Shown one piece after another: positions 1 through 64,000 of a DNA stretch of 64,000 nt; the stretch's first letter is position 1, and every line of letters begins with the position of its first letter. The notes beneath the pieces are model-generated. The model was not told the origin of the DNA, did no database searches, and was given only the letters and a program-made list of their open reading frames with translations. Origin of the DNA: a virus; IMG/VR virus record IMGVR_UViG_3300045972_000146, positions 1-64,000 of that record; one strand, written 5' to 3'. Made by a program: the position numbers and the translations under genes.

Positions 1-2058
1 ATTTTCTTGATCAGCAATTTCCTTCTGTTGTTGCATTCTCCTTTGCTCTATATCACTAAGCTTATTCTTTATTTGAGATATACTATCTAATGTCATGATC
101 TCAGCTATATCAAGTATACTGGCTCCATTCTGCATTGCAGGTTGATACAAAGTCTTAATTGATTCTAAGTTCTGTAGGTCCTTAGTAGAATCAGATGCAA
201 ATATATCCATATCTTCATAGAAGAATTTCTCAGATAACCTCATAAATGTCCTAGTAGAATCACTCATTACATATTGAACGTTATCTCTACCAGATCCCTT
301 CCAGGCTTCCTTAGCTGTATTCAATAGCATTCTAAGTGCATTCTTCTTACATTGATTATGCATCCAGAATAATGGCTCAGTAATATTAGCTGATTGTATA
401 ACGGATCTTTCTACATTACCAACCAATTCACTAGTATTAATAGCTCCTTGTCTTTGTCTACTTACGCCAGATATTTCAGATATCATATCCTCTATCTTAG
501 CAATGAGATTAATATACTGATCTATGACATTAGCCATAGTTAAATCTAATGCAGATATCTGATTAAATTGAGCTGGCTTGCCACCTTCTCTACCAGGTAT
601 ATCCCATCCTTCTTCATATGGGTTAATAAAGTTAACACCTACTGCAGAAAGATAATGCATCCACTTAGCAGCATCTATATTCATAGATTTAGGTATCTGC
701 GTAATATCCATATTTATTACTTTCCCTTTGTCTCTAGCAAGAGCAAGTTCAAGTCTATACCACACAATAATATACATATATTGTAGTGGCTTCATTATAG
801 ATACTAACGATTTAGATTGAGAGTTTGTATTACTATATATAACCCCAGAGTATGGTAGTTTTTGCGAATTCAAATTATCTTTAGAAGTAAATTGATATTC
901 CATCGGTTGAACTCCTACATATAGATCTTCTCCAATTCTATAACCTTCCCATACTTCAATAACCCATTTCCATTCTATATCTAATTCATTACCAATTACC
1001 ATATAGTCTTCGCTAACAATAGTTTGTTGTGGCATTCCCATTTCGTCTAATATGGTAACAAATCCAATCTTTTTATATGATTTCCATGTAGTATGCCATA
1101 GATTAACGTGATTAGACTTCATCAGATTGTCGTTTCCAGGGCCTCCTACGACCTTCATATCTAAATGGACGTAATCTACTGCTGATGGCATTTCCTTGCC
1201 ATATGAGCCAGGAGATGGCTTCTCGCCAGTCAATTCCAGTAACTTATCTAACTGTTTCTCATCCATTTTATCATACAGCCTATCGTAGGCCTCTGTATAA
1301 GATAATCTCATTCTTCTAACCGCCCAGTCACCATCTTCGATGAATTCTAAGTCAGGAGAATTATCATGTGCAAAGTATATAGGATTAACGCGTTCTTGAT
1401 CAGGCTCACCATTGATGATGCCAGTATAGTACACTTCCTTTCCAGCAATAAGAGCATCTTTCCAACCTTTATGGAATTCATGATCTAATCCAAGCTTTTC
1501 TTTTAAGTATGCAAGAGAGTGGTATGCACAGTCTTCTGCTATATCCTTATAACTCTTACTCATATATGTGGCTATTTTTTCAGGAGGCATTATTTCTCCA
1601 CTAGCTAGCTTTTCTTGAAACTCTTGAGCTTTTTCAGGATCCATTGCACCCATCATTTCTGACATGGTATAATCGATAAGCATTTGTTTCATCTTATCTT
1701 GTAGATCAGATCCAGCGTCTTGACTAGTTCTTACTATCCTAAAATTAAATGGTCGTTTGGTTTCTTCTCCAAGTAATAGATCAATTTTTGGTCTAATTAT
1801 ATTAAAGTTCTGTGGAGATGCAGGAAATCCATCAGATTGTTTATATGGATCAGTTACATACTGCAGATCTCTTTCGTCAAAAATACTATTATATAAATCA
1901 TAATAGGTTTGCATTTCTTCAAAATTAGTTCTATCGTATCCAGAAGGAACTGTCTCGCCCATTCCGATAATATAGTCTACGCATGCCTCTCCCCATTCAG
2001 ACGTCTTCTTTTTGGCGCTCAATTTTTGAGCAGGAAACATTCTTGTTATATTGTTCAT
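1..2058 (-). CDS. Portal protein (3' end cut by window edge)
   Basis: An open minus-strand frame starts at the ATG at 2056-2058 and runs without a stop to the left edge, giving about 686 residues of the N-terminal side. The protein begins MNNITRMFPAQKLSAKKK and contains long, Trp/Tyr-rich, charged stretches plus a late helical region ending in a Gln-rich coiled coil. Family knowledge: crAss-like phages place the portal next to TerL, and this reading matches the crAss portal in length, position and character. The portal forms the dodecameric ring through which DNA enters and leaves the capsid. It starts 18 bases downstream of the TerL stop, so the two are surely co-transcribed. The assignment rests on context and overall resemblance, not on a single catalytic motif. 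Confidence 0.8.
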   Translation of the reverse strand, partial: MNNITRMFPAQKLSAKKKTSEWGEACVDYIIGMGETVPSGYDRTNFEEMQTYYDLYNSIFDERDLQYVTDPYKQSDGFPASPQNFNIIRPKIDLLLGEETKRPFNFRIVRTSQDAGSDLQDKMKQMLIDYTMSEMMGAMDPEKAQEFQEKLASGEIMPPEKIATYMSKSYKDIAEDCAYHSLAYLKEKLGLDHEFHKGWKDALIAGKEVYYTGIINGEPDQERVNPIYFAHDNSPDLEFIEDGDWAVRRMRLSYTEAYDRLYDKMDEKQLDKLLELTGEKPSPGSYGKEMPSAVDYVHLDMKVVGGPGNDNLMKSNHVNLWHTTWKSYKKIGFVTILDEMGMPQQTIVSEDYMVIGNELDIEWKWVIEVWEGYRIGEDLYVGVQPMEYQFTSKDNLNSQKLPYSGVIYSNTNSQSKSLVSIMKPLQYMYIIVWYRLELALARDKGKVINMDITQIPKSMNIDAAKWMHYLSAVGVNFINPYEEGWDIPGREGGKPAQFNQISALDLTMANVIDQYINLIAKIEDMISEISGVSRQRQGAINTSELVGNVERSVIQSANITEPLFWMHNQCKKNALRMLLNTAKEAWKGSGRDNVQYVMSDSTRTFMRLSEKFFYEDMDIFASDSTKDLQNLESIKTLYQPAMQNGASILDIAEIMTLDSISQIKNKLSDIEQRRMQQQKEIADQEN

Positions 2059-2076
2059 TTATTGTAGTATTAAATA

Positions 2077-5000
2077 TTAATTCCAAGTAAAATTAATTGA
2101 CTTATCTCCAAGATCTTCTAACGACGATGAGCTTCCATAATATTCTTTTGAGAATAATGGCATGTCAAATAATTGCATTTTCTTAGAGTCTTGATTTTTT
2201 TTCTTTACATGCATGTTATGCAGTTGTTGTTTGTATATTAAAACCATCATCATAGCTATAACCCTATCGAAGTTTCCTTTATCATTGTATTGTATTAGTT
2301 CCTCTAACAGAGGTTCTGAAAATATAGTAGTAAGACATTTCTTGCCAGGAGCGAATTCCTCATTAAGATATTCCTTTATAAGCCCTTCTCCGTAGTCTTT
2401 TATGGGGACATTCATGTGAATTCCCTTTCTTCTTTGTACAGTGGACTTCCCTATGATGTCATTAATGATATCTGGCTGGTCGGCTAATAAGTAATCACAA
2501 TGCTTCTGTGTGAAGTATGGAAATATACCTTTTCGTTCATTTTCATATAGAAGTCTAGCATTATAATACATCAAAAGCTTTCTTACGTTCTCATAATAAT
2601 CCTCGGCAGTATCTGGCCTCCCGGTATATTCAGCCACAAGTATATCATAATACTCTTCAAAGTTTTGGAATCTCTTATATATGAATGTAGATCCAAGAGA
2701 GTTTGTTCCAGCCTTATCGTGATCATATGGGTCACATCCTGCGATATATAGTTGATTAGATGTATCCGTATTTGGGTGTTCCCATATAACTATACTTCCC
2801 TCATGTCTATCATCTCTATGTAATGGATAATTAGTTATATCTCCGCCCTTCTTTATTTGCCAGGACAGACTGCCATTTACCCAATTTAGATCTCCAACCT
2901 GCTTATGGTTTTGCAGCTTCTTATTAGTTCTTAGTGCCGCTAACTGCATCATTAATTCCTTCTTTGGAAATATATTGCCAGTAAGTTCTAATACTGCCTC
3001 TTGTGGCGTAATTGGGTTCTCTGCAATATATCTATCAATTGCTCTGGAATCAGATGCTCCATCAATAACTTTTTGTCGTTCTGACATAGCATATTCAGTA
3101 GCCTTCTCTCTTAGACTGTTACCGAATTTATCCATATACATCCTTGCTCCCTTTTCGTTGAGCACAGACATATTCGCATATACAGGAACAAAGAATCCAC
3201 AGTAGTTTCCATCTGCACCTTCATCCCATATATTGGAGAATGATTTTATGTTGTATCCAGACGGCTTATAGAATAATTCCTTTAATCCGTCAAATCTACT
3301 ACCTTCATCGCCTCCAGTACCAAATGCAATCATCAATCCATATGCAACACCATCCTCCTCTACAGAAGGTCTAGCTATTTGCCATGCCTGAAGTATGTCT
3401 TTAAATGATCCAGCTTCTTCCCATAGTATAAGTTTACCACGTTTACCACGAGCTCTATTGGGGTCATTCTTTAGCGTAACGCCGATTATCTCAGACTTAT
3501 ACCCTATCTCAGTTTCATTGCCCAGTTCATCCTTAACCTTAATACCAGACTTTCTATGCATCTTAGTGGTAACAGTTCTCTTTTTGCTCCAAGCAGTATG
3601 TTCATCTATAAAGTCCATTAGATCCCACGCCTTACTTAAAAGACCATCTCTTACAAGGAATTCGGTCTCAGCAGCAATTGCATATGATTTAGAGTTCTCT
3701 ATATGATAGTAGTTTCTAGCAAGCATAGATGCTCCTTTGAATGAGTTGTGGGTTGGAATAAAATCTTTTGTAAGATACATATGATTCTCATTATCTACAC
3801 ATATACATCTTTGTTTTTCCACTCTGTCTAACTTCACTATTTCTGTTATAGCTATTCTGTTTAAATTATTTTTTCTCGACCTTATATTTTTTAATTTTCT
3901 AGGTAGTCTAAATATATTTTTATCAGTAGTTATTGTTATTGCCCAAGAATCTCTAGTATTTGAAAAATTATTATTTCCAAAGTTTACATTGCTTCTTCCA
4001 CTAATCTTATTACTTTTTCTACATCTAATACCAAGACTTCTTGCAATAAATAAAAAATCATCTACTAATCTTTCTGATGTCGATACAAAAGAGCACGAAC
4101 CATTTGAATAAAAACCAGAAGTGGAACTTCCGTCTGTATCCATAAGCCCCTGAATTAAACTAAATCTATCTTCTATAGATGCGTATTTATAGTCATCCGG
4201 AATAAATTTATCGAAAGAATGAACGTTTAGACCATATTCTTTTACAGTTTTTATTAATTCGTTTTTATTGGAATTAGACTTAATTATACACTTAAATTTT
4301 TCATTATTGCATCTCTTTACATCATATTCTGATCCAAGAATTCTTTGCAACTCATCTAAAATAAAATCATCATCGGTATAAAAATATATAGAACTTCTAG
4401 TCAACCCACCATCCCCAATTAATACCCCAAGAATATATGGATTAATTAAAAGTTCGTCCCTACTATCAAATTTTACTGGATTTATTTCTGGCAATTTATA
4501 TCTATAACTAACCTTTCCTAATTTCCCCTGCTTTAATTTTCTTTCAGAATATTCTTTTGTTGTTAATATATGTATCTTATTTTTATAATAAGTGGTCCAT
4601 AAATGATTTTCTCCGCAAGTTACGCTTCTACCGTCTTGGAGCCTAACTTCGTACACGTCTTTTTCTCCTTGCTCTACTATTTCTCCAACCCTAATTGGAG
4701 ATCCATTTGGATTCATAACCCAATCCCCAACACCCAAAGAACCCATTTCCACGTATCCATTAGGAGTTAATACCATCTCAGAATAAGGCTGTTCGTATCC
4801 AGCTCCACGTTTCTTTAGAACTACCATATGCTTACCCTCATCCTCGGCTTCTTGTATAGCAGAAAAGTAGTAATAATCATAGTCATAGAAATCCGGGAAC
4901 TCCCTAGTCTTCTCTCTGCGCTTCTTTATGTCTCCGAATCTATCTTTGTACTCATATTCAACAAGTCTTAATATAGGACAGTAGTTTAAGTAGAAGTAAT

Positions 5001-5190
5001 TATATCCACTTATATAATCTCCATCTGGCGCAGTAAAACCATTAATACATCTCTCTTGCTCGGTGTTCCAATACTCAAAGTATTCTGTTGTTCCTGAGGG
5101 TGCAAAACAGTAAACACCATGCTTCTGAAAGGAGATGCACGGTGTTCTAAATTTGTCGGTATTTAATATTCTTTTATTAAAATTGACCAT
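2077..5190 (-). CDS. terL: Terminase large subunit interrupted by an intein
   Basis: DNA-packaging motor ATPase and nuclease, 1037 residues before splicing and about 687 after. The N-terminal extein ends in the Walker A-like VVLKKRGAGY (residues 123-132) and the C-terminal extein resumes with SFKGASMLARNYY (from 483), so joining them restores a continuous crAss-type KKRGAGYSFKGAS P-loop. Walker B-like LILWEEAGS follows, and acidic residues of the RNase H-like nuclease lie in the C-terminal half (for example AGCDPYDHD). The intein (residues about 133-482) is annotated separately. The gene lies between a 73-residue protein upstream and the portal downstream. Activity requires protein splicing, because the insert sits in the ATP-binding loop. 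Confidence 0.92.
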   Translation of the reverse strand: MVNFNKRILNTDKFRTPCISFQKHGVYCFAPSGTTEYFEYWNTEQERCINGFTAPDGDYISGYNYFYLNYCPILRLVEYEYKDRFGDIKKRREKTREFPDFYDYDYYYFSAIQEAEDEGKHMVVLKKRGAGYEQPYSEMVLTPNGYVEMGSLGVGDWVMNPNGSPIRVGEIVEQGEKDVYEVRLQDGRSVTCGENHLWTTYYKNKIHILTTKEYSERKLKQGKLGKVSYRYKLPEINPVKFDSRDELLINPYILGVLIGDGGLTRSSIYFYTDDDFILDELQRILGSEYDVKRCNNEKFKCIIKSNSNKNELIKTVKEYGLNVHSFDKFIPDDYKYASIEDRFSLIQGLMDTDGSSTSGFYSNGSCSFVSTSERLVDDFLFIARSLGIRCRKSNKISGRSNVNFGNNNFSNTRDSWAITITTDKNIFRLPRKLKNIRSRKNNLNRIAITEIVKLDRVEKQRCICVDNENHMYLTKDFIPTHNSFKGASMLARNYYHIENSKSYAIAAETEFLVRDGLLSKAWDLMDFIDEHTAWSKKRTVTTKMHRKSGIKVKDELGNETEIGYKSEIIGVTLKNDPNRARGKRGKLILWEEAGSFKDILQAWQIARPSVEEDGVAYGLMIAFGTGGDEGSRFDGLKELFYKPSGYNIKSFSNIWDEGADGNYCGFFVPVYANMSVLNEKGARMYMDKFGNSLREKATEYAMSERQKVIDGASDSRAIDRYIAENPITPQEAVLELTGNIFPKKELMMQLAALRTNKKLQNHKQVGDLNWVNGSLSWQIKKGGDITNYPLHRDDRHEGSIVIWEHPNTDTSNQLYIAGCDPYDHDKAGTNSLGSTFIYKRFQNFEEYYDILVAEYTGRPDTAEDYYENVRKLLMYYNARLLYENERKGIFPYFTQKHCDYLLADQPDIINDIIGKSTVQRRKGIHMNVPIKDYGEGLIKEYLNEEFAPGKKCLTTIFSEPLLEELIQYNDKGNFDRVIAMMMVLIYKQQLHNMHVKKKNQDSKKMQLFDMPLFSKEYYGSSSSLEDLGDKSINFTWN
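3745..4794 (-). other. Intein with LAGLIDADG homing endonuclease inside TerL
   Basis: About 350 residues (133-482 of the precursor) interrupt the terminase P-loop. A Hint block A-like segment MVLTPNGYVEMGSLGVGDWV is followed by block B TCGENHLW (His196, Trp198). The C-terminal end is RCICVDN...DFIPTHN with Asn482, and Ser483 is the first extein residue. Between them are two LAGLIDADG motifs, LGVLIGDGG (about 253-262) and LIQGLMDTDG (about 345-354), both with acidic residues kept. No Cys or Ser is at the expected intein start (EQPYSE). A Trp in block B, a Cys in block F and a Thr before His-Asn suggest a class 3 intein, which splices without an N-terminal nucleophile. The exact first residue (Glu133 or Gln134) is inferred from the uninterrupted P-loop. 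Confidence 0.88.
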
Positions 5191-5205
5191 TCAACTGTAT
5201 TGTTA

Positions 5206-5427
5206 TTAGCTTCGTAACCATTTATTAAATTTGGCAATTTGACGTTTTAACCAACCAATTTTCTTTGCAGGAACTGTTTTAATCTCTACGATTGCTTCTA
5301 CCGGAATATTAATTTGCTCTACTACTTGTTTTGGTTTTTTATGATAACGTTTCTTGTTATTTGTTTTCTTTACTTGCGCAACAGCATCAGTACTTACTAC
5401 CGGAGTTACTTTTTTATTGTCTTCCAT
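5206..5427 (-). CDS. Small basic Lys-rich protein
   Basis: A 73-residue protein with a Lys/Asn-rich basic segment in the N-terminal half (KKTNNKKRYHKKPKQ) and a basic C-terminus (KKIGWLKRQIAKFNKWLRS) that could form an amphipathic helix. It ends 15 bases before the TerL start, in the late operon. I do not recognise the family. The composition fits nucleic-acid or membrane contact but does not show a function. Confidence 0.6.
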   Translation of the reverse strand: MEDNKKVTPVVSTDAVAQVKKTNNKKRYHKKPKQVVEQINIPVEAIVEIKTVPAKKIGWLKRQIAKFNKWLRS

Positions 5428-5451
5428 AATCTAATTATTGTGTTTAATCTA

Positions 5452-5649
5452 TTAAACGGTTTTTAATTTCTTTTGTTTACTTTGGTGTTGTTCTGTATAC
5501 AACTCAAGTTTCTCATTAAGTTCTTTTATATTGGAATTAATTATTGACCCGACTACCCATATGTGAGCAATTATTGCCAATGAGAATCCTGTTATAAATA
5601 ATACTATGTTAGTATAATTATCACTACAAATGTATGTCATATTAGTCAC
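5452..5649 (-). CDS. Small single-pass membrane protein
   Basis: A 65-residue protein with one clear transmembrane segment (about residues 14-36, IVLFITGFSLAIIAHIWVV) followed by a charged, probably helical tail rich in Glu, Lys and Gln. Size and place late in the operon, just before terminase, could suit a lysis accessory such as a holin or spanin component. No family is recognised and the lysis role is only a guess. Its start lies four bases from the stop of the upstream resolvase-like gene. Confidence 0.6.
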   Translation of the reverse strand: MTNMTYICSDNYTNIVLFITGFSLAIIAHIWVVGSIINSNIKELNEKLELYTEQHQSKQKKLKTV

Positions 5650-5652
5650 TTA

Positions 5653-6027
5653 TTAATTTATTCTCATTTGATCAAATTCTACTTTTCCTTCTTTTATCAA
5701 TTTTCTTATATTCTTCTGAGTATCACTTAGTCTAGATTCTCCAGACTTTATTTCTAAAAAAATTACCTTATCTTCTTCGAATATTATATAGTCTATAGGA
5801 TTTCCAAGAAAGTGGCATTTCTTTGGATTATATTTAAACTCCTTTAAAAATGGAGCTAAGTTCTCAGATATCTGGCCAAGTCTAACTTCTGATGATTTCT
5901 TTTGGCTGAGCAATAACATATAACGTTGCTCTGCTGCCATTCTTTTATTATCAATAGATATGATCCATATTCTACATAAATATAGAACAATAATCATGGC
6001 TATTACATTTATTATTGATATTATCAT
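5653..6027 (-). CDS. Membrane-anchored Holliday-resolvase-related endonuclease
   Basis: About 124 residues. A hydrophobic N-terminus (MIISIINVIAMIIVLYLCRIW) is followed by a charged linker and a PD-(D/E)XK-like core: GQISENLAPFLKEF, then NPIDYIIFEEDKVIFLEIKSG (Asp, Glu-x-Lys) and SRLSDTQKNIRKLIKEGKVEF. This order matches the family of endonucleases related to archaeal Holliday junction resolvase, which also have an N-terminal anchor. I chose the start at 6027 because ATGA overlaps the RusA stop; the frame is open a few codons further up. It may process branched or incoming DNA at the membrane; substrate unknown. Two different resolvase-type nucleases (this one and RusA) are adjacent. Confidence 0.75.
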   Translation of the reverse strand: MIISIINVIAMIIVLYLCRIWIISIDNKRMAAEQRYMLLLSQKKSSEVRLGQISENLAPFLKEFKYNPKKCHFLGNPIDYIIFEEDKVIFLEIKSGESRLSDTQKNIRKLIKEGKVEFDQMRIN

Positions 6028-6455
6028 TTTAGTATTGATATAAAACAACCTGGGTTAAGTTTGTCTACTGAGTACCATTTATTGTCTATTTGCATTGGTA
6101 ATGGCAAGATACAATCCATATTGTCGTCCTCAATAATATCGAATGCCACTAGGAGGTCGAAAACTATCTGGCATATATTATGAAAATCAAACTTAGCTTT
6201 TGTCTGGCGAACAAAGTGAATACCAATCTTGACGGGCTTTATCCCATGGCTGATCGAGAGTAATTGAGAAAGTTCCTCCACTGGGAATAGACATTGCCGC
6301 GTTTTGTAATAAGTTACTTCTTTTCTCGAAACTGAGTAATGTTGAATTCCCATTTCCCGCAAGAATTTTCCCACCGTCTTTGAGTGGAAGACTCCCTTGC
6401 TCGTTGCTACTTTGCTGTTCTTGCTGCTTGGAATCGATCCATTTATGAAGACCAT
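6024..6455 (-). CDS. rusA: RusA-family Holliday junction resolvase
   Basis: About 143 residues from the ATG at 6453-6455. The N-terminal strand MVFINGSIPSSKNSK fits the RusA fold. The C-terminal half carries the acidic cluster of RusA, KAKFDFHNICQIVFDLL...FDIIEDDNMD, where paired Asp residues bind Mg2+. RusA resolves four-way junctions, here probably clearing branched concatemers before packaging. The frame extends 30 codons upstream, but that part is lower quality than the overlapping upstream frame, so I prefer the internal start. Its stop overlaps the next gene by ATGA. Confidence 0.8.
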   Translation of the reverse strand: MVFINGSIPSSKNSKVATSKGVFHSKTVGKFLREMGIQHYSVSRKEVTYYKTRQCLFPVEELSQLLSISHGIKPVKIGIHFVRQTKAKFDFHNICQIVFDLLVAFDIIEDDNMDCILPLPMQIDNKWYSVDKLNPGCFISILK

Positions 6456-6588
6456 CTGCTGGCCCTCTATAACCGTAGAATAACTCATTAAACCATTCTC
6501 GTTCTCTTTTTTTAACCCACGCGTCATATGCTTTCCAGTTTTCATAATTTGTCCATTTCATTACTACGTTTTGCTCTGACTTTCCCAT
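6193..6588 (-). CDS. Overlapping ORF preceding and overprinting rusA
   Basis: A 131-codon frame. Its first about 60 residues (KWTNYENWKAYDAWVKKRE and following) look like real protein, with many aromatic and charged residues, and fill the gap between the genes at 6542 and 6455. Its C-terminal half overlaps rusA in another frame by about 260 bases and looks less protein-like. Either a true overlapping gene or the remnant of a shorter gene that lost its stop. The start could be Met10 (6561). A frameshift joining it to rusA is possible but no clear slippery site was found. No family recognised. Confidence 0.5.
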   Translation of the reverse strand: MGKSEQNVVMKWTNYENWKAYDAWVKKREREWFNELFYGYRGPADGLHKWIDSKQQEQQSSNEQGSLPLKDGGKILAGNGNSTLLSFEKRSNLLQNAAMSIPSGGTFSITLDQPWDKARQDWYSLCSPDKS

Positions 6589-6892
6589 CTTTTATTAATT
6601 GTTCTATATAACCTTCTTTAATCCATGGATACCAATCAAATTCTGGTAATGGTTTTGAAGCAATGTAAATATCTCCGTATTTTGTAGTATTCCATTCTGG
6701 CTCTTTTTCCCAAAATACTTCGAAGTCAAGCCATAGATCTTTGTCTGCAAATAGTTCTTTTCCATGCTCCTTGTTGTATTCCTCATCCAAATAAAGAACT
6801 GATCCAATCTTATCTCCAGATAGTCTTTCTAGTCTTTCGAATTTAAATCCCTGCGTAAATTCAGCTTTATTTGGAGTGTAATAATTGTCCAT
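6542..6892 (-). CDS. Conserved-looking late protein, 116 aa
   Basis: Acidic and aromatic-rich, for example LWLDFEVFWEKEPEWN and FDWYPWIKEGYIEQL. Overlaps both neighbours by a few bases, as is usual in this operon. I do not recognise the family. The Trp/Tyr-rich WxPWIKxG pattern resembles small phage proteins of unknown role in recombination clusters. Confidence 0.65.
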   Translation of the reverse strand: MDNYYTPNKAEFTQGFKFERLERLSGDKIGSVLYLDEEYNKEHGKELFADKDLWLDFEVFWEKEPEWNTTKYGDIYIASKPLPEFDWYPWIKEGYIEQLIKDGKVRAKRSNEMDKL

Positions 6893-7124
6893 ATTTTTCT
6901 ATCATTTTAGATTCAAACTGCTTTAATATAGAATACAGATTATTATCATGTTCTATCATTACCTCTTCTGGTAAATTAATCTTGCCATTAATCAAACCCA
7001 TATAGGTAGTCTTTTCTTCTGGTAGCATCTGATTCCATACCTTAGTAAATGGATTCTTATTGTTTGCATCAACTATCTTTTGAATAGTCTTTTGATGTCT
7101 TCTAAATCTTTTAAGTGAGTCCAT
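6867..7124 (-). CDS. Small helical late protein, 85 aa
   Basis: Basic N-terminus (SLKRFRRHQKTIQKIV), then predicted helices. Its start codon directly abuts the stop of the metallopeptidase-like gene and its end overlaps the next gene by 26 bases. No recognised family. Position between a zincin-like protein and the recombination genes gives no firm hint. Confidence 0.6.
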   Translation of the reverse strand: MDSLKRFRRHQKTIQKIVDANNKNPFTKVWNQMLPEEKTTYMGLINGKINLPEEVMIEHDNNLYSILKQFESKMIEKYGQLLHSK

Positions 7125-7423
7125 TATTTCTTAGTCTTTTCAAATTGATGAAGTAGATTGGAAAATGCTTCTACAAATTCTTCGTTGCTAGATAGATCAT
7201 GTTTACCAAGTATATCTAATATGCCGTGCACTAATTCATGATAAAATGAAGCTTCCATATAGTCTATATTACAATCTTCTCCTCTAAAATTAGTGGCTAC
7301 ATAAATCTTTCCAGTGGGAAGAATTATCTGACCAACATTAGTTCCTAAATCATTCTTAACCAATTCAACGCTAATCGTAGACCCGCCAAGTACAAAGTTA
7401 TTTGGTATTAATTTGTTTTTCAT
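7124..7423 (-). CDS. Small zincin-like putative metallopeptidase
   Basis: About 99 residues from the ATG at 7423; eight further codons upstream are open but would overlap the previous gene. It carries FYHELVHGILDILG, an HExxH zinc-binding motif in a helix, followed by an acidic stretch (SSNEEFVEAFSN) where a Glu could act as third ligand. The size resembles minimal ImmA/SprT-like peptidase cores. Phage proteins of this type may process virion proteins or act on host regulators; substrate unknown. The motif is seen directly, activity is inferred. Confidence 0.65.
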   Translation of the reverse strand: MKNKLIPNNFVLGGSTISVELVKNDLGTNVGQIILPTGKIYVATNFRGEDCNIDYMEASFYHELVHGILDILGKHDLSSNEEFVEAFSNLLHQFEKTKK

Positions 7424-7424
7424 A

Positions 7425-7964
7425 TTATCTCTTCTTTGGTATTTCATAATGTCCTATCTCATTTCCACCTCTAACAGTACTAGATTCTAATTCATCCTTA
7501 CGTACTTGTTTTTCTAATGACGCTATAGACTTAATTGTCTTATCTAATATAGCAGCCGCAGATAAAGTTTCTTTAACTACTTTCATATCCATATCACTAC
7601 CAGGATCTTGTTCTAAGTATCTAGACATAATCTCTAGTCTATTTCTAAATCCCCTAAGTAATTTAAGATTTAGTGTGTCTAAGAACTCTATATAAGTCTG
7701 TTCTGCATACTTAAACTTCTCATCTTTAATTACCTCATTACCATCAAATAGTTCTAACTCCAACTTTCTTTTTCTTTCCTCTGCATACATTGAAGTAACA
7801 TATGGGCTGTCTGGATGATTGTTTAATACTATATATGAGATAATGTTATTGGCTAAGTTCTTATCAGTCTCGGTCTCCCATATGGATTTGAAACATGGAA
7901 TTCCTAATGTATCGGAATGTATTACTACTTTACCACCGAGAATATCAAACAGTTTATTGCTCAT
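7425..7964 (-). CDS. Conserved late protein, 179 aa
   Basis: Begins MSNKLFDILGGKVVIHSDTL. It has a mixed N-terminal domain (FKSIWETETDK) and a mainly helical second half (FLDTLNLKLLRGFRNRLE, then a Lys/Glu-rich helix). Its start overlaps the stop of a 53-codon gene by 11 bases. It looks like a conserved crAss-type late protein but I cannot name a function. A small structural or packaging accessory is possible from position. Confidence 0.65.
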   Translation of the reverse strand: MSNKLFDILGGKVVIHSDTLGIPCFKSIWETETDKNLANNIISYIVLNNHPDSPYVTSMYAEERKRKLELELFDGNEVIKDEKFKYAEQTYIEFLDTLNLKLLRGFRNRLEIMSRYLEQDPGSDMDMKVVKETLSAAAILDKTIKSIASLEKQVRKDELESSTVRGGNEIGHYEIPKKR

Positions 7965-8115
7965 TGTTTATTTTCTTATCTATATCAAGTAATCTAGTTT
8001 TAATACTAGATAGATTTTTTATCTCATGATCAGTTAGACCAATTCTCATATCCAATCTATCTAGTGTATTCTCTAATTGTCTTCTTTCTGTTTTAAGCGA
8101 TACTTTCTTGAACAT
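7954..8115 (-). CDS. Small coiled-coil protein, 53 aa
   Basis: Reading on the minus strand from the ATG at 8113-8115: begins MFKKVSLKTERRQLENTLD and ends DIDKKINNEQ. It is a regular helix with Leu/Ile spacing suited to a coiled coil. It overlaps the dUTPase-like gene by 23 bases and the following gene by 11 bases, so it is coupled on both sides and is probably a real gene. No family recognised. Confidence 0.65.
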   Translation of the reverse strand: MFKKVSLKTERRQLENTLDRLDMRIGLTDHEIKNLSSIKTRLLDIDKKINNEQ

Positions 8116-8542
8116 TCTCTTCTTCTATTACTTCTTGTTTAACTTCTGCTATCTCTGCTGGTAATTCTGTTATTTCTATCTTGGGCAATTCTAGGATGAT
8201 CATCTTTGCAAACACCTCTCCTACTTCGTATATAACTGGTACAGAATCTGTATTAGTTTTAAATCTAGCAACCATATGTTTAGGACTAGCTGATGTGAAT
8301 GTTGCTACTGCATTTGTTAGAACTAATGAATTTACAAATCCATTATCTGCCAGGAACAACATACCAACATGTCCCTCTGGGATATCAATCTCCAATCCAG
8401 TTCTATATTCCAATACCAATCTTCCATCTCTTCCCTGACCAGTAGCTAAATTTGTACACGTTAATTCAAACGAGTTACCATCGCTAGATACAGTTGGCAT
8501 TACTGCCTTTTCGTCTATTCTCTTTATATTTAATTGTGTCAT
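8093..8542 (-). CDS. dUTPase-fold protein
   Basis: 149 residues. The order of segments follows trimeric dUTPases: a strand with YRTGLEIDIPEGHVGMLFLADNG (compare the G-x-IP-x-GxxG and RSGLA region), then VLTNAVATFTSASP, then ARFKTNTDSVPVIYEVGEVFAKMIILEL, which matches the YEVGDRIAQLVI signature. The tail is acidic. The canonical Arg-Ser-Gly and catalytic Asp motifs look replaced, so either a strongly diverged dUTPase or a dUTPase-fold protein with another role. If active it would lower dUTP during phage DNA synthesis. TAATG-type coupling joins it to the micro-ORF upstream. Confidence 0.6.
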   Translation of the reverse strand: MTQLNIKRIDEKAVMPTVSSDGNSFELTCTNLATGQGRDGRLVLEYRTGLEIDIPEGHVGMLFLADNGFVNSLVLTNAVATFTSASPKHMVARFKTNTDSVPVIYEVGEVFAKMIILELPKIEITELPAEIAEVKQEVIEEENVQESIA

Positions 8543-8586
8543 TATTTCTTTACTGGTTTTTTCTTAGTTCCACATTTGTTTTTCAT
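8542..8586 (-). CDS. Micro-ORF of 14 codons (MKNKCGTKKKPVKK)
   Basis: The start overlaps the preceding stop as ATGA and its stop overlaps the dUTPase-like start as TAATG. This double coupling is the only evidence that it is translated. The peptide is Lys-rich with one Cys. It may serve only to carry ribosomes from one gene to the next. Confidence 0.35.
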   Translation of the reverse strand: MKNKCGTKKKPVKK

Positions 8587-8768
8587 GTCTGTTCTTTTAG
8601 TTTTTTCCAAGTATATACTAATCCAAATACATACTTTCTAATTATTGTTAATTTAAATCCATCTATAATATCATTAATCTTATAATCTTTATCTGAGTTA
8701 TTTACATGATCCTCTTTAATTGGCATCATCTCTTCGTCTATATAAAAATTGATATCTGGATTAATCAT
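8583..8768 (-). CDS. Small acidic/aromatic protein, 61 aa
   Basis: Begins MINPDINFYIDEEMMPIK and ends with a more basic hydrophobic stretch (LTIIRKYVFGLVYTWKK). The start overlaps the stop of the Cys-rich 44-residue gene upstream by eight bases. Unknown family. Confidence 0.55.
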   Translation of the reverse strand: MINPDINFYIDEEMMPIKEDHVNNSDKDYKINDIIDGFKLTIIRKYVFGLVYTWKKLKEQT

Positions 8769-8895
8769 CTAATTTCTTTAAAAAATTTGTTCTCTTTGGA
8801 CATATCTTTCGCCCTTCTATACATTCTTTTGCTCTTTCAGCGCTACCTTTACATGATGAGTTGCATATTGCGTAATTAAACGCTCTCATTACCAT
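8761..8895 (-). CDS. Small Cys-rich protein, 44 aa
   Basis: Read from the ATG at 8893-8895. Four cysteines in the order C-x3-C-x9-C-x6-C (AICNSSCKG...KECIEGRKICPKR) could bind zinc. Overlaps the gene before it by 20 bases and the one after it by eight, typical of this operon. No family recognised. Confidence 0.55.
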   Translation of the reverse strand: MVMRAFNYAICNSSCKGSAERAKECIEGRKICPKRTNFLKKLDD

Positions 8896-9136
8896 CTCTT
8901 TTGAGTAAAGCCTTTTCTCTTGCTTTGCCATATAAAAATCTTTTGTTTCCTTTTAATCTGTTCTTTAATTTGATTTTAAATAGGTATATAAACATTAATG
9001 TTTTTTCGTCATCAGGATCTGATATTCTTCTTGATGCAAATATGAAAGGATGATTACATATCATAGAAACAATGTTCTTATGTAAGCCGTGCTTCTTTGC
9101 TAAAACAGAATATATGTCTGAGTTTTTTGATACCAT
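8876..9136 (-). CDS. Small basic late protein, 86 aa
   Basis: N-terminal SDIYSVLAKKHGLHKNIVSMI is helix-turn-helix-like, followed by FASRRISDPDDEKTLMFIYL and a basic tail. The form recalls short phage proteins that look conserved in crAss-like genomes, perhaps contacting nucleic acid. Overlaps both neighbours. Function unknown. Confidence 0.6.
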   Translation of the reverse strand: MVSKNSDIYSVLAKKHGLHKNIVSMICNHPFIFASRRISDPDDEKTLMFIYLFKIKLKNRLKGNKRFLYGKAREKALLKRDGNESV

Positions 9137-9306
9137 GGTCTTTCCACTAATATAATAGTGCGTTTATAATTTCGTCTTGGGTTATTCCTTCTAAACAAAT
9201 TCCCAAGTATATTAGAATTATCATACAACTTAAATCCGGAATCGTCTCTTCTTGAGAAGAGTCCTCTGAATGTTGGATAATCACTAGGAGTAAATCTATT
9301 CCTCAT
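9100..9306 (-). CDS. Small Arg/Asn-rich protein, 68 aa
   Basis: Begins MRNRFTPSDYPTFRGLFSRR; Arg, Asn and aromatic rich, no obvious domain. Overlaps the upstream gene by 11 bases and the downstream gene by 37. The gap-free packing supports it as a real gene, otherwise unassigned. Confidence 0.5.
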   Translation of the reverse strand: MRNRFTPSDYPTFRGLFSRRDDSGFKLYDNSNILGNLFRRNNPRRNYKRTIILVERPWYQKTQTYILF

Positions 9307-9664
9307 TTTCTTTTATTTTTAATATCATTGTTATTTGAACTACTTTGTTTCCGATTAAAATTGGCACTAAAGCTTTGTTCATTACTAAGAACTGCCCTTC
9401 TCTTATGAAGATACCTTTCTCTCTGAACATCTTTATATATCGGCATAGATTATCTTTTGTTATAGAAGTAATCTTCGTAATTAGTTTTCTATTCGCAGTA
9501 GAATCTATGCTCTCTATAGTCTTGCCTCTTCTACCTAATTGAATGTCTAGAAATAAAGATAGTAATTCTAACTCTCTATCAGTTAAGTCTAGCAGTCCAT
9601 TTAGACTACGTAAAAACTCATATCCAAGCTTATCTAATGATACTGTTTTTACTAATTTGTTCAT
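9296..9664 (-). CDS. Winged-helix-like putative DNA-binding protein, 122 aa
   Basis: LTDRELELLSLFLDIQ, then ANRKLITKITSITKDNLCRYIKMFREKGIFI, then a beta-hairpin-like IREGQFLVMNKALVPIL. This helix-turn-helix plus wing layout resembles small winged-helix regulators and the RepA/replication-initiator N-domain. It lies two bases after the upstream coiled-coil gene. A late transcription regulator is possible; only the fold-level reading is supported. Confidence 0.6.
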   Translation of the reverse strand: MNKLVKTVSLDKLGYEFLRSLNGLLDLTDRELELLSLFLDIQLGRRGKTIESIDSTANRKLITKITSITKDNLCRYIKMFREKGIFIREGQFLVMNKALVPILIGNKVVQITMILKIKENEE

Positions 9665-9666
9665 TG

Positions 9667-10242
9667 TTATGCTACTAATTTCTTAAGTAAGTCGATCATA
9701 TTAGTATAAACTGTTAGTGCTTCATCAGCCCATTCAACTCGTTCTCCACTAATAAATCTGTCTTCAAGTTCTTCTTTATATTGAAGTTCTTTCTCAGTAT
9801 ATTCTTTTAGCTTCTCATCAACCCTATTATAGAGCCTGTCTAAATTTTCTTTTAGATTAGAAGTACATTTCATCTCTGAGGCCAAGTCGTCTTTAAGTGC
9901 AGAGATTACCTTTTTAAGTTCATAGTTTTCTTTGTTGTGAAACATTACTGATTCGCTTAATTCATCTATCTGCTCTTCTAGCTTTACTGCGTAATCTCCT
10001 AGTTTAAATTTCTTTCTAGGTTCTGGATCTTCAAAGTATTCAATTGGTTTGAATTCATCGATATTCAATAATGATGCAGATAAAGATATAAATCTTTGTG
10101 CAGTATATGGCACCCCTAATAGATCTCCAGCCACTTCGATGTCTAATTCAAAGTTACTATTACTATCATTTCTTGTTAGTACATCACCAACTTCTAATCC
10201 AGTTAGTGGCTTTACTACTTCTATTGTTTTAATATTATTCAT
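9667..10242 (-). CDS. Coiled-coil protein, 191 aa
   Basis: The N-terminal about 80 residues form a mixed domain (LTGLEVGDVLTRNDSNSNFE). From about residue 85 it is an acidic coiled coil (LEEQIDELSESVMFHNKENY onward) with regular heptads to near the C-terminus. It could be a scaffold or assembly factor, from shape and position among virion genes, but I do not recognise the family. First gene after a candidate promoter (10264-10317) and after a terminator, so it begins a new transcription unit. Confidence 0.65.
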   Translation of the reverse strand: MNNIKTIEVVKPLTGLEVGDVLTRNDSNSNFELDIEVAGDLLGVPYTAQRFISLSASLLNIDEFKPIEYFEDPEPRKKFKLGDYAVKLEEQIDELSESVMFHNKENYELKKVISALKDDLASEMKCTSNLKENLDRLYNRVDEKLKEYTEKELQYKEELEDRFISGERVEWADEALTVYTNMIDLLKKLVA

Positions 10243-10263
10243 ATTAGCTATTTTAATTAAATT

Positions 10264-10317
10264 GTTATACGTATAACGTTCTATATATATAAACGTATAA
10301 AAGTAAAAAAGGTTGTA
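10264..10317 (-). promoter_or_regulatory. Candidate late promoter A with 14-bp palindrome
   Basis: Read on the minus strand, TACAACCTTTTT is followed by ATACGTTTATATA and the perfect palindrome GTTATACGTATAAC (10264-10277). A 13-base match, TATATAAACGTAT on the plus strand, recurs upstream of the gene at 11853, and AAAAAGGTTGTA recurs upstream of the gene at 12143. Shared upstream sequence before several minus-strand sub-blocks suggests promoters; the palindrome may be an operator. No -35/-10 of host type is obvious. Confidence 0.55.
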
Positions 10318-10344
10318 TTAACTATGCAATTATTTTCAATAAAA

Positions 10345-10376
10345 TAAAAAAGGCCCCGAGAATTAACTCGAGACCT
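10345..10376 (-). terminator. Rho-independent terminator after rnhA
   Basis: On the minus strand a nine-pair stem (GGTCTCGAG with CTCGGGGCC, loop TTAATT) is followed by TTTTTT. It lies 28 bases after the RNase H stop and before the candidate promoter of the next gene, closing that unit. Confidence 0.8.
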
Positions 10377-10403
10377 CATTCATAATACAATTAAAACAAA
10401 CTT

Positions 10404-10877
10404 TTAAATTTCCATAACTCCATTGCTAGTTCTCTTAAGATTCATAGCCTCTACGGCTAATCTATCTACTATATCATTACCAATTATCCCTGAGTGTCCC
10501 TTCACCCACTTGACTGTTATAAAATCACATTTACTTATCACGGCGTACACCTCTTGCCATAAGTCTGGATTCTTAATTTTACTGAATCCTTTTCCTGCCC
10601 ATTTCTTTAACCATCCGCAATTGATTGCGTTCTCGATATATTTAGAGTCTGTATGAATTATTACTAATCCTTTATGACCCATCGTAAGCTCATTTAAAGC
10701 CATTGTAAGCGCGTTTATAAATCCGGCTAGCTCCATTCTATTGTTGGTAGTATAGTCGCTATAACCCGCTTGAAATGCTATTGTAGAGTCCTTATAAACT
10801 ATTGCTGCTGCATATCCTCCCGGACCTGGGTTGCCCGCACAGGCACCGTCGCACCAAATGTTAATCGTATCAACCAT
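10404..10877 (-). CDS. rnhA: Ribonuclease H (type I)
   Basis: 157 residues, normal for RNase HI. All signature elements are present: IWCDGACAGNPGPGG (Asp10), NNRMEL (Glu49), IIHTDSKY (Asp77) and VKGHSGIIGNDIVDRLA (His128, Asp138). It degrades RNA in RNA-DNA hybrids, here probably removing primers or R-loops. Its ATG overlaps the stop of the GroES-like gene by one base (TAATG arrangement), and a terminator follows. Confidence 0.95.
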   Translation of the reverse strand: MVDTINIWCDGACAGNPGPGGYAAAIVYKDSTIAFQAGYSDYTTNNRMELAGFINALTMALNELTMGHKGLVIIHTDSKYIENAINCGWLKKWAGKGFSKIKNPDLWQEVYAVISKCDFITVKWVKGHSGIIGNDIVDRLAVEAMNLKRTSNGVMEI

Positions 10878-11530
10878 TAGATATTCTTCTTTCCAAGTAT
10901 ATCAAATGGTTCAACTAATGCCGAATCCTTAAATAAATCAAAGTCTGTCATTCTGTTCTTTGGGAATAAGATAACATCTCCTAAATTTATTTGCATACCA
11001 AACCAAGTATTATCAACCGATTTAGCAGTTGATGGTAATCCAATTACTACGCCCGTTCTATGTAATGATTCTGTTTCTATCTGTTTAATAGTCATTTGCA
11101 TAATTGGTTCACCTTCTTCGTCCTTTTCTCCTGAATCCTCTGGCACTGTCAATGTTTTATAAACCTTTTCTATTTCTAGCGGTTTAATTATAATATGTTT
11201 TGAAAAGTCGTAACCTATTTTATCAGCTACTACATTTGCCAATGTGGCATTGTCCACGTTTCCTACATTTAGTCCTTGAACATCTTTTTCTTCTATCATT
11301 GTTTCTATTGTTATTATGTCCTCATCATCATAGAGTAAATCCATAATGGAGTCGACGTTGTTTTTCATTTTGTTTAGTAAATCAAAAGGGAGACCGCTTT
11401 TATACTCCTCATTTCTCTTGAGCATATTAATAAGAAAGTCTTCTTCTGGTTCTTTTGAGTCTATTTCTTCAAATCCCCAACTATATATATGACCAGAATA
11501 CTCATGGCCATCTGGTATTATATTAGTCAT
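10877..11530 (-). CDS. GroES-like (Hsp10-fold) putative co-chaperonin
   Basis: 217 residues. The first about 100 are acidic and variable. From about residue 115 there is a GroES-like run: IIIKPLEIEKVYKTLTV, an acidic insertion where the mobile loop would lie, then LHRTGVVIGLPS, NLGDVILFPKNR and a C-terminal VEPFDILGKK like the VxxxDILA end of GroES. Family knowledge: phages such as T4 (gp31) carry GroES analogues to fold the capsid protein with host GroEL. Assignment is by pattern only; a structural protein with a similar beta fold is an alternative. Overlaps the gene at 11527 by four bases. Confidence 0.45.
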   Translation of the reverse strand: MTNIIPDGHEYSGHIYSWGFEEIDSKEPEEDFLINMLKRNEEYKSGLPFDLLNKMKNNVDSIMDLLYDDEDIITIETMIEEKDVQGLNVGNVDNATLANVVADKIGYDFSKHIIIKPLEIEKVYKTLTVPEDSGEKDEEGEPIMQMTIKQIETESLHRTGVVIGLPSTAKSVDNTWFGMQINLGDVILFPKNRMTDFDLFKDSALVEPFDILGKKNI

Positions 11531-11853
11531 TTCATTTTTCCTTTGTTCTTAATCTTCATTAATCCAAGTAATTCAACTATGCTTGTATATGAATAAGTAT
11601 CATCTAGCGCTATAGTTACCATTGCCTTTGAATATCTCTTACCCTTTAATGCAGTTATATAGTTATCTAATTCCTCTTGACTGGTAATCGGAGTAAGACT
11701 CTTAATTGCATCTCCTTCATTAATTGTATTAGATTTATATGTATCTGCATCTTGCAATAAAGACATATACTTCTTATCTAATTCAATATACTTGCTATGC
11801 CAAACGGCTTCATTAGGTTTAAGTTTGCCTGCAAATTCTTTAAAGAAACTCAT
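11527..11853 (-). CDS. Small late protein, 108 aa
   Basis: Begins MSFFKEFAGKLKPNEAVWH. Helical first half and a compact second half (SKAMVTIALDDTYSYTSIVE). A promoter-like repeat lies 30-45 bases upstream, so it may start its own transcript. No family recognised. Confidence 0.6.
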   Translation of the reverse strand: MSFFKEFAGKLKPNEAVWHSKYIELDKKYMSLLQDADTYKSNTINEGDAIKSLTPITSQEELDNYITALKGKRYSKAMVTIALDDTYSYTSIVELLGLMKIKNKGKMK

Positions 11854-11883
11854 AATATACTATATTAGTTAATACTCTATACT

Positions 11884-11896
11884 TATATAAACGTAT
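11884..11896 (-). promoter_or_regulatory. Candidate late promoter C
   Basis: TATATAAACGTAT on the plus strand (ATACGTTTATATA on the coding strand) is identical over 13 bases to the element at 10286-10298, and both lie a short way upstream of minus-strand genes. The recurrence at two separate unit starts makes chance unlikely in a packed operon. Confidence 0.5.
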
Positions 11897-11915
11897 TTAA
11901 TGGAAATTTGTTCTA

Positions 11916-12143
11916 CTAATAGTCCCATTCTTTACTATTATTTCTCATCTTATTCATAATGATCTTAGCCCTCTCACTCTGTTTGGATATCTTATCATAG
12001 AACTTCTTCATATTCTCTATTGGCTTTTTCTTCTCAATAACTACATTGGAAATGTTACATAAATAAGTATCCTTATGTATCTTATTACATTTACTACAAT
12101 ATATATGATGTTTAGTTAACTGTTGTGGTATATATTTCTGCAT
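11916..12143 (-). CDS. Small zinc-finger-like protein, 75 aa
   Basis: First gene of the left late block. HHIYCSKCNKIHKDTYLC has a C-x2-C pair with further His and Cys, fitting a zinc ribbon or finger; the rest is a basic helix rich in Lys and Asn. AGGAG lies eight bases before the ATG, one of the few Shine-Dalgarno-like sites among late genes. It may be a late regulator, a guess from its first place and zinc motif. Confidence 0.6.
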   Translation of the reverse strand: MQKYIPQQLTKHHIYCSKCNKIHKDTYLCNISNVVIEKKKPIENMKKFYDKISKQSERAKIIMNKMRNNSKEWDY

Positions 12144-12480
12144 AGTTATCGCTCCTATTTAAATAACTGCAATGAAATACAGTTTAATTAACTACCATAC
12201 AACTAAACCCAATGATCCCCTTGAGAACCGGTCCAATCTTCGGTATGGCTTTCAAAACCTTTTATTCTCATATCTGTACGTCAGCTTTCGCCTACACCCA
12301 AACGCTTATCCCAGTCTCCCCTTGTTATCTACACATCTTACGATAGTAGCCCGCGCCATATGTTTTATTAGTCTTTTCTGATACTACCGGAGAAAACTTA
12401 TCACTTAAGTGATTACAATCCGATGTCTAACTCTTCTGCTTTCGCCCTCAGAGTGAATTGATCAGGGTGATCAGTATCAC
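12144..12480 (-). ncRNA. Structured leader RNA of the left late block
   Basis: No gene is seen in these about 340 bases. Read on the minus strand from candidate promoter B, the sequence has hairpin-like segments with GAAA loops (GGGCGAAAGC near 12445; GGCGAAAGCTG near 12285) and the perfect palindrome ATCACTTAAGTGAT (12400-12413). It leads into the Shine-Dalgarno of the first late gene. I read it as a structured 5' leader or a separate RNA. Confidence 0.4.
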
Positions 12481-12513
12481 TAACTATAACGCATATAATA
12501 TAAAAAGGTTGTA
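12481..12513 (-). promoter_or_regulatory. Candidate late promoter B
   Basis: On the minus strand TACAACCTTTTT is followed by ATTATATGCGTTATAG. The first 12 bases are identical to those of promoter A (10306-10317), and the A/T-rich second part is similar in position. It faces the left late block, about 340 bases from its first gene. Confidence 0.5.
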
Positions 12514-12863
12514 CTCGATGTCAGGAAATTACATAAAAAATTGCAAATAATGGCTGAAATGGCAAATTTTTAGTAAAATTTTTTAATGAACGTATCAATG
12601 ACAGCGCGAAAGATAGATAATTTTGATAATAAAAAAAATTTACGAACATGTGCATGACTACGCGAAAGAGTATCATTCTGCCTCCCCCGGGGTCAACTTC
12701 GGATGACAATACCCCGTGCCTTCTGCCTCGCTAGGTCCCAATCAGGACTCCTTCAGGTGTAATTGCGAGTATAAATCTTAGGCTAAGTGCTTATCCTTTA
12801 TCTTTATTTCGGGAACTATCTGTTCTATTTCCAGCCAGACTAATCATTAATCAATAATATAGT
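12514..12863 (+). promoter_or_regulatory. Divergent control region and early leader
   Basis: No convincing gene. The left part (12520-12660) is very A/T rich, a possible early promoter area or origin. A strong hairpin follows at 12688-12716 (CGGGGTCA with TGAC..ACCCCG around ACTTCGGA), then the first copy of a repeated motif (12727-12770). Transcription diverges here, so the early (rightward) promoter must lie in or near this stretch, but I cannot define it. An origin of replication is a possibility based on context only. Confidence 0.4.
12727..12770 (+). repeat. Repeated structured motif, copy 1
   Basis: GCTAGGTCCCAATCAGGACT, then CCTTCAGGTGTAATTGCGAG. CAAT can pair with ATTG and CTCG with CGAG. 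Two more copies at about 13033 and 13541 share the GCTAG, TCA(A/G)G and CCTTTAGATG core while the pairing bases change together. Confidence 0.5.
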
Positions 12864-13019
12864 ATGGAACATTTAATTGTATTAATAGTATTAATCGTGC
12901 TATGTGGGGGTATGGGTTTTATTGAATACAAACCCATTAAGAAAGGCTTAGTTAATCGTATGATTGATCATGATAGTCTTAAGCAGTATGATATTGATAT
13001 GGAATGCAGTGTGCACTAA
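12864..13019 (+). CDS. Small membrane protein, 51 aa
   Basis: First gene of the early arm. Begins MEHLIVLIVLIVLCGGMGFI, a single hydrophobic segment, followed by a short charged tail ending MECSVH. Preceded by TTAATCAATAATATAGT, the leader type used by many genes in this arm. Function unknown; an early envelope protein by topology. Confidence 0.6.
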   Translation: MEHLIVLIVLIVLCGGMGFIEYKPIKKGLVNRMIDHDSLKQYDIDMECSVH

Positions 13020-13032
13020 GCACATTGTATCC

Positions 13033-13073
13033 CATGCTAGTTCATTGTCAGGCCTCCTTTAGATGTAAATGGT
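13033..13073 (+). repeat. Repeated structured motif, copy 2
   Basis: GCTAGTTCATTGTCAGGCCT followed by CCTTTAGATGTAAATGG. Here CATT pairs with AATG in place of CAAT with ATTG in copy 1, a compensatory change supporting a real stem. Confidence 0.5.
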
Positions 13074-13222
13074 GTGGGTGTAGCAGGAAAGTAAACTAAG
13101 ACATAAGTGGCTGCTTAAATCAAGGATGTATCATTAGCATTCACACCAATCATAATGCAGGAGCTGTACTGCAATCAAATGACTCACAATAGCTTAGTGA
13201 AAGGGTCATTTAAAACAAGTAA
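13066..13222 (+). ncRNA. Structured RNA upstream of a lipoprotein gene
   Basis: An ORF-free stretch with several possible stems: GGTGTG (about 13068) with CACACC (about 13142), AGCAG with CTGCT, the hairpin TGCAG-GAGCTGTA-CTGCA (about 13157), and TGACTCAC with GTGAAAGGGTCA (about 13181-13210). It ends just before the leader of the gene at 13234. Could be a leader or a small RNA. Confidence 0.4.
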
Positions 13223-13233
13223 TAATCAATATT

Positions 13234-13497
13234 ATGAAGAAATTACTATTAATAGCATTGATGTGCATTGCATTTATTGCCTGCACCAACAATCGCATGA
13301 CAAGTGATGCATTTATCAACGACTTAAATTCATTTGACTCAACGGCTACTTACGTATCTACTGTAGTTGATATCGATAATAATGCGTGTACATTCATTAT
13401 TAAGCAAAATGATAGCATATTTTCATATGTAGTAGAAAGAGATAATGTCTCAAAAGCTATAATGGAGATGGCTCGGCCAGGAAACAAGGTTAAATAA
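13234..13497 (+). CDS. Small lipoprotein, 87 aa
   Basis: Signal MKKLLLIALMCIAFIAC with Cys17 as the lipidated residue, then a small soluble domain (ATYVSTVVDIDNNACTFIIK). After processing it would sit on the periplasmic side of an envelope membrane. Leader AATAATCAATATT before the ATG. Phage lipoproteins often act in superinfection exclusion; that role is an inference here. No family recognised. Confidence 0.75.
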   Translation: MKKLLLIALMCIAFIACTNNRMTSDAFINDLNSFDSTATYVSTVVDIDNNACTFIIKQNDSIFSYVVERDNVSKAIMEMARPGNKVK

Positions 13498-13540
13498 TAC
13501 TTAGGGATTTGACAGATAAATACTGTCCATTCCTTTTTTA

Positions 13541-13587
13541 TGCTAGCTCCCAATCAAGACCCCTTTAGATGAAGTTGCGGTAGTAAT
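13541..13587 (+). repeat. Repeated structured motif, copy 3
   Basis: GCTAGCTCCCAATCAAGACC followed by CCTTTAGATGAAGTTGCGG. CAAT pairs with GTTG using a G-T pair. Lies about 50 bases before the gene at 13633, so copies 2 and 3 both precede early genes. Confidence 0.5.
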
Positions 13588-13632
13588 ACCAAAATTATAC
13601 TATATATACATAACCCTTTTACAATTATTATT

Positions 13633-14160
13633 ATGCTCTACAAATGTATTTCTCTGAAAAAAGCTGTAATTCCAGCAGACGCAAAACAACATGCAGGCGA
13701 AACTTATTTCCAAGCACAGTATTTGCCAGTTGATAACGATACTGATATCAAGGTCGTTAAAATCAATATCTTTCCTACTACGCCAGAAGTTATGGCTATC
13801 TATCAGGAAAAGGTTGACAATAATCAGTTGTTGAAGAACAAAGAGTTTGAACGTATCTATGTTGAGTTGCCAGCTTACATTATGAAAGATGACGCAACCA
13901 AAACATGGCGCGTTGACCCTTCTACTGATCAGGCTAAGGTCTACAACGGTATGGAAGTATGTGTTGAGATGAAGAAGAATTTGCAGTTCATTGCAGGCAA
14001 AACACCTGAATGGTTAACTGTTGGCGACCCTAAAGCAAAGGCTGAACAAACTATCAATCGTTTGGGTAAGTTTATTGCTAAGGCAGTACACACAGATCAC
14101 ACACCGATTGCAGAAAGCGAAGCAGCGGCAGCACCAGCAGTGGTAGTTCCACTGATGTAA
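13633..14160 (+). CDS. Early protein, 175 aa, unknown
   Basis: Begins MLYKCISLKKAVIPADAKQH; mixed composition with YFQAQYLPVDNDTDIKVVKI, suggesting a compact alpha/beta protein. The C-terminus is Ala/Pro-rich (EAAAAPAVVVP), probably flexible. Codon use is more G/C-rich than neighbours, as in highly expressed phage genes. Followed by a terminator-like hairpin, so it may be a monocistronic, strongly expressed early protein. Function not recognised. Confidence 0.75.
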   Translation: MLYKCISLKKAVIPADAKQHAGETYFQAQYLPVDNDTDIKVVKINIFPTTPEVMAIYQEKVDNNQLLKNKEFERIYVELPAYIMKDDATKTWRVDPSTDQAKVYNGMEVCVEMKKNLQFIAGKTPEWLTVGDPKAKAEQTINRLGKFIAKAVHTDHTPIAESEAAAAPAVVVPLM

Positions 14161-14169
14161 TCACAAATT

Positions 14170-14202
14170 GTAGGCAGTATGTACATTGTATGTACTGTCT
14201 AC
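14170..14202 (+). terminator. Terminator-like hairpin
   Basis: GTAGGCAGTA pairs with TACTGTCTAC (one G-T pair) around TGTACATTGTATG, ten bases after the stop of the 175-residue protein. The T-tract is weak (TTATTT), so termination is likely but not certain. From 14203 to 14455 I see no gene; the DNA holds A/T-rich sequence and possibly an upstream element for the next gene. Confidence 0.5.
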
Positions 14203-14455
14203 TTATTTGAATGGGAGTTGGTGGCAATTCTTTGCAAATTAAATCGCTAATTAGATGAAAATTATGTGTTGTTGAGTTGAGTTTGGGAGGGAGTCAATCC
14301 ATTATCCCCTTTTTCATGTATTTATTATAACCACAATATACGTCATGTACCATTACTATGGCTCATTTCGCATTCTCAGCCTATTTAAGGCACTTTCTCT
14401 ATATCACTAATACAAACTATCCATTCTTACATAGAGTGGCTTAAATGAACTTAAA

Positions 14456-14932
14456 ATGGCTAAAAAGAATACAATACCTACTATGAATACTACAGTAGGA
14501 CAAGGAATACTTGAACAAATTCATGCAGAACAGGAGATAATAATCACTGAAGAATTACTAAAAATTCCAGTACCAGAAGTACCAGAAATATCACAAGTTA
14601 CATTAGACTTACCACCAAGACCATTAAAAGAATTAGTTCAATTACTATCAGATAAACTTGAATCTCAAGGTATGATAATAGAAGGACTATGTTACTTAGT
14701 GTTTATAATGAGATGGGCTAATTGGACTAGTGATGATAAGTTTATCATTAACAAGGAGGAAGAAAAAATACTTCATAAGTTTGTAATGACCGCCAAACCT
14801 TGGCCATGGCAAGTGCGCTATTGGTGTACTAATGGAGTTTGGTCAAGACCAACTAAAAGAGCATTCTTTTGGACTTCTGGACAATATCAACCTCGTGTTG
14901 ATTGGTTAAAGAAACAATTAACAAAACTATAA
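14456..14932 (+). CDS. Early protein, 158 aa, unknown
   Basis: Begins MAKKNTIPTMNTTVGQGILE, a Pro/Glu/Val-rich middle (PVPEVPEISQVTLDLPPRP), and a Trp-rich end (FVMTAKPWPWQVRYWCTNGVW). The last part resembles a compact domain with stacked aromatics. Unknown family. Followed by a structured noncoding stretch. Confidence 0.7.
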   Translation: MAKKNTIPTMNTTVGQGILEQIHAEQEIIITEELLKIPVPEVPEISQVTLDLPPRPLKELVQLLSDKLESQGMIIEGLCYLVFIMRWANWTSDDKFIINKEEEKILHKFVMTAKPWPWQVRYWCTNGVWSRPTKRAFFWTSGQYQPRVDWLKKQLTKL

Positions 14933-14939
14933 TAAACAA

Positions 14940-15310
14940 TCTCTTTAATTGAAGCAAAGCAATAATCAGGGGGAGACACCCACTTAGCGTGTAGAAGGAG
15001 GGCGAAAGCTTAGAACGTAGATTATAAACCATAGCAGTGGTTGAATGTTTTGGTAAATGATAATAGTGATAAAATTGCTTTTAGGGCTTGCCGTGAAACA
15101 CCGGACTATTATTTCCACTCTGCATAAGTGGATAAAGAGATTTTTTCACAAAAGATTTAGTTATATTTAAACTGTTGACTTCGGGTTGCAGTGTTGCATA
15201 CGGTGTATAATAGTCCGGAGCTATAACTAAATCTCCCATAAACCAACCCCCCTTATCGGCTCCCAGCAACAGCATGGCACTGATTTGTGTGGGTTGGTTT
15301 TCAAATACGC
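14940..15310 (+). ncRNA. Structured RNA with a long interlocked pseudoknot
   Basis: No convincing gene in this 430-base gap. By hand: AAAGCAAT (14956-14963) pairs with ATTGCTTT (15074-15081). CCGGACTATTAT (15101-15112) pairs perfectly over 12 bases with 15207-15218. AGATTTAGTTATA (15153-15165), inside that loop, pairs perfectly over 13 bases with 15222-15234, outside it: an H-type pseudoknot. AAACCAACCC (15240-15249) pairs with GGGTTGGTTT (15291-15300). ACACCG (15098) can alternatively pair with CGGTGT (15201), a possible switch. Strand is inferred from the flanking genes. Confidence 0.65.
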
Positions 15311-15362
15311 AAGCTAAATGCGATGGAGTTAGCAAACAAAATAACAATCTAACATTATCAAG

Positions 15363-15470
15363 ATGGGAAAGGTTAAAGAATATGGTAGATATGCGTTACT
15401 TATCACCATGATATTATTATTCTTTGTGCTGGTTGGATTAGTAATATTCGGTCACCACATTAAATTCTAA
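15363..15470 (+). CDS. Small membrane protein, 35 aa
   Basis: MGKVKEYGRYALLITMILLF and onward: basic N-terminus, then one transmembrane helix and a short HHIKF tail. ATTATCAAG directly before the ATG is the leader used repeatedly in this arm. The next gene starts one base after its stop, so the two are co-translated. Function unknown. Confidence 0.6.
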   Translation: MGKVKEYGRYALLITMILLFFVLVGLVIFGHHIKF

Positions 15471-15471
15471 T

Positions 15472-15705
15472 ATGGCAAAGATTACAAAGCTCACTGATGA
15501 GCAATTCAATGGACGACACCCAAATGGGATTAATCCAGGTTATGAAAAGAGAATAGAAACCACGCCAGTTAAACCTGTAGTAGGTATGCCTTATTCTTTT
15601 GGGTCTCTATTTACCTCGCGTATTACAGAAATAATAGAAATGAATGCTAATGAATATGTGTTCAGAACTAAGAATTCTATATATAAGGTAGAAGTTTACA
15701 AATAA
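15472..15705 (+). CDS. Small early protein, 77 aa
   Basis: Begins MAKITKLTDEQFNGRHPNGI and contains GMPYSFGSLFTSRITEIIEM with a beta-rich end. Follows the 35-residue membrane gene directly. No family recognised. Confidence 0.6.
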   Translation: MAKITKLTDEQFNGRHPNGINPGYEKRIETTPVKPVVGMPYSFGSLFTSRITEIIEMNANEYVFRTKNSIYKVEVYK

Positions 15706-15726
15706 TAATAATTAATCATTATCAAG

Positions 15727-15990
15727 ATGAAGAAAACATTCAATTTCTTATTAAGTTTACCTTTGAATATCATTATGTATATTCTAAAGAGCGTATTGTT
15801 TTTAGTAGCCTTTATTGGGTTTTTATTCCTAATAATCGGATGGACATTGTCAGAAATGACAAATGCTATTGGGTTATGGAGTAGACATACTGATCCTGAA
15901 GGTCCAGAAGAGGCTGTGGAATTGTCGTTCGACATATTTCTTGGCAAGAGGTTTTGGAGATGGCTAAGAATGAGAGTTTATGTTGATTAA
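15727..15990 (+). CDS. Small membrane protein, 87 aa
   Basis: A long hydrophobic segment covers about residues 8-45 (LSLPLNIIMYILKSVLFLVA, FIGFLFLIIGWTLS), enough for one or two membrane passes, and the rest is charged. Leader ATTATCAAG before the ATG. Unknown role; envelope location by topology. Confidence 0.65.
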   Translation: MKKTFNFLLSLPLNIIMYILKSVLFLVAFIGFLFLIIGWTLSEMTNAIGLWSRHTDPEGPEEAVELSFDIFLGKRFWRWLRMRVYVD

Positions 15991-16075
15991 AGTGCTGTTG
16001 ATTATTACAATAACTTATAATCCCCTAAAGCGTTAGGGTGATGATTTCTCGGCTATAGACGCCATTGACATTCAG

Positions 16076-16150
16076 AGAGGAGAATAATAAGACCACAAAT
16101 CGTCAAATTAAATACGCGTGGCAATAAAGTTCTCCTCTTGCTTTAATTTG
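16076..16150 (+). ncRNA. H-type pseudoknot upstream of a lipoprotein gene
   Basis: AGAGGAGAA (16076-16084) pairs with TTCTCCTCT (16130-16138); CAAATTAAA (16104-16112), inside that loop, pairs with TTTAATTTG (16142-16150), outside it. Both helices are nine perfect pairs. The topology is the same as in the larger element at 15101-15234. A small hairpin CCCTAA-AGCG-TTAGGG lies just upstream (about 16023). It ends 28 bases before the lipoprotein start, so it may control that gene. Confidence 0.55.
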
Positions 16151-16178
16151 AAATATCTAATCAATAAATATAAATCAA

Positions 16179-16310
16179 ATGAAGAAATTATTAGTAATAG
16201 TATTGCTATTAATGGTAATACTAAGTAGCTGCATTACTGTAGCTAAGGCGCCAACAAGCGATTGTACTCATTACGACAGAAAAGGCTTAATTATTAATCA
16301 TAAAAAATAG
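16179..16310 (+). CDS. Small lipoprotein, 43 aa
   Basis: MKKLLVIVLLLMVILSSC is a clear lipoprotein signal with lipobox LSSC; the mature part is only about 25 residues, so it is a tiny anchored peptide. Leader contains TAATCAATAAATATAAATCAA. The next gene starts five bases later. Role unknown; comparable small lipoproteins in phages can block superinfection. Confidence 0.6.
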   Translation: MKKLLVIVLLLMVILSSCITVAKAPTSDCTHYDRKGLIINHKK

Positions 16311-16315
16311 TCAAT

Positions 16316-16624
16316 ATGTTAGTAATAGCACGTGCAATAAGAGTGGCGAAGGCAAAAGGTTTTGGTAATGTGCATGTAGCTAAGTTAAAGAACAAATTAA
16401 CAGAAGCTCCAAATGCTGCATTATTAAAAGGGGAAATAAGGGTTGTGGAAGGAACACTGACGCAATTACACATGATTGTTTTCGATAAATATGATGAGAA
16501 TGCTCCAGTATATACAAATACTGTTGCGGGGGCAAGCGATTTATTCGATACAATGAAAGCACAAGAATTCTTTATTCGTGTTGCTTTACAAGCATTATTA
16601 CAGTTAAGAACAAATTCCAATTAA
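16316..16624 (+). CDS. Small early protein, 102 aa
   Basis: Begins MLVIARAIRVAKAKGFGNVH. It contains RVVEGTLTQLHMIVFDKYDE and ends in a helical segment. Not hydrophobic enough for membrane insertion. No family recognised. Sits between two lipoprotein genes. Confidence 0.6.
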   Translation: MLVIARAIRVAKAKGFGNVHVAKLKNKLTEAPNAALLKGEIRVVEGTLTQLHMIVFDKYDENAPVYTNTVAGASDLFDTMKAQEFFIRVALQALLQLRTNSN

Positions 16625-16659
16625 TTTCAAGTACTTACATTTAAATTTTATCAAAGAAA

Positions 16660-17178
16660 ATGAAGACAAACAAATTTACCTTGTTGCTCATGATTGCCAT
16701 GAGCTTTGCATTTATGACCTTAATGGCCAGTTGCCAATCACAATCCGGAAGAAAAGCAGAGCAATCTGTAGTAGTTAAACCAATGGTAGATGCAAATCTA
16801 TACGAAGGCGTAATTACCAAGCTTGACTCAATTAACACTGAGTATTCAGTGTATGTGTATGCCATGGATAAATGGGATGCTGAGAGAATTATTACGTTAA
16901 AATACATTGACAAAGAACAAGTCGAATGTAATTTACGTATAGTATTAATTCAGCCTATAAATATACCATTTAAATACCAAAGCGACTCAGCATTAGTCAA
17001 AGCTATTAGTCAGGCAATCCCCAATCATATAATTAAATGGGATGGGAAACATAATGAATTAGCCAAAGGACCAAAAAAAGCCGGAAAGAAAAGTGGAGGA
17101 AAACGTGGAAGACCAAGCAAAAAGTCTTGTAATTCAGATGATTTCCAATTTGTGGTTGATGATACATTAATTGTCTAA
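16660..17178 (+). CDS. Lipoprotein with a basic Lys/Gly tail, 172 aa
   Basis: Signal MKTNKFTLLLMIAMSFAFMT with Cys25 in MASC as lipid site. The middle domain (NTEYSVYVYAMDKWDAERII) is beta-rich. The tail KGPKKAGKKSGGKRGRPSKK is strongly basic and AT-hook-like (GRP core), unusual for a lipoprotein; it could bind nucleic acid or anionic envelope. TTATCAAAGAAA leads into the ATG. Followed by a terminator hairpin. Function unknown. Confidence 0.7.
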   Translation: MKTNKFTLLLMIAMSFAFMTLMASCQSQSGRKAEQSVVVKPMVDANLYEGVITKLDSINTEYSVYVYAMDKWDAERIITLKYIDKEQVECNLRIVLIQPINIPFKYQSDSALVKAISQAIPNHIIKWDGKHNELAKGPKKAGKKSGGKRGRPSKKSCNSDDFQFVVDDTLIV

Positions 17179-17189
17179 AGAAACCAAGC

Positions 17190-17216
17190 TTAAGGGTGGC
17201 ACGCTTAAACCCTTAA
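17190..17216 (+). terminator. Terminator-like hairpin
   Basis: TTAAGGGT (17190-17197) pairs with ACCCTTAA (17209-17216), followed by TTATTT, 12 bases after the lipoprotein stop. Confidence 0.5.
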
Positions 17217-17241
17217 TTATTTACCATTTATAATCAATATC

Positions 17242-17508
17242 ATGGCAAGTACACTGTATTTCAACGACAGAACTGAAAAGTTCTTAATAAAGAATAAGAT
17301 TAAAACTAGATTTGTAAATAATACAAAAAGAGGTAAATCTGAAACTGAATTAAATAAGTTCATAGAGCGTGCAAAATTACTATCACCTCGCGATGTGATT
17401 GCACATGCATTTACATGGATTGAAGACCCTGAATATCATTTAAACCCAAACTTTTGGTTATATATGTGTAACAGGGCAAAGCGCTGGGAAGAAGAAGGTA
17501 AAATTTAA
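17242..17508 (+). CDS. Small basic early protein, 88 aa
   Basis: Begins MASTLYFNDRTEKFLIKNKI; a basic N-terminal half and an acidic/aromatic C-terminal half (AFTWIEDPEYHLNPNFWLYM). Leader ATAATCAATATC. It appears paired with the next gene, 17 bases away. Unknown. Confidence 0.6.
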   Translation: MASTLYFNDRTEKFLIKNKIKTRFVNNTKRGKSETELNKFIERAKLLSPRDVIAHAFTWIEDPEYHLNPNFWLYMCNRAKRWEEEGKI

Positions 17509-17525
17509 TCAACAAATCAATTGAA

Positions 17526-17885
17526 ATGAAAAAGTTCACCAACAAATCGTTTACAGTTCTCATGTATAACATGGTGAGCTGGGTAGTGCAACATAAAACA
17601 ATACCATATAAAATCAATATAGCAATAGAAGATTTGAATGGAACTGATATATATGTTGCGGAAGTGTATTACAAATCAAAACCTGAAGAGGAAATAGTAC
17701 TTGAAGAGTTTCCAACGAAATTCAATGAATATGCATCAATTGATGAGAAAGAAAGGAATCTGAAAAGAATATCCAATCAATATCCAGCAATTGAAGAGCA
17801 TATTGTGACTGATGAAATGGACCCGTTGACTGAGTGTGAGCGTAATTACACTAATCATTTAAAGGGAGTTCATAGTGAAAATTGA
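17526..17885 (+). CDS. Small early protein, 119 aa
   Basis: MKKFTNKSFTVLMYNMVSWV then an acidic domain. Leader AATCAATTGAA. It is the last gene before the first long ORF-free tract. Function not recognised. Confidence 0.6.
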   Translation: MKKFTNKSFTVLMYNMVSWVVQHKTIPYKINIAIEDLNGTDIYVAEVYYKSKPEEEIVLEEFPTKFNEYASIDEKERNLKRISNQYPAIEEHIVTDEMDPLTECERNYTNHLKGVHSEN

Positions 17886-17893
17886 TTAAAATA

Positions 17894-17984
17894 AAAAGCT
17901 TTAATTAGATTGCTGGTCACGGCTGACTTGGTTTGAACAATAGACCAAAGAAAATGTGTTGTCATGGTGATAATTAAAGCTTTT
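17894..17984 (+). ncRNA. Long-stem RNA hairpin
   Basis: AAAAGCTTTAATTA (17894-17907) pairs perfectly over 14 bases with TAATTAAAGCTTTT (17971-17984). Nested inside are TCAC with GTGA, TGAC with GTCA, and TTGGT with ACCAA. This opens the ORF-free tract and could be a 91-base RNA or the terminator of the genes upstream. Confidence 0.55.
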
Positions 17985-19182
17985 GTTAACATGTCATTTC
18001 TGCTTCCAAAGGGCAGACTATATTAAATAAGGTAACAAGTGTAAATAAACTGTAGATATACATAAAAAAGCATGATTAGAATTATTTAATATAGAACATG
18101 GATGGGCAAAAAGGAGGGTTAAATCTGGTACTACATTTCAACCAGAGCCTGTGATAGGTATAGTAAATGCTAAAATACATGTAAGAAATTCTCATGTTAA
18201 TTACCGAACTTGAGTGATATCTATGGAAGTTTGACGCGGCTGACCAACAATGGCAATAAGAGATTGGCTGAGGATTCCTAACGGGCCTAGGCCAAATTCG
18301 ATGTGTAGCGAGCTATGCGGATGGGTATTATAATGGAGGTTGAATGGGTATCTACCCTAAAGATTAACACTATCAAGAGCTAAAGTAGAAATACAATGCG
18401 CCAAATCCTTGACAATTTTCCTTGGCACAAGTGGAAAATAAATGGCTGTCTTTAAACAGAAGTTAAGAGCCACAGTTCATTAGATGACTTAGAATGAACA
18501 AAAGACTATTCGACTAATCAAAAACCTTTCGTAGGGAAATGATAGAATTGAATATCCGCTAACGTCGGACAAGCCCGCAGTTTTGCGAAAGCAATACAAA
18601 AGGACCGTATAAGCCGGATTGTAACTGAGCAATAATTCAGTTGATTGGTTAAGAACCAAATTAAGTTTACCATTGGAACCATTAGAACCCATTCTTGACG
18701 CTGGTAAATGTATTTGTTAAGGCGTAGAGCAAATTGATTGGCTAAGGCTGGCCCATTTTCTAGAGATAGCTTCGGGTGAAACTAGATGCTTGATTAAGAA
18801 TCACAACCTCGCTCAAGGATAATTAGCAAAAATTCCTATTCTAACTATTTTTCGCGAGATAGAAAGAATAGTCCGTGACGTACGAAGAGCGGATACGAAA
18901 CCTCATACAATGCCTCGTATGACGAATCTAAAACAAGAAGGCTAAAAATACAAATGCGAGGAGGGTGTAGTCACATGAGATGGCTCGAGGTAGGAAATGC
19001 CGCAAAGAGAGCGGGTGTAGTATTTGTATGTGAAAAGCAAGCATTGGAATCCAGATGACTGGACCCTTACCGTTAGATGAAACCGTAAGTGGAATATCTA
19101 GACAGCCGGTATAATTAAAATGCATATAACGAGCGAGTAATATCCCCATGGGGACGCCATTCAAATGTTATATGCATTTTTT
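17985..19182 (+). ncRNA. Long noncoding structured RNA candidate I (about 1.2 kb)
   Basis: Nearly 1.2 kb with no plausible gene on either strand and a G/C content above the neighbours. Many hairpins are visible: TTGC-GAAA-GCAA (18583-18594), CTTAC..GTAAG (19066-19089, inner GTT/AAC), and a final 14-pair stem with a T-tract at 19117-19182. A terminator at the 3' end and tRNA-like sequence just after it support a processed, stable RNA. Size, phage context and GNRA loops recall the GOLLD and ROOL classes, but I cannot match a consensus by eye. The 5' end is not defined. Confidence 0.6.
19117..19182 (+). terminator. Strong terminator of long RNA I
   Basis: AAAATGCATATAAC (19117-19130) pairs over 14 bases with GTTATATGCATTTT (19167-19180), and six T residues span 19177-19182. 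An inner CCCCATGGGG palindrome lies in the loop. Confidence 0.65.
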
Positions 19183-19187
19183 AACAC

Positions 19188-19272
19188 GCCAGTATCATAC
19201 AAGATGAGAGCCTTGTAATGACCACGGAAAACTCTACGGAGTCTAAGGAGTTCGAATCTCCTAACTGGCACA
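19188..19272 (+). ncRNA. tRNA-like element without a normal anticodon arm
   Basis: Acceptor GCCAGT (19188-19193) pairs with ACTGGC (19264-19269), followed by ACA. The T-arm is canonical: AGGAG-TTCGAAT-CTCCT. Between them, where D and anticodon arms belong, is TACAAG-ATGAGAGC-CTTGTA, then ACTC-TACG-GAGT. A forced anticodon arm (CCTTG-TAATGAC-CACGG) has a mismatch and no U33. Either a degenerate type II tRNA or a tRNA mimic (acceptor/T-arm minihelix), six bases after the terminator of long RNA I. Confidence 0.5.
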
Positions 19273-19335
19273 GATTTATTAAACAATTAACAGAATTTTA
19301 TACACAGTTTTTAACAACAATTAATTATCAAAATT

Positions 19336-19602
19336 ATGAGTAAAGTAACAGTATTTGTATCATTATTGATGAGTATGAACTTTGCAGCAAATGCAAAAGT
19401 ATCAAAGTCATTGAAACGTATTGAAAAAGGTGAAAAAATTGATGATGCTATTCTTGCAGCTGAAGCTAAAACTTCAAAAGCATACAAAGAAGATGCAGCA
19501 TTTGCAGCCAAAGTGGATGCTATTATTGCCGGTAAGGTTGAAAAACCAAAAGCAGAACCAGCAAAAACAACTACAAATCGCAGTGGAGAGCCACGCCGAT
19601 AA
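19336..19602 (+). CDS. Small Ala/Lys-rich early protein, 88 aa
   Basis: Begins MSKVTVFVSLLMSMNFAANA, a signal-like N-terminus with an AxA-type site, then an Ala/Lys/Glu-rich helix and a basic tail (TTTNRSGEPRR). If the signal is used, the mature helix is periplasmic. Leader TTATCAAAATT. Followed directly by a strong terminator, so it is likely its own transcript. Unknown role. Confidence 0.6.
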   Translation: MSKVTVFVSLLMSMNFAANAKVSKSLKRIEKGEKIDDAILAAEAKTSKAYKEDAAFAAKVDAIIAGKVEKPKAEPAKTTTNRSGEPRR

Positions 19603-19623
19603 GCAGTAAGATTCATTTTATTA

Positions 19624-19660
19624 ATAATAAGCCTCTGTAGTTCATATAGAGGCTTATTAT
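19624..19660 (+). terminator. Rho-independent terminator
   Basis: ATAATAAGCCTCT pairs with AGAGGCTTATTAT over 13 bases around GTAGTTCATAT, then ATTGTTT. The core GCCTCTGTA..TATAGAGGC recurs in the terminator at 33061, suggesting duplication or shared origin. Confidence 0.75.
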
Positions 19661-19687
19661 ATTGTTTAATCAATAAACTAAAACAAA

Positions 19688-20938
19688 ATGTCAACACAAT
19701 GGCAAAAATCATGCGTTAAGGCACTTGTAACAAGTCCAACAGCATTCCGGTTATTTAGAGCCGAACAAAGAAATATTAAACTATTAGACCAATATATGAA
19801 TAAGATATGGTCATATAGATACGAAAAGACATTAACGTCTGCTATTCCAATTATTATTGGGGCAGGTAAATCGCCAATAACATTGTTTCTTTTAGAAGTT
19901 AAAAGAGTTTTAGAAGAAACAAAAGGAAAATTTGATTCTGCAAGAGGACATGTAAATTCAATTTACGTAAATGGAGATGATTTTGTCTCATTTATAGAAT
20001 CTAAACGATTTAACAATCTAAGCAGGATTAGGAGTACGTCATATGAAGAATTAATGGGCGTGTATATATCTGACAAAAGAGATAATTACGAACATTATAC
20101 AATAAAAAACAATACTGAATCTAAAAGCATTTTATTAACAATTGTTGATTTAATGAAAAATAGAATCAGTCCCGAAAAAAGACAGGAGGGGGTATATTTT
20201 AGAAGCCTTTATCTAAAAAGCGATACTACATTGATTGATAAATTTATTAGCGAAAATGAAAAACAAATTGATGAAGCCATTAAATTATCAATAAAACAAC
20301 AAAAATCAATAAAACAACATATTAAGAAACAATCCATATTTCAAGGATTAAATGTTGGAATAGAAATTGAATATGATGGTTGTAATTGTCAGGACATGGA
20401 GTCTGATTTGCTTAAATTAAAAGCAGTATCATTTCATTCTGGTTGGGATGGTTCACAAATGAATGGAGACCAAATTGGTAGTAGATTAAGAGAGAATAGA
20501 TTACGTCTTGAATCTCATAAATCATTACCAGCTTTATATTTGTTATTAAAATCAATGATTGATAAAGGATGTACATTAACACAGAATAGTGGAATGCATT
20601 ATCACGTTGATTGTAGATATAAAGATAAATTCAAAAAAGCTGAAAAAACATCAAGTTATCGTGATTTATTTAAAACAACCACAAGTGAAGATTGGAAATG
20701 TATATTCAATATATATGAATTCAGTAAATCTCATTCAACTGATGATTTTTGTGGTCAATTTAAAATTAAATCAGAATTTGAAACAATCGAGTGGAGAATG
20801 GGTAGCCAAACCCTTAACTACAGTAAAATTACCTTGCAAATACTTGTTGCCATTCATATGACAGAGGTGTTTACAAATAACAGTAAACCAAATACTTCTT
20901 ACTTAAAAATGTTAAGTGAGATTTATTCAGAAATTTAG
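19688..20938 (+). CDS. Amidoligase-family (GCS/ATP-grasp-like) enzyme
   Basis: 416 residues. The C-terminal half has the order of the amidoligase_2 family: NVGIEIEYDG (Glu226, Glu228), then a central region SFHSGWDGSQMNG, GMHYHVDC (His304, His306), and FETIEWRMGSQTLNY (Glu368, Arg370). These enzymes are relatives of gamma-glutamylcysteine synthetase and form amide bonds between carboxylates and amines using ATP. The N-terminal about 200 residues are basic and unassigned. Substrate unknown; peptide tagging or cell-wall linked products have been proposed for such families. Unusual as an early phage gene. Confidence 0.75.
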   Translation: MSTQWQKSCVKALVTSPTAFRLFRAEQRNIKLLDQYMNKIWSYRYEKTLTSAIPIIIGAGKSPITLFLLEVKRVLEETKGKFDSARGHVNSIYVNGDDFVSFIESKRFNNLSRIRSTSYEELMGVYISDKRDNYEHYTIKNNTESKSILLTIVDLMKNRISPEKRQEGVYFRSLYLKSDTTLIDKFISENEKQIDEAIKLSIKQQKSIKQHIKKQSIFQGLNVGIEIEYDGCNCQDMESDLLKLKAVSFHSGWDGSQMNGDQIGSRLRENRLRLESHKSLPALYLLLKSMIDKGCTLTQNSGMHYHVDCRYKDKFKKAEKTSSYRDLFKTTTSEDWKCIFNIYEFSKSHSTDDFCGQFKIKSEFETIEWRMGSQTLNYSKITLQILVAIHMTEVFTNNSKPNTSYLKMLSEIYSEI

Positions 20939-21340
20939 TTTAATTAATAGACAAAAAAACCCTAATTTAGATTCAAGAGGGGCAAGATGCGATGACGATT
21001 GCTGCAATAGTGCAATATGTAGCCCGCTGAGCAAAACTATTGTTTTTAAATTAGTTTAAAACAACTATGGTAGGTTGTAGATGATTAGTGGTATAAAATG
21101 GACAAGATTAGACTGTTTTATATGTTATTAGTACCAATAAATAACAACATTAACATTATGCAGAGGGGCGCCTCATTAGTGCATCAAGTTTCTATCTCTA
21201 GCAATTTGTCAAGCAAAGATAGATATAGTTCATTCATGCGCAATTAAATGAATTATAGTCAAATTAATTAAATTAATCCAATATTCACGAAAGGAGGAGC
21301 GAAGCCTATTGTCGGAGTATTGCAAAATCATAGTAATCTA
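20939..21340 (+). ncRNA. Structured noncoding stretch before tRNA-His
   Basis: No gene in about 400 bases. CTAATTTA (20962-20969) pairs with TAAATTAG (21047-21054) and encloses CAATAGT/ACTATTG (21005-21042). Further on are TATAAAA with TTTTATA (about 21092-21122), TCTATCT with AGATAGA (about 21192-21226), and CAATATTC with GAGTATTG (about 21280-21324) enclosing GAGCGAAGCC. Probably one or two structured RNAs leading into the tRNA. Confidence 0.45.
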
Positions 21341-21345
21341 TGGGA

Positions 21346-21419
21346 AGTTTATTAGCTCAGTTGGTTAGAGCGTCTGATTGTGGTTCAGAAGGTCGCGGGT
21401 TCGAGCCCCACATAAACTA
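21346..21419 (+). tRNA. tRNA-His (GTG)
   Basis: Acceptor AGTTTAT / ATAAACT (21346-21352, 21412-21418), D-stem GCTC/GAGC, anticodon arm TCTGA-TTGTGGT-TCAGA with anticodon GTG, and T-arm GCGGG-TTCGAGC-CCCAC with one mismatch. CCA is not encoded in full (ACA follows). The overlapping long ORF frame here is not used; the next gene starts at 21457. Confidence 0.9.
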
Positions 21420-21456
21420 CAATTTTATTATTATTAACAATTTAATCATTATCAAG

Positions 21457-21816
21457 ATGACAAGATTAACAAAAAACACATTTAAAATGATTACAGGAAT
21501 CTTAATGATATTCTTACTAATGTTTATCATTGGGAATCTTTGGTACGAGCAGGGATTAAAAGAAGGTCGAATAAATGAATCATTTGATCAACTACGCAAG
21601 CCAGATATGTTTGTAAGAAGAAATGTAGAAATACAGCCTTCAAACTACATATTCTATGACAATACGTATGGTCAGGTTATTTCAGTTTACAGTGATTTGA
21701 GAGAAGTAGAGGCAAAGTGCTTAGTTAGATATTTATATCCAAAAGAATGTGAATTAACATTCATTAAGCGAATACCAATACCAATTATTAATCAAGAACT
21801 AACTGATAAGAACTAG
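21457..21816 (+). CDS. Single-pass membrane protein, about 119 aa
   Basis: Start taken at the ATG preceded by ATTATCAAG; an upstream extension would overlap tRNA-His. MTRLTKNTFKMITGILMIFL, then FMLFIIGN-type hydrophobic residues form a membrane helix, with a soluble domain after it (NYIFYDNTYGQVISVYSDL). Unknown family. The next small gene starts one base after its stop. Confidence 0.65.
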   Translation: MTRLTKNTFKMITGILMIFLLMFIIGNLWYEQGLKEGRINESFDQLRKPDMFVRRNVEIQPSNYIFYDNTYGQVISVYSDLREVEAKCLVRYLYPKECELTFIKRIPIPIINQELTDKN

Positions 21817-21817
21817 T

Positions 21818-21934
21818 ATGAGCCAGAGAACTTACAAAGCAGGAAAACAGGAGAATGAATTCAAAAAAGACAAAGGACAATCAAAACCAAAACCTAAAAT
21901 GAATCCATTTAACAAATCTAAAGATCGTATTTGA
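21818..21934 (+). CDS. Small Lys/Pro-rich peptide, 38 aa
   Basis: MSQRTYKAGKQENEFKKDKG onward, very basic with repeated Lys-Pro. Coupled closely to neighbours on both sides (one base before, one base after). Likely a short nucleic-acid-binding or unstructured peptide; unassigned. Confidence 0.55.
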   Translation: MSQRTYKAGKQENEFKKDKGQSKPKPKMNPFNKSKDRI

Positions 21935-21935
21935 T

Positions 21936-22397
21936 ATGGAATGGACAAAAGAAACATTATTGAGCACTTGTATTGTTGTAACAAGCAAGAAACAAGGGGA
22001 GAAGGCGTTAAAATTCTATGAATCATTTGGTTTTAAAACACTTTCTATTAACTTAGAGATTGGTCGCTTTATAAGAGTAGCCGCGTATGATGACAGTATT
22101 GTTTCGGTATATCCGAGACAGCACAGAAAAACTATCATTAAGCTCCCGGTCAAGCCTCGTCGTAAATTTCCACGAGAAATGATGGTGTCTAATGACAAAA
22201 AAGAATGGCATAGGCATATTGTTTTTGCGAAAGCAAAGTCAGAGTTTCCATACATATCAAAAGCAAACAATTTTGATGGAGATGAAATATTTCCAATGTA
22301 TTGGGGGTCTAAATACGCAAAAGAAATTGAGCCAAAAGAAACTCCCGACTTCGATTGGGATAAATACGAAAAAGCTACATTAGAAAATCAAATTTAA
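21936..22397 (+). CDS. Early protein, 153 aa, unknown
   Basis: Begins MEWTKETLLSTCIVVTSKKQ and contains GEKALKFYESFGFKTLSI, then basic strands (RKTIIKLPVKPRRKFPREMM). Trp/Tyr-rich C-terminal acidic region. No domain recognised. The basic central part suggests nucleic-acid contact. Confidence 0.65.
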   Translation: MEWTKETLLSTCIVVTSKKQGEKALKFYESFGFKTLSINLEIGRFIRVAAYDDSIVSVYPRQHRKTIIKLPVKPRRKFPREMMVSNDKKEWHRHIVFAKAKSEFPYISKANNFDGDEIFPMYWGSKYAKEIEPKETPDFDWDKYEKATLENQI

Positions 22398-22407
22398 CTC
22401 ATTGCAA

Positions 22408-22463
22408 TAGCAATTGGTGGAGCTAGTTCTTAACCGAACAGGCCTAATAAAGGGAAATTGCTA
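22408..22463 (+). ncRNA. Three-way-junction-like RNA element
   Basis: TAGCAATT (22408-22415) pairs with AATTGCTA (22456-22463). Inside are hairpins GTTC-TTAACC-GAAC (22426-22439) and CCT-AATAA-AGG (22443-22453). An AATC-GAAA-GATT hairpin follows at about 22478. Lies in a 147-base gap between two early genes. Confidence 0.45.
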
Positions 22464-22544
22464 GAAATAGTCAATCGAAAGATTTTGAGTAACACACCAA
22501 AAGTACCTTTATTTCATTTAAACATTAATCAATAATAAATAAAA

Positions 22545-23036
22545 ATGAACAAAGCTCAAGAAGAAATTTGTGATGAACTGATACTTCATGCAAATAACAG
22601 AACAGAAGTCTTTAATGTTATGATTACTACATTCAAAGACTTAAATGAACGTAATCTCAGAGAATATATTGCTGATAGATGGAAAGCTAAAATTCCAGGA
22701 AACAGAGTATCACTATCTGGACTGTCTTACAAGGAAAAAGTAACTGTAATTGCAGATTGGTTTGAAAAGAGAGATCTTGGTAAAATAAAGCATATCTATG
22801 CCTATATTAACAAAGGTTTATCTAAAAGTACTCCATATGATTTTTACTTGGAATTACTTGGAGCTAATGCTATAAATGCAGAAAGACGTTCTTTGCAACG
22901 AGGAGAAAAAGTCGAACTATTAGGGTTTGATAAATACCAAATGAGACTGGAAGTTGCAGATCTCAAATGGATAGGATATACATTCGAATTTCTTGTATGG
23001 GATATCAATGCCCGTAAGTACATTGAAATAGAATAA
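22545..23036 (+). CDS. Early protein, 163 aa, unknown
   Basis: Begins MNKAQEEICDELILHANNRT. Mostly helical (FNVMITTFKDLNERNLREYI), then a mixed C-terminal domain (LRLEVADLKWIGYTFEFL-type residues). Leader TAATCAATAATAAATAAAA. Unknown family. Confidence 0.65.
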   Translation: MNKAQEEICDELILHANNRTEVFNVMITTFKDLNERNLREYIADRWKAKIPGNRVSLSGLSYKEKVTVIADWFEKRDLGKIKHIYAYINKGLSKSTPYDFYLELLGANAINAERRSLQRGEKVELLGFDKYQMRLEVADLKWIGYTFEFLVWDINARKYIEIE

Positions 23037-23506
23037 ACTAGTACGGCCCGTTTAGGTCGTTGGATTCGTCAAGGACACGAGGCTAGCATATGCCTCTACC
23101 TCCACCAAAACTACTATGTAATACGTAATGGCAAAATTGATTATGTCACCTATAGAAATATAGTCGTATCGTTGCGGGTTTGAGCCCCGTCATAGTAGCA
23201 AAGAACATAAGGGGGTAAACAGAATTGATCCGGGCAAGATGAAAACGAATAGGACTGTATGTCGCAATAAAAGGCGAAAAAACAATCCAAATCAACAATT
23301 ATGTGGGCTTAATGTCTGCATAATTTAGAATGTACCTGTCGGGCACGTGAGCGAAAGCCGCGCGTTGTGTCCAATCGTCACCCGGCAGGGTTTTAAAACA
23401 TGGGTAGTGATACAGGGAAATTCGAGATCTCTCTGAGCGTCTATAGGCTTGGAAGGCCTACTACCCCCAATTATCAAAAATATTTACATTTAAAATCAAT
23501 TTAATT
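23037..23506 (+). ncRNA. Structured noncoding region containing a tRNA-like element
   Basis: No gene in 470 bases. GAGGC..GCCTC (about 23085-23102), AATTATG/CATAATT (23297-23325), CCTGTCGGG/CCCGGCAGG (23335-23389, enclosing GCGAAAGC at 23351-23358), GGGTAG/CTACCC (23402-23466) and TAGGC/GCCTA (23444-23460) are all possible stems. The high density of stems with G/C-rich pairs points to one or more RNAs, with the tRNA-like element in the 5' part. Confidence 0.5.
23111..23198 (+). ncRNA. tRNA-like element with atypical core
   Basis: CTACTAT (23111-23117) pairs perfectly with ATAGTAG (23192-23198), and the T-arm GCGGG-TTTGAGC-CCCGT is canonical. The core has TGGC..GTCA (D-stem-like) and CTATA-GAAA-TATAG, which does not fit a seven-base anticodon loop, plus about nine extra bases after the acceptor. 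It is either a decayed tRNA or a second tRNA mimic like the one at 19188. Confidence 0.45.
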
Positions 23507-23881
23507 ATGTGGTATTACATTATCATTTATCTGATAGTCACATGGCTATCGATTGACCTATCATATCAAGTATATGAATTAGGGTTTATGCATTGGAAGA
23601 AGAAGCGAAAATCGTTATCACTCCCATTAGCTAAGAGTATTTATAGAAAAGAAATGTTATCCTTCACTGGAAATCTATCTCATTTTATACCAATACTAAA
23701 CCTCATTAAATATCTATATAACTTTATATTTTGTGCAACAAATGAATTTGAATATTCTTCAAAGAATGTGTTGTATGATATTAGAGTCAGAAACATAGGT
23801 ATTAATGCTAAAATTCTACAACGCGTATGGAAGCCAAAAAAGAAATCAAAAGTCTTGAAGCAGGAGAAATCTACACCATAA
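23507..23881 (+). CDS. Membrane protein, 124 aa
   Basis: MWYYIIIYLIVTWLSIDLSY is a hydrophobic N-terminal segment; a second less certain one is near FIPILNLIKYLYNFIFCATN. The C-terminus is basic (WKPKKKSKVLKQEKSTP). The basic tail and one or two helices suggest an envelope protein with a cytoplasmic tail. It overlaps the following gene by 55 bases. Unknown. Confidence 0.6.
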   Translation: MWYYIIIYLIVTWLSIDLSYQVYELGFMHWKKKRKSLSLPLAKSIYRKEMLSFTGNLSHFIPILNLIKYLYNFIFCATNEFEYSSKNVLYDIRVRNIGINAKILQRVWKPKKKSKVLKQEKSTP

Positions 23882-24327
23882 CTGGATACGGAAAATCATA
23901 TAATTTGGAATTCCAAAGAATGAGATATGACCAGTACGAGTTTAGAACGAAAGAGGAAGTTTCATATTATTGGTGCAATACAATGGGAGGTAAACGAGGA
24001 GGCGGATTTAGTGGGCATTGGTATTTAATACTTCCATTGTCGGACTTTCAAATGGTTTATCATACAATCAATTGCAAAGATGCGTTAACAATTCATGATT
24101 GGACTGTTGATCAACTTCTTAAGACGCCAAACGACAAGATTGGAAATTCAAACATGGCAATTACTATCAAAATAGCAGAATCAATGATGAAAAAGAATAA
24201 ATTAGCTGAAAATGCTATCAAATTCATGATCAACAAAATCAAAGACGCTGCAATTGAGATAATAGACATGAAACAATTTTCATGGGAACAATTATGTGCA
24301 TTTCAAGCTAATCAACTACCATTTTAA
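23827..24327 (+). CDS. Early protein, 166 aa, unknown
   Basis: Begins MEAKKEIKSLEAGEIYTITG; a beta-rich first part (SYNLEFQRMRYDQYEFRTK) and a helical end. A later start is possible at 23920 and would remove the overlap with the membrane protein. No family recognised. Ends two bases before the phosphoesterase gene. Confidence 0.6.
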   Translation: MEAKKEIKSLEAGEIYTITGYGKSYNLEFQRMRYDQYEFRTKEEVSYYWCNTMGGKRGGGFSGHWYLILPLSDFQMVYHTINCKDALTIHDWTVDQLLKTPNDKIGNSNMAITIKIAESMMKKNKLAENAIKFMINKIKDAAIEIIDMKQFSWEQLCAFQANQLPF

Positions 24328-24329
24328 TT

Positions 24330-24881
24330 ATGGACGTGGGATTTATGTCAGACCTTCATTTAGGTCACAAGGCAATAGCATTATTGCGTGGATTCGCAGA
24401 TATTGATGAATATAACGAAGAGGTCATTAGAAGATGGAATTCGGTGGTAACTAAACGATGCTTAATATTTTTACTTGGGGATGCAACAATGGAGAATAAG
24501 AAATATATTCCTTTATTAGCACGCCTCAATGGTAGAATAGTTATGGTTGGAGGTAATCACGAAGATTTTCATGACTTCAAATTAATTAGTCAGTATGTTG
24601 AAGCAATAATGGGGGCAATACAGTATAAAGGATTTATCCTTACCCATATTCCGATACACACACAGGAGGTGTCGAGATTTAGAGGAAATATACATGGACA
24701 TTTACATGAGGATACTATAAAAAAGACTGCAGCGACTTATAATGAGAATTTCAAATCGGAAAGGCCATATACAGTTACAATTGCAGATACTATTGATAAA
24801 AGGTATTTGAATGTATCGTGGGATAGACTTGATGGATATCCTATATCACTCGAAAAGGTAATCAAATATTTTACTAAATAA
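24330..24881 (+). CDS. Calcineurin-like metallophosphoesterase
   Basis: 183 residues with the complete motif set: MSDLHLGH (Asp8, His10), FLLGDATME, VMVGGNHEDF, FILTHIPIH and NIHGHLHED. These bind two metal ions and hydrolyse phosphoesters. Small phage members of this family are often phosphodiesterases acting on nucleotides, cyclic oligonucleotides or DNA/RNA ends. An anti-defence function, such as clearing cyclic-nucleotide signals, is possible but not shown. Confidence 0.88.
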   Translation: MDVGFMSDLHLGHKAIALLRGFADIDEYNEEVIRRWNSVVTKRCLIFLLGDATMENKKYIPLLARLNGRIVMVGGNHEDFHDFKLISQYVEAIMGAIQYKGFILTHIPIHTQEVSRFRGNIHGHLHEDTIKKTAATYNENFKSERPYTVTIADTIDKRYLNVSWDRLDGYPISLEKVIKYFTK

Positions 24882-24892
24882 ACAATATCAAA

Positions 24893-25138
24893 ATGCCAAA
24901 AGTAACAAATCGCGCCAGTAGAAAGGACTCAGTTGAGGCCATGAAGGATGTGAGAGCCTTCAAAAAAAGACAATCAAAGCAACTTCGCCAAAGAATGCGC
25001 TGTGTAGGTGAATTTTCTGCAAAGAACAGAATCTACATAATGCAAGCAGAAGCCCGCAGTTTAAGAAGCATTCTATCTCCTAGACAAGAAGTTGAAAGAG
25101 AGAGATTGCGCAAGTTAAATTCTTATACCCCTGAGTAA
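24893..25138 (+). CDS. Small basic protein, 81 aa
   Basis: Begins MPKVTNRASRKDSVEAMKDV, very rich in Arg and Lys across its length, almost entirely helical. Leader CAATATCAAA. Likely binds nucleic acid; I considered a bS21-like ribosomal protein but the sequence does not fit. The next gene begins two bases after its stop. Confidence 0.6.
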   Translation: MPKVTNRASRKDSVEAMKDVRAFKKRQSKQLRQRMRCVGEFSAKNRIYIMQAEARSLRSILSPRQEVERERLRKLNSYTPE

Positions 25139-25140
25139 TC

Positions 25141-25314
25141 ATGGCAAATAAGAAGATAAAAGTTGTTATTGAGTTCGAAGCGGACCCAAACAGCGAAAAT
25201 GCAATGGGAATGATAGCAGAAATGGATTCTGATATCAGAAGTGGAGAGTTTTTTGAGGAGCCTGATGAAAATTGCGGTATCTCGAATCTCAAAGTTGAAA
25301 TGATAATTAATTAA
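25141..25314 (+). CDS. Small acidic protein, 57 aa
   Basis: MANKKIKVVIEFEADPNSEN followed by an acidic helix and a final strand (SNLKVEMIIN). Directly coupled to the basic protein before it; acidic and basic partners next to each other could form a complex. Unknown. Confidence 0.55.
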   Translation: MANKKIKVVIEFEADPNSENAMGMIAEMDSDIRSGEFFEEPDENCGISNLKVEMIIN

Positions 25315-25336
25315 ATCTTTAAAACCACTATCAAAG

Positions 25337-25690
25337 ATGGCAAAAGTAAAAACAATCGTAAAAAAGAAAACTCACTCGAACTGGAATGTTCTTAAGGGAG
25401 TTAAAAAAGGTGTGATCAAATTGGGTGTAAATACAATTGGATCAGTGAAAAAACCATTTGATAAGGTCACAAAGGCGGTATCAGAGGCAAAACAAAGAGC
25501 GTTAAGCGTAAGGGAATATCAAGAGGCAAAACTTCTTGAAAGTATGATATTACAAGAAAAGCTTGACAAAAGATCGGAAGAAATTACTGCATATTGCACA
25601 GAACACAAATGTTCTCGTAAAGTTGCAAGAAGCAGAATGAGCAAAGAAAGAAGAGCTGCCAAAAAGGTAGACCTTAAAAAAGTTGCTTAA
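25337..25690 (+). CDS. Highly basic protein, 117 aa
   Basis: Begins MAKVKTIVKKKTHSNWNVLK. Lys-rich N-terminus, a helical middle (QEAKLLESMILQEKLDKR) and a basic tail with two cysteines (YCTEHKCSRKVARSRM). Leader CACTATCAAAG. Likely DNA or RNA binding; unknown family. Confidence 0.6.
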   Translation: MAKVKTIVKKKTHSNWNVLKGVKKGVIKLGVNTIGSVKKPFDKVTKAVSEAKQRALSVREYQEAKLLESMILQEKLDKRSEEITAYCTEHKCSRKVARSRMSKERRAAKKVDLKKVA

Positions 25691-25694
25691 AATT

Positions 25695-25904
25695 ATGGCA
25701 ATGGCTAGATTTATTAAAATTGGCAATGAGAGAATCAAAGTATCTCAAATTAGTGGATTTACGGATTGCCCGGAAAACCCACATTCAACTCAATCTCGAA
25801 TAGAGATAAAATTTGGAAAGGCCATAAAAAGCTATTGGTTCGAATCGAAAGAGGAGAAAGATAAAACCGTAGGGTATTTGGATAAAATACTTGAAACGGT
25901 ATAA
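25695..25904 (+). CDS. Small protein, 69 aa
   Basis: MAMARFIKIGNERIKVSQIS; compact alpha/beta with a helix at the end (SKEEKDKTVGYLDKILETV). An alternative start lies four codons upstream, overlapping the previous stop. Just upstream of tRNA-Arg. Unknown. Confidence 0.55.
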   Translation: MAMARFIKIGNERIKVSQISGFTDCPENPHSTQSRIEIKFGKAIKSYWFESKEEKDKTVGYLDKILETV

Positions 25905-25949
25905 TTAAAAAGAGGGATGCGTCTCTGGATTAGTCCGCAACGCATAAAC

Positions 25950-26024
25950 GGTTCCTTAGCTCAGTTGGATCAGAGCAACAATTTTCTAAGTTGAAGGTCG
26001 AGAGTTCGAATCTCCCAGGAATCA
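25950..26024 (+). tRNA. tRNA-Arg (TCT)
   Basis: Acceptor GGTTCCT / AGGAATC (one G-T pair), D-stem GCTC/GAGC, anticodon arm ACAAT-TTTCTAA-GTTGA with anticodon TCT and one A-A mismatch at the top of the stem, T-arm GAGAG-TTCGAAT-CTCCC with one mismatch. It would read AGA/AGG, common in this A/T-rich genome. Mismatches suggest some decay but the fold is intact. Confidence 0.85.
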
Positions 26025-26048
26025 CAATATTAACTAAATATATATCAA

Positions 26049-26387
26049 ATGGAAGAAGTAAAAGAAAATAACATTCAAAAAACAATGACAGTCAATTCGT
26101 TGACTAAAAAAACAAATGCAGAAGCAAAGAAACTACTGAAAGAAGTAGAAAAGATTGCTGCAGAGATAAAACAAATAGAAAGAGAAACCGAGCTGGAAAA
26201 TGATTTGAAAATTAAGAAGCAAATATCAGATCAAAAAACAGATACAGCCTTTCAGATGATGATTTTATCGCATGTAATGGCAGCGACTATCGGAAACGGA
26301 GAATCTTTTTCAACTCCACGGCTATTTTCAGAGAATGATTTAATCGAATATAAAGCAAAAATGCTAGAACTTCTAAAAAGATTATAA
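26049..26387 (+). CDS. Coiled-coil early protein, 112 aa
   Basis: Almost entirely helical, Lys/Glu-rich, begins MEEVKENNIQKTMTVNSLTK and has long heptad-like stretches (KKLLKEVEKIAAEIKQIERE). Leader ATATATCAA. No family recognised. One base separates it from the next gene. Confidence 0.6.
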   Translation: MEEVKENNIQKTMTVNSLTKKTNAEAKKLLKEVEKIAAEIKQIERETELENDLKIKKQISDQKTDTAFQMMILSHVMAATIGNGESFSTPRLFSENDLIEYKAKMLELLKRL

Positions 26388-26388
26388 T

Positions 26389-26832
26389 ATGAAATTTATT
26401 TGGAATGACAAAAAGAAAATATACGACATTATTTTTACCCCTAACACTCTATTTAAAGGCCTTGATGGCGACAAACCAAAATTCTGGGTAACCAGACCAT
26501 GGAAAAGAGAAGTAGTAGAGGTTGCGAATCACTTTAAAATGAGAAAAGCATTAGAATCCTTAGGGATACAGGGCTTAGATCATGTTCAGATATTTGCAAT
26601 CTTTAATAGAGTGTTTGGTAAAAATAACTATTGCGAATGTATGAGGAATCAAGCAAGAGCAATACGTAGGAAACACGGGTATTCAATTAATGTTACTAGA
26701 GATTACTTCTTATTTTTAATGAGAGATAATGATATAGAAGTGATTAATTGGGATATTGACGTTGAGGAAAATAAATCAAGGTATTCAATTGAGTATAATG
26801 AATTTATATACAAAAATGTTAGAGTACATTAA
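26389..26832 (+). CDS. Early protein, 147 aa, unknown
   Basis: Begins MKFIWNDKKKIYDIIFTPNT; a basic middle (CECMRNQARAIRRKHGYSIN) and an acidic end. The two Cys and the basic helix suggest nucleic-acid contact. Co-transcribed with the coiled-coil protein before it. Unknown. Confidence 0.6.
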   Translation: MKFIWNDKKKIYDIIFTPNTLFKGLDGDKPKFWVTRPWKREVVEVANHFKMRKALESLGIQGLDHVQIFAIFNRVFGKNNYCECMRNQARAIRRKHGYSINVTRDYFLFLMRDNDIEVINWDIDVEENKSRYSIEYNEFIYKNVRVH

Positions 26833-26865
26833 AAGCTCAATTTTTTAAACTAACAAAAATTACTT

Positions 26866-26970
26866 ATGAACAAAAAACTAAGTTTTGGATTTAGATTTAA
26901 AACTACCTCAACAGTCAATGTTGAAAGAGAAAAGACCTTTCCAATGGTGGTGAAAGTGAAAGGAAATTAA
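26866..26970 (+). CDS. Small basic protein, 34 aa
   Basis: MNKKLSFGFRFKTTSTVNVE onward; short beta-like peptide with a basic character. Followed by AGGGGT/ACCCCT, a weak hairpin before the sigma-factor gene. Uncertain. Confidence 0.4.
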   Translation: MNKKLSFGFRFKTTSTVNVEREKTFPMVVKVKGN

Positions 26971-27036
26971 GGGGTATGACTTAGCATTGATCCGCTTTAC
27001 CCCTACTATTAAGCTATAAAAGGCTTATCTTTGCAT

Positions 27037-27585
27037 ATGAAAAAAACTGATGCAGAATTAATTGGTGAAGCCAAACTTGGCTCACAACGCGCCTTTACAA
27101 TGTTATATAATAAATATCATAGATCTATCTATAATATTATTTATAATATAGTAAAAAATACAGATGTCGCTGACGACTTATTGTCAGAAACTTTTACAAA
27201 AGCATTCTTGAATATCAACAAGTTTACTAGAGATATTTCTTTTGAAATGTGGCTCAAAACTATTGCAAACAATCATTCTATCGATTTTATTCGTGGCGGA
27301 CAAAAGAGAAAAGATGATATTTCAATGGACAATGAGTTATTAGATGAGTTTATTCATACGGATTTTTCAAATCCAGAGAAAGAACTTATCAAAAAAGAGA
27401 GTTTTGAATTACTTGAACAAGGAATAAACGAGCTAAGCCCCAGGGCTCGTGAAGTTTTATCATTACGCTATACAAAAGGTCATTCATATCAGCAAATTGC
27501 GGATATCCTTGGCATGAGTATTGGTACTGTTAAATCTTACATTTCGAAGGCAACAAACAAATTAAAACAAACCCAAAAAAAGTAA
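27037..27585 (+). CDS. ECF-type RNA polymerase sigma factor
   Basis: About 182 residues; the first two in-frame codons before the ATG at 27037 are not needed. Region 2 lies near residues 15-85 (AFTMLYNKYHRSIYNIIYNI, DDLLSETFTKAFLNI, WLKTIANNHSIDFIR) and region 4 near 120-175 (LSPRAREVLSLRYTKGHSYQ, then IADILGMSIGTVKSYIS). Domains sigma1 and sigma3 are absent, as in group 4 (ECF) factors. It probably directs host RNA polymerase to phage promoters. The small gene six bases downstream could be a regulator. TATCTTTG (27026-27033), which matches the Bacteroidota -7 box TAnnTTTG, overlaps the start. Confidence 0.9.
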   Translation: MKKTDAELIGEAKLGSQRAFTMLYNKYHRSIYNIIYNIVKNTDVADDLLSETFTKAFLNINKFTRDISFEMWLKTIANNHSIDFIRGGQKRKDDISMDNELLDEFIHTDFSNPEKELIKKESFELLEQGINELSPRAREVLSLRYTKGHSYQQIADILGMSIGTVKSYISKATNKLKQTQKK

Positions 27586-27590
27586 AGAAC

Positions 27591-27974
27591 ATGAAAAGAA
27601 ATCAATTCTTGATAGCAGTTGGCAAGGCCATAGCTATCGCAGCTTTTGCTATTTTTACTGGGGGAATGTTAGGTAAAGCTCAGGAAGATTCTAAATTACT
27701 GGTTCACGTTGACCGGGCAGTTGTAAGCCCAATCATTGTTGAGCAACCAACAGCAAATTTAGATTTAGTTACTTTGTTACCCGACCTTCTAACGAATCAA
27801 CTTATCTCTGTACAAACACCAATCACCCTGAAAAGCGATGTGTTCTATCGGCGGACCTTAAGTTCGATTACAAAGAAGACGACCATCGAGAATCGACGGC
27901 GTGCCCCTATCACTTTCGGACCGACAATCCGGGAGGTCTCTCGAGGCGATGACCTTGAATTAAACACGAGTTAG
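27591..27974 (+). CDS. Exported or membrane-anchored protein after the sigma gene, 127 aa
   Basis: MKRNQFLIAVGKAIAIAAFA is a signal or anchor segment; the rest is Pro/Thr-rich with a basic tail (IENRRRAPITFGPTIREVS). Six bases after the sigma factor, so likely co-expressed; ECF factors often have a membrane anti-sigma partner, but there is no recognisable anti-sigma domain here. The last third is less protein-like and more G/C-rich. Confidence 0.5.
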   Translation: MKRNQFLIAVGKAIAIAAFAIFTGGMLGKAQEDSKLLVHVDRAVVSPIIVEQPTANLDLVTLLPDLLTNQLISVQTPITLKSDVFYRRTLSSITKKTTIENRRRAPITFGPTIREVSRGDDLELNTS

Positions 27975-28087
27975 CTGAACTTGATCGTGGCGAACAAGAG
28001 AAGTTAACCAAAAACAGGAAATCGTGACAGACAAATTTTCAAATTATTATTTTCAATTATCAAATTTTATCAAAAAAGGAGGTTTTT

Positions 28088-29068
28088 ATGAAAACAACGC
28101 CAACCGAAGAAGTAAAATCGGAGCGGAAACAACCAATTATGACACCAACCGAACTCATGGGAGTTCGAGCAATTTACAAGGAAAAGTTAACTGAAGCAGT
28201 TAAGCTTGGCTACGCCACAAAGGCAGTAGCATTACACAAGCGTATTGATTCGATTGACATTATGTTAGACAGTTTATTGATGGGTGATATGGAAGCAGCA
28301 ATGCCTACAATTCGCATTGATTTAAACATGTTTACCATGCAGGAGCTTAAGAAATTAATGCCCGGTTTCGATCCGACTAAAGTGCTTATGAGTGGTGAAA
28401 ATACAATTGATTTTGGAGTGGTTGAAGACGTAGAATCAGAAGAGGTAGTAGAAGAACAGCACACACCAGTGACTGAGGAAGAAACTGCCGAAATTGGCAT
28501 CGTCGAACAATTAAACGAAGTTCTTAAGAAAAACTTTGTTGCACAAATTCCAGAAGCAATTAAGTTGTTTCGCCAAATCACCGGTAACACAGACCCCGAT
28601 GGTATTGCGTGGATAAAAGTTTCTAATTTGTTGAAAGGTGTTAATCGCCTATTACCTTTATGGTATAACCGATTACGTCATAATTTGCTTGAAGATGGCT
28701 CCATAAAAGCTTTCTGGCAGGTTAAGAAAAACCTTAAGACATGGACCGACATGGATATTGCTATTTTGTTGAAAAACGCTTTGGATGAGTCCATCGAAAG
28801 CATAGAAGACGTTAACACTCTTCTTACAACAAGAGACAAAGTATGCCATATTCTACACCAAGGTCCGGTTAGAATCAAAGAACTTGCTGAATCGCAAGAT
28901 AATATTGACCTTATTAAGTCAATGTTAGGAATTCCGGCTACAGGAAAAGTGAAAGGTGACGACGTAATGAAATGCGTCACGCTGATTACCAACTTGTGTT
29001 CTCCCGAAAAGAGAGCTGAGATTCTCAAACGCAAACCATACGTAGAAAAAGGATATCCAATCGTATAA
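28088..29068 (+). CDS. Early protein, 326 aa, with strong Shine-Dalgarno
   Basis: AAGGAGG lies five bases before the ATG, in contrast to most genes here. Begins MKTTPTEEVKSERKQPIMTP. It has an N-terminal helical region, an acidic linker (VEDVESEEVVEEQHTPVTEE, about residues 117-136), and a C-terminal helical domain (NLLKGVNRLLPLWYNRLRHN). Unknown family. Codon use is more balanced than in neighbours, and with its SD this suggests high expression or acquisition from elsewhere. Stands at the start of a short operon running into the 1.9 kb noncoding tract. Confidence 0.7.
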   Translation: MKTTPTEEVKSERKQPIMTPTELMGVRAIYKEKLTEAVKLGYATKAVALHKRIDSIDIMLDSLLMGDMEAAMPTIRIDLNMFTMQELKKLMPGFDPTKVLMSGENTIDFGVVEDVESEEVVEEQHTPVTEEETAEIGIVEQLNEVLKKNFVAQIPEAIKLFRQITGNTDPDGIAWIKVSNLLKGVNRLLPLWYNRLRHNLLEDGSIKAFWQVKKNLKTWTDMDIAILLKNALDESIESIEDVNTLLTTRDKVCHILHQGPVRIKELAESQDNIDLIKSMLGIPATGKVKGDDVMKCVTLITNLCSPEKRAEILKRKPYVEKGYPIV

Positions 29069-29071
29069 CCT

Positions 29072-29497
29072 ATGAAAAAGTTATATGGACTGCTTTTTGC
29101 AGTTTTCTTCGTAATCGGATACGTATGTGTCCAAACAAAGCCAGCAATCTTGGAAGAGAGCGCTGTTGACCTGGCAGCTAGTCTGCATTTAATTGAAGTT
29201 AACGTATCTAATACTACTATGAGTTATCAAAATAGCTTTCGAGAAGACATTAAGTATGTCTTTCCGCAAGAAGATGATTACACATATCCTGGAGGAACAT
29301 TGAGTTCAATCGTTGTTATCGCTAAAGATAAGTCAAAACGAAATTCACAAGCAATCGCTATCGTAAGATGGCAAGTAGATAACTATAAGAGAAAGTGGCA
29401 AGGATTGGAACCCTTGCTTCGAGATCCGGTGTACATAATTGAGACTCCGATCGAGATAGAAGAACCATTATTTCTGAAAGGAATTTACAAAACGTAG
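29072..29497 (+). CDS. Membrane-anchored protein, 141 aa
   Basis: MKKLYGLLFAVFFVIGYVCV is a signal or anchor; an exported domain follows (NVSNTTMSYQNSFREDIKYV, then a charged segment). Three bases after the previous stop. Unknown function; envelope location by topology. Confidence 0.6.
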   Translation: MKKLYGLLFAVFFVIGYVCVQTKPAILEESAVDLAASLHLIEVNVSNTTMSYQNSFREDIKYVFPQEDDYTYPGGTLSSIVVIAKDKSKRNSQAIAIVRWQVDNYKRKWQGLEPLLRDPVYIIETPIEIEEPLFLKGIYKT

Positions 29498-29504
29498 AAA
29501 TGAT

Positions 29505-29939
29505 ATGGAAAATAAACTAAAGAAAGCAATTGCAATATCAGCAAAGGTTAGAAAGCTTATAAAAGCTAAAGTGCAAATAGCGGAAATAATTAGTGACCTG
29601 AGTCCCATTGAGGCAGTCATATCTCCGAGTCTAATAACGGCACAAAACGATCTCTTATATGAGATTCTTATGTTAAAACGTATTATTTTTACAATAGTGA
29701 GTGGATTGCCTGGTTATGACGTAAGTCGACACCTGGTAGTTGATTACTTTTCTGAAGCAGATTTAAAGACTGGATATATAGACCTGGCTATAGCGGATAT
29801 AGACACAGACTATTTAGACCTGTCTACTGGGGACATTTTGCCACCAGATAAAGTTCCTTATGAAATGAGAAATCTTTCTGATTTTTCCATAAGTGAGGAA
29901 GTTGCAGTCGGGGATACAGCAACTGAAAGCAAACGATAG
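29505..29939 (+). CDS. Early protein, 144 aa
   Basis: Begins MENKLKKAIAISAKVRKLIK, a basic helix, then an acidic domain (DLAIADIDTDYLDLSTGDIL). Last gene before the 1.9 kb ORF-free tract. No family recognised. Confidence 0.6.
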   Translation: MENKLKKAIAISAKVRKLIKAKVQIAEIISDLSPIEAVISPSLITAQNDLLYEILMLKRIIFTIVSGLPGYDVSRHLVVDYFSEADLKTGYIDLAIADIDTDYLDLSTGDILPPDKVPYEMRNLSDFSISEEVAVGDTATESKR

Positions 29940-29944
29940 TATCC

Positions 29945-31860
29945 AAAACCATTTCAGAGTTTATCAACATGTAAAACAATTAACGTCTAAGTTAGGACCT
30001 ATTAATATGCACACACAGGCAGTGTGGTGTTAGGGATAAACTTGCCTATTAGACAATAGTATGCGCTATTAAAAAAGCAAGTCCCATGTGATGGAATTTA
30101 AAGTCACTACAAAAAAGAGTGCGGGGTTGAACTCCTAGCAACAGCCTATGCATTGTAGGAGGGTCTTTAACTGCGTTTGTAACGTACATAGTTAGAGTAG
30201 GTATAACGGCGACCAAACAAGACACGTTATTAAAAATGGTACAGCTTTGGAACTGTATCGACTGTTGAACAAGGGTAACTGCACGAACAAAACCACTTAC
30301 AGGTAACTCTGTATAATAGTACTGCGTAGGTTATCGATCAATTAATTATTAATAATATAAACCGGCTAGAAATGCGCGGGGTGGAAATCCAATAATTAAT
30401 TCAAGCTATAGATTACACTTTGAGGGTTAAAGACCCTATGGCCCATGGACCAGTGAAATAGCGACCTGTCAAGTTATTAAGTTTGAGACAGATAAAAAAT
30501 ACACAAACTAGCCTTACTAATTCACTGGCTACAATAAAGTGGAGAATTAGCCCTAGTATGCTTTCAAGGTTAATCGAAAGTGGGAGGTGCATGTGCTGGT
30601 ACGCATGACAAGAGCTTCAAGGCGAAAGCCGAAAACCGGGCACGCACGGTATAATGCAAACCGAAACCTAATTTACGCTGTTTCATAATTTTCAGCCGTA
30701 TTGAAAAAGATTAATCCCCTGGGGTAGGGGCGAAGTTTATCCTGCCAGACAAAAAGAACGCCACGTCTTTAGTCAAATTTCACGAACGTATGGGAAAGCC
30801 GTTCACCCAAATTGCATATTAGTAGGCTCTTCCCTGTCTCGGAAATAGCCGAAGGAAGTCGAAGACTATTCAATCCGTGCGACAGAAGCTCCTGTATACA
30901 ACTAGTGGAAGGGTCAAACACTTAAAAACCATATTTAAGGTGGTCGAAAGCTATCACATTTCTAAGCGACTAAAAAGCATAGAAAGATCGATAATTAGTA
31001 CACTCCCTATCTGAAGTCTAGAACCCTGGGAGCATTCTACCCAGATAAAGGTCAAAAGCAAGCCGGGAACTTCATGCTGTAACAGGACGGAGCCACCGTC
31101 AGATGTAGCGGAGACGGTACATTCTTGCCTGGACGATAGACGTAGTCACTAGATAGGATAAAATGCGTTATTTTTCTCAGACAATTTCAAGACTGCGCGG
31201 ACTTCAAGGGCCGCTACAATATAGATCTTCAGAACACCGTTTATAAACCGTTGGCCTCATTTGCCAATATGAATCGACAAGGAATTGATACAAGGGTCGC
31301 AGCAAAACAACCATAGTTCTTTATTGCTTTCTTCAACAAGTAAAGTATGCCTTAAATACATTGATATTATTATATAATTATCTATCGCGTGTCAATACGT
31401 AGATAAACCTTTCAAGCCTAGCACTTGGGGATGGAGTATGAGCCTAATTAATATAATGTAATTGTTCGAGAGACCGAAAATTGCTACAAATATCATAATT
31501 TATAAAACCCATTTTAAGCCGTTCTAAGGCATTATAAGTCAGCGTTGATACGAAAGTACTATTGTGAAAAGATAGTGGCATAGCGGAGCTGTAAATGCGT
31601 ATAAAGGGCACAATTCCTAACTAATAGTTGCAGTGGGCGCAAAACCCATAGGTTAATCGTAAATTAGCTACTTTCAAACCACAATCCCAACCCCTCTTCT
31701 AGTACCTAGCGGAAAAAAGAGCAGCGAGTGCGATCGCGGGATTATTTTCAAATTTTATCCGAAGAATTCTCATAAATGTTAAATTGGACAGTTAAACGGG
31801 CTACGGCAGAACATTCCAATCAAGTAGGAACTTTCAGTGATTATCAAAAACAACATTATT
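29945..31860 (+). ncRNA. Long noncoding structured RNA candidate II (about 1.9 kb)
   Basis: Longest ORF-free tract in the window; no frame on either strand is convincing. Stems include GGTACAG/CTGTATC (30238-30259), GGC-GAAA-GCC (30621-30630), GAACG/CGTTC (30784-30804), GACGG/CCGTC (31086-31100, with a competing GACGG at 31113-31117) and GCGG/CCGC (31197-31214). I compared it with rRNA landmarks and found none of the universal sequences. The flanking genes have strong SD sites. It may be one giant RNA or several adjacent ones; ends are not defined. Confidence 0.6.
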
Positions 31861-31885
31861 TATCAAAAATAGGAGGAAACAAACA

Positions 31886-32368
31886 GTGAAAAATTCAAAA
31901 GAAGAAGCCCTACGGCTTTTCGGAGCGACCCTAGGAGGTCATATCCACTCAATCAAAGTTATACCAATGGATAAAGACGCAAAATCGAAAGATGATGCAT
32001 TCCAGGTAAAAGTACCATTCCAATCATACGTAGTTGATCACGTAAAAGTGAACACAGTAGCACACAAACAGGTGTCAGGTGGTATCGATATCGTCCTTAT
32101 CAACGGTGGCGAAAAAGAAATTAAAATCGGTTTAAACGAGCCATTGATTAACAATGCTTCGGAAATCGTTAACGGGTCCGACGTTATTGAAAAACGGACA
32201 TTTTTTGGTGACGCAACAACACCGGCCGAAATCGTAAAAGCAATGAATTTATCAGAAGTGGCACGCATTGATACGATTATGGAAGAACTTGCCGCAACAC
32301 GGGAAGCTCTTATCGGTATCGTTGAAGCAACCGACCGTGCTGCAAAATCTTACGACGGCTTAGATTAA
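31886..32368 (+). CDS. Early protein, 160 aa, GTG start with strong SD
   Basis: AGGAGG lies nine bases before GTG. Begins MKNSKEEALRLFGATLGGHI and contains QVKVPFQSYVVDHVKVNTV and GGIDIVLINGGEKEIKIGL, a beta-rich core, with a helical end. No family recognised. Codon use is more even than in the surrounding A/T-rich genes. Paired with the next gene, 28 bases away, also with a strong SD. Confidence 0.7.
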   Translation: MKNSKEEALRLFGATLGGHIHSIKVIPMDKDAKSKDDAFQVKVPFQSYVVDHVKVNTVAHKQVSGGIDIVLINGGEKEIKIGLNEPLINNASEIVNGSDVIEKRTFFGDATTPAEIVKAMNLSEVARIDTIMEELAATREALIGIVEATDRAAKSYDGLD

Positions 32369-32396
32369 TTCTATGCCCTAGGAAAGGAGGCGCAAC

Positions 32397-32930
32397 ATGA
32401 ACGAAGAAGAACTTATTATCGTATTAGACGATTACGACAAAAATCATTTCGCGGAATTAATTGATATTTACTTAGAACCTAAAAGTCGCTTTCGCATTAA
32501 AAATGATGGAACCGTAATCTTCGAAAAACATGGACCATTCATTGATTGGTTCGTTCGTTCAGAAAATCAAGTCGATTTCTTAAATTGCTTCCAAGCAATA
32601 GTTAAAGTAATGCTCGACGACAAAGTTAAAGGAAGTATACCATACATCCAGTCGCTTTGTGGCGAAGCTATGGGTGAATTGATGGCTACTAATAATAGAA
32701 AACAAGCTGTAACTAGCTTGCTATTAGCTCACCTTAATGACTCGCAACCGAATTTCAACCCAGGACGATCTCGTAACAGAGAACTAATGGATGACATTCA
32801 AATTGTCGAACAAAGCAGACGGCGCAAAGGACCAGTTAAAGTGTATTTTGGAGGCGGTGGAGACATGGCCAACTTAGCAGACTTTATTAATGAACGTAAA
32901 GCTTTGGTTATCTTCGGAAACGGAGAATAA
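32397..32930 (+). CDS. Early protein, 177 aa, strong SD
   Basis: AAAGGAGG six bases before the ATG. Begins MNEEELIIVLDDYDKNHFAE, contains FLNCFQAIVKVMLDDKVKGS and a basic stretch (RSRNRELMDDIQIVEQSRRR), then GPVKVYFGGGGDMANLADF. Unknown family; the Gly-rich segment could bind a nucleotide but no P-loop is complete. The operon ends in a repeat pair and a terminator downstream. Confidence 0.7.
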   Translation: MNEEELIIVLDDYDKNHFAELIDIYLEPKSRFRIKNDGTVIFEKHGPFIDWFVRSENQVDFLNCFQAIVKVMLDDKVKGSIPYIQSLCGEAMGELMATNNRKQAVTSLLLAHLNDSQPNFNPGRSRNRELMDDIQIVEQSRRRKGPVKVYFGGGGDMANLADFINERKALVIFGNGE

Positions 32931-32958
32931 CAAAACAAAATTTAAAAAGATATAAGTT

Positions 32959-33004
32959 GGGTAACTCCGTAATACAAATATCTGCATATGTAGGGTAACT
33001 CCGT
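32959..33004 (+). repeat. Tandem pair of GGGTAACTCCGT
   Basis: The 12-base sequence occurs at 32959-32970 and 32993-33004, 34 bases apart. The first lies within a possible AGATAT/ATATCT hairpin. A related GGTAACTCTGT occurs in long RNA II at about 30302, so the motif may be part of RNA structure. Confidence 0.55.
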
Positions 33005-33060
33005 TATTGCATAAGTAGTGCTGATTTGTGACTTAAATTAATTTATATAACCCCATACTA

Positions 33061-33091
33061 GAAAGCCTCTGTATTTACTATAGAGGCTTTC
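33061..33091 (+). terminator. Rho-independent terminator
   Basis: GAAAGCCTCT pairs with AGAGGCTTTC around GTATTTACTAT, followed by TTAGAGG. Same core as the terminator at 19624. The gap between 32931 and 33203 otherwise holds the repeat pair and no gene. Confidence 0.7.
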
Positions 33092-33203
33092 TTAGAGGGA
33101 TTATAATGCATAAAGAGAGGAATCTCAATATGATACGACGGGGAAAAGTATCAGGCTGAATAGTTATCATAAAGTCAAACCATTAAAAATCAATTTTATA
33201 TAT

Positions 33204-33632
33204 ATGAAAACAGCAAAAGAACTTATCCAAACCCGCGAATCTCTGATCAACAATATTAAAAAGAATTGGGATCGTATTCGCATTGAAAATGTGGTAGAAG
33301 CCGGACAAACACGTAATTATAATGTACAGGCTTTGTACAAATCAATTATTAATGACTCATTGGCTCTTGTCGAAGCAAAGTTAGATATTCAATTAGTGAA
33401 TATTGGATTTAAAAAACGAGAAGAAATGCCAGCAAGTTGCATTTATCCGCAAATCTACTCATTACAACAATTAAAAGAACAGAAAACGAAACTTAATCTT
33501 ATTCCAACAAAAGGAGCAGCGGTTCTAACAGCCTCATTTGTAGAAGAAGAAACTAAGGTTCTGGATTCACAGATTCTTGCACTTGAAAGCCACCTTGAAA
33601 ACCACAATAATTCGTGGGAAATCGCGGCATAA
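33204..33632 (+). CDS. Protein of the replication-proximal block, 142 aa
   Basis: Begins MKTAKELIQTRESLINNIKK; helical with a basic first part, and a second part with KREEMPASCIYPQIYSLQQL. First gene of the replication region. No family recognised. Confidence 0.6.
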   Translation: MKTAKELIQTRESLINNIKKNWDRIRIENVVEAGQTRNYNVQALYKSIINDSLALVEAKLDIQLVNIGFKKREEMPASCIYPQIYSLQQLKEQKTKLNLIPTKGAAVLTASFVEEETKVLDSQILALESHLENHNNSWEIAA

Positions 33633-33657
33633 AAACAAAACAGAAGTAACGGTGATA

Positions 33658-33712
33658 TGTTAATCAGTGACAGAAATGATTAATAATTGGGTTCAATCCC
33701 CATACTTTAACA
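33658..33712 (+). ncRNA. tRNA acceptor/T-arm-like minihelix (weak)
   Basis: TGTTAA (33658-33663) pairs with TTAACA (33707-33712); GGG-TTCAAT-CCC resembles a T-arm; TTAATCA pairs with TGATTAA between them. There is no anticodon arm. It ends immediately before the next gene's ATG at 33714. Weaker than the elements at 19188 and 23111. Confidence 0.25.
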
Positions 33713-33713
33713 A

Positions 33714-34325
33714 ATGGCAATAGCGTACCAGTTAACTAAGTACGTTTTGCAAAACAGCAGAATAAAGTTTTTTGTCGGGTTTTTAAACTGCTACCATGTA
33801 CATGGTCTAAAACCCTATCATTATTTTAAAACAATTCAAATGAGACCAATCGAAAGAATTGACAATTTCTTGAAATTAGTAGATTGGAATTGGCTTCTAT
33901 ATGAAAAATGGAAAATAGATAAGGAAGACTTAGTAGCAAAGAAAATTTGCTATATGACAAATCCTACTCTACCTGAAGTTTGGAAACAAAACCCAGACCA
34001 GCGAATAGGACAGTTGCTTATTAATTTAGGTTTAATTGACGATTCATTGGAAAGATGGGTGATAGAAGACTCAACAATTTTAATTGACCAAGGAATAGAA
34101 CCAGAAGAAGTATTATATTGGACGTCTATGTATAATGAAAACTCAGAAATATTAGAAACGCCGATTACACGAAAAGTAAGTACTTTAACTGAAGAGCATA
34201 TTATTAGAATACTGGCCTTTATGGTCGAACATGGTGGCAGAATATCGCCAGATATGCAAAAAGCATTCGATAATATGTTATTAAAATACAAAGATGTGCC
34301 AGAGGAATTGCCAATGGCTGCATAA
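33714..34325 (+). CDS. Replication-region protein, 203 aa, unknown
   Basis: Begins MAIAYQLTKYVLQNSRIKFF, aromatic and helical, with a C-terminal EHIIRILAFMVEHGGRISPD. An internal Met at 33840 (MRPIERIDNFLKLVDWNWLL) is an alternative start and gives a more ordinary protein. The N-terminal extension may not be translated. No family recognised. Confidence 0.6.
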   Translation: MAIAYQLTKYVLQNSRIKFFVGFLNCYHVHGLKPYHYFKTIQMRPIERIDNFLKLVDWNWLLYEKWKIDKEDLVAKKICYMTNPTLPEVWKQNPDQRIGQLLINLGLIDDSLERWVIEDSTILIDQGIEPEEVLYWTSMYNENSEILETPITRKVSTLTEEHIIRILAFMVEHGGRISPDMQKAFDNMLLKYKDVPEELPMAA

Positions 34326-34379
34326 TACAAATCATTTCAGATGCTATCAGAGCAATAATTTAACTTTAAAGTAAAAGAA

Positions 34380-34946
34380 ATGCTGATAGAACTAGATTTG
34401 GACGAGGCTAAACGTCTCAAAATAACGACAAATCAGTTTCTGCTAGTAAAATTCATTGTAGATGGAATAAATTTTGATGCATACCAAAGCACACTATCTA
34501 TAACCAATTCAGATATAGAGAATTTAATTAGTAAAAATATATTAACAATTGAATCTAAGTATGATGAATCAGACCTAACAAGTCTATTTGTTACTCAGGA
34601 ATTTATTGACAAGTTCAAAGCAAGGAACTTTTTTGATGAATTTTTCGATACTTATCCAATTTCCGCAACCCGTCCAGACGGAACTAAGGATTACCTACGA
34701 GGTGACATTAGTAGATGTAGGAAGACCTATGATAAAATTGTGGGAAAAAGTAAAAGTAAACATGAACATATTTTAGAGTGCTTAAAATTCGAAGTCTCAA
34801 CTAGAAGGAAAAGTGGCTCAATGTCATATATGAAAAGAATGTCAAAATGGCTATTTGCAGAAGAATGGTTATTATACGACGAATTTTTGAAAGACAAGAA
34901 AGTTCAAAATACGGCAGAAAAGATATATGGAACAGAAATCGACTAA
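34380..34946 (+). CDS. Possible helicase loader / replisome organizer
   Basis: 188 residues. N-terminal segment ITTNQFLLVKFIVDGINFDA looks like a winged-helix; the C-terminus ends in KRMSKWLFAEEWLLYDEFL, like the W-containing tail of phage replisome organizers that load DnaB. It overlaps the DnaB-like gene by 20 bases, which supports a role in the same complex. No catalytic motif, so the assignment is by context and shape. Confidence 0.45.
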   Translation: MLIELDLDEAKRLKITTNQFLLVKFIVDGINFDAYQSTLSITNSDIENLISKNILTIESKYDESDLTSLFVTQEFIDKFKARNFFDEFFDTYPISATRPDGTKDYLRGDISRCRKTYDKIVGKSKSKHEHILECLKFEVSTRRKSGSMSYMKRMSKWLFAEEWLLYDEFLKDKKVQNTAEKIYGTEID

Positions 34947-35913
34947 AGTCCTTAACTATAAACATATTTCTTCTGCCACTAACGAAATTGTTAGATATAT
35001 CAAAGACAGACGAGAAAACAAAGTACGCTCATTGAAAACGAGATGGTCTAAGTTTAATCGACTAGCAATGGGGGGAGTAGAGCCAAACAGTATTTATGCA
35101 ATAGCAGGAATATCTGGCTCGGGAAAGTCCTCTTTTGTTAATACTCTTGAAACTGATTTAATTGATTTAAATCCAGACGAAAAGATTGTAATGCTATCTT
35201 TCAGTTTTGAAATGCTTTCCTCTAGACAAGTGGGTAGGAAACTCTCCTACAAATTAAGAAAGACCACGTCTGAATTATATTCGGCCTCCGACAAGGGCCT
35301 AATCACTGAGGCGGACTTTGAAGGAGTTGAAAAAACAGCAAAACAAATTACAGACTATCCGATTTACTATGTAGATTCAGCTGGTACTGTACAGGAAATA
35401 GAGAATACAATCAAATTCTTTCAGAATACTATTGCCAAAGATAAATGGCTTGTAGTAACAATCGACCATACGCTATTAATACGCGGAAACTCAGGCGAGT
35501 CTGAAAGAGGAATTATTGTGGATTTAGAAAAAATGCTTATCGAAGCAAAGAAAATTGGCAAGACTTCGATAATACAAATCTCTCAAATGAATAGGAATTT
35601 GGAATCACCCGAGAGGCTGAACAATTCCGCCTTACATTACCCGCAACGAAGCGATTTATCGTCAAGTGATGCAGTATTCCAAGGAAGCGATTACGTAATA
35701 GTTATACACAGGCCTGAATTACTCGGCATATTGTCCTACGGGACATATAACCTCCCCGTCAAGGATTACGTATATATGCATTTTCTAAAGAACCGTGAGG
35801 GTGAATTAAGAATATTGAAATTTATCAATGATCTTAAATTCAATAATTTGAAAGAACCTGATGAAGATCAGGAAAAAGCCAAAGAACAACAACAATTCTT
35901 AGAATTAAAATAA
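34927..35913 (+). CDS. DnaB-like replicative helicase (RecA domain)
   Basis: 328 residues. Walker A is GISGSGKSS (61-69, Lys67). SFEMLSSRQVGRKLSYKL follows the DnaB SLEM element, VVTIDHTLLIRG is Walker B-like, and ISQMNRNLE with YPQRSDLSSSDAVFQGSDYV matches the H3/H4 and Arg-finger region. The N-terminal primase-interacting domain of full DnaB is missing, as in several phage helicases. It would unwind DNA 5'-3' as a hexamer at the phage fork. Confidence 0.88.
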   Translation: MEQKSTKVLNYKHISSATNEIVRYIKDRRENKVRSLKTRWSKFNRLAMGGVEPNSIYAIAGISGSGKSSFVNTLETDLIDLNPDEKIVMLSFSFEMLSSRQVGRKLSYKLRKTTSELYSASDKGLITEADFEGVEKTAKQITDYPIYYVDSAGTVQEIENTIKFFQNTIAKDKWLVVTIDHTLLIRGNSGESERGIIVDLEKMLIEAKKIGKTSIIQISQMNRNLESPERLNNSALHYPQRSDLSSSDAVFQGSDYVIVIHRPELLGILSYGTYNLPVKDYVYMHFLKNREGELRILKFINDLKFNNLKEPDEDQEKAKEQQQFLELK

Positions 35914-35914
35914 A

Positions 35915-36505
35915 ATGACTTATAATAAAAATTATAATAATAAGTTTGCGGTAAAATTACCAAGTGCAAATGTAGATCCATACGGTTACTATAAAAAAGC
36001 TATTATCGACAAATTGATCGACAAATATCCTTATTTAACAATGGCCGGTTTAGATGCACCATTCTATACTCCGTCTGGGAAACCAATTCGTAGCGTTGAA
36101 TATGCCTCTGCAGGAGATGCAATTACATTCGGAACTGCCAAATCACATGATGTTAATTGGGTGAAAAATACCAATTTCATGAACGGCGTTGTTCCTACTT
36201 ATGATATCCAAAAAGATTGGACAGAAGTAATGAGCAATATCGATGCTTTCGCAAAAGCACGCAAACCAAAACAATCATATAATCCATATACAGTACATTC
36301 TTCTTATTGTAATTGCAGTTCTTGTAATTCTAGTGAGAACTACTTCTATGTGGGCGGAAAATTAGTTGAAGTCTATGATGATTTTATCAAAGTAGGTTTA
36401 ACTATTATTCCTCGTTATACAAAACCAGCAACGTTCAAGTATTACTCAGTTTATGAGTTGGAAACAATTCATACAATTATAATTACAGTTCGTTCTTTGT
36501 TCTAA
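35915..36505 (+). CDS. Protein with Cys-rich segment, 196 aa
   Basis: Begins MTYNKNYNNKFAVKLPSANV. Middle part aromatic and polar; SSYCNCSSCNSSENYF (about residues 129-144) has three clustered Cys that could bind metal with another ligand; the end is a beta-rich domain with RYTKPATFKYYSVYEL. Codon use is of the well-expressed type. One base after the helicase. No family recognised. Confidence 0.65.
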   Translation: MTYNKNYNNKFAVKLPSANVDPYGYYKKAIIDKLIDKYPYLTMAGLDAPFYTPSGKPIRSVEYASAGDAITFGTAKSHDVNWVKNTNFMNGVVPTYDIQKDWTEVMSNIDAFAKARKPKQSYNPYTVHSSYCNCSSCNSSENYFYVGGKLVEVYDDFIKVGLTIIPRYTKPATFKYYSVYELETIHTIIITVRSLF

Positions 36506-36514
36506 TAACAATAG

Positions 36515-36581
36515 AACATGAAAGTTTCAGATCATACCATATCATATCAAATTCTACCAGAGACATAAATGCTTTCGTGTT
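36515..36581 (+). promoter_or_regulatory. Stem-closed intergenic element
   Basis: AACATGAAAG (36515-36524) pairs with CTTTCGTGTT (36572-36581) over ten bases including one G-T pair, just before the Sak4-like gene. It may be a leader structure or an attenuator. Confidence 0.35.
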
Positions 36582-36597
36582 ATAAAAAACACTTTAT

Positions 36598-37347
36598 ATG
36601 AGCATACAATTGCCTACCATTAAAAGTGTACCAAAAGCCCTCAATCCAAGATTTTTAATCTTGTTTGGGAAGCCTAAGGTCGGTAAAACAACGCTGTTAT
36701 CCACATTGGATAATTGCCTAATTGTCGACCTTGAAGGAGGCTCTGAATTCCTCGAAGCAATGGCTGTTCAAGCCAGAAGTGTATCGGATTTAGGAGAGAT
36801 TGCAAATGCGATTAAACTCAAAACAAATGAAAGCGGCCAAAAGCCTTATAAATATATTGCAATAGATAATGCTACCAGACTAGAAGACATGTGTCTTCCT
36901 TATGCGGCTAGTCTATATAGAAAGAATCCTATAGCAAAGAACTGGACTGGAACTGACGTGAGAACGTTGGATAAAGGTGCAGGTTATCTTTACTTAAGGG
37001 AAGCTGTCAAAACAGTCATTGATCAATTTCGTGGACTAACAGATAATTTTATTCTGATAGGGCATACAAAAGACACAATGATTACTAAAGACGGCGAAGA
37101 ACTTTCCGAAATGGCAATAGATTTAGTAGGAAAATTGGGCGACATAGTTTGCGGAGAGGCAGATGCAGTTGGCTACGTATACAGAAAAACAAACGAAACA
37201 ATAGTATCTTTTGAGGGCGGATTAAATTCCGTAAGAGAGGCGAGAGCTCCTCACTTAAGAGGTAAAAAAGTAGTTATTGCTGACTCCGACAAGGATAATG
37301 CTATTACTACCTATTGGGATAGAATTTACTTACCAGAAAATTATTAA
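36598..37347 (+). CDS. Sak4-like RecA-fold ATPase (AAA_24 type)
   Basis: 249 residues. FLILFGKPKVGKTTLLSTLD is Walker A (Lys30, Thr31), NCLIVDLEGGSEF follows, YKYIAIDNATRLEDM is Walker B, and FILIGHTKDTM the sensor region. This order fits the phage AAA_24 / Sak4 group that assists single-strand annealing. The SSB-like protein encoded three bases later is the usual partner of Sak4-type proteins. Confidence 0.82.
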   Translation: MSIQLPTIKSVPKALNPRFLILFGKPKVGKTTLLSTLDNCLIVDLEGGSEFLEAMAVQARSVSDLGEIANAIKLKTNESGQKPYKYIAIDNATRLEDMCLPYAASLYRKNPIAKNWTGTDVRTLDKGAGYLYLREAVKTVIDQFRGLTDNFILIGHTKDTMITKDGEELSEMAIDLVGKLGDIVCGEADAVGYVYRKTNETIVSFEGGLNSVREARAPHLRGKKVVIADSDKDNAITTYWDRIYLPENY

Positions 37348-37350
37348 GAT

Positions 37351-37950
37351 ATGATATTTAATACAAATAGTGCTTTCAACGTAGAGAAGAAAGATGTTTC
37401 ATTTTTAGGCGCCGGTATACATGAGAATGTAGAATTCGCTGGAATCAGAAACGAAAAGTCAACAAATGGAAATATGTTTATTGAGTTTAAGTTTATTAAA
37501 GACGGAGCCACATTGACTCAGACTGAATATGAACCAACAAAATTCAATGATCAGACAGATGCTGAATTTGAAGATAAGGCTAACAAACAAGTAGCCAGAA
37601 TATTACAAATAATGAGCCCTTGGTATACAAAAGAACAGTTAAGCAATTTTACTGCTGACTCTTTTGCTGTATTTGCTAAATGGGTTACTGATTTAATGAG
37701 TGCGGCCGACAAATCCATACTAGTTAGATTAAAAGTTGTTTATGGTCAAAACGGTTATACGTCTTTACCTAAATATTCTGTATATACTTTCATTGAACCA
37801 ATGTCTGTGGAAAAAAGTAAAATAGCCGAACTTAAAATCGACCAATTTACTCGCCCAGTTATAGGTGATAAAGAAGAGCATGCTAAATCGTCAGCTGATG
37901 TATTTGCCCCTAAGGCAGAGCCAGTTGTTAACAACGATCTTCCGTTCTAA
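37351..37950 (+). CDS. SSB-like single-strand DNA-binding protein
   Basis: 199 residues. The beta-rich N-terminal domain (NVEFAGIRNEKSTNGNMFIE) is OB-like; the C-terminus ends NNDLPF, closely resembling the acidic DDIPF tip through which bacterial SSBs recruit partners. Lies between the Sak4-like ATPase and the primase. No clear SSB family signature, so the assignment is by tip and context. Confidence 0.6.
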   Translation: MIFNTNSAFNVEKKDVSFLGAGIHENVEFAGIRNEKSTNGNMFIEFKFIKDGATLTQTEYEPTKFNDQTDAEFEDKANKQVARILQIMSPWYTKEQLSNFTADSFAVFAKWVTDLMSAADKSILVRLKVVYGQNGYTSLPKYSVYTFIEPMSVEKSKIAELKIDQFTRPVIGDKEEHAKSSADVFAPKAEPVVNNDLPF

Positions 37951-37963
37951 TAGTTGACAAAGT

Positions 37964-38941
37964 ATGAACTATAATACTGGTAACATACTAAATTCTAAAA
38001 GCAAGCATATTGGAAAAGAAGATATATTGAGCAAAACAACGGAGTATTCCATTTTTGCAAAATACATTGGAAATTTCAAGATTGGTCATATTTACAATAG
38101 TCCATTGAGAGAGGATAAATCCCCTTCCTTTGGAGTGTTTGTAAGCCATAAAACTGGTTCTTTGTTATACAAGGATATGGCCAGTGGAGATTGTGGAGAT
38201 GTTTTTAATTTTGTAAAGAAATACAAAAATCTATCAACATACAACGAGACATTTAAGCAGATAAGAGAAGACATGTCAATTGACTCAATTGTTGGGTCAG
38301 ATATAAAAGCGAATAGACGCTACGAGGTTAGAGAAAGCCATATCTCTGTGGTCAGAAAGCCATTTACACAAGTAGATAAGGATTTTTGGGGACAGTTCAA
38401 GATTACACAAGACACATTGAAATTATACAAGGTAGACCCTATACAAAAATACCTTATCAATGGACTAGTGAAGTCTAAATATGAAAACGATAACCCCATG
38501 TATTGTTACAAAGTATTCAACAGATTTAAGATTTACAAACCCTATGAAACCAAGCTACACAAATGGCGTGGTAACCTTAGTGCATTAGACATATTTGGAT
38601 TTGAGCAATTGCCCGAATCTGGAGACTTATTAATTATTACTAAGTCTTTAAAAGATGTCATGGTATTAAAGGAATTGGGATATGACGCCGTAGCTCCTTC
38701 GAGTGAAAGTACAATCATACCTGATGTCGTCATAGAGAATTTAAAAGCTAAATTCAAAAAAATCGTTATATTCTATGATAGAGATAAAACAGGAATGACG
38801 TTTGCAAGGCAATTGTCAAGCAAGCATAAATTCAATGCTATTTTTATCAACAAAAAATATAAAACCAAAGACATTAGTGATCTCGTGAAGAAAGCAGGAT
38901 ATGTGAAAACATTAACTATTTTTGAGCAGATGATTAATTAA
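37964..38941 (+). CDS. DnaG-like primase (TOPRIM)
   Basis: 325 residues. N-terminal IYNSPLREDKSPSFGVFVSH and DMASGDCGDVFNFVKKYKN correspond to the CHC2-type zinc domain, but the cysteine ligands are largely lost. The TOPRIM core includes GDLLIITKSLKDVMVLKELG and VIFYDRDKTGM (Asp-x-Asp with Gly). A Lys-containing ITKS version of the first TOPRIM motif is common in phage primases. It makes RNA primers for the fork together with the DnaB-like helicase. Confidence 0.82.
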   Translation: MNYNTGNILNSKSKHIGKEDILSKTTEYSIFAKYIGNFKIGHIYNSPLREDKSPSFGVFVSHKTGSLLYKDMASGDCGDVFNFVKKYKNLSTYNETFKQIREDMSIDSIVGSDIKANRRYEVRESHISVVRKPFTQVDKDFWGQFKITQDTLKLYKVDPIQKYLINGLVKSKYENDNPMYCYKVFNRFKIYKPYETKLHKWRGNLSALDIFGFEQLPESGDLLIITKSLKDVMVLKELGYDAVAPSSESTIIPDVVIENLKAKFKKIVIFYDRDKTGMTFARQLSSKHKFNAIFINKKYKTKDISDLVKKAGYVKTLTIFEQMIN

Positions 38942-38949
38942 AAACCAAA

Positions 38950-39013
38950 GGGCATAACCCTGAGGTTCGTACCGGGGTGTCCCCGATGCGATGGGAGCGA
39001 TACCCATATGCCC
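38950..39013 (+). ncRNA. Compact cloverleaf-like RNA element
   Basis: GGGCATA (38950-38956) pairs with TATGCCC (39007-39013). Inside are three hairpins: GGT-TCGT-ACC (38964-38973), GGGG-TGT-CCCC (38974-38984) and TGGG/CCCA (38992-39006). The 64-base element is far more G/C-rich than its surroundings. It lies between the primase and the MoxR operon, so it may be a leader or small RNA. Confidence 0.55.
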
Positions 39014-39072
39014 GACTAGATAGGGGCAAGAGAAAATAAGTATTATTATTAACTAACTACAAATTATATCAA

Positions 39073-40296
39073 ATGATTATCAAATCAGATAACAAAAATA
39101 CGTATTTAATTACCCCAGAAGAAACAAAACAATTCTTAGGAATTAATACAAATAAGACAATTCTTATTGACAAACAAAGTTTAGAATTTATTATCGAAGA
39201 AGCGGGACCCGGCATTTTGGCAACAAAATGGGTTGATGAAGAAATCGATGGACGTAAATTCCGAAAGGTCAAAAAAGAAATTGTATCAACGTTTGGAGAC
39301 CTACTCCTTGAAGAGTATAAATCAACAAGCAAAATTTACGAAACTTTGAGTAAAAAATTCATTAATACCTCCGGTGTTTCTGATGTATTCAAAAACGCAT
39401 TGGCCAACGACATGAATCTTGTGTTATTTGGTAAAGGCGGATTTGGTAAATCTGAAATGTGCGGTGAATTATTCGGATGTTCAGAATTGAAAGATCGTGT
39501 TTTTATTAAATCACTATCAGAAGCTACAACGGAAGAGGACCTGTTCGGAGGTATAAATGTTAAAAAGATGACAGATACTGGAGTAATCGAGTATAACTGC
39601 GAGAATTCCTTTGCAAATAAGGAAATTGTCATTTTTGAAGAAATTTTTGATGCTAATCCCCGTGTATTAGCTGCACTCAAAGATACTTTGACCTCGAAAG
39701 AGATACGAAACGGAAACCAACGATTCCCAATCAAAACCAAAATTATTATTGGTCTAACTAATAAGACTTATGATGAGGTTATTGAAGACGATTCGACAGA
39801 AGCGTTAACACAACGTTTCCCTGTTTCATACAAATTGCAATACGATATGACCAAGCTGGATACAGCAGGGTTGATATTAAACCGTTATCCAGATTTCGAT
39901 GGACGCAAGTTAGCCTCTATCCTTGATACTCTCAAGGAAATGTCAGACCTAACTCCGCGTAAAGTCCTTGAAATGTCTAAATACATTAAGGATCTGGAAA
40001 TCATTAAAACAAAGAACTATTCTGAAAAGATTACCAATAATATGATGACTCCGGTTATCAATTATTTGAAAAACAAATCAGTAATTGACTTTAATAAAAT
40101 TCTATTTGATTCGATTGTGAATGCAGGCTCAGCAATTAAGGCGGAAGACGTAAGAGATTACGACTCGTTTGTTGATACTAATCGCTGTCTTGAGATCATT
40201 AAGAATTCTAAAGTTGGCGGACTTGGCGTTTCAAATAACGTAAAAATGGAAATCGAGGAATTCTTCGGAGTTTTGAACAAAAAACTTGCTGCATAA
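39073..40296 (+). CDS. MoxR-like AAA+ ATPase
   Basis: 407 residues. Walker A FGKGGFGKSEM (Lys126, Ser127), TEEDLFGGINV, Walker B EIVIFEEIFDANPRVLAALK, sensor and Arg-finger region (IIIGLTNKTYDEV, LTQRFPVSYKL). MoxR ATPases act as chaperones with VWA partners, remodelling or inserting metal into targets. The stop overlaps the start of the VWA gene as TAATG, so the two are a translationally coupled pair. Leader TTATATCAA. The N-terminal about 100 residues are not typical. Confidence 0.85.
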   Translation: MIIKSDNKNTYLITPEETKQFLGINTNKTILIDKQSLEFIIEEAGPGILATKWVDEEIDGRKFRKVKKEIVSTFGDLLLEEYKSTSKIYETLSKKFINTSGVSDVFKNALANDMNLVLFGKGGFGKSEMCGELFGCSELKDRVFIKSLSEATTEEDLFGGINVKKMTDTGVIEYNCENSFANKEIVIFEEIFDANPRVLAALKDTLTSKEIRNGNQRFPIKTKIIIGLTNKTYDEVIEDDSTEALTQRFPVSYKLQYDMTKLDTAGLILNRYPDFDGRKLASILDTLKEMSDLTPRKVLEMSKYIKDLEIIKTKNYSEKITNNMMTPVINYLKNKSVIDFNKILFDSIVNAGSAIKAEDVRDYDSFVDTNRCLEIIKNSKVGGLGVSNNVKMEIEEFFGVLNKKLAA

Positions 40297-41492
40297 TGAT
40301 AGCTGGTAATAATGCATACAAATGCTTTACGGACATTAAGTATAACCTTAGTGATGAGGCGATTAACAAAATTATTAAAACAAAAAAAGCACTGAAATCG
40401 GAAATAACAAAGGTGGAAAAGGAATTCAATCCATTTTCTGGAAAGCCGATGACGGAAGCAATGATGCAAGAGAAGGCCTCTCTTGATTTTATGTATAAGA
40501 ATTTTGAAAGTCAAATTATCCCAAGTATATATAACAGTGTTGACGGTTATGATACGCAAACTTCTTTCTATCAACAAAATGATGGAACGCCAATCGAGAC
40601 TCTAAAAGGAGTGTCTCGCACCTTAGATACAATATCAAGAGGAGCGAAATATGAAAATGGAACTACGCTCGAAAAATCAATCAATGCCTTGTACGATCAG
40701 TATAAACACATTGCGGTTAGCGAACCAACTGAAAAAGAAATTGAACAGGAAGGAAAGGCGATATCTAAAAATACCAAAAGCATAGAGAATGAGGATGCCG
40801 ACCCTAGTGGTAACGACAACCCCATGAAAAATATGGCTGGTTATAAGCAACTCGAAGAGTGGCTAAAGAAAATGAAAGGAGATGATAGTAAAAAGAAGAG
40901 ATTCATGCAAATGCAAAAAATGTCTGATTTACAAAAAGTTTCTGTAGTTGAATTTGTGAAACCAAAAGCGTTGTTAATGAAAAAAATTGTTAACAAAGAA
41001 TTGTACTGTAAACAAACCTCACCAAGTGAGCGTTTCATGCATATTATGACCGACCTTTCTGGAAGTATGGGTGATTATCATACGTGGAGAAATCTACTAT
41101 TGACGAGAACATATGAAGAATGTGTAAGCATAGGTATAAATGTTGCGACTGAGTTTTGGCATACAAGTTTGTACACTTCGGGCAAAAATAGTCCACAAAA
41201 GATACGATCAAAAATGGATTTGGAAAATAAAGCATTAAGTATACGTCCTGGCGGAAGCGACAGAATGGGTTACTGTGCATTGCAAAAACTACAATCCCTT
41301 CAAAGAAAGAATGCAAAGCAATACATTTTATGTATATCTGACGGAACTGGATCTATCGATGATCGAGAACAGGCAGAAGAAATAGAACGTATGGCAATTG
41401 AAAAAAACATTGAGATAAAGTTTGCTTTGTTCTCAAAAAATAACGACATGAATGGAACAAAAAAAGAAAATATATTCTACATTTATGACTAA
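40296..41492 (+). CDS. VWA-domain protein, MoxR partner
   Basis: 398 residues. The C-terminal half has a von Willebrand A domain with the MIDAS motif DLSGSMGDY (Asp253-x-Ser-x-Ser), then GGSDRMGYCAL and ILCISDGTGS. The N-terminal half is helical and Lys/Glu-rich with a low-complexity linker (EIEQEGKAISKNTKSIENED). The pair resembles the CobS/CobT and RavA/ViaA organisation. Substrate unknown; such modules in phages have been linked to protein remodelling or metallation. Confidence 0.85.
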   Translation: MIAGNNAYKCFTDIKYNLSDEAINKIIKTKKALKSEITKVEKEFNPFSGKPMTEAMMQEKASLDFMYKNFESQIIPSIYNSVDGYDTQTSFYQQNDGTPIETLKGVSRTLDTISRGAKYENGTTLEKSINALYDQYKHIAVSEPTEKEIEQEGKAISKNTKSIENEDADPSGNDNPMKNMAGYKQLEEWLKKMKGDDSKKKRFMQMQKMSDLQKVSVVEFVKPKALLMKKIVNKELYCKQTSPSERFMHIMTDLSGSMGDYHTWRNLLLTRTYEECVSIGINVATEFWHTSLYTSGKNSPQKIRSKMDLENKALSIRPGGSDRMGYCALQKLQSLQRKNAKQYILCISDGTGSIDDREQAEEIERMAIEKNIEIKFALFSKNNDMNGTKKENIFYIYD

Positions 41493-41870
41493 TATTAGCC
41501 ATTTAAATGAGAATGCAGACGATGATGATGGACTACATTAATTAATATTACTAGTCCTCATTTATAATTAAAAAACAGCCTATTAGCATAACATTGACAA
41601 TGCGTATTTTGCCTGTGTAGTTGGCTTTCGGACCTCCTGTTGCTGTATATGAGAATAATTCGTTATTCAATAAGATACCCAGCGTCCATATGAATATATT
41701 ACTACCTTCGTACGATAAACCGGGAGTGTGTCCCGGATAGGTTTCTAATGCATATTTATATGCAAACAATATTTAGTACTGGCATGCTAGATTGAAAAAG
41801 GGTTAGCCAAACAATGATAGAGGTGTCTGCGAAGATATCTCTATCATAATATTACAACTAAAACAAAAGA
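41493..41870 (+). ncRNA. Structured noncoding stretch with a GNRA-capped 15-bp hairpin
   Basis: No gene supported in 378 bases (a minus-strand frame here is probably a chance). CCGGG-AGTGTGT-CCCGG lies at 41720-41736. At 41814-41847 ATGATAGAGGTGTCT pairs with AGATATCTCTATCAT (two G-T pairs) around the tetraloop GCGA, a near-perfect 15-base stem. Possibly a small RNA or the 5' leader of the nuclease gene at 41871. Confidence 0.55.
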
Positions 41871-42872
41871 ATGGAAATTAAAATACCATATTACGAAGAT
41901 AATTCTCGTATCTCCAATTCGTCTTTAGGATGGTTTAAGATTAGTCCTAAATACTTTAAAGGTAGATTAGATGGTACTGAGAGTTTCGAAACAACAAAAG
42001 CAATGGAAAATGGGACAATGACCCACATGTACTTGCTACAACCAGATGAATATAAGAAAACTTATAAGATTTTAAACTTCACAACACCAACTTCCCCTCA
42101 ACAGAAAAAGTTCTGTCAGGACTATGTAAATAGCAAGGCCGTAGGGGCCAATTTAAAGGCCGCTGAGGCATTCAAAGCTAATTATAGCACAACTGGCAAG
42201 ACAGAGGAAGATAATGCCGTGAAGGGGCTAGAAATGGCCTTAAAGCTCGATTCTTATATCAAATGGCTGGAGACTGGAGGAGATGCAGGTAATACTATTA
42301 CTTGGAGCACCTCAAATCAACTGAAAATAACAAAAGAGAACGTCCAGCTTCATAAAAAAGCTAGCGATCTCTTATTTAATAACGGAAATTCACCAGAGTA
42401 TATTGCTCAGAATGAATTCCATATTAACTGGAATGTCAAATTACAAAATGGACATTTACTAGAGTGTAAATCTTTAATAGATAGACTTATAATTGACCAC
42501 GAAAACAAAGTAATAAAATTGGTAGATGTGAAAACAACTGCTGATGTTAATGCTTTTGCTTCTTCGTTCAAAAAGTATGACTATGGAAGACAAATGGCAT
42601 TCTACTGGATGGCTATAATTTGGTATTTCGACAATGAACTTAAAATAGATATTTCTGAATACAAAAGCGAAACATATATAGTTGCCATTCAAAATAATGG
42701 TAATTGCGCATGTAGAGTATTTAGCATACCAGAAGAATCTATTGTTGCTAAAACAACAGAACTAGCACAAATATTATCAGACATAGATTGGCATATGAGT
42801 CAAGATATGTGGGATTATACCAAAGAGTATTACGAAGGTGATGGTGTAGAATCATTACCTAATGAATATTAA
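41871..42872 (+). CDS. RecE-like PD-(D/E)XK exonuclease
   Basis: 333 residues. The start NSRISNSSLGWFKISPKYFK and AMENGTMTHMYLLQPDEY resemble the N-terminal signature of RecE/exonuclease VIII-type nucleases (DUF3799-like). The catalytic core is HLLECKSLIDRLI and KVIKLVDVKTT (Asp-x-Lys), followed by GRQMAFYWMAI. It would resect double-stranded ends for recombination with the Sak4-like and SSB-like proteins. Overlaps the next gene by 11 bases. Confidence 0.85.
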   Translation: MEIKIPYYEDNSRISNSSLGWFKISPKYFKGRLDGTESFETTKAMENGTMTHMYLLQPDEYKKTYKILNFTTPTSPQQKKFCQDYVNSKAVGANLKAAEAFKANYSTTGKTEEDNAVKGLEMALKLDSYIKWLETGGDAGNTITWSTSNQLKITKENVQLHKKASDLLFNNGNSPEYIAQNEFHINWNVKLQNGHLLECKSLIDRLIIDHENKVIKLVDVKTTADVNAFASSFKKYDYGRQMAFYWMAIIWYFDNELKIDISEYKSETYIVAIQNNGNCACRVFSIPEESIVAKTTELAQILSDIDWHMSQDMWDYTKEYYEGDGVESLPNEY

Positions 42873-43401
42873 CGAAGATTGCAATTTATCAATGTTTCTA
42901 TTACTTCCACTTATATCTGTAGATGATATAACAGCAGAAGATATAATAGGAGGATATGAAGATGCATTAATGAATTCTTTCAGTTATGACATTAATAAGC
43001 CTTATTTAGACGATCATATACATTTAGTATTTGATAATTCTATGTTTAAGGAAAAAGATGTCGAACCAATAACCAAAAGGGACGAATTATGCTACATATC
43101 TCACTATCGATTATCTGGAGTTTACGTTAAAGTATATGCATTAAAGATATCAGACGAATTCGAATTAAGCAAAAGGCTTATTATGAATAACGATATATCA
43201 AGTTTAATGCCAGAAGTTAAGGCTAAGATATTCAAATTTTGGAATACCTCAGGAAGAACTAATTTATTTGATATTCTCTATAATGAGAAACCGTCAGACA
43301 AAGAAGTTTCAAAAGAGATACTTCCAGAAGAGGATTATATCGAAACTGAAACTATAGAATACGTAACGAACTTTTCACTAAGAAGTGATTGGGACTATTA
43401 A
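42862..43401 (+). CDS. Protein at the end of the rightward operon, 179 aa
   Basis: Begins MNINEDCNLSMFLLLPLISV, acidic throughout, with a mixed core (DELCYISHYRLSGVYVKVYA). Overlaps the nuclease gene by 11 bases, so it may work with it. Last plus-strand gene before the bidirectional terminator. Unknown family. Confidence 0.65.
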   Translation: MNINEDCNLSMFLLLPLISVDDITAEDIIGGYEDALMNSFSYDINKPYLDDHIHLVFDNSMFKEKDVEPITKRDELCYISHYRLSGVYVKVYALKISDEFELSKRLIMNNDISSLMPEVKAKIFKFWNTSGRTNLFDILYNEKPSDKEVSKEILPEEDYIETETIEYVTNFSLRSDWDY

Positions 43402-43408
43402 TTATATA

Positions 43409-43450
43409 AAAAATGCCAATAAAAGGAATTAGTCCTCTATTGGCATTTTT
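43409..43450. terminator. Bidirectional terminator between converging blocks
   Basis: AAAAATGCCAATA (43409-43421) pairs perfectly over 13 bases with TATTGGCATTTTT (43438-43450); AGGA with TCCT continues inside. The A-tract on one side and the T-tract on the other serve both strands. It separates the rightward and leftward blocks. Confidence 0.85.
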
Positions 43451-43499
43451 AATTACATTTTTTTTGAGCTACTTTCTACTCCTTCCACCTAAACCGGCA

Positions 43500-46400
43500 T
43501 TACATGGTTTTCTTAACCTTTTTCAATTGTCGATTTATTTTACGCGTACTCCTTGATTTCCTTCTAGCTCTAATCTTTTGATCCTTCAAATCTTGTGGAG
43601 TTTCTTCATATCCAAGTGGCAAGTACTTATTCTCACCTCTATCTATCTCCATTTGTTTATTAAATCGTTCTTGTTCTAGCTTCTGTATAGCGTCCTTCTT
43701 GGCCCTCTGAGCCGGAGTCATTGCTATTTTTTCTACATTTGTAAAGATGACATTAATGTTTTTCTTTGAGAATGCTTCCCTTGCCTTTAAATCTGGCTTA
43801 ATGAATGTTTCGAAGTAATTCTTATAGGCTGGTGTTAATTTAATCAATGCCCTCTCAAGCTTAGTGTAATACTGATATCTTCCTTCCTGTATTCTATCGA
43901 ATAGAGTACCGTCTAACATACCACCAAAGATCTCACCTAATTGTTGAATTGCGGGTTGAGCTGCAGTAGGAGATTGGATCAATCCGTAAGCATCCATAGG
44001 AGATCTAACTGAACCAAGTTCTAATACATTTCTAAGTAAAATAGTGTATATAAACTGCTGCCATGATCTTTTTTTATCGTCATCGCTATCTCCAACCATA
44101 GATCCAGCTAATACAGCTGCAACCGAAACTAACATTAACCATTTTAAGTCACCAGATATCTTTCTGAAGTTATATAGCTGATCAGTAGAATATTTGTTTT
44201 TCATATCGCCCATCTTAAATCCAAGCGTATTGCCAAATTTAAAATGCATAGACTCTCCTACTTTCTCTGCCAAATAATCAAGTAATATCTTGCCTGACGA
44301 TCCAATATTGGTATAATCACCACTAGACCACGCTTGCTTTCTATAATTAAACTTTCTACTAGAAAATCTTTCTTCTGCAGCCACCTGCATAAACCCTCTA
44401 TGTAAGAAGAATGCTGAGGCAAATGCATCTGCGTGTAATTTACCTTTATCTGCAGCAGTTAGCGTGCCATCTAGTTTTCTAGCCAAGTCAGCAGCTACAG
44501 TTGTAGCATAATTTATAGAACTTTCAGACAAGCTACTAGCATATTTTGGATTAACCCTAAGCATATTATCTCTAACCTCAAATGCATCATACATATTCTC
44601 ATCGATAGCATCAAATACTATTTCTCCGTTAGATCTATTCCCTGGAAAGAATTCGCTTATAAACTGCTCTCTAGAATAGAACTGGCCATTATAAGGTTTA
44701 AAATTACTTAATACACCTACAAGCATAGCTCCTTTTGTTGCAAAGTCACCAGCAGTAAATGGACCATACCCAATAACCTTCGATACGTTCTTTAGTAATG
44801 TAGCTCCATGTAAATCCTTCATGTCTTCTAGATTTGACTTAGTTACACCAAACATCCTCATCATTGACAATAGTTTATTATGACTATATCCAGACAAATT
44901 CTTTGTTAATGCACTAGGAAGAGAAGCAATTACTTCTTTTTGACCTTTTAAATATCCATTATTATTCATCCATATACCGCAACTAGCTTCTACCTTTAGA
45001 TTTATCTGAGAAGCTACAGCATTGGACTGTATTGCAAATAAGTTTAAGAATAAGTTTATCTTTCTAACAAAATCGTTGATAATAGTATGCATTGGTTTTG
45101 CTAGTGAGAACTTATTCCCTCTCTCCCTAGTAGCACCGGTAGTAGTTATGCCCTTTTTACCTAATTTTATTGAATAGTCATTAGCTAATTGATCACTATA
45201 AACAGCAGAGGATACGAAATGAGATGCTCTACTGTACGTATTACTTTGCCCAGCTCCTTTTACTTCTCTATTCTCTTTATCAACTACTCTGGTTTGTTTT
45301 ATACCATCAAGCATTAATTCTATTTTCTCTGCATTTTCAGACATTTCTCTAAAATGAACAGCGGCTCTATAATATTCAGCAAATGATCCAAGCAAATCTC
45401 TAGAAATACTATCTCTATCTTCTAGCATTGTCCTATATTTAGTAGGAACAAATCTTACTTTGCTACCATCAGCTCTATGCAATCCAGCGGTATCGTAATC
45501 TCCATCTATATTATCGTACGGCATCCATCTAACTTGGTCAGCCATTGCCTCTCTGAATCCAGATAGAAATGTATCGCCTTTAGTGATTCTCTCTAAGAAC
45601 GTTCCAGGTATCTGGGCCAATCTATATTTAGATGGATTCTGTATATAGGAGTAATTAGAGTTGGCTACTTCATATGCATCCTTCAATTTATCATAGAATG
45701 CTTTAGATCTGGAGTCTTTCATTAGTTTATTATACTCCCTAGAATTATCATATTTACTTCTCTTTGGAACCATTCCGCCCTCAGACTCCTCTATATTGAA
45801 ATTCTTATTAATGAACTCAGAGCTCTGATCTACTTCAGACCACAATGTATTTGGCTCATTATAAATCATATTCTCATCCTTTGGAATCAACTTAGTCCAA
45901 TAAGAATATAACTGTCTATATCCATTTGCGTCTATATATGTAGTCCTATTGTCAAAATCAGATATAGAAGACGGATTAGTCAATGACTCTTGAGCTACAG
46001 CCCTTAAAGTCTTTTTGTATTCATCTGTTGGCTCTATTTTTGCAATATCTTTAAAGCCTAATCCATTCTTTGGTGGATGCTGTAATCTAGCAGTACTTAA
46101 TGCAATATCAATCTTTTTGATTTTATCTGCAAGAGTAGATCCTCCCTTAATGGTAGTATTTTCTAATATATATGCAGGTATCTCCATTGTGTCTGGATTT
46201 CTATATATATTTAGCAGGGATTTCCTTAGCTCGTATAATTCGTCATATATTGGAAGTTGAGGATTTTTTTCAATAGAGGTCAGTTTATCCCACCATTTTT
46301 GTTTATACGCTACTTTAGTATTATTTTTGAACCACGTATCAGCCTCTTCTTGGCTCATAGAACTTAATACATTCTTATATGTTTCTTCAAATAACTGATT

Positions 46401-49400
46401 TTTTAGGGAGTAGGTTAAGCCTTTATTTATCTTTTTATAGAATTCCGATATTTCATCTGCTATTATCCTATCTATAGACCCAGCCATCTTCTCTGTGCCA
46501 TCCATATATACTTTTGATGATAAGTTAGCTTTAGCCTGTTTAAGTGCCCTAAACTTACTTATATCAGCTTGAGTCATTAATCTAGTATCTATAAACCCTT
46601 GTTCATTCCTAAATCCAAGAACGAAACTAGATAATGTTTCTTTTGCATTATTTAATACTTCTGAAGCATCTGATGATAGTGATTTTTTAGCATCATAATA
46701 CTCTCTTGTAAACATTCTTTCAGCATTCTCTGATAAATAGTCATCTAACTCGTCATTATACGTTTTCAACTCAGATGGATCAGAAGGGACATCATATTTA
46801 CTCTTTAAATCATATTTTTTCTGCAAATACTTTCTAAAATCTTCTACATCCTTATTAAACTGACCTCTGAGCAGATCAGATAACATGTATCCAGTAGCCT
46901 TTCCATCTTTATTATGCTCCATGAACCTTTTGTAGGTTACGGTTGGATTAAATTTGCTTAATTCAGCAAAAGAATCTGCAAGCCCGCCAAGAACTCCGTC
47001 TATTTCTATCTCTCTAGTTATCTTAGATTGAATATCTACTACTGTTTTGTCTAATACTCTAAGCCTTTCGTCTTTCTTGTTCTGCAGACTACCGAAAAAT
47101 ACCCCAAGTGCGTGTAAGTCACTAGGGGCAACACTAAAATTCTTTAACAATTCCTTCATTGTCGGAGAACCAACTTCGTCTGCAACTTTTGCAGCCATCT
47201 TGCTCCATTCGTAATTAACCAATAAATTGGTAGTCTTATCTATATCTGTAAGAATTCTCTGTATTTCAGTATATTGATGTTGAATCTCCTTTATTTTTGA
47301 CATTGGAAGAGATACAAGTGGACCATAGTTCTTTAGATTTAGTATGGTATTGATAGCATGCATAGTACTATCATATAAAGGATGAAAGTCTCTTCGTATG
47401 TAGTTTATATCATCTGGTGATATCTCATCTCCTCTAGTCATTATATTCTTCATTTCATTAACAGATTTTGCAGACTTCAATACATCTCTATATGCAAACT
47501 CTACAAAACTCAATGCCGAACTAGCAATTTCATTAGATTTCAAGCTTCTAAGTAGGTTTTTCATTTCCTCAATAGTAGCTTGATCTGGACTCTTTCTTCT
47601 TTCTAATATCTTTATGTTTGCAGTTAAACCATTAATTGCGGTATGCAAGAAGTTATTGGCAGAACTAGACGACATTTCTATATCAGTAGGCAGTGAAGAT
47701 TCTTTCTGGCCTTGTTGAGGAGTAGATATTAATGCCGCAGCCTTTTTTAATCTAGATTTTCTACCAAATGAAGCTTTATTTGAAATTTCATCTTGGATAG
47801 GACTTAGTACAAAGTATCTTTCTCCATCAATTTCTCTTTCATATATAGCATCATCCTTAAACGCGGTAAGTAGTTGATTATATAATGTGTCATTCTTGCC
47901 TATAGCGATAAGCACTTCATTAAAACTAGACCTATCTAAGTTGGCAACGAGCGATTTAAGTATAAATGCAGTGTCTACTCTTTTGGTTTTGTCTTTAATT
48001 TCAATATCCTTGATCATTAAAGAATTTCCATTATCATATACGTCATAAATTGCAGCAGTATTGCCACTTGCATACTCAACAGATCTCTCTGCAAAATCTA
48101 CATACGATAATTTGGATAGTATATTCTTTCTTATGAACTCAGTATCATAGACGCCATTATCAATTATATTTTGTCTAGACAATTCGCCTGCTACATCATT
48201 GCTAAATTTTATAGCCTCTGATAATGTAATAGTTCTTTGTTCGAAATCTCTAAGCTTTTTTGGATCGAGTAAATCTAATACTTTGTTAACGTCATCTGCG
48301 ATCAAAGTTCTTTGGTACCCATCTATAAGACTAAGTTTATCTTCTCCATATAAAATCCAATTAGACAATCTATCTAGAGTAGTATTTGGTCTTAATTGTT
48401 CTATATCATTTCTTTTGCCAAATACGTCTTTAATAAAGTCAGTAAACGCCTTCCAGTATTCTCTTATAGTTCCTTTTAATCCAGGAGTCATAATCTTTTC
48501 TGCAGACTTATCCTCTAATGCTTTTATTATAAGCTCATCGAGTTTATCCGAATCAGAATAGTCTTTATATGATACTAACGAGCCAAATACATCTTTCTGA
48601 TGTCTTGCGGCCTCTAGCGCAAGCTGATTATATATATACTTAAGCTCTGGGTTGTTTTTAAGCATATTAAGGAATGGGTGACCAAACATCTCATGAATAG
48701 TAGTCTCTGCAGATAGTTCACTATCGATTAAATATGCAGTGTTTTCTTTTGCATTAAAAAATCCCAGTAGTCCATTTTTTCCAGTTATTTTATGGTTCTC
48801 AGTAACCCCTTCATTGAAAGCAGCAACTACTTGATCGTATGGAAGTATTTTAAACCCCATTCCAAATCTGGCATTAAACTTGTTAGCAATACCTGTAACT
48901 ACATTTATAGTAGAATTAGCCATTGGATTTTTAATTCCAATCTGAGACATCTTTAAAGTAGATCCAAATCCTATTTCGGTCTGATCATTCTTATCAACAA
49001 TTGGAGTTACTTTGGAAATCATATTCTGTCTTTCCTCCGCAGTAAATGGAGCGCTTTTAATCTCATTTAATGTCTTAACTGCACGATCATATGCAACTTG
49101 AGAAACGTTATCTTTTAATTTAAAAGTATATATGATCTTCTTACCTGAATCTGTATTTTCGGTACCAACTCTATCTATGGTTATATTTGAGTTAACATTT
49201 TTATCATACTTTCTCTTTATGGACTTAAATTGATCTTCGCTTATTGCAGTCATAGCCCTATCATTTCTACCAATGGCATCAGCAAGTTCTTTGTTTATCT
49301 CAGCAACCTTCTCGTTATACATAGACTCTAGTTCATTATCCAAACTAGGTTGTGGAGATGGAACTATTTGCTCTTCTATAATTTCGGCAGGACCCTGAAT

Positions 49401-49538
49401 ATCTTCTATCGTCGGCCATGACTCTAAGCCATTTTTACTCTGAAACGCAGCAGTTCTTATCTCCACTAATAATGGAGACAATCCTGACTCTTCTACAAGA
49501 CGTTGGAACGCCTTACTTTTAATATCTATACAATTCAT
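43500..49538 (-). CDS. Giant virion protein with HExxxH zincin-like motif, 2012 aa
   Basis: Next to the RNA-polymerase giant, as in crAss-like phages where such proteins are carried in the virion and ejected. Residues 282-287 read HEMFGH (in TTIHEMFGHPFLN), a spaced HExxxH rather than plain HExxH, as in dipeptidyl-peptidase III-like zincins. The rest is mostly helical with long coiled-coil-like parts. A hydrophobic segment near residue 1795-1812 (WLMLVSVAAVLAGSMVG) could insert into a membrane, and the C-terminus is highly basic (RARRKSRSTRKINRQLKKVK). No polymerase motif seen. Likely translated after the 118-residue gene upstream. Confidence 0.8.
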   Translation of the reverse strand: MNCIDIKSKAFQRLVEESGLSPLLVEIRTAAFQSKNGLESWPTIEDIQGPAEIIEEQIVPSPQPSLDNELESMYNEKVAEINKELADAIGRNDRAMTAISEDQFKSIKRKYDKNVNSNITIDRVGTENTDSGKKIIYTFKLKDNVSQVAYDRAVKTLNEIKSAPFTAEERQNMISKVTPIVDKNDQTEIGFGSTLKMSQIGIKNPMANSTINVVTGIANKFNARFGMGFKILPYDQVVAAFNEGVTENHKITGKNGLLGFFNAKENTAYLIDSELSAETTIHEMFGHPFLNMLKNNPELKYIYNQLALEAARHQKDVFGSLVSYKDYSDSDKLDELIIKALEDKSAEKIMTPGLKGTIREYWKAFTDFIKDVFGKRNDIEQLRPNTTLDRLSNWILYGEDKLSLIDGYQRTLIADDVNKVLDLLDPKKLRDFEQRTITLSEAIKFSNDVAGELSRQNIIDNGVYDTEFIRKNILSKLSYVDFAERSVEYASGNTAAIYDVYDNGNSLMIKDIEIKDKTKRVDTAFILKSLVANLDRSSFNEVLIAIGKNDTLYNQLLTAFKDDAIYEREIDGERYFVLSPIQDEISNKASFGRKSRLKKAAALISTPQQGQKESSLPTDIEMSSSSANNFLHTAINGLTANIKILERRKSPDQATIEEMKNLLRSLKSNEIASSALSFVEFAYRDVLKSAKSVNEMKNIMTRGDEISPDDINYIRRDFHPLYDSTMHAINTILNLKNYGPLVSLPMSKIKEIQHQYTEIQRILTDIDKTTNLLVNYEWSKMAAKVADEVGSPTMKELLKNFSVAPSDLHALGVFFGSLQNKKDERLRVLDKTVVDIQSKITREIEIDGVLGGLADSFAELSKFNPTVTYKRFMEHNKDGKATGYMLSDLLRGQFNKDVEDFRKYLQKKYDLKSKYDVPSDPSELKTYNDELDDYLSENAERMFTREYYDAKKSLSSDASEVLNNAKETLSSFVLGFRNEQGFIDTRLMTQADISKFRALKQAKANLSSKVYMDGTEKMAGSIDRIIADEISEFYKKINKGLTYSLKNQLFEETYKNVLSSMSQEEADTWFKNNTKVAYKQKWWDKLTSIEKNPQLPIYDELYELRKSLLNIYRNPDTMEIPAYILENTTIKGGSTLADKIKKIDIALSTARLQHPPKNGLGFKDIAKIEPTDEYKKTLRAVAQESLTNPSSISDFDNRTTYIDANGYRQLYSYWTKLIPKDENMIYNEPNTLWSEVDQSSEFINKNFNIEESEGGMVPKRSKYDNSREYNKLMKDSRSKAFYDKLKDAYEVANSNYSYIQNPSKYRLAQIPGTFLERITKGDTFLSGFREAMADQVRWMPYDNIDGDYDTAGLHRADGSKVRFVPTKYRTMLEDRDSISRDLLGSFAEYYRAAVHFREMSENAEKIELMLDGIKQTRVVDKENREVKGAGQSNTYSRASHFVSSAVYSDQLANDYSIKLGKKGITTTGATRERGNKFSLAKPMHTIINDFVRKINLFLNLFAIQSNAVASQINLKVEASCGIWMNNNGYLKGQKEVIASLPSALTKNLSGYSHNKLLSMMRMFGVTKSNLEDMKDLHGATLLKNVSKVIGYGPFTAGDFATKGAMLVGVLSNFKPYNGQFYSREQFISEFFPGNRSNGEIVFDAIDENMYDAFEVRDNMLRVNPKYASSLSESSINYATTVAADLARKLDGTLTAADKGKLHADAFASAFFLHRGFMQVAAEERFSSRKFNYRKQAWSSGDYTNIGSSGKILLDYLAEKVGESMHFKFGNTLGFKMGDMKNKYSTDQLYNFRKISGDLKWLMLVSVAAVLAGSMVGDSDDDKKRSWQQFIYTILLRNVLELGSVRSPMDAYGLIQSPTAAQPAIQQLGEIFGGMLDGTLFDRIQEGRYQYYTKLERALIKLTPAYKNYFETFIKPDLKAREAFSKKNINVIFTNVEKIAMTPAQRAKKDAIQKLEQERFNKQMEIDRGENKYLPLGYEETPQDLKDQKIRARRKSRSTRKINRQLKKVKKTM

Positions 49539-49588
49539 TTTATATGTTTACGCGCGAACGCATCGTTTTATAACATTTAATTTGCTTC

Positions 49589-49945
49589 TTAATATTTTAG
49601 GAATTTCAATTTATATAAAGTTCCATTGATCAATTCTAATATATCATCACATATTTGTTGACAATAACTACAATCTAATGTTTCTCTAAATGCAGTGTAT
49701 TCCTCTGATTTGGTTGTTAAATATTTAACTGGAACTAATCCTTCTGATATTGAGAACGACTTATATCCTTTTATAATACCATATTTACCTTGATATGATT
49801 CGATAAATCTATCTCTAAGATCTACTATATCTTGGTATAATGAGTTTAATGCCATATGCACAGCAAAACTATCAGTCTGCAGGTGAGCAATATGAATGTC
49901 TGTTTCTAGTGCGAATAGACTAGATGCGAATTCTTCTACTTTCAT
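49589..49945 (-). CDS. Dps/ferritin-like small helical protein, 118 aa
   Basis: LETDIHIAHLQTDSFAVHMA and LNSLYQDIVDLRDRFIESYQ resemble the helices of Dps-like proteins: His and Asp/Glu residues at the first helix pair, and ExYxGxYG following. Similar small four-helix proteins occur in many tailed phages next to structural genes. Lies between the two giants, with 50 bases to the 2012-residue gene. Iron binding is not shown. Confidence 0.5.
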   Translation of the reverse strand: MKVEEFASSLFALETDIHIAHLQTDSFAVHMALNSLYQDIVDLRDRFIESYQGKYGIIKGYKSFSISEGLVPVKYLTTKSEEYTAFRETLDCSYCQQICDDILELINGTLYKLKFLKY

Positions 49946-49963
49946 TTTATTTTACTTTTATTA

Positions 49964-52900
49964 TTAATAACATTTTTTCAGATAGTCCTCTAAGTTGGAT
50001 AATCCAATTTCGTCAGAAACCTTCATTATGTCAGACATTGTTGTTCCTGGAGTCTTTCTCTCTATTTTAAATCTATATGTAGCCCAAAGCTCTTCAACGG
50101 TCTTCTTATTTAATCCCTGTTCTGCCCTGAACTTATTTACATCTTCAACATTCTTTGCGATTGCTTCTTGATTATCCTGATTAGTTGGTAATAAATTACT
50201 CATGTGAGTATTAGTTATTTGACTTTTCAGTGAATTTATTTCAGACTTAATTGCTTTGATTTCATCATTGGTAATCTTAATTTGATCAGCATCATCTTCT
50301 GATATGTCTTCCATTTCGTCTAATTTTTCATCAAGTTCATCCTCTAATGTTGCAATTTTATCTTGAAGTTCTGATATATTTGCTCTTTGAATATGTTCTT
50401 GAATTGGAGATGTCTGTTCTGTAGATAATTCTTCTTGAGTTTCTGACGCGGAGCTCATTGATTCTTCGCTCCAAGTAGCTTCTGTTTGAACATTAGAATC
50501 TGGCATTTGTTCTTCTTTTTTATCGAAATACCCACTATATTCACTACTATCATCCATAATAGGCTGTAAATAAGCCTCTAGACGCGTTTTAAGCTCTTCT
50601 AAGGCATTATCTGTATCAATAGATACATTTTCATCGAATATAGGTTTGACCTCGTCAGATCGCTCTAAAATGACCTTAGTATACATGTGTTCTGCTGCCT
50701 TAAATTGAGCTTCATTTGGATGTCCAAACTCAGTAACTGCATTTTCTAGAGTTTCCATACTATAGTCCCCAGTAGAGATTGCTTTTTCAATTGCATTCGC
50801 CACAGATTCCTTTAAAGTATTATCGCTAACAGACATATCGTAATCTTGTCCATAGTCAAATTTTTCTCTATTATAACCAAATATATCCGCAATTGGAACT
50901 CTAGTATTCATCATATGAGCGAATGTGCCTTCTTGATTTGTAAACTTCTTACCATCCCATCCCATACCAGAATCAAACATAGCCTTAGTGTAGTCCTGAT
51001 CTGTAATTTTATTTACCCCAGCCAATGATTGTGGAAGTATATTATCTTTTATCATCGACCTAGTAGCATTGTGCTCAACAACAGACAATGCGTCTTTTCT
51101 AGAACCTAACTTATCTATTGCAATATATAGTGGATTGTATGGAGATTTCTCTTTACCGGTTGGAACATCTCCTATCAACTTATATAATACATAGAATGGA
51201 GTTTCTTCCTGAGGGAACATCTGTATTTTCACAAACGGAGCAAAATGACTATCTCTAACGCCATCCATATCTTTTCCAAATAATGGAGTTGCAGTATCAT
51301 GTACGAATGCTAGTGGATATTCTAATCCATTTATCCTCTTAGTAGAATCTATTGATGGCATATATCTCTTATATGGCTTCCCATCATTTATTTCTATATC
51401 AGATTCAGTAGTATAATGTTCTATAGAAGGAACTAATTCATTGTCGTACCATCTATTAATAAATATGTCAGATAAATCTTTACTACTTAAAGCATCATTA
51501 TCAGTGCTTGCTAATTCAGATAATTTCTCTCTAACAAAATCATAGTAACCTAAATCGCGTCTATCATACTCAGATATCTTAACGGTATTTGAGGCATGAT
51601 TGTCACCAGTACTATAAAATTGATACAATATAAAGTCCTCTGCAAACTTCTTAATTTCTGTATTATCACTGACCAATAATGAACTAAAATGCTGTTTTAA
51701 CTTCTCAGTTAACCCAGGTTCGTTAGTATTATTATTTCTAGGTCTAATATGGTCTGGTCTTTCTGCTTCAAATGGAGAATACATTTCTGTAGACATCCCA
51801 CGTAAGAAGTAATTATCCTTAACCTCATTAGGAAATCTCTGTTGAATAGAAAATAGCCTCTTAGCTAATGTCTCTTTACCAAAGAATAATCCTGGAACAT
51901 CAACTCCTCTATCTTCTGCTAATTTATCAAAGAATGTAGATTTTAATTTAGAATCAATATACTTATTAACCTTCATTATCATATCTCTATTATCTTGAGT
52001 ATCTCTACCCATTGCCTGAAGAATGGTATTTGCTGATTTCTCAACAGATCTAGTAGTTCTAAACAATATACCCTGACTAAGGTTTTCTGCAAGTCCTGCA
52101 CTATTCTTTAATTTAGCATATATAAAAGTATTATTAAAATATTCAGGGAGGTTTGCAAATAATCCTTTAGCTTTAATCATCTCTTTTACTTTGTTAAAGA
52201 ACAGTCTCTGAGAGTTAAACGAATTACCAGCTTTTTTGGTATCCACCTGAGAGTATTTTACCAGTTCTGATAAAGCTCCTGCATATGGACTTAATTCCTT
52301 AAATGTTTCAAGTGCAACTAATTGACTATAATAGTAGTCAAAATTCTTATTCTTTCTAGACAGGCCATTAACAAGCGTATGTTCCATGAATGCATCCTCG
52401 TTATTAACTATTTGTTTGCCATTCTTATCTTTAGTATATAGTGCGTTTAATTGCCCTACATCGTGGCTATTCTTAGCTAAAGACTCTGCTTCTTTTTTGT
52501 ATATAGGAATGAGTTTTTCTATCTCTTGTTCTATAGTAGTTTTCTTTGCATTTCTAATTCCAGATAAATATTCACTACCTTTAGAGTCCATGGTTTTATA
52601 TACGTCTCTAAATACTGGCTGACTTAGGAATAGGAATGTTTTTGCACCATATCCAGATCTAAGTAATAATGCAACCATTTTGTATGTATTAGCATTAACA
52701 CCCATTCTAATAATATAAGGATCTTTTGCAACATCGACATGTGCATTTACCATTGCTGATAACCAGTCCAATATCCTAGATCCATCTTGAGCATATATTT
52801 TTCCTACATTATCTATCATAAATTTCTTAGCTACTCCCTTAGGCTTAAACCTCAATTTAGATATCTGAGACAATACATGATTTACTCCAGCCAATGCGAA

Positions 52901-55900
52901 TGTAGGGATACCTTGCTTACCACCAGAATACTCAAGTTTCTTTTTACTTTCATAAGACAATCTAGATTTACTAAATGCTTCAAATTCCTTTCCTTCCGAA
53001 TTATATTTATCGATGGTGGCTAAAGTTTCTTTTACCTGATCGGTAACAGCATCCAATGGAATTCTAGTTTCATTAGTACTATTAGGATTAGTTATTACAG
53101 CCATCATGACATCTATAAACCTATTCTGAATTGCTTTAGTAGAATTTTGTTTCCATTTATTCTCCTTAGAGTCATTCATTGTAGATTTAAATACTTCTCC
53201 AGTCTCTTTATTCTTACTATAGTTATATCTAGTAATGTATAATTTATCAATATCGAAGTCACTACCAGTTAAAGCAGTAAATTCATATGGTAATATAACT
53301 GTATCTCCCATAAATTCAGGAAGTACATCAGTAATTTTAAGTCCAGATATAGACGATAATCCCTGAGTTGGAATACGATATCCCATTGCAGATGGAGCAG
53401 AATTCTCTCCAATTATATTATTGGTCTTAAGCCAATTTACTTTTTCCTCGTGAGTCTTTAATGTAGATGGAAGTATATCTTTGAATATATTTACAGAAAC
53501 TACACAGTCCATAGATCCATCTGGATTCAGGAATCTTAATTTCTTTCCACCATTCAATTTATATGCAGCACTAGAATCGTCAGAGTGTTTAAGTCCAAAA
53601 GGAGTCATCTGAATAAACATACCACCTGGAGCCTTAATGTCTACAGTCTTTTTTAATATGCTAGATAAAATCTTAGACTCAACAAAGGCATTGTCAACCA
53701 AAGCCTGTAATGGATTTGCAGTTGGATTTTTTTCGTCAAACTCTGATAATATTTCTGACACATCACTTGGCATATTAGAATTCTCAGCCTCTTTAGCCAA
53801 GAAGTCATACATGTTCTTAGTATTGAAGTTATAGGTACCACTTTCTGGATCTAATTTTAATCCAAATTGCTTTTCTACTTCTAATTTTCCTCTATCTGAT
53901 AACTCAGACATAGCTCCGTTCCATTCCTCTATCAACTGTTGTCCAGTAGCACCTTTTTGTCCATTGATAGTGATATTTTCATATACGTCAGTAGGAACTA
54001 TATTTCCCATAGAAGCTTTCTGTACTTGAGTAGCAATTGACATTTCAGCACCTTCGTGCGGCTCTGTTGGCAACTGATGTCTCAAATAATCAAACGATTG
54101 AGGACTAGATTTTAAGTCCTTAAGATCTGACAGTGCACTTTCTGCTTTATCTATGTGTACTGATACTGGATTATCATTACCAACCTTAACTGCAGTTGAG
54201 AATGCGGCCATATCTACAGAAGATATATCATGAGATCCATCAGACCTCTTTTTGTTCATTTTATCATATAGAACTTTCAAGTCTCCAGTTGCCATGAATT
54301 TAGGAAGTAAAAACATTGCCATCTTATCTAGCTTAGGAACATTAAGTCCGTCATAGAAAGATTCTCCAAAGTAGACCATCTTTAATGGATGTAATGCCAA
54401 ATCAGCAACCTTTGCATATTTCTCTGGATCATTCATCCATGACATATCATTAGACTCCATCAAATTAAATGCTTCGTCCATGTCTTTAGTAAAATAATCT
54501 TCACCGAGTCTGGTCAGCATAGATCTATACATATATGGAGATACATATACCGTAGCATCAGTTACATTTACATTTTCATAAGCTTTAGATTGTTTGTCTA
54601 CCAATGCTTCTGCCAACGCAAATTGTTTAGGATAATCAGTTTTTAATGCGTCTAATTCTTCTTTTCTAGACTTATCAGAATATATATCATACAAATCAGA
54701 AACAACTGCCGATCCAGATTGTTGCATCAATCTATTTACCTGAGCCGCATATGATCTATCCTTTATGTCAGACAACTCAGTACTTATTACTTTGCTATCG
54801 TTTAACTCGGCTACATTAAATGAGCTTATACCATGAAGAACGTGTCCTTCTGGGAATGAGTTTCTTAATGCAGTACCGGTAGATAATACGGATGAAAGTC
54901 TTTTTGTCTTATCATCACTATTTGCGTAGTATGCTAAATCCTTAGATATCAATTTGTCTGTCTCAAATTCCGATATAACTGAATTAATTGCAGTATTAGA
55001 TAATATATTTGCAATAGTTACCATATCTGCATTTTCATCAGATATCCCAGCTGCTTTGTATATGGCTAGGTTAGCATTATATATTGCTTGGTCAATCGAT
55101 TTATTGTAATAAGAAGTACTAGTAACTATATCTCCAATTTTAACTCCTTTTGCAGGATTATCCATTGTAGCGGTATATGAATTTACATTCTTTCCTATAA
55201 GCCCAATAGATAATGCGTAATCCATTTCAGATTTAGTTGCCGATGTTATAGTAGAACTAATCATCTTAGATCTATTCTCATAGTTCTCGCTAAAGAACTT
55301 CTTGTCCAATCTATCTATAGCTTCATCCATAGCGGCATCATAACCTACCTGAGGGCCTCTTGTTGCCACTACTTTGTCGATATAGGCATTTAGATCTATT
55401 AATCCATTATACTCGTCTCCAGGGGTAGTAGAATGAACATACAGAGAGTCCATGTATCTGAATCTAAGACCATTACCATGTCCAGCAGCCCATTTGGTAC
55501 TTTTTGGACCAGCGTAGTGATAGTTCTCTATAAGTAATTTCTTATTTCCTTGAGCGTCTTTAACCTGTTGCCATGCCTGTTTGATTGCATTGAATTCGGC
55601 CTTGTAATATCCATCAAATATATCAACAGCTTCTTTTGGGTATGATATCTTATTATTAAACCATGTCATTCTCTGAGCATTAGCTGTAGTAGAGATCATA
55701 TTAGGCATTTTAACTCCAAATATAAAGCCATAAGTCTTTTTATCTGCCATTGCCGGCAATGCAATGTTACTAGATAATAAGTTTGACATTTTAATAGTAT
55801 AATCTTCTAACGGAGATATGTCGAAATAGTCACGACCTTGATCAGCAACTCCTTCTTCGTATATCTTAACAAACGTACCAAACGATATTCCTTTAAATGA

Positions 55901-58900
55901 TTTACCAGCAGCTTGTTTGAATAATATTGATCCTTGATTAATTGGAACACTTAATAAGCTTTTTAGATATTCTTTATCATCAGAAACTCTATCAATTACG
56001 TCAGTAACTGTATTTCTAGATGATATCTGGTATAACGTAGCCCCATCTGCTCCATAGGTCATTACCTCATTTGCATTTGGATGAACCTTAGCATATGCCA
56101 ATGCATATTCCTTGATAGAATTTTCTCCACCAAGTAGCACTTTTGGCGTAACATCTTTAAGTTTGACATTGCCCTTTTCTCCATTAGATTTAATGATCTG
56201 AGGAAGAATTGTAGTAAATATTTTTGCAGTAGATTTATAGTCTTTTATAATTGCACTAACTGCTTGCTGCCTTGATAATCCCTGGTATTTATTGTTTATA
56301 ATAAAGTCCATAGTCTCAGCATCAACATCTATAGCTACCTTATTCAATAGGGAAGTAAAAGCTGATAGCGCCTTATTGGAGTCCTCAACAGACATAGACT
56401 TATTTACTATTGCTGCCAGTTCATCATAATGCTGTTTTATTTGTATTGCATTTGCTTTATTGAATACACGACCTTCTTCTGTCATAGAATAAATCATTCC
56501 ATCCGATAACATATTCTGTCCCCAGAACATAGGAAGTTCTCTTTCAGCCCTATCTATATTACTTGAAATGTTTCTAATAGATTTTTCATATTCGGATCCT
56601 TCTTTAGCGCTCTTAGCATTATATACGGTATTGATGTAATCATGTCTATGACTATACATTGTATTCCAGAACTTAGTAAGAAAGTTGTCATTCATCTTAG
56701 ACAATCTTCTTTCTAGCATTATAAAGAATGGATTATTCTTGGTAGTAGCAAGATCAGCGATCTTAGCCTTCATTCCATCAACAGTATTTTCCTTATGTAG
56801 CTCATATACCATTGTATTCCATGCTAATTCAAACTCAACGAACGAAGGAAGCCCAGATAGTGGATCAGTCTTTGCCATCGGAGTATTGTTTACCATTTCA
56901 GACTCAGGTATATTCCTGATAAAAAATTTAACCTCAGCCCTAATATTATCTCTCTTAGAAATTTCATATGAAGCCTTATCATGAGACGCAGCCTCCTTGC
57001 TTACTATCTCTTCGTCAATATCAGATACTTTTTCAGTTCTCTCGGTTATGCCAGTATTCTTTACGCTTTTCTTTATCTCTGGTAAGAAGTAACTATCAAA
57101 TTTGTCATAAACTTCCTGAAATAATTTGTATTTATTTTCTTCTTCTGGATTTCCCTTATATCCTTCTGCGGTGGCTAAAATACTTGACTTTAATTTGTTA
57201 TAGTCTAGATTCTCTATGTTATCAATAGTTTCAATATCGTTTAGTCTAAACAAGTAATAAGTTAAGCTGTTTATAAGTCTATCTTTAGCTTCTACAGTCT
57301 TTAGACTAGTTAGTCCAGAGTCTCTAAATCTTTTTGCAGCACCTTCTTCGTATTTCTCACTAAATTCATATGCGCTTTTTCTATTAATGCCTTTAGTTCT
57401 TAAAACTCCAAGTTCTATGTCCCTATATAGTCTTTCTATGTCTTTATCTGTAAAATTCTTATATGCATCAAACGCATTGTAGATTCTTCTAAAAACATTA
57501 TTTATTAGACTCCCATTTTTTGTATCTACATTATTTGTCAGAAGTCTATCTCTAAATCTCTCAGCTAAAAATTCTTCTATTTCAGAGTCAGTAGCATTCT
57601 CAAATGCAATCTCATTCTTTCTGATATTATCATAAATAGACATTCTTCTTTTCCTAGAAATAAGAAGTAATGAGGCTCTGTGATATGCTTCGTGGAATTC
57701 AGTTCCTTCTTGGGCTAGGTCAAATATATCTATTGATCTTCTTTTAGTAAGACCTTGAGCAAAGTCTCCATTAGACAGAGATATTACATCAGATACTATA
57801 TTTATATCAAATTTTCCTCCAAGTTTCTTTCTAAGAAATTCTACAGCCTTATCTTCGTCTATAGTGTTTGACGGCATGTTATTAACGTCTATTAGCCTAG
57901 GAGCTCCAAAATCATCAAAGAATGATAATGGCTTAGCAGGAGCTTCTGTTTTCTCAACTATTTCATTTGCAATTTCAGCGGAAGTTTCAGTCTGATCTGA
58001 TGCTATGTCTTGAATACTGGACTCAGTTGCTATTTCGTTTAAAATATTTTCATGATTAAGCTTTGCTCCGCTTCCAACTATTCCAGCTTTTAGTGCAGTT
58101 TCATATCTTTCATTCTCTGCGTCTATTTTCTGTTGGGTAGAAGATGTATTGTATGCTCCTCCTGGTACTGAAACTATATTCTCAGATCCTTTTGCAACAG
58201 ATTTAACATCTGTCATAAACAAGAATGGAGGTTCAAAGACTCCATCTGCTAAGTCAGAAGTTATTTTATTATTCTTTACTAACCACGCAGTCCAAGTAAT
58301 ATCCATATCTTCCTTAGTAAATTCAACTCCAGGAGCAAATTTAACTGAGTTTTTGTCTGAATGATCTAAATGTGATTTCAATCCAGGAAATAAGTCAGAA
58401 ACTAAGTTATCTGAATTTGTTTCACTATTCCATAAATCGTTCTTATCTATACCCCAAGTAAGATTTTCATTTATATACCTTAATATATCAGCCTTCTGTG
58501 TATCATTTATAGTAACCAGTGGGACTTTATTTTCTCCATAGTATAGGATTCCAGAGGCAATATAGAATTGCTTTTGTTTTAAGAAGTCTTTACCGTCTTC
58601 TCCAACATGAGTTCCTTCTCCAAAGTTAACTATTCTGTGTAGCAATGCAGCAGGAGTTAAACCAAATGGAGATGTACTATTAATCGCAATTACTTCTCCT
58701 TTTTCATTTAACGATATCTGTCTAGCAGTACTACCACCTAATTCGACGGCTAGTTTGTATATTAATTCTGCAGTTCCGGAATCAAGGCCGACCTTTTTCT
58801 TATTTACTTTGATTTTTACCTCTCCAGTTGGATTGATTGGATCTGGCTTAGTAATAAATATCGATCCAGCATTTTCACTATTAGATACACCAACAGATTC

Positions 58901-61900
58901 ATATAAGGATACTACAAGATTACCACCTTTTTCCCCTCTACCATATGCCATAACAAGATTGTGAACGCCTAATTTATTAGGATCACTCTCGTCAATAAGG
59001 CCTACAACTTCATGCAATCCCCTTTGAACAGCTCTATCGTTTTTATCTCTATTTAATGCTAGTTTAGATATCCCTCTTTCGAATCCATTTACCATTCTTA
59101 ATTCAAGAGAATTATCTGCAGATACTTTAGCTTGCTCGGCTATAATTGAGTTCCTAAAATCTCTAAGCGCTTGAACTTCATCGGTAGAATATTTCTTTAT
59201 ACCATTATCTTCAGTAACAAATTCTCTTTCTCCTGGGTTTTTTATATTAAATGGAATAGTCTTCTCTATCTTGCCATCCATATACTTAACCTCAACCTTG
59301 ATATATGCATTATCCCATGTACTAGGATTGGTTATATCGAAGTTATTTGGAGCAGAATAGTCCTCTCCTGTAATAGTGTTCTTTCCACCATCTCTATTTG
59401 TGCCAGCAGGGATCGTATAGACGGCCACTGTGCCATTATGATGCCTATTGACTACTATTCTTACCTTTGCAGATTTAAATGCCTCAGGATTCATTAAAAA
59501 GGCCTTCACGTGAGGCAGTTTTATATCAGCAAATAGAGTTCTGCTTATCCTATCATGCTTAATTGACTCAGTCGCTATAATAGCTGGAGTAATATCGGCT
59601 AGTTCGTTTATTGCGGCGCTATCGTCGTCATCAAGTATATCATTAATCTCATCAGTATCTTTTATAGAGTCTATGGCCTTTTGATTAGATTCTGTATTTG
59701 ATTCGGCTGCAGTTTTCTCTGGAGATTCTTCTTCTGCCGCCTCTTCTACTAGAGTTGCTTTTTCAAGTTCTGATATCAATTTATCAGCGTCATCTGCTAT
59801 TGATTCTTCTGGCTGAATATCTGGTCTATCAAATACAAACCCATCATCCTCCATATCCTCTCCAACTAGGTCCGCATTACCAGTATATCCCCCAACAGTC
59901 TCTACTGGAGTTATTTTATGTTCTGGAATAGTCTCATGCCATGGTTTTTCTGCTTCTACAGTTTCTGCGGTCTCTCCAATTGGATCAGACGAACTTTCAT
60001 ACGTAGGAGCAACTGGCTGTATGTCAATCTTTTCTGCCTTAACCTGATCTACTGCCTCTTTCGTTCTCTCAATTTCATTTTCAGTCTTTCTTGACTCACG
60101 ATACATGTCAAGAATTTTATCAACATATATGTCGTGATCTCGCTTAGAAAGTTTATTTACTTTATCGACTGGAGAGTTCGTTAGGTTATCTTTCATCCAT
60201 GATTCATAGTTACTACTAATTGCAGCAATATGAGACAATCCTAATGGTTCAACTATTCTATTTTCTATATCCGGAATCTCTAAATCAGCTAATTCTTGTT
60301 TTACCGAAGAGAATGTAACATTGGCATCTCTCGTAGCCTCGGTTAATCCACTGGCAAATAAAGCGTCATGTAATGTTCTCGCGGCCTTCTCTCTTCTTGT
60401 ATCTAAAGATTCATTTAAGTTTTCTAATTTCCTTCTAGTAAACTCATTAGTTGCTTTTGCAGTAAAGTTTATCGCATCTAATGCTTTTACAGATGCAATT
60501 GCATCAAATATGTCTTTCTTAGATTGGTCAGATATTTGATTGTCTGGATGAGATAGGTTGTGTTTATCTAAAAAATCGTTTATTGGATGATTGGCAAATT
60601 CTTCATTCTTTATGTTTACGTAGTCACTAGCACTAATAACCCCATTAATAACTTCCTGTTTTGCAGAATTCTCATGATCCATTATCAGAGAAGTCAATAA
60701 CTTATGGTTTTCGGATCCAACTCCACCCGCTCTATTTGCATATCCAAGGACGGTCTTACTATTTGCAACTAGCATTGTTTTCTTTGCTATTGCAAGTTCT
60801 TCTTTAATGTCTTCGTGACTAATTCCTTCTGGTGGATTTTGCGCAAGTTTTTCTAAGTAATTAATAACATTAGCTTCTTTACCCTGAATTTGCTTATCTA
60901 CATATACATTAGTCTTGTTTAGTCTATCATTAGCCTGCATTTGAGTTAAGACGTTAGCCTTAACGAATGCTTTTGCTTTTTGATCTTTCTGGCTATCTTG
61001 CATTTCCTTAACTACACCAATAGAACCCATCATAGAAGTATGAATTCCGGTAGTGACTATAACGTTTTTAAAGTTATCCCATATCTTCTGTTGATACCTA
61101 GCATCATCTCCAACTCCAATTAAAGCCATGGCTGCAGAACTTGCAGACCCAGCTGTGTTTTTTAATACATCAATAAAGTTTGCACTATTTTTATTTCCAG
61201 AGCCATCCTCATATCTTTCTTGGATTAACTGTTGTGGATTTTCTTCCAAGAACGCTTCTGTAAGTCCAGCAACTACCATTTTTTTAGCAGTACGCCCAAC
61301 GAACTCAGGAGCGGCTCCAATTCTAACTTTTCCAACCTTAAAATTAGATACAGATGATCCCATCCTGCCTAATTTAGACTCGGTTATATAATCAGTAACC
61401 ATTTCAGAGGTTCTATTTACAGACCCAAATAGTGATTTATCAAATTTATTGGCATTTGCAATCTTTAATTTATTGAATGGCATAGATATATAAGCATTTT
61501 CAAGCATATCTATAGGAAGTAACCCCATATATCTTCTCAAATACTCATCCATTCCTTCATTGGCATGGTTTCTAGCTGCAGATATTTCCTTATCTACTGA
61601 TGTTTTTAGAAATCCAGACTTAATATCACTAATTAATTTACCTCTAGTTTCTTTTGAAAGTGCTCCATTCTTAGTTAATTCTGCAACTGCATTGTCATAA
61701 TTACCAACAACGCCAGATGCCATCTCGTTAGAAATGTTCTTAGTGTCTGAATTTGCAAATTGAGCTAAAGATTTATTCCTATCTACTAATCCGAGTAATT
61801 TATTATCGTCGAATTTATCCCCATCGAATACATCTAATCCTAATTTGCTATTTAAGTTTTCAGAAAATCTCTTATCGTAACTCTGTATAGCCTGGGAATA

Positions 61901-63565
61901 TGCTTCTGATTCTCTAGATTTAACAGAAAGATACGCATTAGACATTGCTTTTGCAACGTTGCCAGAATTTATAAGAAGGTAATCTGATATAGGTCTAGTT
62001 CCAGCTGCAGATAAAAGTCCTCCAGTAGCTTTGTTGATAGCCCATGTAGCGGCCATATTACCAATCATCCCAACAGCCATAGAAGATGAAGCTCCAACGC
62101 TTTGGAACGTACTTGCCAGTTCTGGATATTCTCTGTTTATTTCTTCATCAGGAGCTATTGTTCTATCCTTTGCCCATTGAAAATAAGATGCGTACCTTTC
62201 ATTCGATTTTGCATCATCATACATCGCTTTTGTAGCTTCAGAATGCCATTTATTTCCAGCGGAAGTGTTATTTATATTCTTTCCGGCTAAAACATCATCT
62301 AAATTAGGCAATTTGTCCTTGAATTGGCCAGATGCCTTAGACCAATTTACTATATCATCTCCTAGAATACCATTAATTTCTTGCAGATCGTCCGGAATTT
62401 CATTATCATTCAGCTTTCTCCAACCTAAATTTTGATTTACCGCTTCGGAATTTGAATACATTCCATACGCAGAGCCTAGAGCTCCAGCAGCCCGAGGAAT
62501 ATAACTAGCAGCGCCTGGCAACATCATTGCTATTGACATTGGAGTTATAGTCTTTTCAGATAAAAAATTAGCATGATCAAATACGTATGATCCGATTCCT
62601 TCTTTATTTACAATTCTAGACGCGGCCTCAGTTCTATCTCTAAGTATAGATTCATCTATATCTTTTTGAGAGTTCTGAAAGAATCTACTTTTTGGATCTA
62701 AATCGCCAAAGACAGATCTAAGCGGGTTTTCTATATCTCCAAGTATTCTAGATGGATTTTTCGCCCATGAATTTAAAATTGTTGGAGCAGACTGCAATGT
62801 ATTAGCGGTTGCGTCAACCCAATCTGCCTTTTCTACAGAGTTATTTATTATATTTTTCTTTAGATCTTCTTTGTATTTCAACTCACTATCTGGAGCTGCA
62901 GGAGCGGAGTAACTAAACCCAGCCTGAGATAACTTTAATGCCTTAATAGGATCATATGTAGCATTCTCATCAGAAAGATTTCTCTGTTTCCTTTGTGGTG
63001 CTTCGTATCCAAAGTATGTCTCATTTTGCTTTTCTTTATATAGATTTATAAGTCTATATGCGTCTGGATTAGATGCATTGGCATTAAGATTATCTGCCGC
63101 ATGAAGATATGGAGTTATCTCATTTCTAGTCTTTTGCTCAAACCAAGTTAGTCCGGTATTATACACCCCGGCAAATACATTCAATGCAGAGTTTCCAGAC
63201 AGATCAAATATAGTTCTATCTTTTTTTGGTTGTTCTGGCTGAATAGGAGAGTTTGAATTGTCACTTTTTACTGGCTTTTCATTTCTCCTTAGTTCTGGAT
63301 TAGCAGTATCCACGTAAGATGGAGATGGCTGGCTTTCATTAAAAACAGAATCGCTACTAACTATATCTGGTCTTTCCGGATGGTCAGTAGGTGTTTGTTT
63401 TTTTTGTACAGATTCTTGTGCGGGTTGAACCGTCCTATCAAGTCTATTATACATTTCTTGTTCTTTGTAGGGGCGATTAGAAATAGCAGAGGTCGGAGCT
63501 ATGTCCGACCATCTCATACTACCGCTATTTAGCGCGGCCCTAATATCATTTTTATTTATTTCCAT
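49964..63565 (-). CDS. Giant virion RNA polymerase polyprotein, 4533 aa
   Basis: The largest gene in the window. The N-terminal about 130 residues are Pro/Gln/Ser-rich. FHEAYHRAS (His1958, Glu1959, His1962) is an HExxH zincin motif. Residues about 3385-3442 contain GYRIPTQGLSSISGLKITDV, then LPYEFTALTGSDFDIDKLYI, matching the R-x-P-T...DFDGD run of multisubunit and YonO/crAss RNA polymerases, with catalytic Asp3436, Asp3438 and Asp3440. A coiled coil lies near 4390-4445. Family knowledge: crAss-like phages inject this polymerase to transcribe early genes. Whether it is cleaved into pieces is unknown; the internal zincin is a candidate protease. Confidence 0.85.
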   Translation of the reverse strand: MEINKNDIRAALNSGSMRWSDIAPTSAISNRPYKEQEMYNRLDRTVQPAQESVQKKQTPTDHPERPDIVSSDSVFNESQPSPSYVDTANPELRRNEKPVKSDNSNSPIQPEQPKKDRTIFDLSGNSALNVFAGVYNTGLTWFEQKTRNEITPYLHAADNLNANASNPDAYRLINLYKEKQNETYFGYEAPQRKQRNLSDENATYDPIKALKLSQAGFSYSAPAAPDSELKYKEDLKKNIINNSVEKADWVDATANTLQSAPTILNSWAKNPSRILGDIENPLRSVFGDLDPKSRFFQNSQKDIDESILRDRTEAASRIVNKEGIGSYVFDHANFLSEKTITPMSIAMMLPGAASYIPRAAGALGSAYGMYSNSEAVNQNLGWRKLNDNEIPDDLQEINGILGDDIVNWSKASGQFKDKLPNLDDVLAGKNINNTSAGNKWHSEATKAMYDDAKSNERYASYFQWAKDRTIAPDEEINREYPELASTFQSVGASSSMAVGMIGNMAATWAINKATGGLLSAAGTRPISDYLLINSGNVAKAMSNAYLSVKSRESEAYSQAIQSYDKRFSENLNSKLGLDVFDGDKFDDNKLLGLVDRNKSLAQFANSDTKNISNEMASGVVGNYDNAVAELTKNGALSKETRGKLISDIKSGFLKTSVDKEISAARNHANEGMDEYLRRYMGLLPIDMLENAYISMPFNKLKIANANKFDKSLFGSVNRTSEMVTDYITESKLGRMGSSVSNFKVGKVRIGAAPEFVGRTAKKMVVAGLTEAFLEENPQQLIQERYEDGSGNKNSANFIDVLKNTAGSASSAAMALIGVGDDARYQQKIWDNFKNVIVTTGIHTSMMGSIGVVKEMQDSQKDQKAKAFVKANVLTQMQANDRLNKTNVYVDKQIQGKEANVINYLEKLAQNPPEGISHEDIKEELAIAKKTMLVANSKTVLGYANRAGGVGSENHKLLTSLIMDHENSAKQEVINGVISASDYVNIKNEEFANHPINDFLDKHNLSHPDNQISDQSKKDIFDAIASVKALDAINFTAKATNEFTRRKLENLNESLDTRREKAARTLHDALFASGLTEATRDANVTFSSVKQELADLEIPDIENRIVEPLGLSHIAAISSNYESWMKDNLTNSPVDKVNKLSKRDHDIYVDKILDMYRESRKTENEIERTKEAVDQVKAEKIDIQPVAPTYESSSDPIGETAETVEAEKPWHETIPEHKITPVETVGGYTGNADLVGEDMEDDGFVFDRPDIQPEESIADDADKLISELEKATLVEEAAEEESPEKTAAESNTESNQKAIDSIKDTDEINDILDDDDSAAINELADITPAIIATESIKHDRISRTLFADIKLPHVKAFLMNPEAFKSAKVRIVVNRHHNGTVAVYTIPAGTNRDGGKNTITGEDYSAPNNFDITNPSTWDNAYIKVEVKYMDGKIEKTIPFNIKNPGEREFVTEDNGIKKYSTDEVQALRDFRNSIIAEQAKVSADNSLELRMVNGFERGISKLALNRDKNDRAVQRGLHEVVGLIDESDPNKLGVHNLVMAYGRGEKGGNLVVSLYESVGVSNSENAGSIFITKPDPINPTGEVKIKVNKKKVGLDSGTAELIYKLAVELGGSTARQISLNEKGEVIAINSTSPFGLTPAALLHRIVNFGEGTHVGEDGKDFLKQKQFYIASGILYYGENKVPLVTINDTQKADILRYINENLTWGIDKNDLWNSETNSDNLVSDLFPGLKSHLDHSDKNSVKFAPGVEFTKEDMDITWTAWLVKNNKITSDLADGVFEPPFLFMTDVKSVAKGSENIVSVPGGAYNTSSTQQKIDAENERYETALKAGIVGSGAKLNHENILNEIATESSIQDIASDQTETSAEIANEIVEKTEAPAKPLSFFDDFGAPRLIDVNNMPSNTIDEDKAVEFLRKKLGGKFDINIVSDVISLSNGDFAQGLTKRRSIDIFDLAQEGTEFHEAYHRASLLLISRKRRMSIYDNIRKNEIAFENATDSEIEEFLAERFRDRLLTNNVDTKNGSLINNVFRRIYNAFDAYKNFTDKDIERLYRDIELGVLRTKGINRKSAYEFSEKYEEGAAKRFRDSGLTSLKTVEAKDRLINSLTYYLFRLNDIETIDNIENLDYNKLKSSILATAEGYKGNPEEENKYKLFQEVYDKFDSYFLPEIKKSVKNTGITERTEKVSDIDEEIVSKEAASHDKASYEISKRDNIRAEVKFFIRNIPESEMVNNTPMAKTDPLSGLPSFVEFELAWNTMVYELHKENTVDGMKAKIADLATTKNNPFFIMLERRLSKMNDNFLTKFWNTMYSHRHDYINTVYNAKSAKEGSEYEKSIRNISSNIDRAERELPMFWGQNMLSDGMIYSMTEEGRVFNKANAIQIKQHYDELAAIVNKSMSVEDSNKALSAFTSLLNKVAIDVDAETMDFIINNKYQGLSRQQAVSAIIKDYKSTAKIFTTILPQIIKSNGEKGNVKLKDVTPKVLLGGENSIKEYALAYAKVHPNANEVMTYGADGATLYQISSRNTVTDVIDRVSDDKEYLKSLLSVPINQGSILFKQAAGKSFKGISFGTFVKIYEEGVADQGRDYFDISPLEDYTIKMSNLLSSNIALPAMADKKTYGFIFGVKMPNMISTTANAQRMTWFNNKISYPKEAVDIFDGYYKAEFNAIKQAWQQVKDAQGNKKLLIENYHYAGPKSTKWAAGHGNGLRFRYMDSLYVHSTTPGDEYNGLIDLNAYIDKVVATRGPQVGYDAAMDEAIDRLDKKFFSENYENRSKMISSTITSATKSEMDYALSIGLIGKNVNSYTATMDNPAKGVKIGDIVTSTSYYNKSIDQAIYNANLAIYKAAGISDENADMVTIANILSNTAINSVISEFETDKLISKDLAYYANSDDKTKRLSSVLSTGTALRNSFPEGHVLHGISSFNVAELNDSKVISTELSDIKDRSYAAQVNRLMQQSGSAVVSDLYDIYSDKSRKEELDALKTDYPKQFALAEALVDKQSKAYENVNVTDATVYVSPYMYRSMLTRLGEDYFTKDMDEAFNLMESNDMSWMNDPEKYAKVADLALHPLKMVYFGESFYDGLNVPKLDKMAMFLLPKFMATGDLKVLYDKMNKKRSDGSHDISSVDMAAFSTAVKVGNDNPVSVHIDKAESALSDLKDLKSSPQSFDYLRHQLPTEPHEGAEMSIATQVQKASMGNIVPTDVYENITINGQKGATGQQLIEEWNGAMSELSDRGKLEVEKQFGLKLDPESGTYNFNTKNMYDFLAKEAENSNMPSDVSEILSEFDEKNPTANPLQALVDNAFVESKILSSILKKTVDIKAPGGMFIQMTPFGLKHSDDSSAAYKLNGGKKLRFLNPDGSMDCVVSVNIFKDILPSTLKTHEEKVNWLKTNNIIGENSAPSAMGYRIPTQGLSSISGLKITDVLPEFMGDTVILPYEFTALTGSDFDIDKLYITRYNYSKNKETGEVFKSTMNDSKENKWKQNSTKAIQNRFIDVMMAVITNPNSTNETRIPLDAVTDQVKETLATIDKYNSEGKEFEAFSKSRLSYESKKKLEYSGGKQGIPTFALAGVNHVLSQISKLRFKPKGVAKKFMIDNVGKIYAQDGSRILDWLSAMVNAHVDVAKDPYIIRMGVNANTYKMVALLLRSGYGAKTFLFLSQPVFRDVYKTMDSKGSEYLSGIRNAKKTTIEQEIEKLIPIYKKEAESLAKNSHDVGQLNALYTKDKNGKQIVNNEDAFMEHTLVNGLSRKNKNFDYYYSQLVALETFKELSPYAGALSELVKYSQVDTKKAGNSFNSQRLFFNKVKEMIKAKGLFANLPEYFNNTFIYAKLKNSAGLAENLSQGILFRTTRSVEKSANTILQAMGRDTQDNRDMIMKVNKYIDSKLKSTFFDKLAEDRGVDVPGLFFGKETLAKRLFSIQQRFPNEVKDNYFLRGMSTEMYSPFEAERPDHIRPRNNNTNEPGLTEKLKQHFSSLLVSDNTEIKKFAEDFILYQFYSTGDNHASNTVKISEYDRRDLGYYDFVREKLSELASTDNDALSSKDLSDIFINRWYDNELVPSIEHYTTESDIEINDGKPYKRYMPSIDSTKRINGLEYPLAFVHDTATPLFGKDMDGVRDSHFAPFVKIQMFPQEETPFYVLYKLIGDVPTGKEKSPYNPLYIAIDKLGSRKDALSVVEHNATRSMIKDNILPQSLAGVNKITDQDYTKAMFDSGMGWDGKKFTNQEGTFAHMMNTRVPIADIFGYNREKFDYGQDYDMSVSDNTLKESVANAIEKAISTGDYSMETLENAVTEFGHPNEAQFKAAEHMYTKVILERSDEVKPIFDENVSIDTDNALEELKTRLEAYLQPIMDDSSEYSGYFDKKEEQMPDSNVQTEATWSEESMSSASETQEELSTEQTSPIQEHIQRANISELQDKIATLEDELDEKLDEMEDISEDDADQIKITNDEIKAIKSEINSLKSQITNTHMSNLLPTNQDNQEAIAKNVEDVNKFRAEQGLNKKTVEELWATYRFKIERKTPGTTMSDIMKVSDEIGLSNLEDYLKKCY

Positions 63566-63589
63566 TAGAACTGTATTTGTTTTTTTTAT

Positions 63590-64000
63590 TTATTCTTCTC
63601 CAGACTCTGAAATAGTGGTAGATTGTTCTGATCCGCTTCTAGAATTTCCTTGATAATATTCTTTTCCTTGTCTATGTACTATGGATGCATTTATTGATCT
63701 ATCTTGCATTTCTGTATTATCTCCAGATCCTCCCATGTAAGTTGGAATTGGTATATATTCTTTCTTAACACTTGCACTAGCCGCTCCGCCAGTAGAAGTT
63801 TCTATCGCCTCTTTATCTTTAGTTACTATATTTTCTGATCCATAAAGAGATTTAAGTACTCTGTATTGATCAATAGTTAATTCATCAGCAGGAACATAAT
63901 ACGCAGAAGAGTGAATACTTCCACCGCCTGTTATAAGAGAGCTAGTTCCAGGTACTGCAAATCCTTTTTTGTCATAATATCCATTCTTCAAGTTATTTGT
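63590..64000 (-). CDS. Virion-block protein, 5' end outside the window
   Basis: The minus-strand frame remains open through the right edge; an apparent TTG start at 63991 is probably internal. The visible 137 residues contain GYYDKKGFAVPGTSSLITGG, a helix (LTIDQYRVLKSLYGSENI) and a Ser/Gly-rich tail (NSRSGSEQSTTISESGEE). Ends 25 bases before the 4533-residue gene starts. Unknown function; probably a structural or cargo-associated protein. Confidence 0.6.
   Translation of the reverse strand, partial: TNNLKNGYYDKKGFAVPGTSSLITGGGSIHSSAYYVPADELTIDQYRVLKSLYGSENIVTKDKEAIETSTGGAASASVKKEYIPIPTYMGGSGDNTEMQDRSINASIVHRQGKEYYQGNSRSGSEQSTTISESGEE

Follow-up and report, generated by a model that had tools for sequence, protein, structure and literature searches.

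A candidate family of giant structured RNAs in crAss-like phages, with a nearby tRNA-like RNA

To our knowledge, few giant ornate RNAs have been described, and their function is unsolved. Two of these, GOLLD and ROOL, have recently been observed, reportedly, to form RNA cages. The crAss-like phages constitute an order that includes the most abundant phages of the human gut. GOLLD is reported as a homo-multimer with half-shells joined by self-interacting kissing loops; one part of it is conserved and another variable (PMC12286853).

The window, the 64 kb stretch of DNA analyzed here, is the start of an IMG/VR virus record 93.9 kb long. Based on its terminase, the virus belongs to the Crassvirales; the closest named relatives were Suoliviridae, with approximately 56-61% identity over the aligned parts. 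The terminase gene (2077-5190, - strand) encodes 1037 amino acids. This is about one third more than the part aligned by its named relatives, as would be the case with an insert, for instance an intein; a Hint domain is annotated in the relative cr60_1. The element under study lies between a gene that stops at 17885 and another that begins at 19336. The interval 17886-19186 is gene-free, its longest open frame being 78 amino acids versus a mean of 76 in shuffles of the same composition, so the initial annotation was correct in describing the tract as ORF-free. As for GOLLD, the location is phage-borne and near tRNAs: besides the Crassvirales terminase, tRNA genes occur in the window at 21346 and 25950, and in one homologue, L126, a tRNA-Ile gene (939-1013) starts one base past the last recognised 3' module of the giant RNA.

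Two other ORF-free tracts were observed in the window. The first, of 0.7 kb (12150-12860, - strand), lies 7 kb upstream of the terminase gene, has no Rfam match and is conserved in at least seven other crAss-like contigs (L004, L012, L013, L002, L080, L055 and L009), with blocks such as GUUAGACAUCGGAUU...UUUUCUCCGGUAGUAUCAAA and GGGUGUAGGCGAAAGCUGACGUACAG; it is probably a second conserved RNA. For the second, of 1.95 kb (29940-31886, + strand), Rfam gave no match, and similarity to relatives is limited to weak, short matches.

Comparison with described families was made using covariance models. A scan of the element against Rfam 15 returned no family at E ≤ 5, the group I and group II intron models included. 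Similarly, the GOLLD and ROOL models found nothing credible in the seven records carrying the element. The GOLLD model (RF02032) yielded a single match of 5.5 bits (E 1.8) versus a cut-off of 150 bits, and the control genomes gave none above that cut-off. The ROOL model (RF03087) gave no match, and its controls were silent too, so the sensitivity of the search is unproven. The initial annotation had proposed a diverged member of GOLLD or ROOL or else a new class. Of these, the new class is favoured over the membership, with the reservation that the controls supplied no positive match by which to judge sensitivity. The element appears to represent a new family of giant ornate phage RNA, which we place under no named family and for which we imply no relation to GOLLD or ROOL. 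Among the open-access journal articles searched, we found no description of a giant RNA in crAss-like phages.

Homologues were sought first in terminase-linked IMG/VR records and second by short conserved strings. Six further distinct homologues were obtained, all in IMG/VR crAss-like contigs, with E values down to 1e-48. The comparison set thus comprised seven distinct sequences including the window, two of them truncated:

L125: homologue, identical to L123 and L124
L126: homologue, 5' end cut
L128: homologue, 3' end cut
L129: homologue, 99.9% identical to L127
L035: homologue
L036: homologue, 99.9% identical to L037

The initial annotation had allowed that homologues might instead encode a conserved protein. 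They sit in ORF-free tracts of approximately 0.7-1.7 kb, some cut by contig ends, the exception being L125, in which a small gene is inserted. Specifically, the T stem of the giant RNA in L125 is interrupted by about 0.4 kb (approximately 4424-4870) that contains a small cysteine-rich open frame and resembles an insertion. The family is, as judged from these contigs, found in a group of crAss-like phages. Other routes returned nothing further: the 416-amino acid protein encoded downstream led to no relatives, the terminase route having succeeded, and blastn searches with the element and with four homologues found no homologue among 50,697 phage records. One match of L036 (E 0.06) was discarded, as it covered only the last 60 query bases and fell inside an annotated gene. 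Candidates L130-L135 and L136-L146 were dropped because each had a single short pattern and those inspected were coding or had no further similarity. Models of modules C and D (defined below) detected nothing credible in 12 named Crassvirales genomes or in 70 other pattern-matched loci. Among GTDB genomes, module C had no match, and the module D string had three isolated matches in unrelated hosts.

The recognisable features of the window are as follows, the 5' and 3' ends of the giant RNA being placed by the outermost conserved stems:

17894..17984, + strand: module A, closed by an exact 14-pair stem (17894-17907/17971-17984), with an inner hairpin at 17928-17948
17990..18105, + strand: module B, with a CAUGU/ACAUG stem, hairpin CUGC-UUCCAAAGG-GCAG (18000-18016), an A/T-rich stem and conserved ACAUGGAUGG
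18196..18368, + strand: module C, with closing stem GUUAAU/AUUAAC (GUAGU/ACUAC in L035) and a long G-U-rich stem
18475..18569, + strand: module D, with hairpin GUUCAU/AUGAAC, a nested stem (18507-18553) and hairpin UCCG...CGGA; four homologues
18643..18657, + strand: first copy of the repeated hairpin GAUU-RGUUAAGAAYY, of which each homologue has one to three copies
18663..18751, + strand: module E, a block common to L128 with 85% identity over 86 nt
18736..18753, + strand: longer variant of the repeated hairpin, GAUU-GGCUAAGGCUGGCC; the L126 counterpart is GAUU-GGUUAAGACUGACC
18836..18893, + strand: module G, with outer stem CUAUUC/GAAUAG and hairpin UCCG/CGGA (18872-18893)
19070..19109, + strand: conserved motif CCGUUA...GACAGCCGG, recognised by inspection in L125, L129, L126 and L036 and, in varied form, in L035
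19117..19182, + strand: module T, the 3' terminal stem around conserved AGCGAG-AAUAU-CCCCAUGGGG-ACGCC, followed by U6
19188..19271, + strand: tRNA-like RNA, with an acceptor stem, one long hairpin with loop AUGANAGC and a T-arm with UUCGAAU

The recognisable modules occurred in a single order in all homologues: A, B, C, D, the repeated hairpins, G, the CCGUUA motif and T. Modules A and B are missing from L125, L036 consists of the 3' half only (B, C and D are absent), and module B is doubled in L129.

The helices covary, as expected of a structured non-coding RNA. In the full set of hand-aligned helices, pairing is retained in 282 of 283 cells, and 33 pairs have changed on both sides, versus a mean of 13.9 in 5,000 shuffles, none of which reached 33. 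Hand-picked helices favour pairing, and more weight is carried by an automatic test, in which consensus folding was compared with column-shuffled alignments and a coding control. The z scores were -5.6 for module A, -4.3 for B, -3.1 for C, -8.1 for D (whole module), -3.1 for F, -4.0 for G and -13.8 for T, versus -0.4 for the coding control; module E, at -0.3, is too conserved for a folding test. By comparison, a nearby coding gene had a stronger single-sequence folding energy (z = -5.8) than the element (z = -2.6), and plain hairpin richness or single-sequence energy does not separate the element from coding DNA. For module C, the consensus-fold z was -3.1 on the + strand versus -0.1 on the opposite strand. 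Because this score and the G-U pairs of module C favour the + strand, the RNA was assigned to it.

Individual modules illustrate these changes. The outer stem of module A, exact as initially annotated, is AGCUUUAAUUA/UAAUUAAAGCU in the window versus GGUGUUAGUUA/UAACUAACACC in L128, with the intervening sequence almost unchanged; both sides differ in 6 of 16 tested pairs and all 32 cells pair. The hairpin stem of module B reads CUGC/GCAG, UUGC/GCAA, AUGC/GCAU, CUAC/GUAG or UAGC/GCUG among its five copies. Module C, whose five homologues were found by model R1 at E 1e-30 to 1e-37, has a conserved internal loop, CUAUGGAAGUUUGACGC...GCGGAUGG, and is more conserved than the others: 95.5% of its cells are paired, its variation is mostly G-U exchange, and its shuffle test alone is weak. 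In module D (18505-18569), every cell pairs (60/60), with both sides changed in 4 of 15 pairs. The closing pair of the repeated hairpin switches between G-C and A-U among copies, and the module G hairpin stem UCCG/CGGA becomes CCAG/CUGG in L035.

The second stem initially annotated as having 14 pairs, 19117-19180, is likewise exact, with 14-15 pairs. In module T, both sides have changed in 11 of 22 pairs, and much of the stem is replaced compensatorily in L036 and L129. The stem had been called a terminator. The T-tract is indeed present in the window (19177-19182); a conserved terminator role is doubtful, as the homologous stem of L036 has no T-tract. We dropped the reading as a plain intrinsic terminator since the U-tract is not conserved. 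Rather than solely a terminator, the 3' stem is a conserved RNA domain that has an inner motif of its own.

In short, the element is non-coding, has homologues, keeps its module order and contains covarying helices in independent modules. The homologues and covariation support the original reading of a giant structured phage RNA. We are highly confident that 17894-19182 belongs to a new structured RNA family. The element is predicted to encode a + strand non-coding RNA of approximately 1.3 kb, in which six or more folded modules follow one another in a fixed order.

The tRNA-like acceptor stem and T-arm noted initially were substantiated, at 19188-19271, by homologues in L125, L126, L129, L035 and L036. 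In the six sequences, all 90 helix cells pair and both sides have changed in 10 of 15 pairs, which no shuffle equalled; the loop AUGANAGC is conserved. The acceptor stem and the T-arm, with a T-loop of the form UUCRANY, pair in all six. There is no anticodon arm: the stretch separating the hairpin from the T-arm is too short to form one in L035 and L129, so the RNA cannot decode. Neither ARAGORN nor Rfam called it as a tRNA or tmRNA. It was present in every relative for which downstream sequence was available, starting 5-6 nt past the giant RNA in L125, as in the window, and 0.35 to 2.2 kb from it in L126, L129, L035 and L036. Other genes intervene in L035 and L036, where the distance downstream is about 2.2 kb. 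Because of these distances in four relatives, the tRNA-like element is its own gene and not part of the giant RNA. The RNA would most likely be a tRNA mimic, serving either as a cutting signal for RNase P and RNase Z or as a decoy.

Unannotated intergenic tRNA-like sequences were also observed in two named gut Suoliviridae (NC_055891.1, 2300-2360, - strand; NC_055898.1, 60689-60751, + strand). These fold into an acceptor stem, a D-like hairpin and a T-arm without a proper anticodon arm, and such mini-tRNA-like RNAs may be widespread among crAss-like phages. Weak matches of model R2 in named genomes were set aside, being partly ordinary tRNAs. Separately, L035 contains an HNH endonuclease gene (4867-5541) between a complete tRNA-Glu and the 3' end of a second tRNA-Glu, as if inserted into a tRNA gene.

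The self-complementary hexamer in the hairpin loop of module G (18879-18884) is CGUACG in four sequences; in L129, it is CUGCAG, also self-complementary, so that the palindrome has persisted although two of its base pairs changed. With the outer C and G fixed, it would be kept by chance about 1 time in 16, and a second CUGCAG in L129 could pair intramolecularly. For these reasons, the loop is a hint, not proof, of self-association. A sarcin-ricin-like reading of this loop was rejected, as L129 retains the palindrome without that motif.

Our tentative preference among mechanisms, though we hold it at less than even confidence, is that the giant RNA self-associates into an RNA-only oligomer; it is favoured because GOLLD is reported with self-interacting kissing loops (PMC12286853). 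The giant RNA would be made in one transcript with neighbouring genes, which would end at the terminal stem or be cut after it. It would act as a large RNA scaffold, copies of which may join via loop-loop contacts, including the module G hexamer, into an RNA particle during infection, as for GOLLD and ROOL. Against such a particle is the gain and loss of modules among relatives, a variability perhaps incompatible with obligate symmetry. We regard as an even call the combined statement of a new crAss-like giant RNA, self-binding into a particle, beside a non-decoding tRNA mimic. The bolder version, an independently evolved, protein-free homo-oligomeric RNA particle with a subunit larger than that of GOLLD, restricted to crAss-like phages and acting with an anticodon-less tRNA mimic, seems unlikely.

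The RNA could instead be a monomeric scaffold or sponge whose repeated hairpins bind ribosomes or proteins of the phage or host, without multimers forming. The one to three copies of GAUU-RGUUAAGAAYY per RNA, and hairpin-like motifs recurring across modules, do resemble multiple binding sites; however, no RNA-binding protein was recognised among the scanned proteins encoded near the element, and the self-complementary loop is left unexplained, making this a possible but rather unlikely reading. It is quite improbable that the modules are separate small structured RNAs, arranged in a row and released by cleavage of an operon transcript. Although single modules come and go (A and B in L125; B, C and D in L036; B twice in L129) and the T stem of L125 holds about 0.4 kb with a small gene, the order is constant in all homologues, only L125 has an inter-module gene, and GOLLD likewise has conserved and variable parts (PMC12286853). 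A highly diverged GOLLD or ROOL would account for the size, the phage location and the nearby tRNAs, and is very improbable given no Rfam match at E ≤ 5 and the silence of both models in seven records. Finally, an element acting at the DNA level (an origin or a site for packaging) or a decayed gene, consistent with A/T-rich inverted repeats and no ORF, can hardly explain compensatory changes in many short helices or G-U pairing favouring one strand, and decayed genes do not covary.

If the preferred reading of a new giant RNA is true, a third unrelated phage family of approximately 1.3 kb would suggest that phages evolve giant RNAs repeatedly, and would provide an independent system for asking what giant RNAs do. 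The linked tRNA-like RNA without an anticodon arm raises a second question, directly testable.

With respect to known systems, the tRNA-like domain of tmRNA and the tRNA-like structures of plant viruses have an acceptor stem and T-arm without a normal anticodon arm, as does the small element, which differs in having no long internal insert and in being called neither tRNA nor tmRNA by Rfam or ARAGORN. OLE and HEARO RNAs and group I and II introns are also large structured RNAs; they differ in that the element has no Rfam match and no intron ORF. ROOL (RF03087) is, like the element, a large ornate phage RNA, and occurs near tRNA islands, whereas the element does not match it and is about twice its length. 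GOLLD differs in its motifs, in the absence of a sequence or covariance match and in size, its members often exceeding 0.8 kb versus approximately 1.3 kb for the element. Both are nevertheless giant phage RNAs located near tRNAs, with more and less conserved parts.
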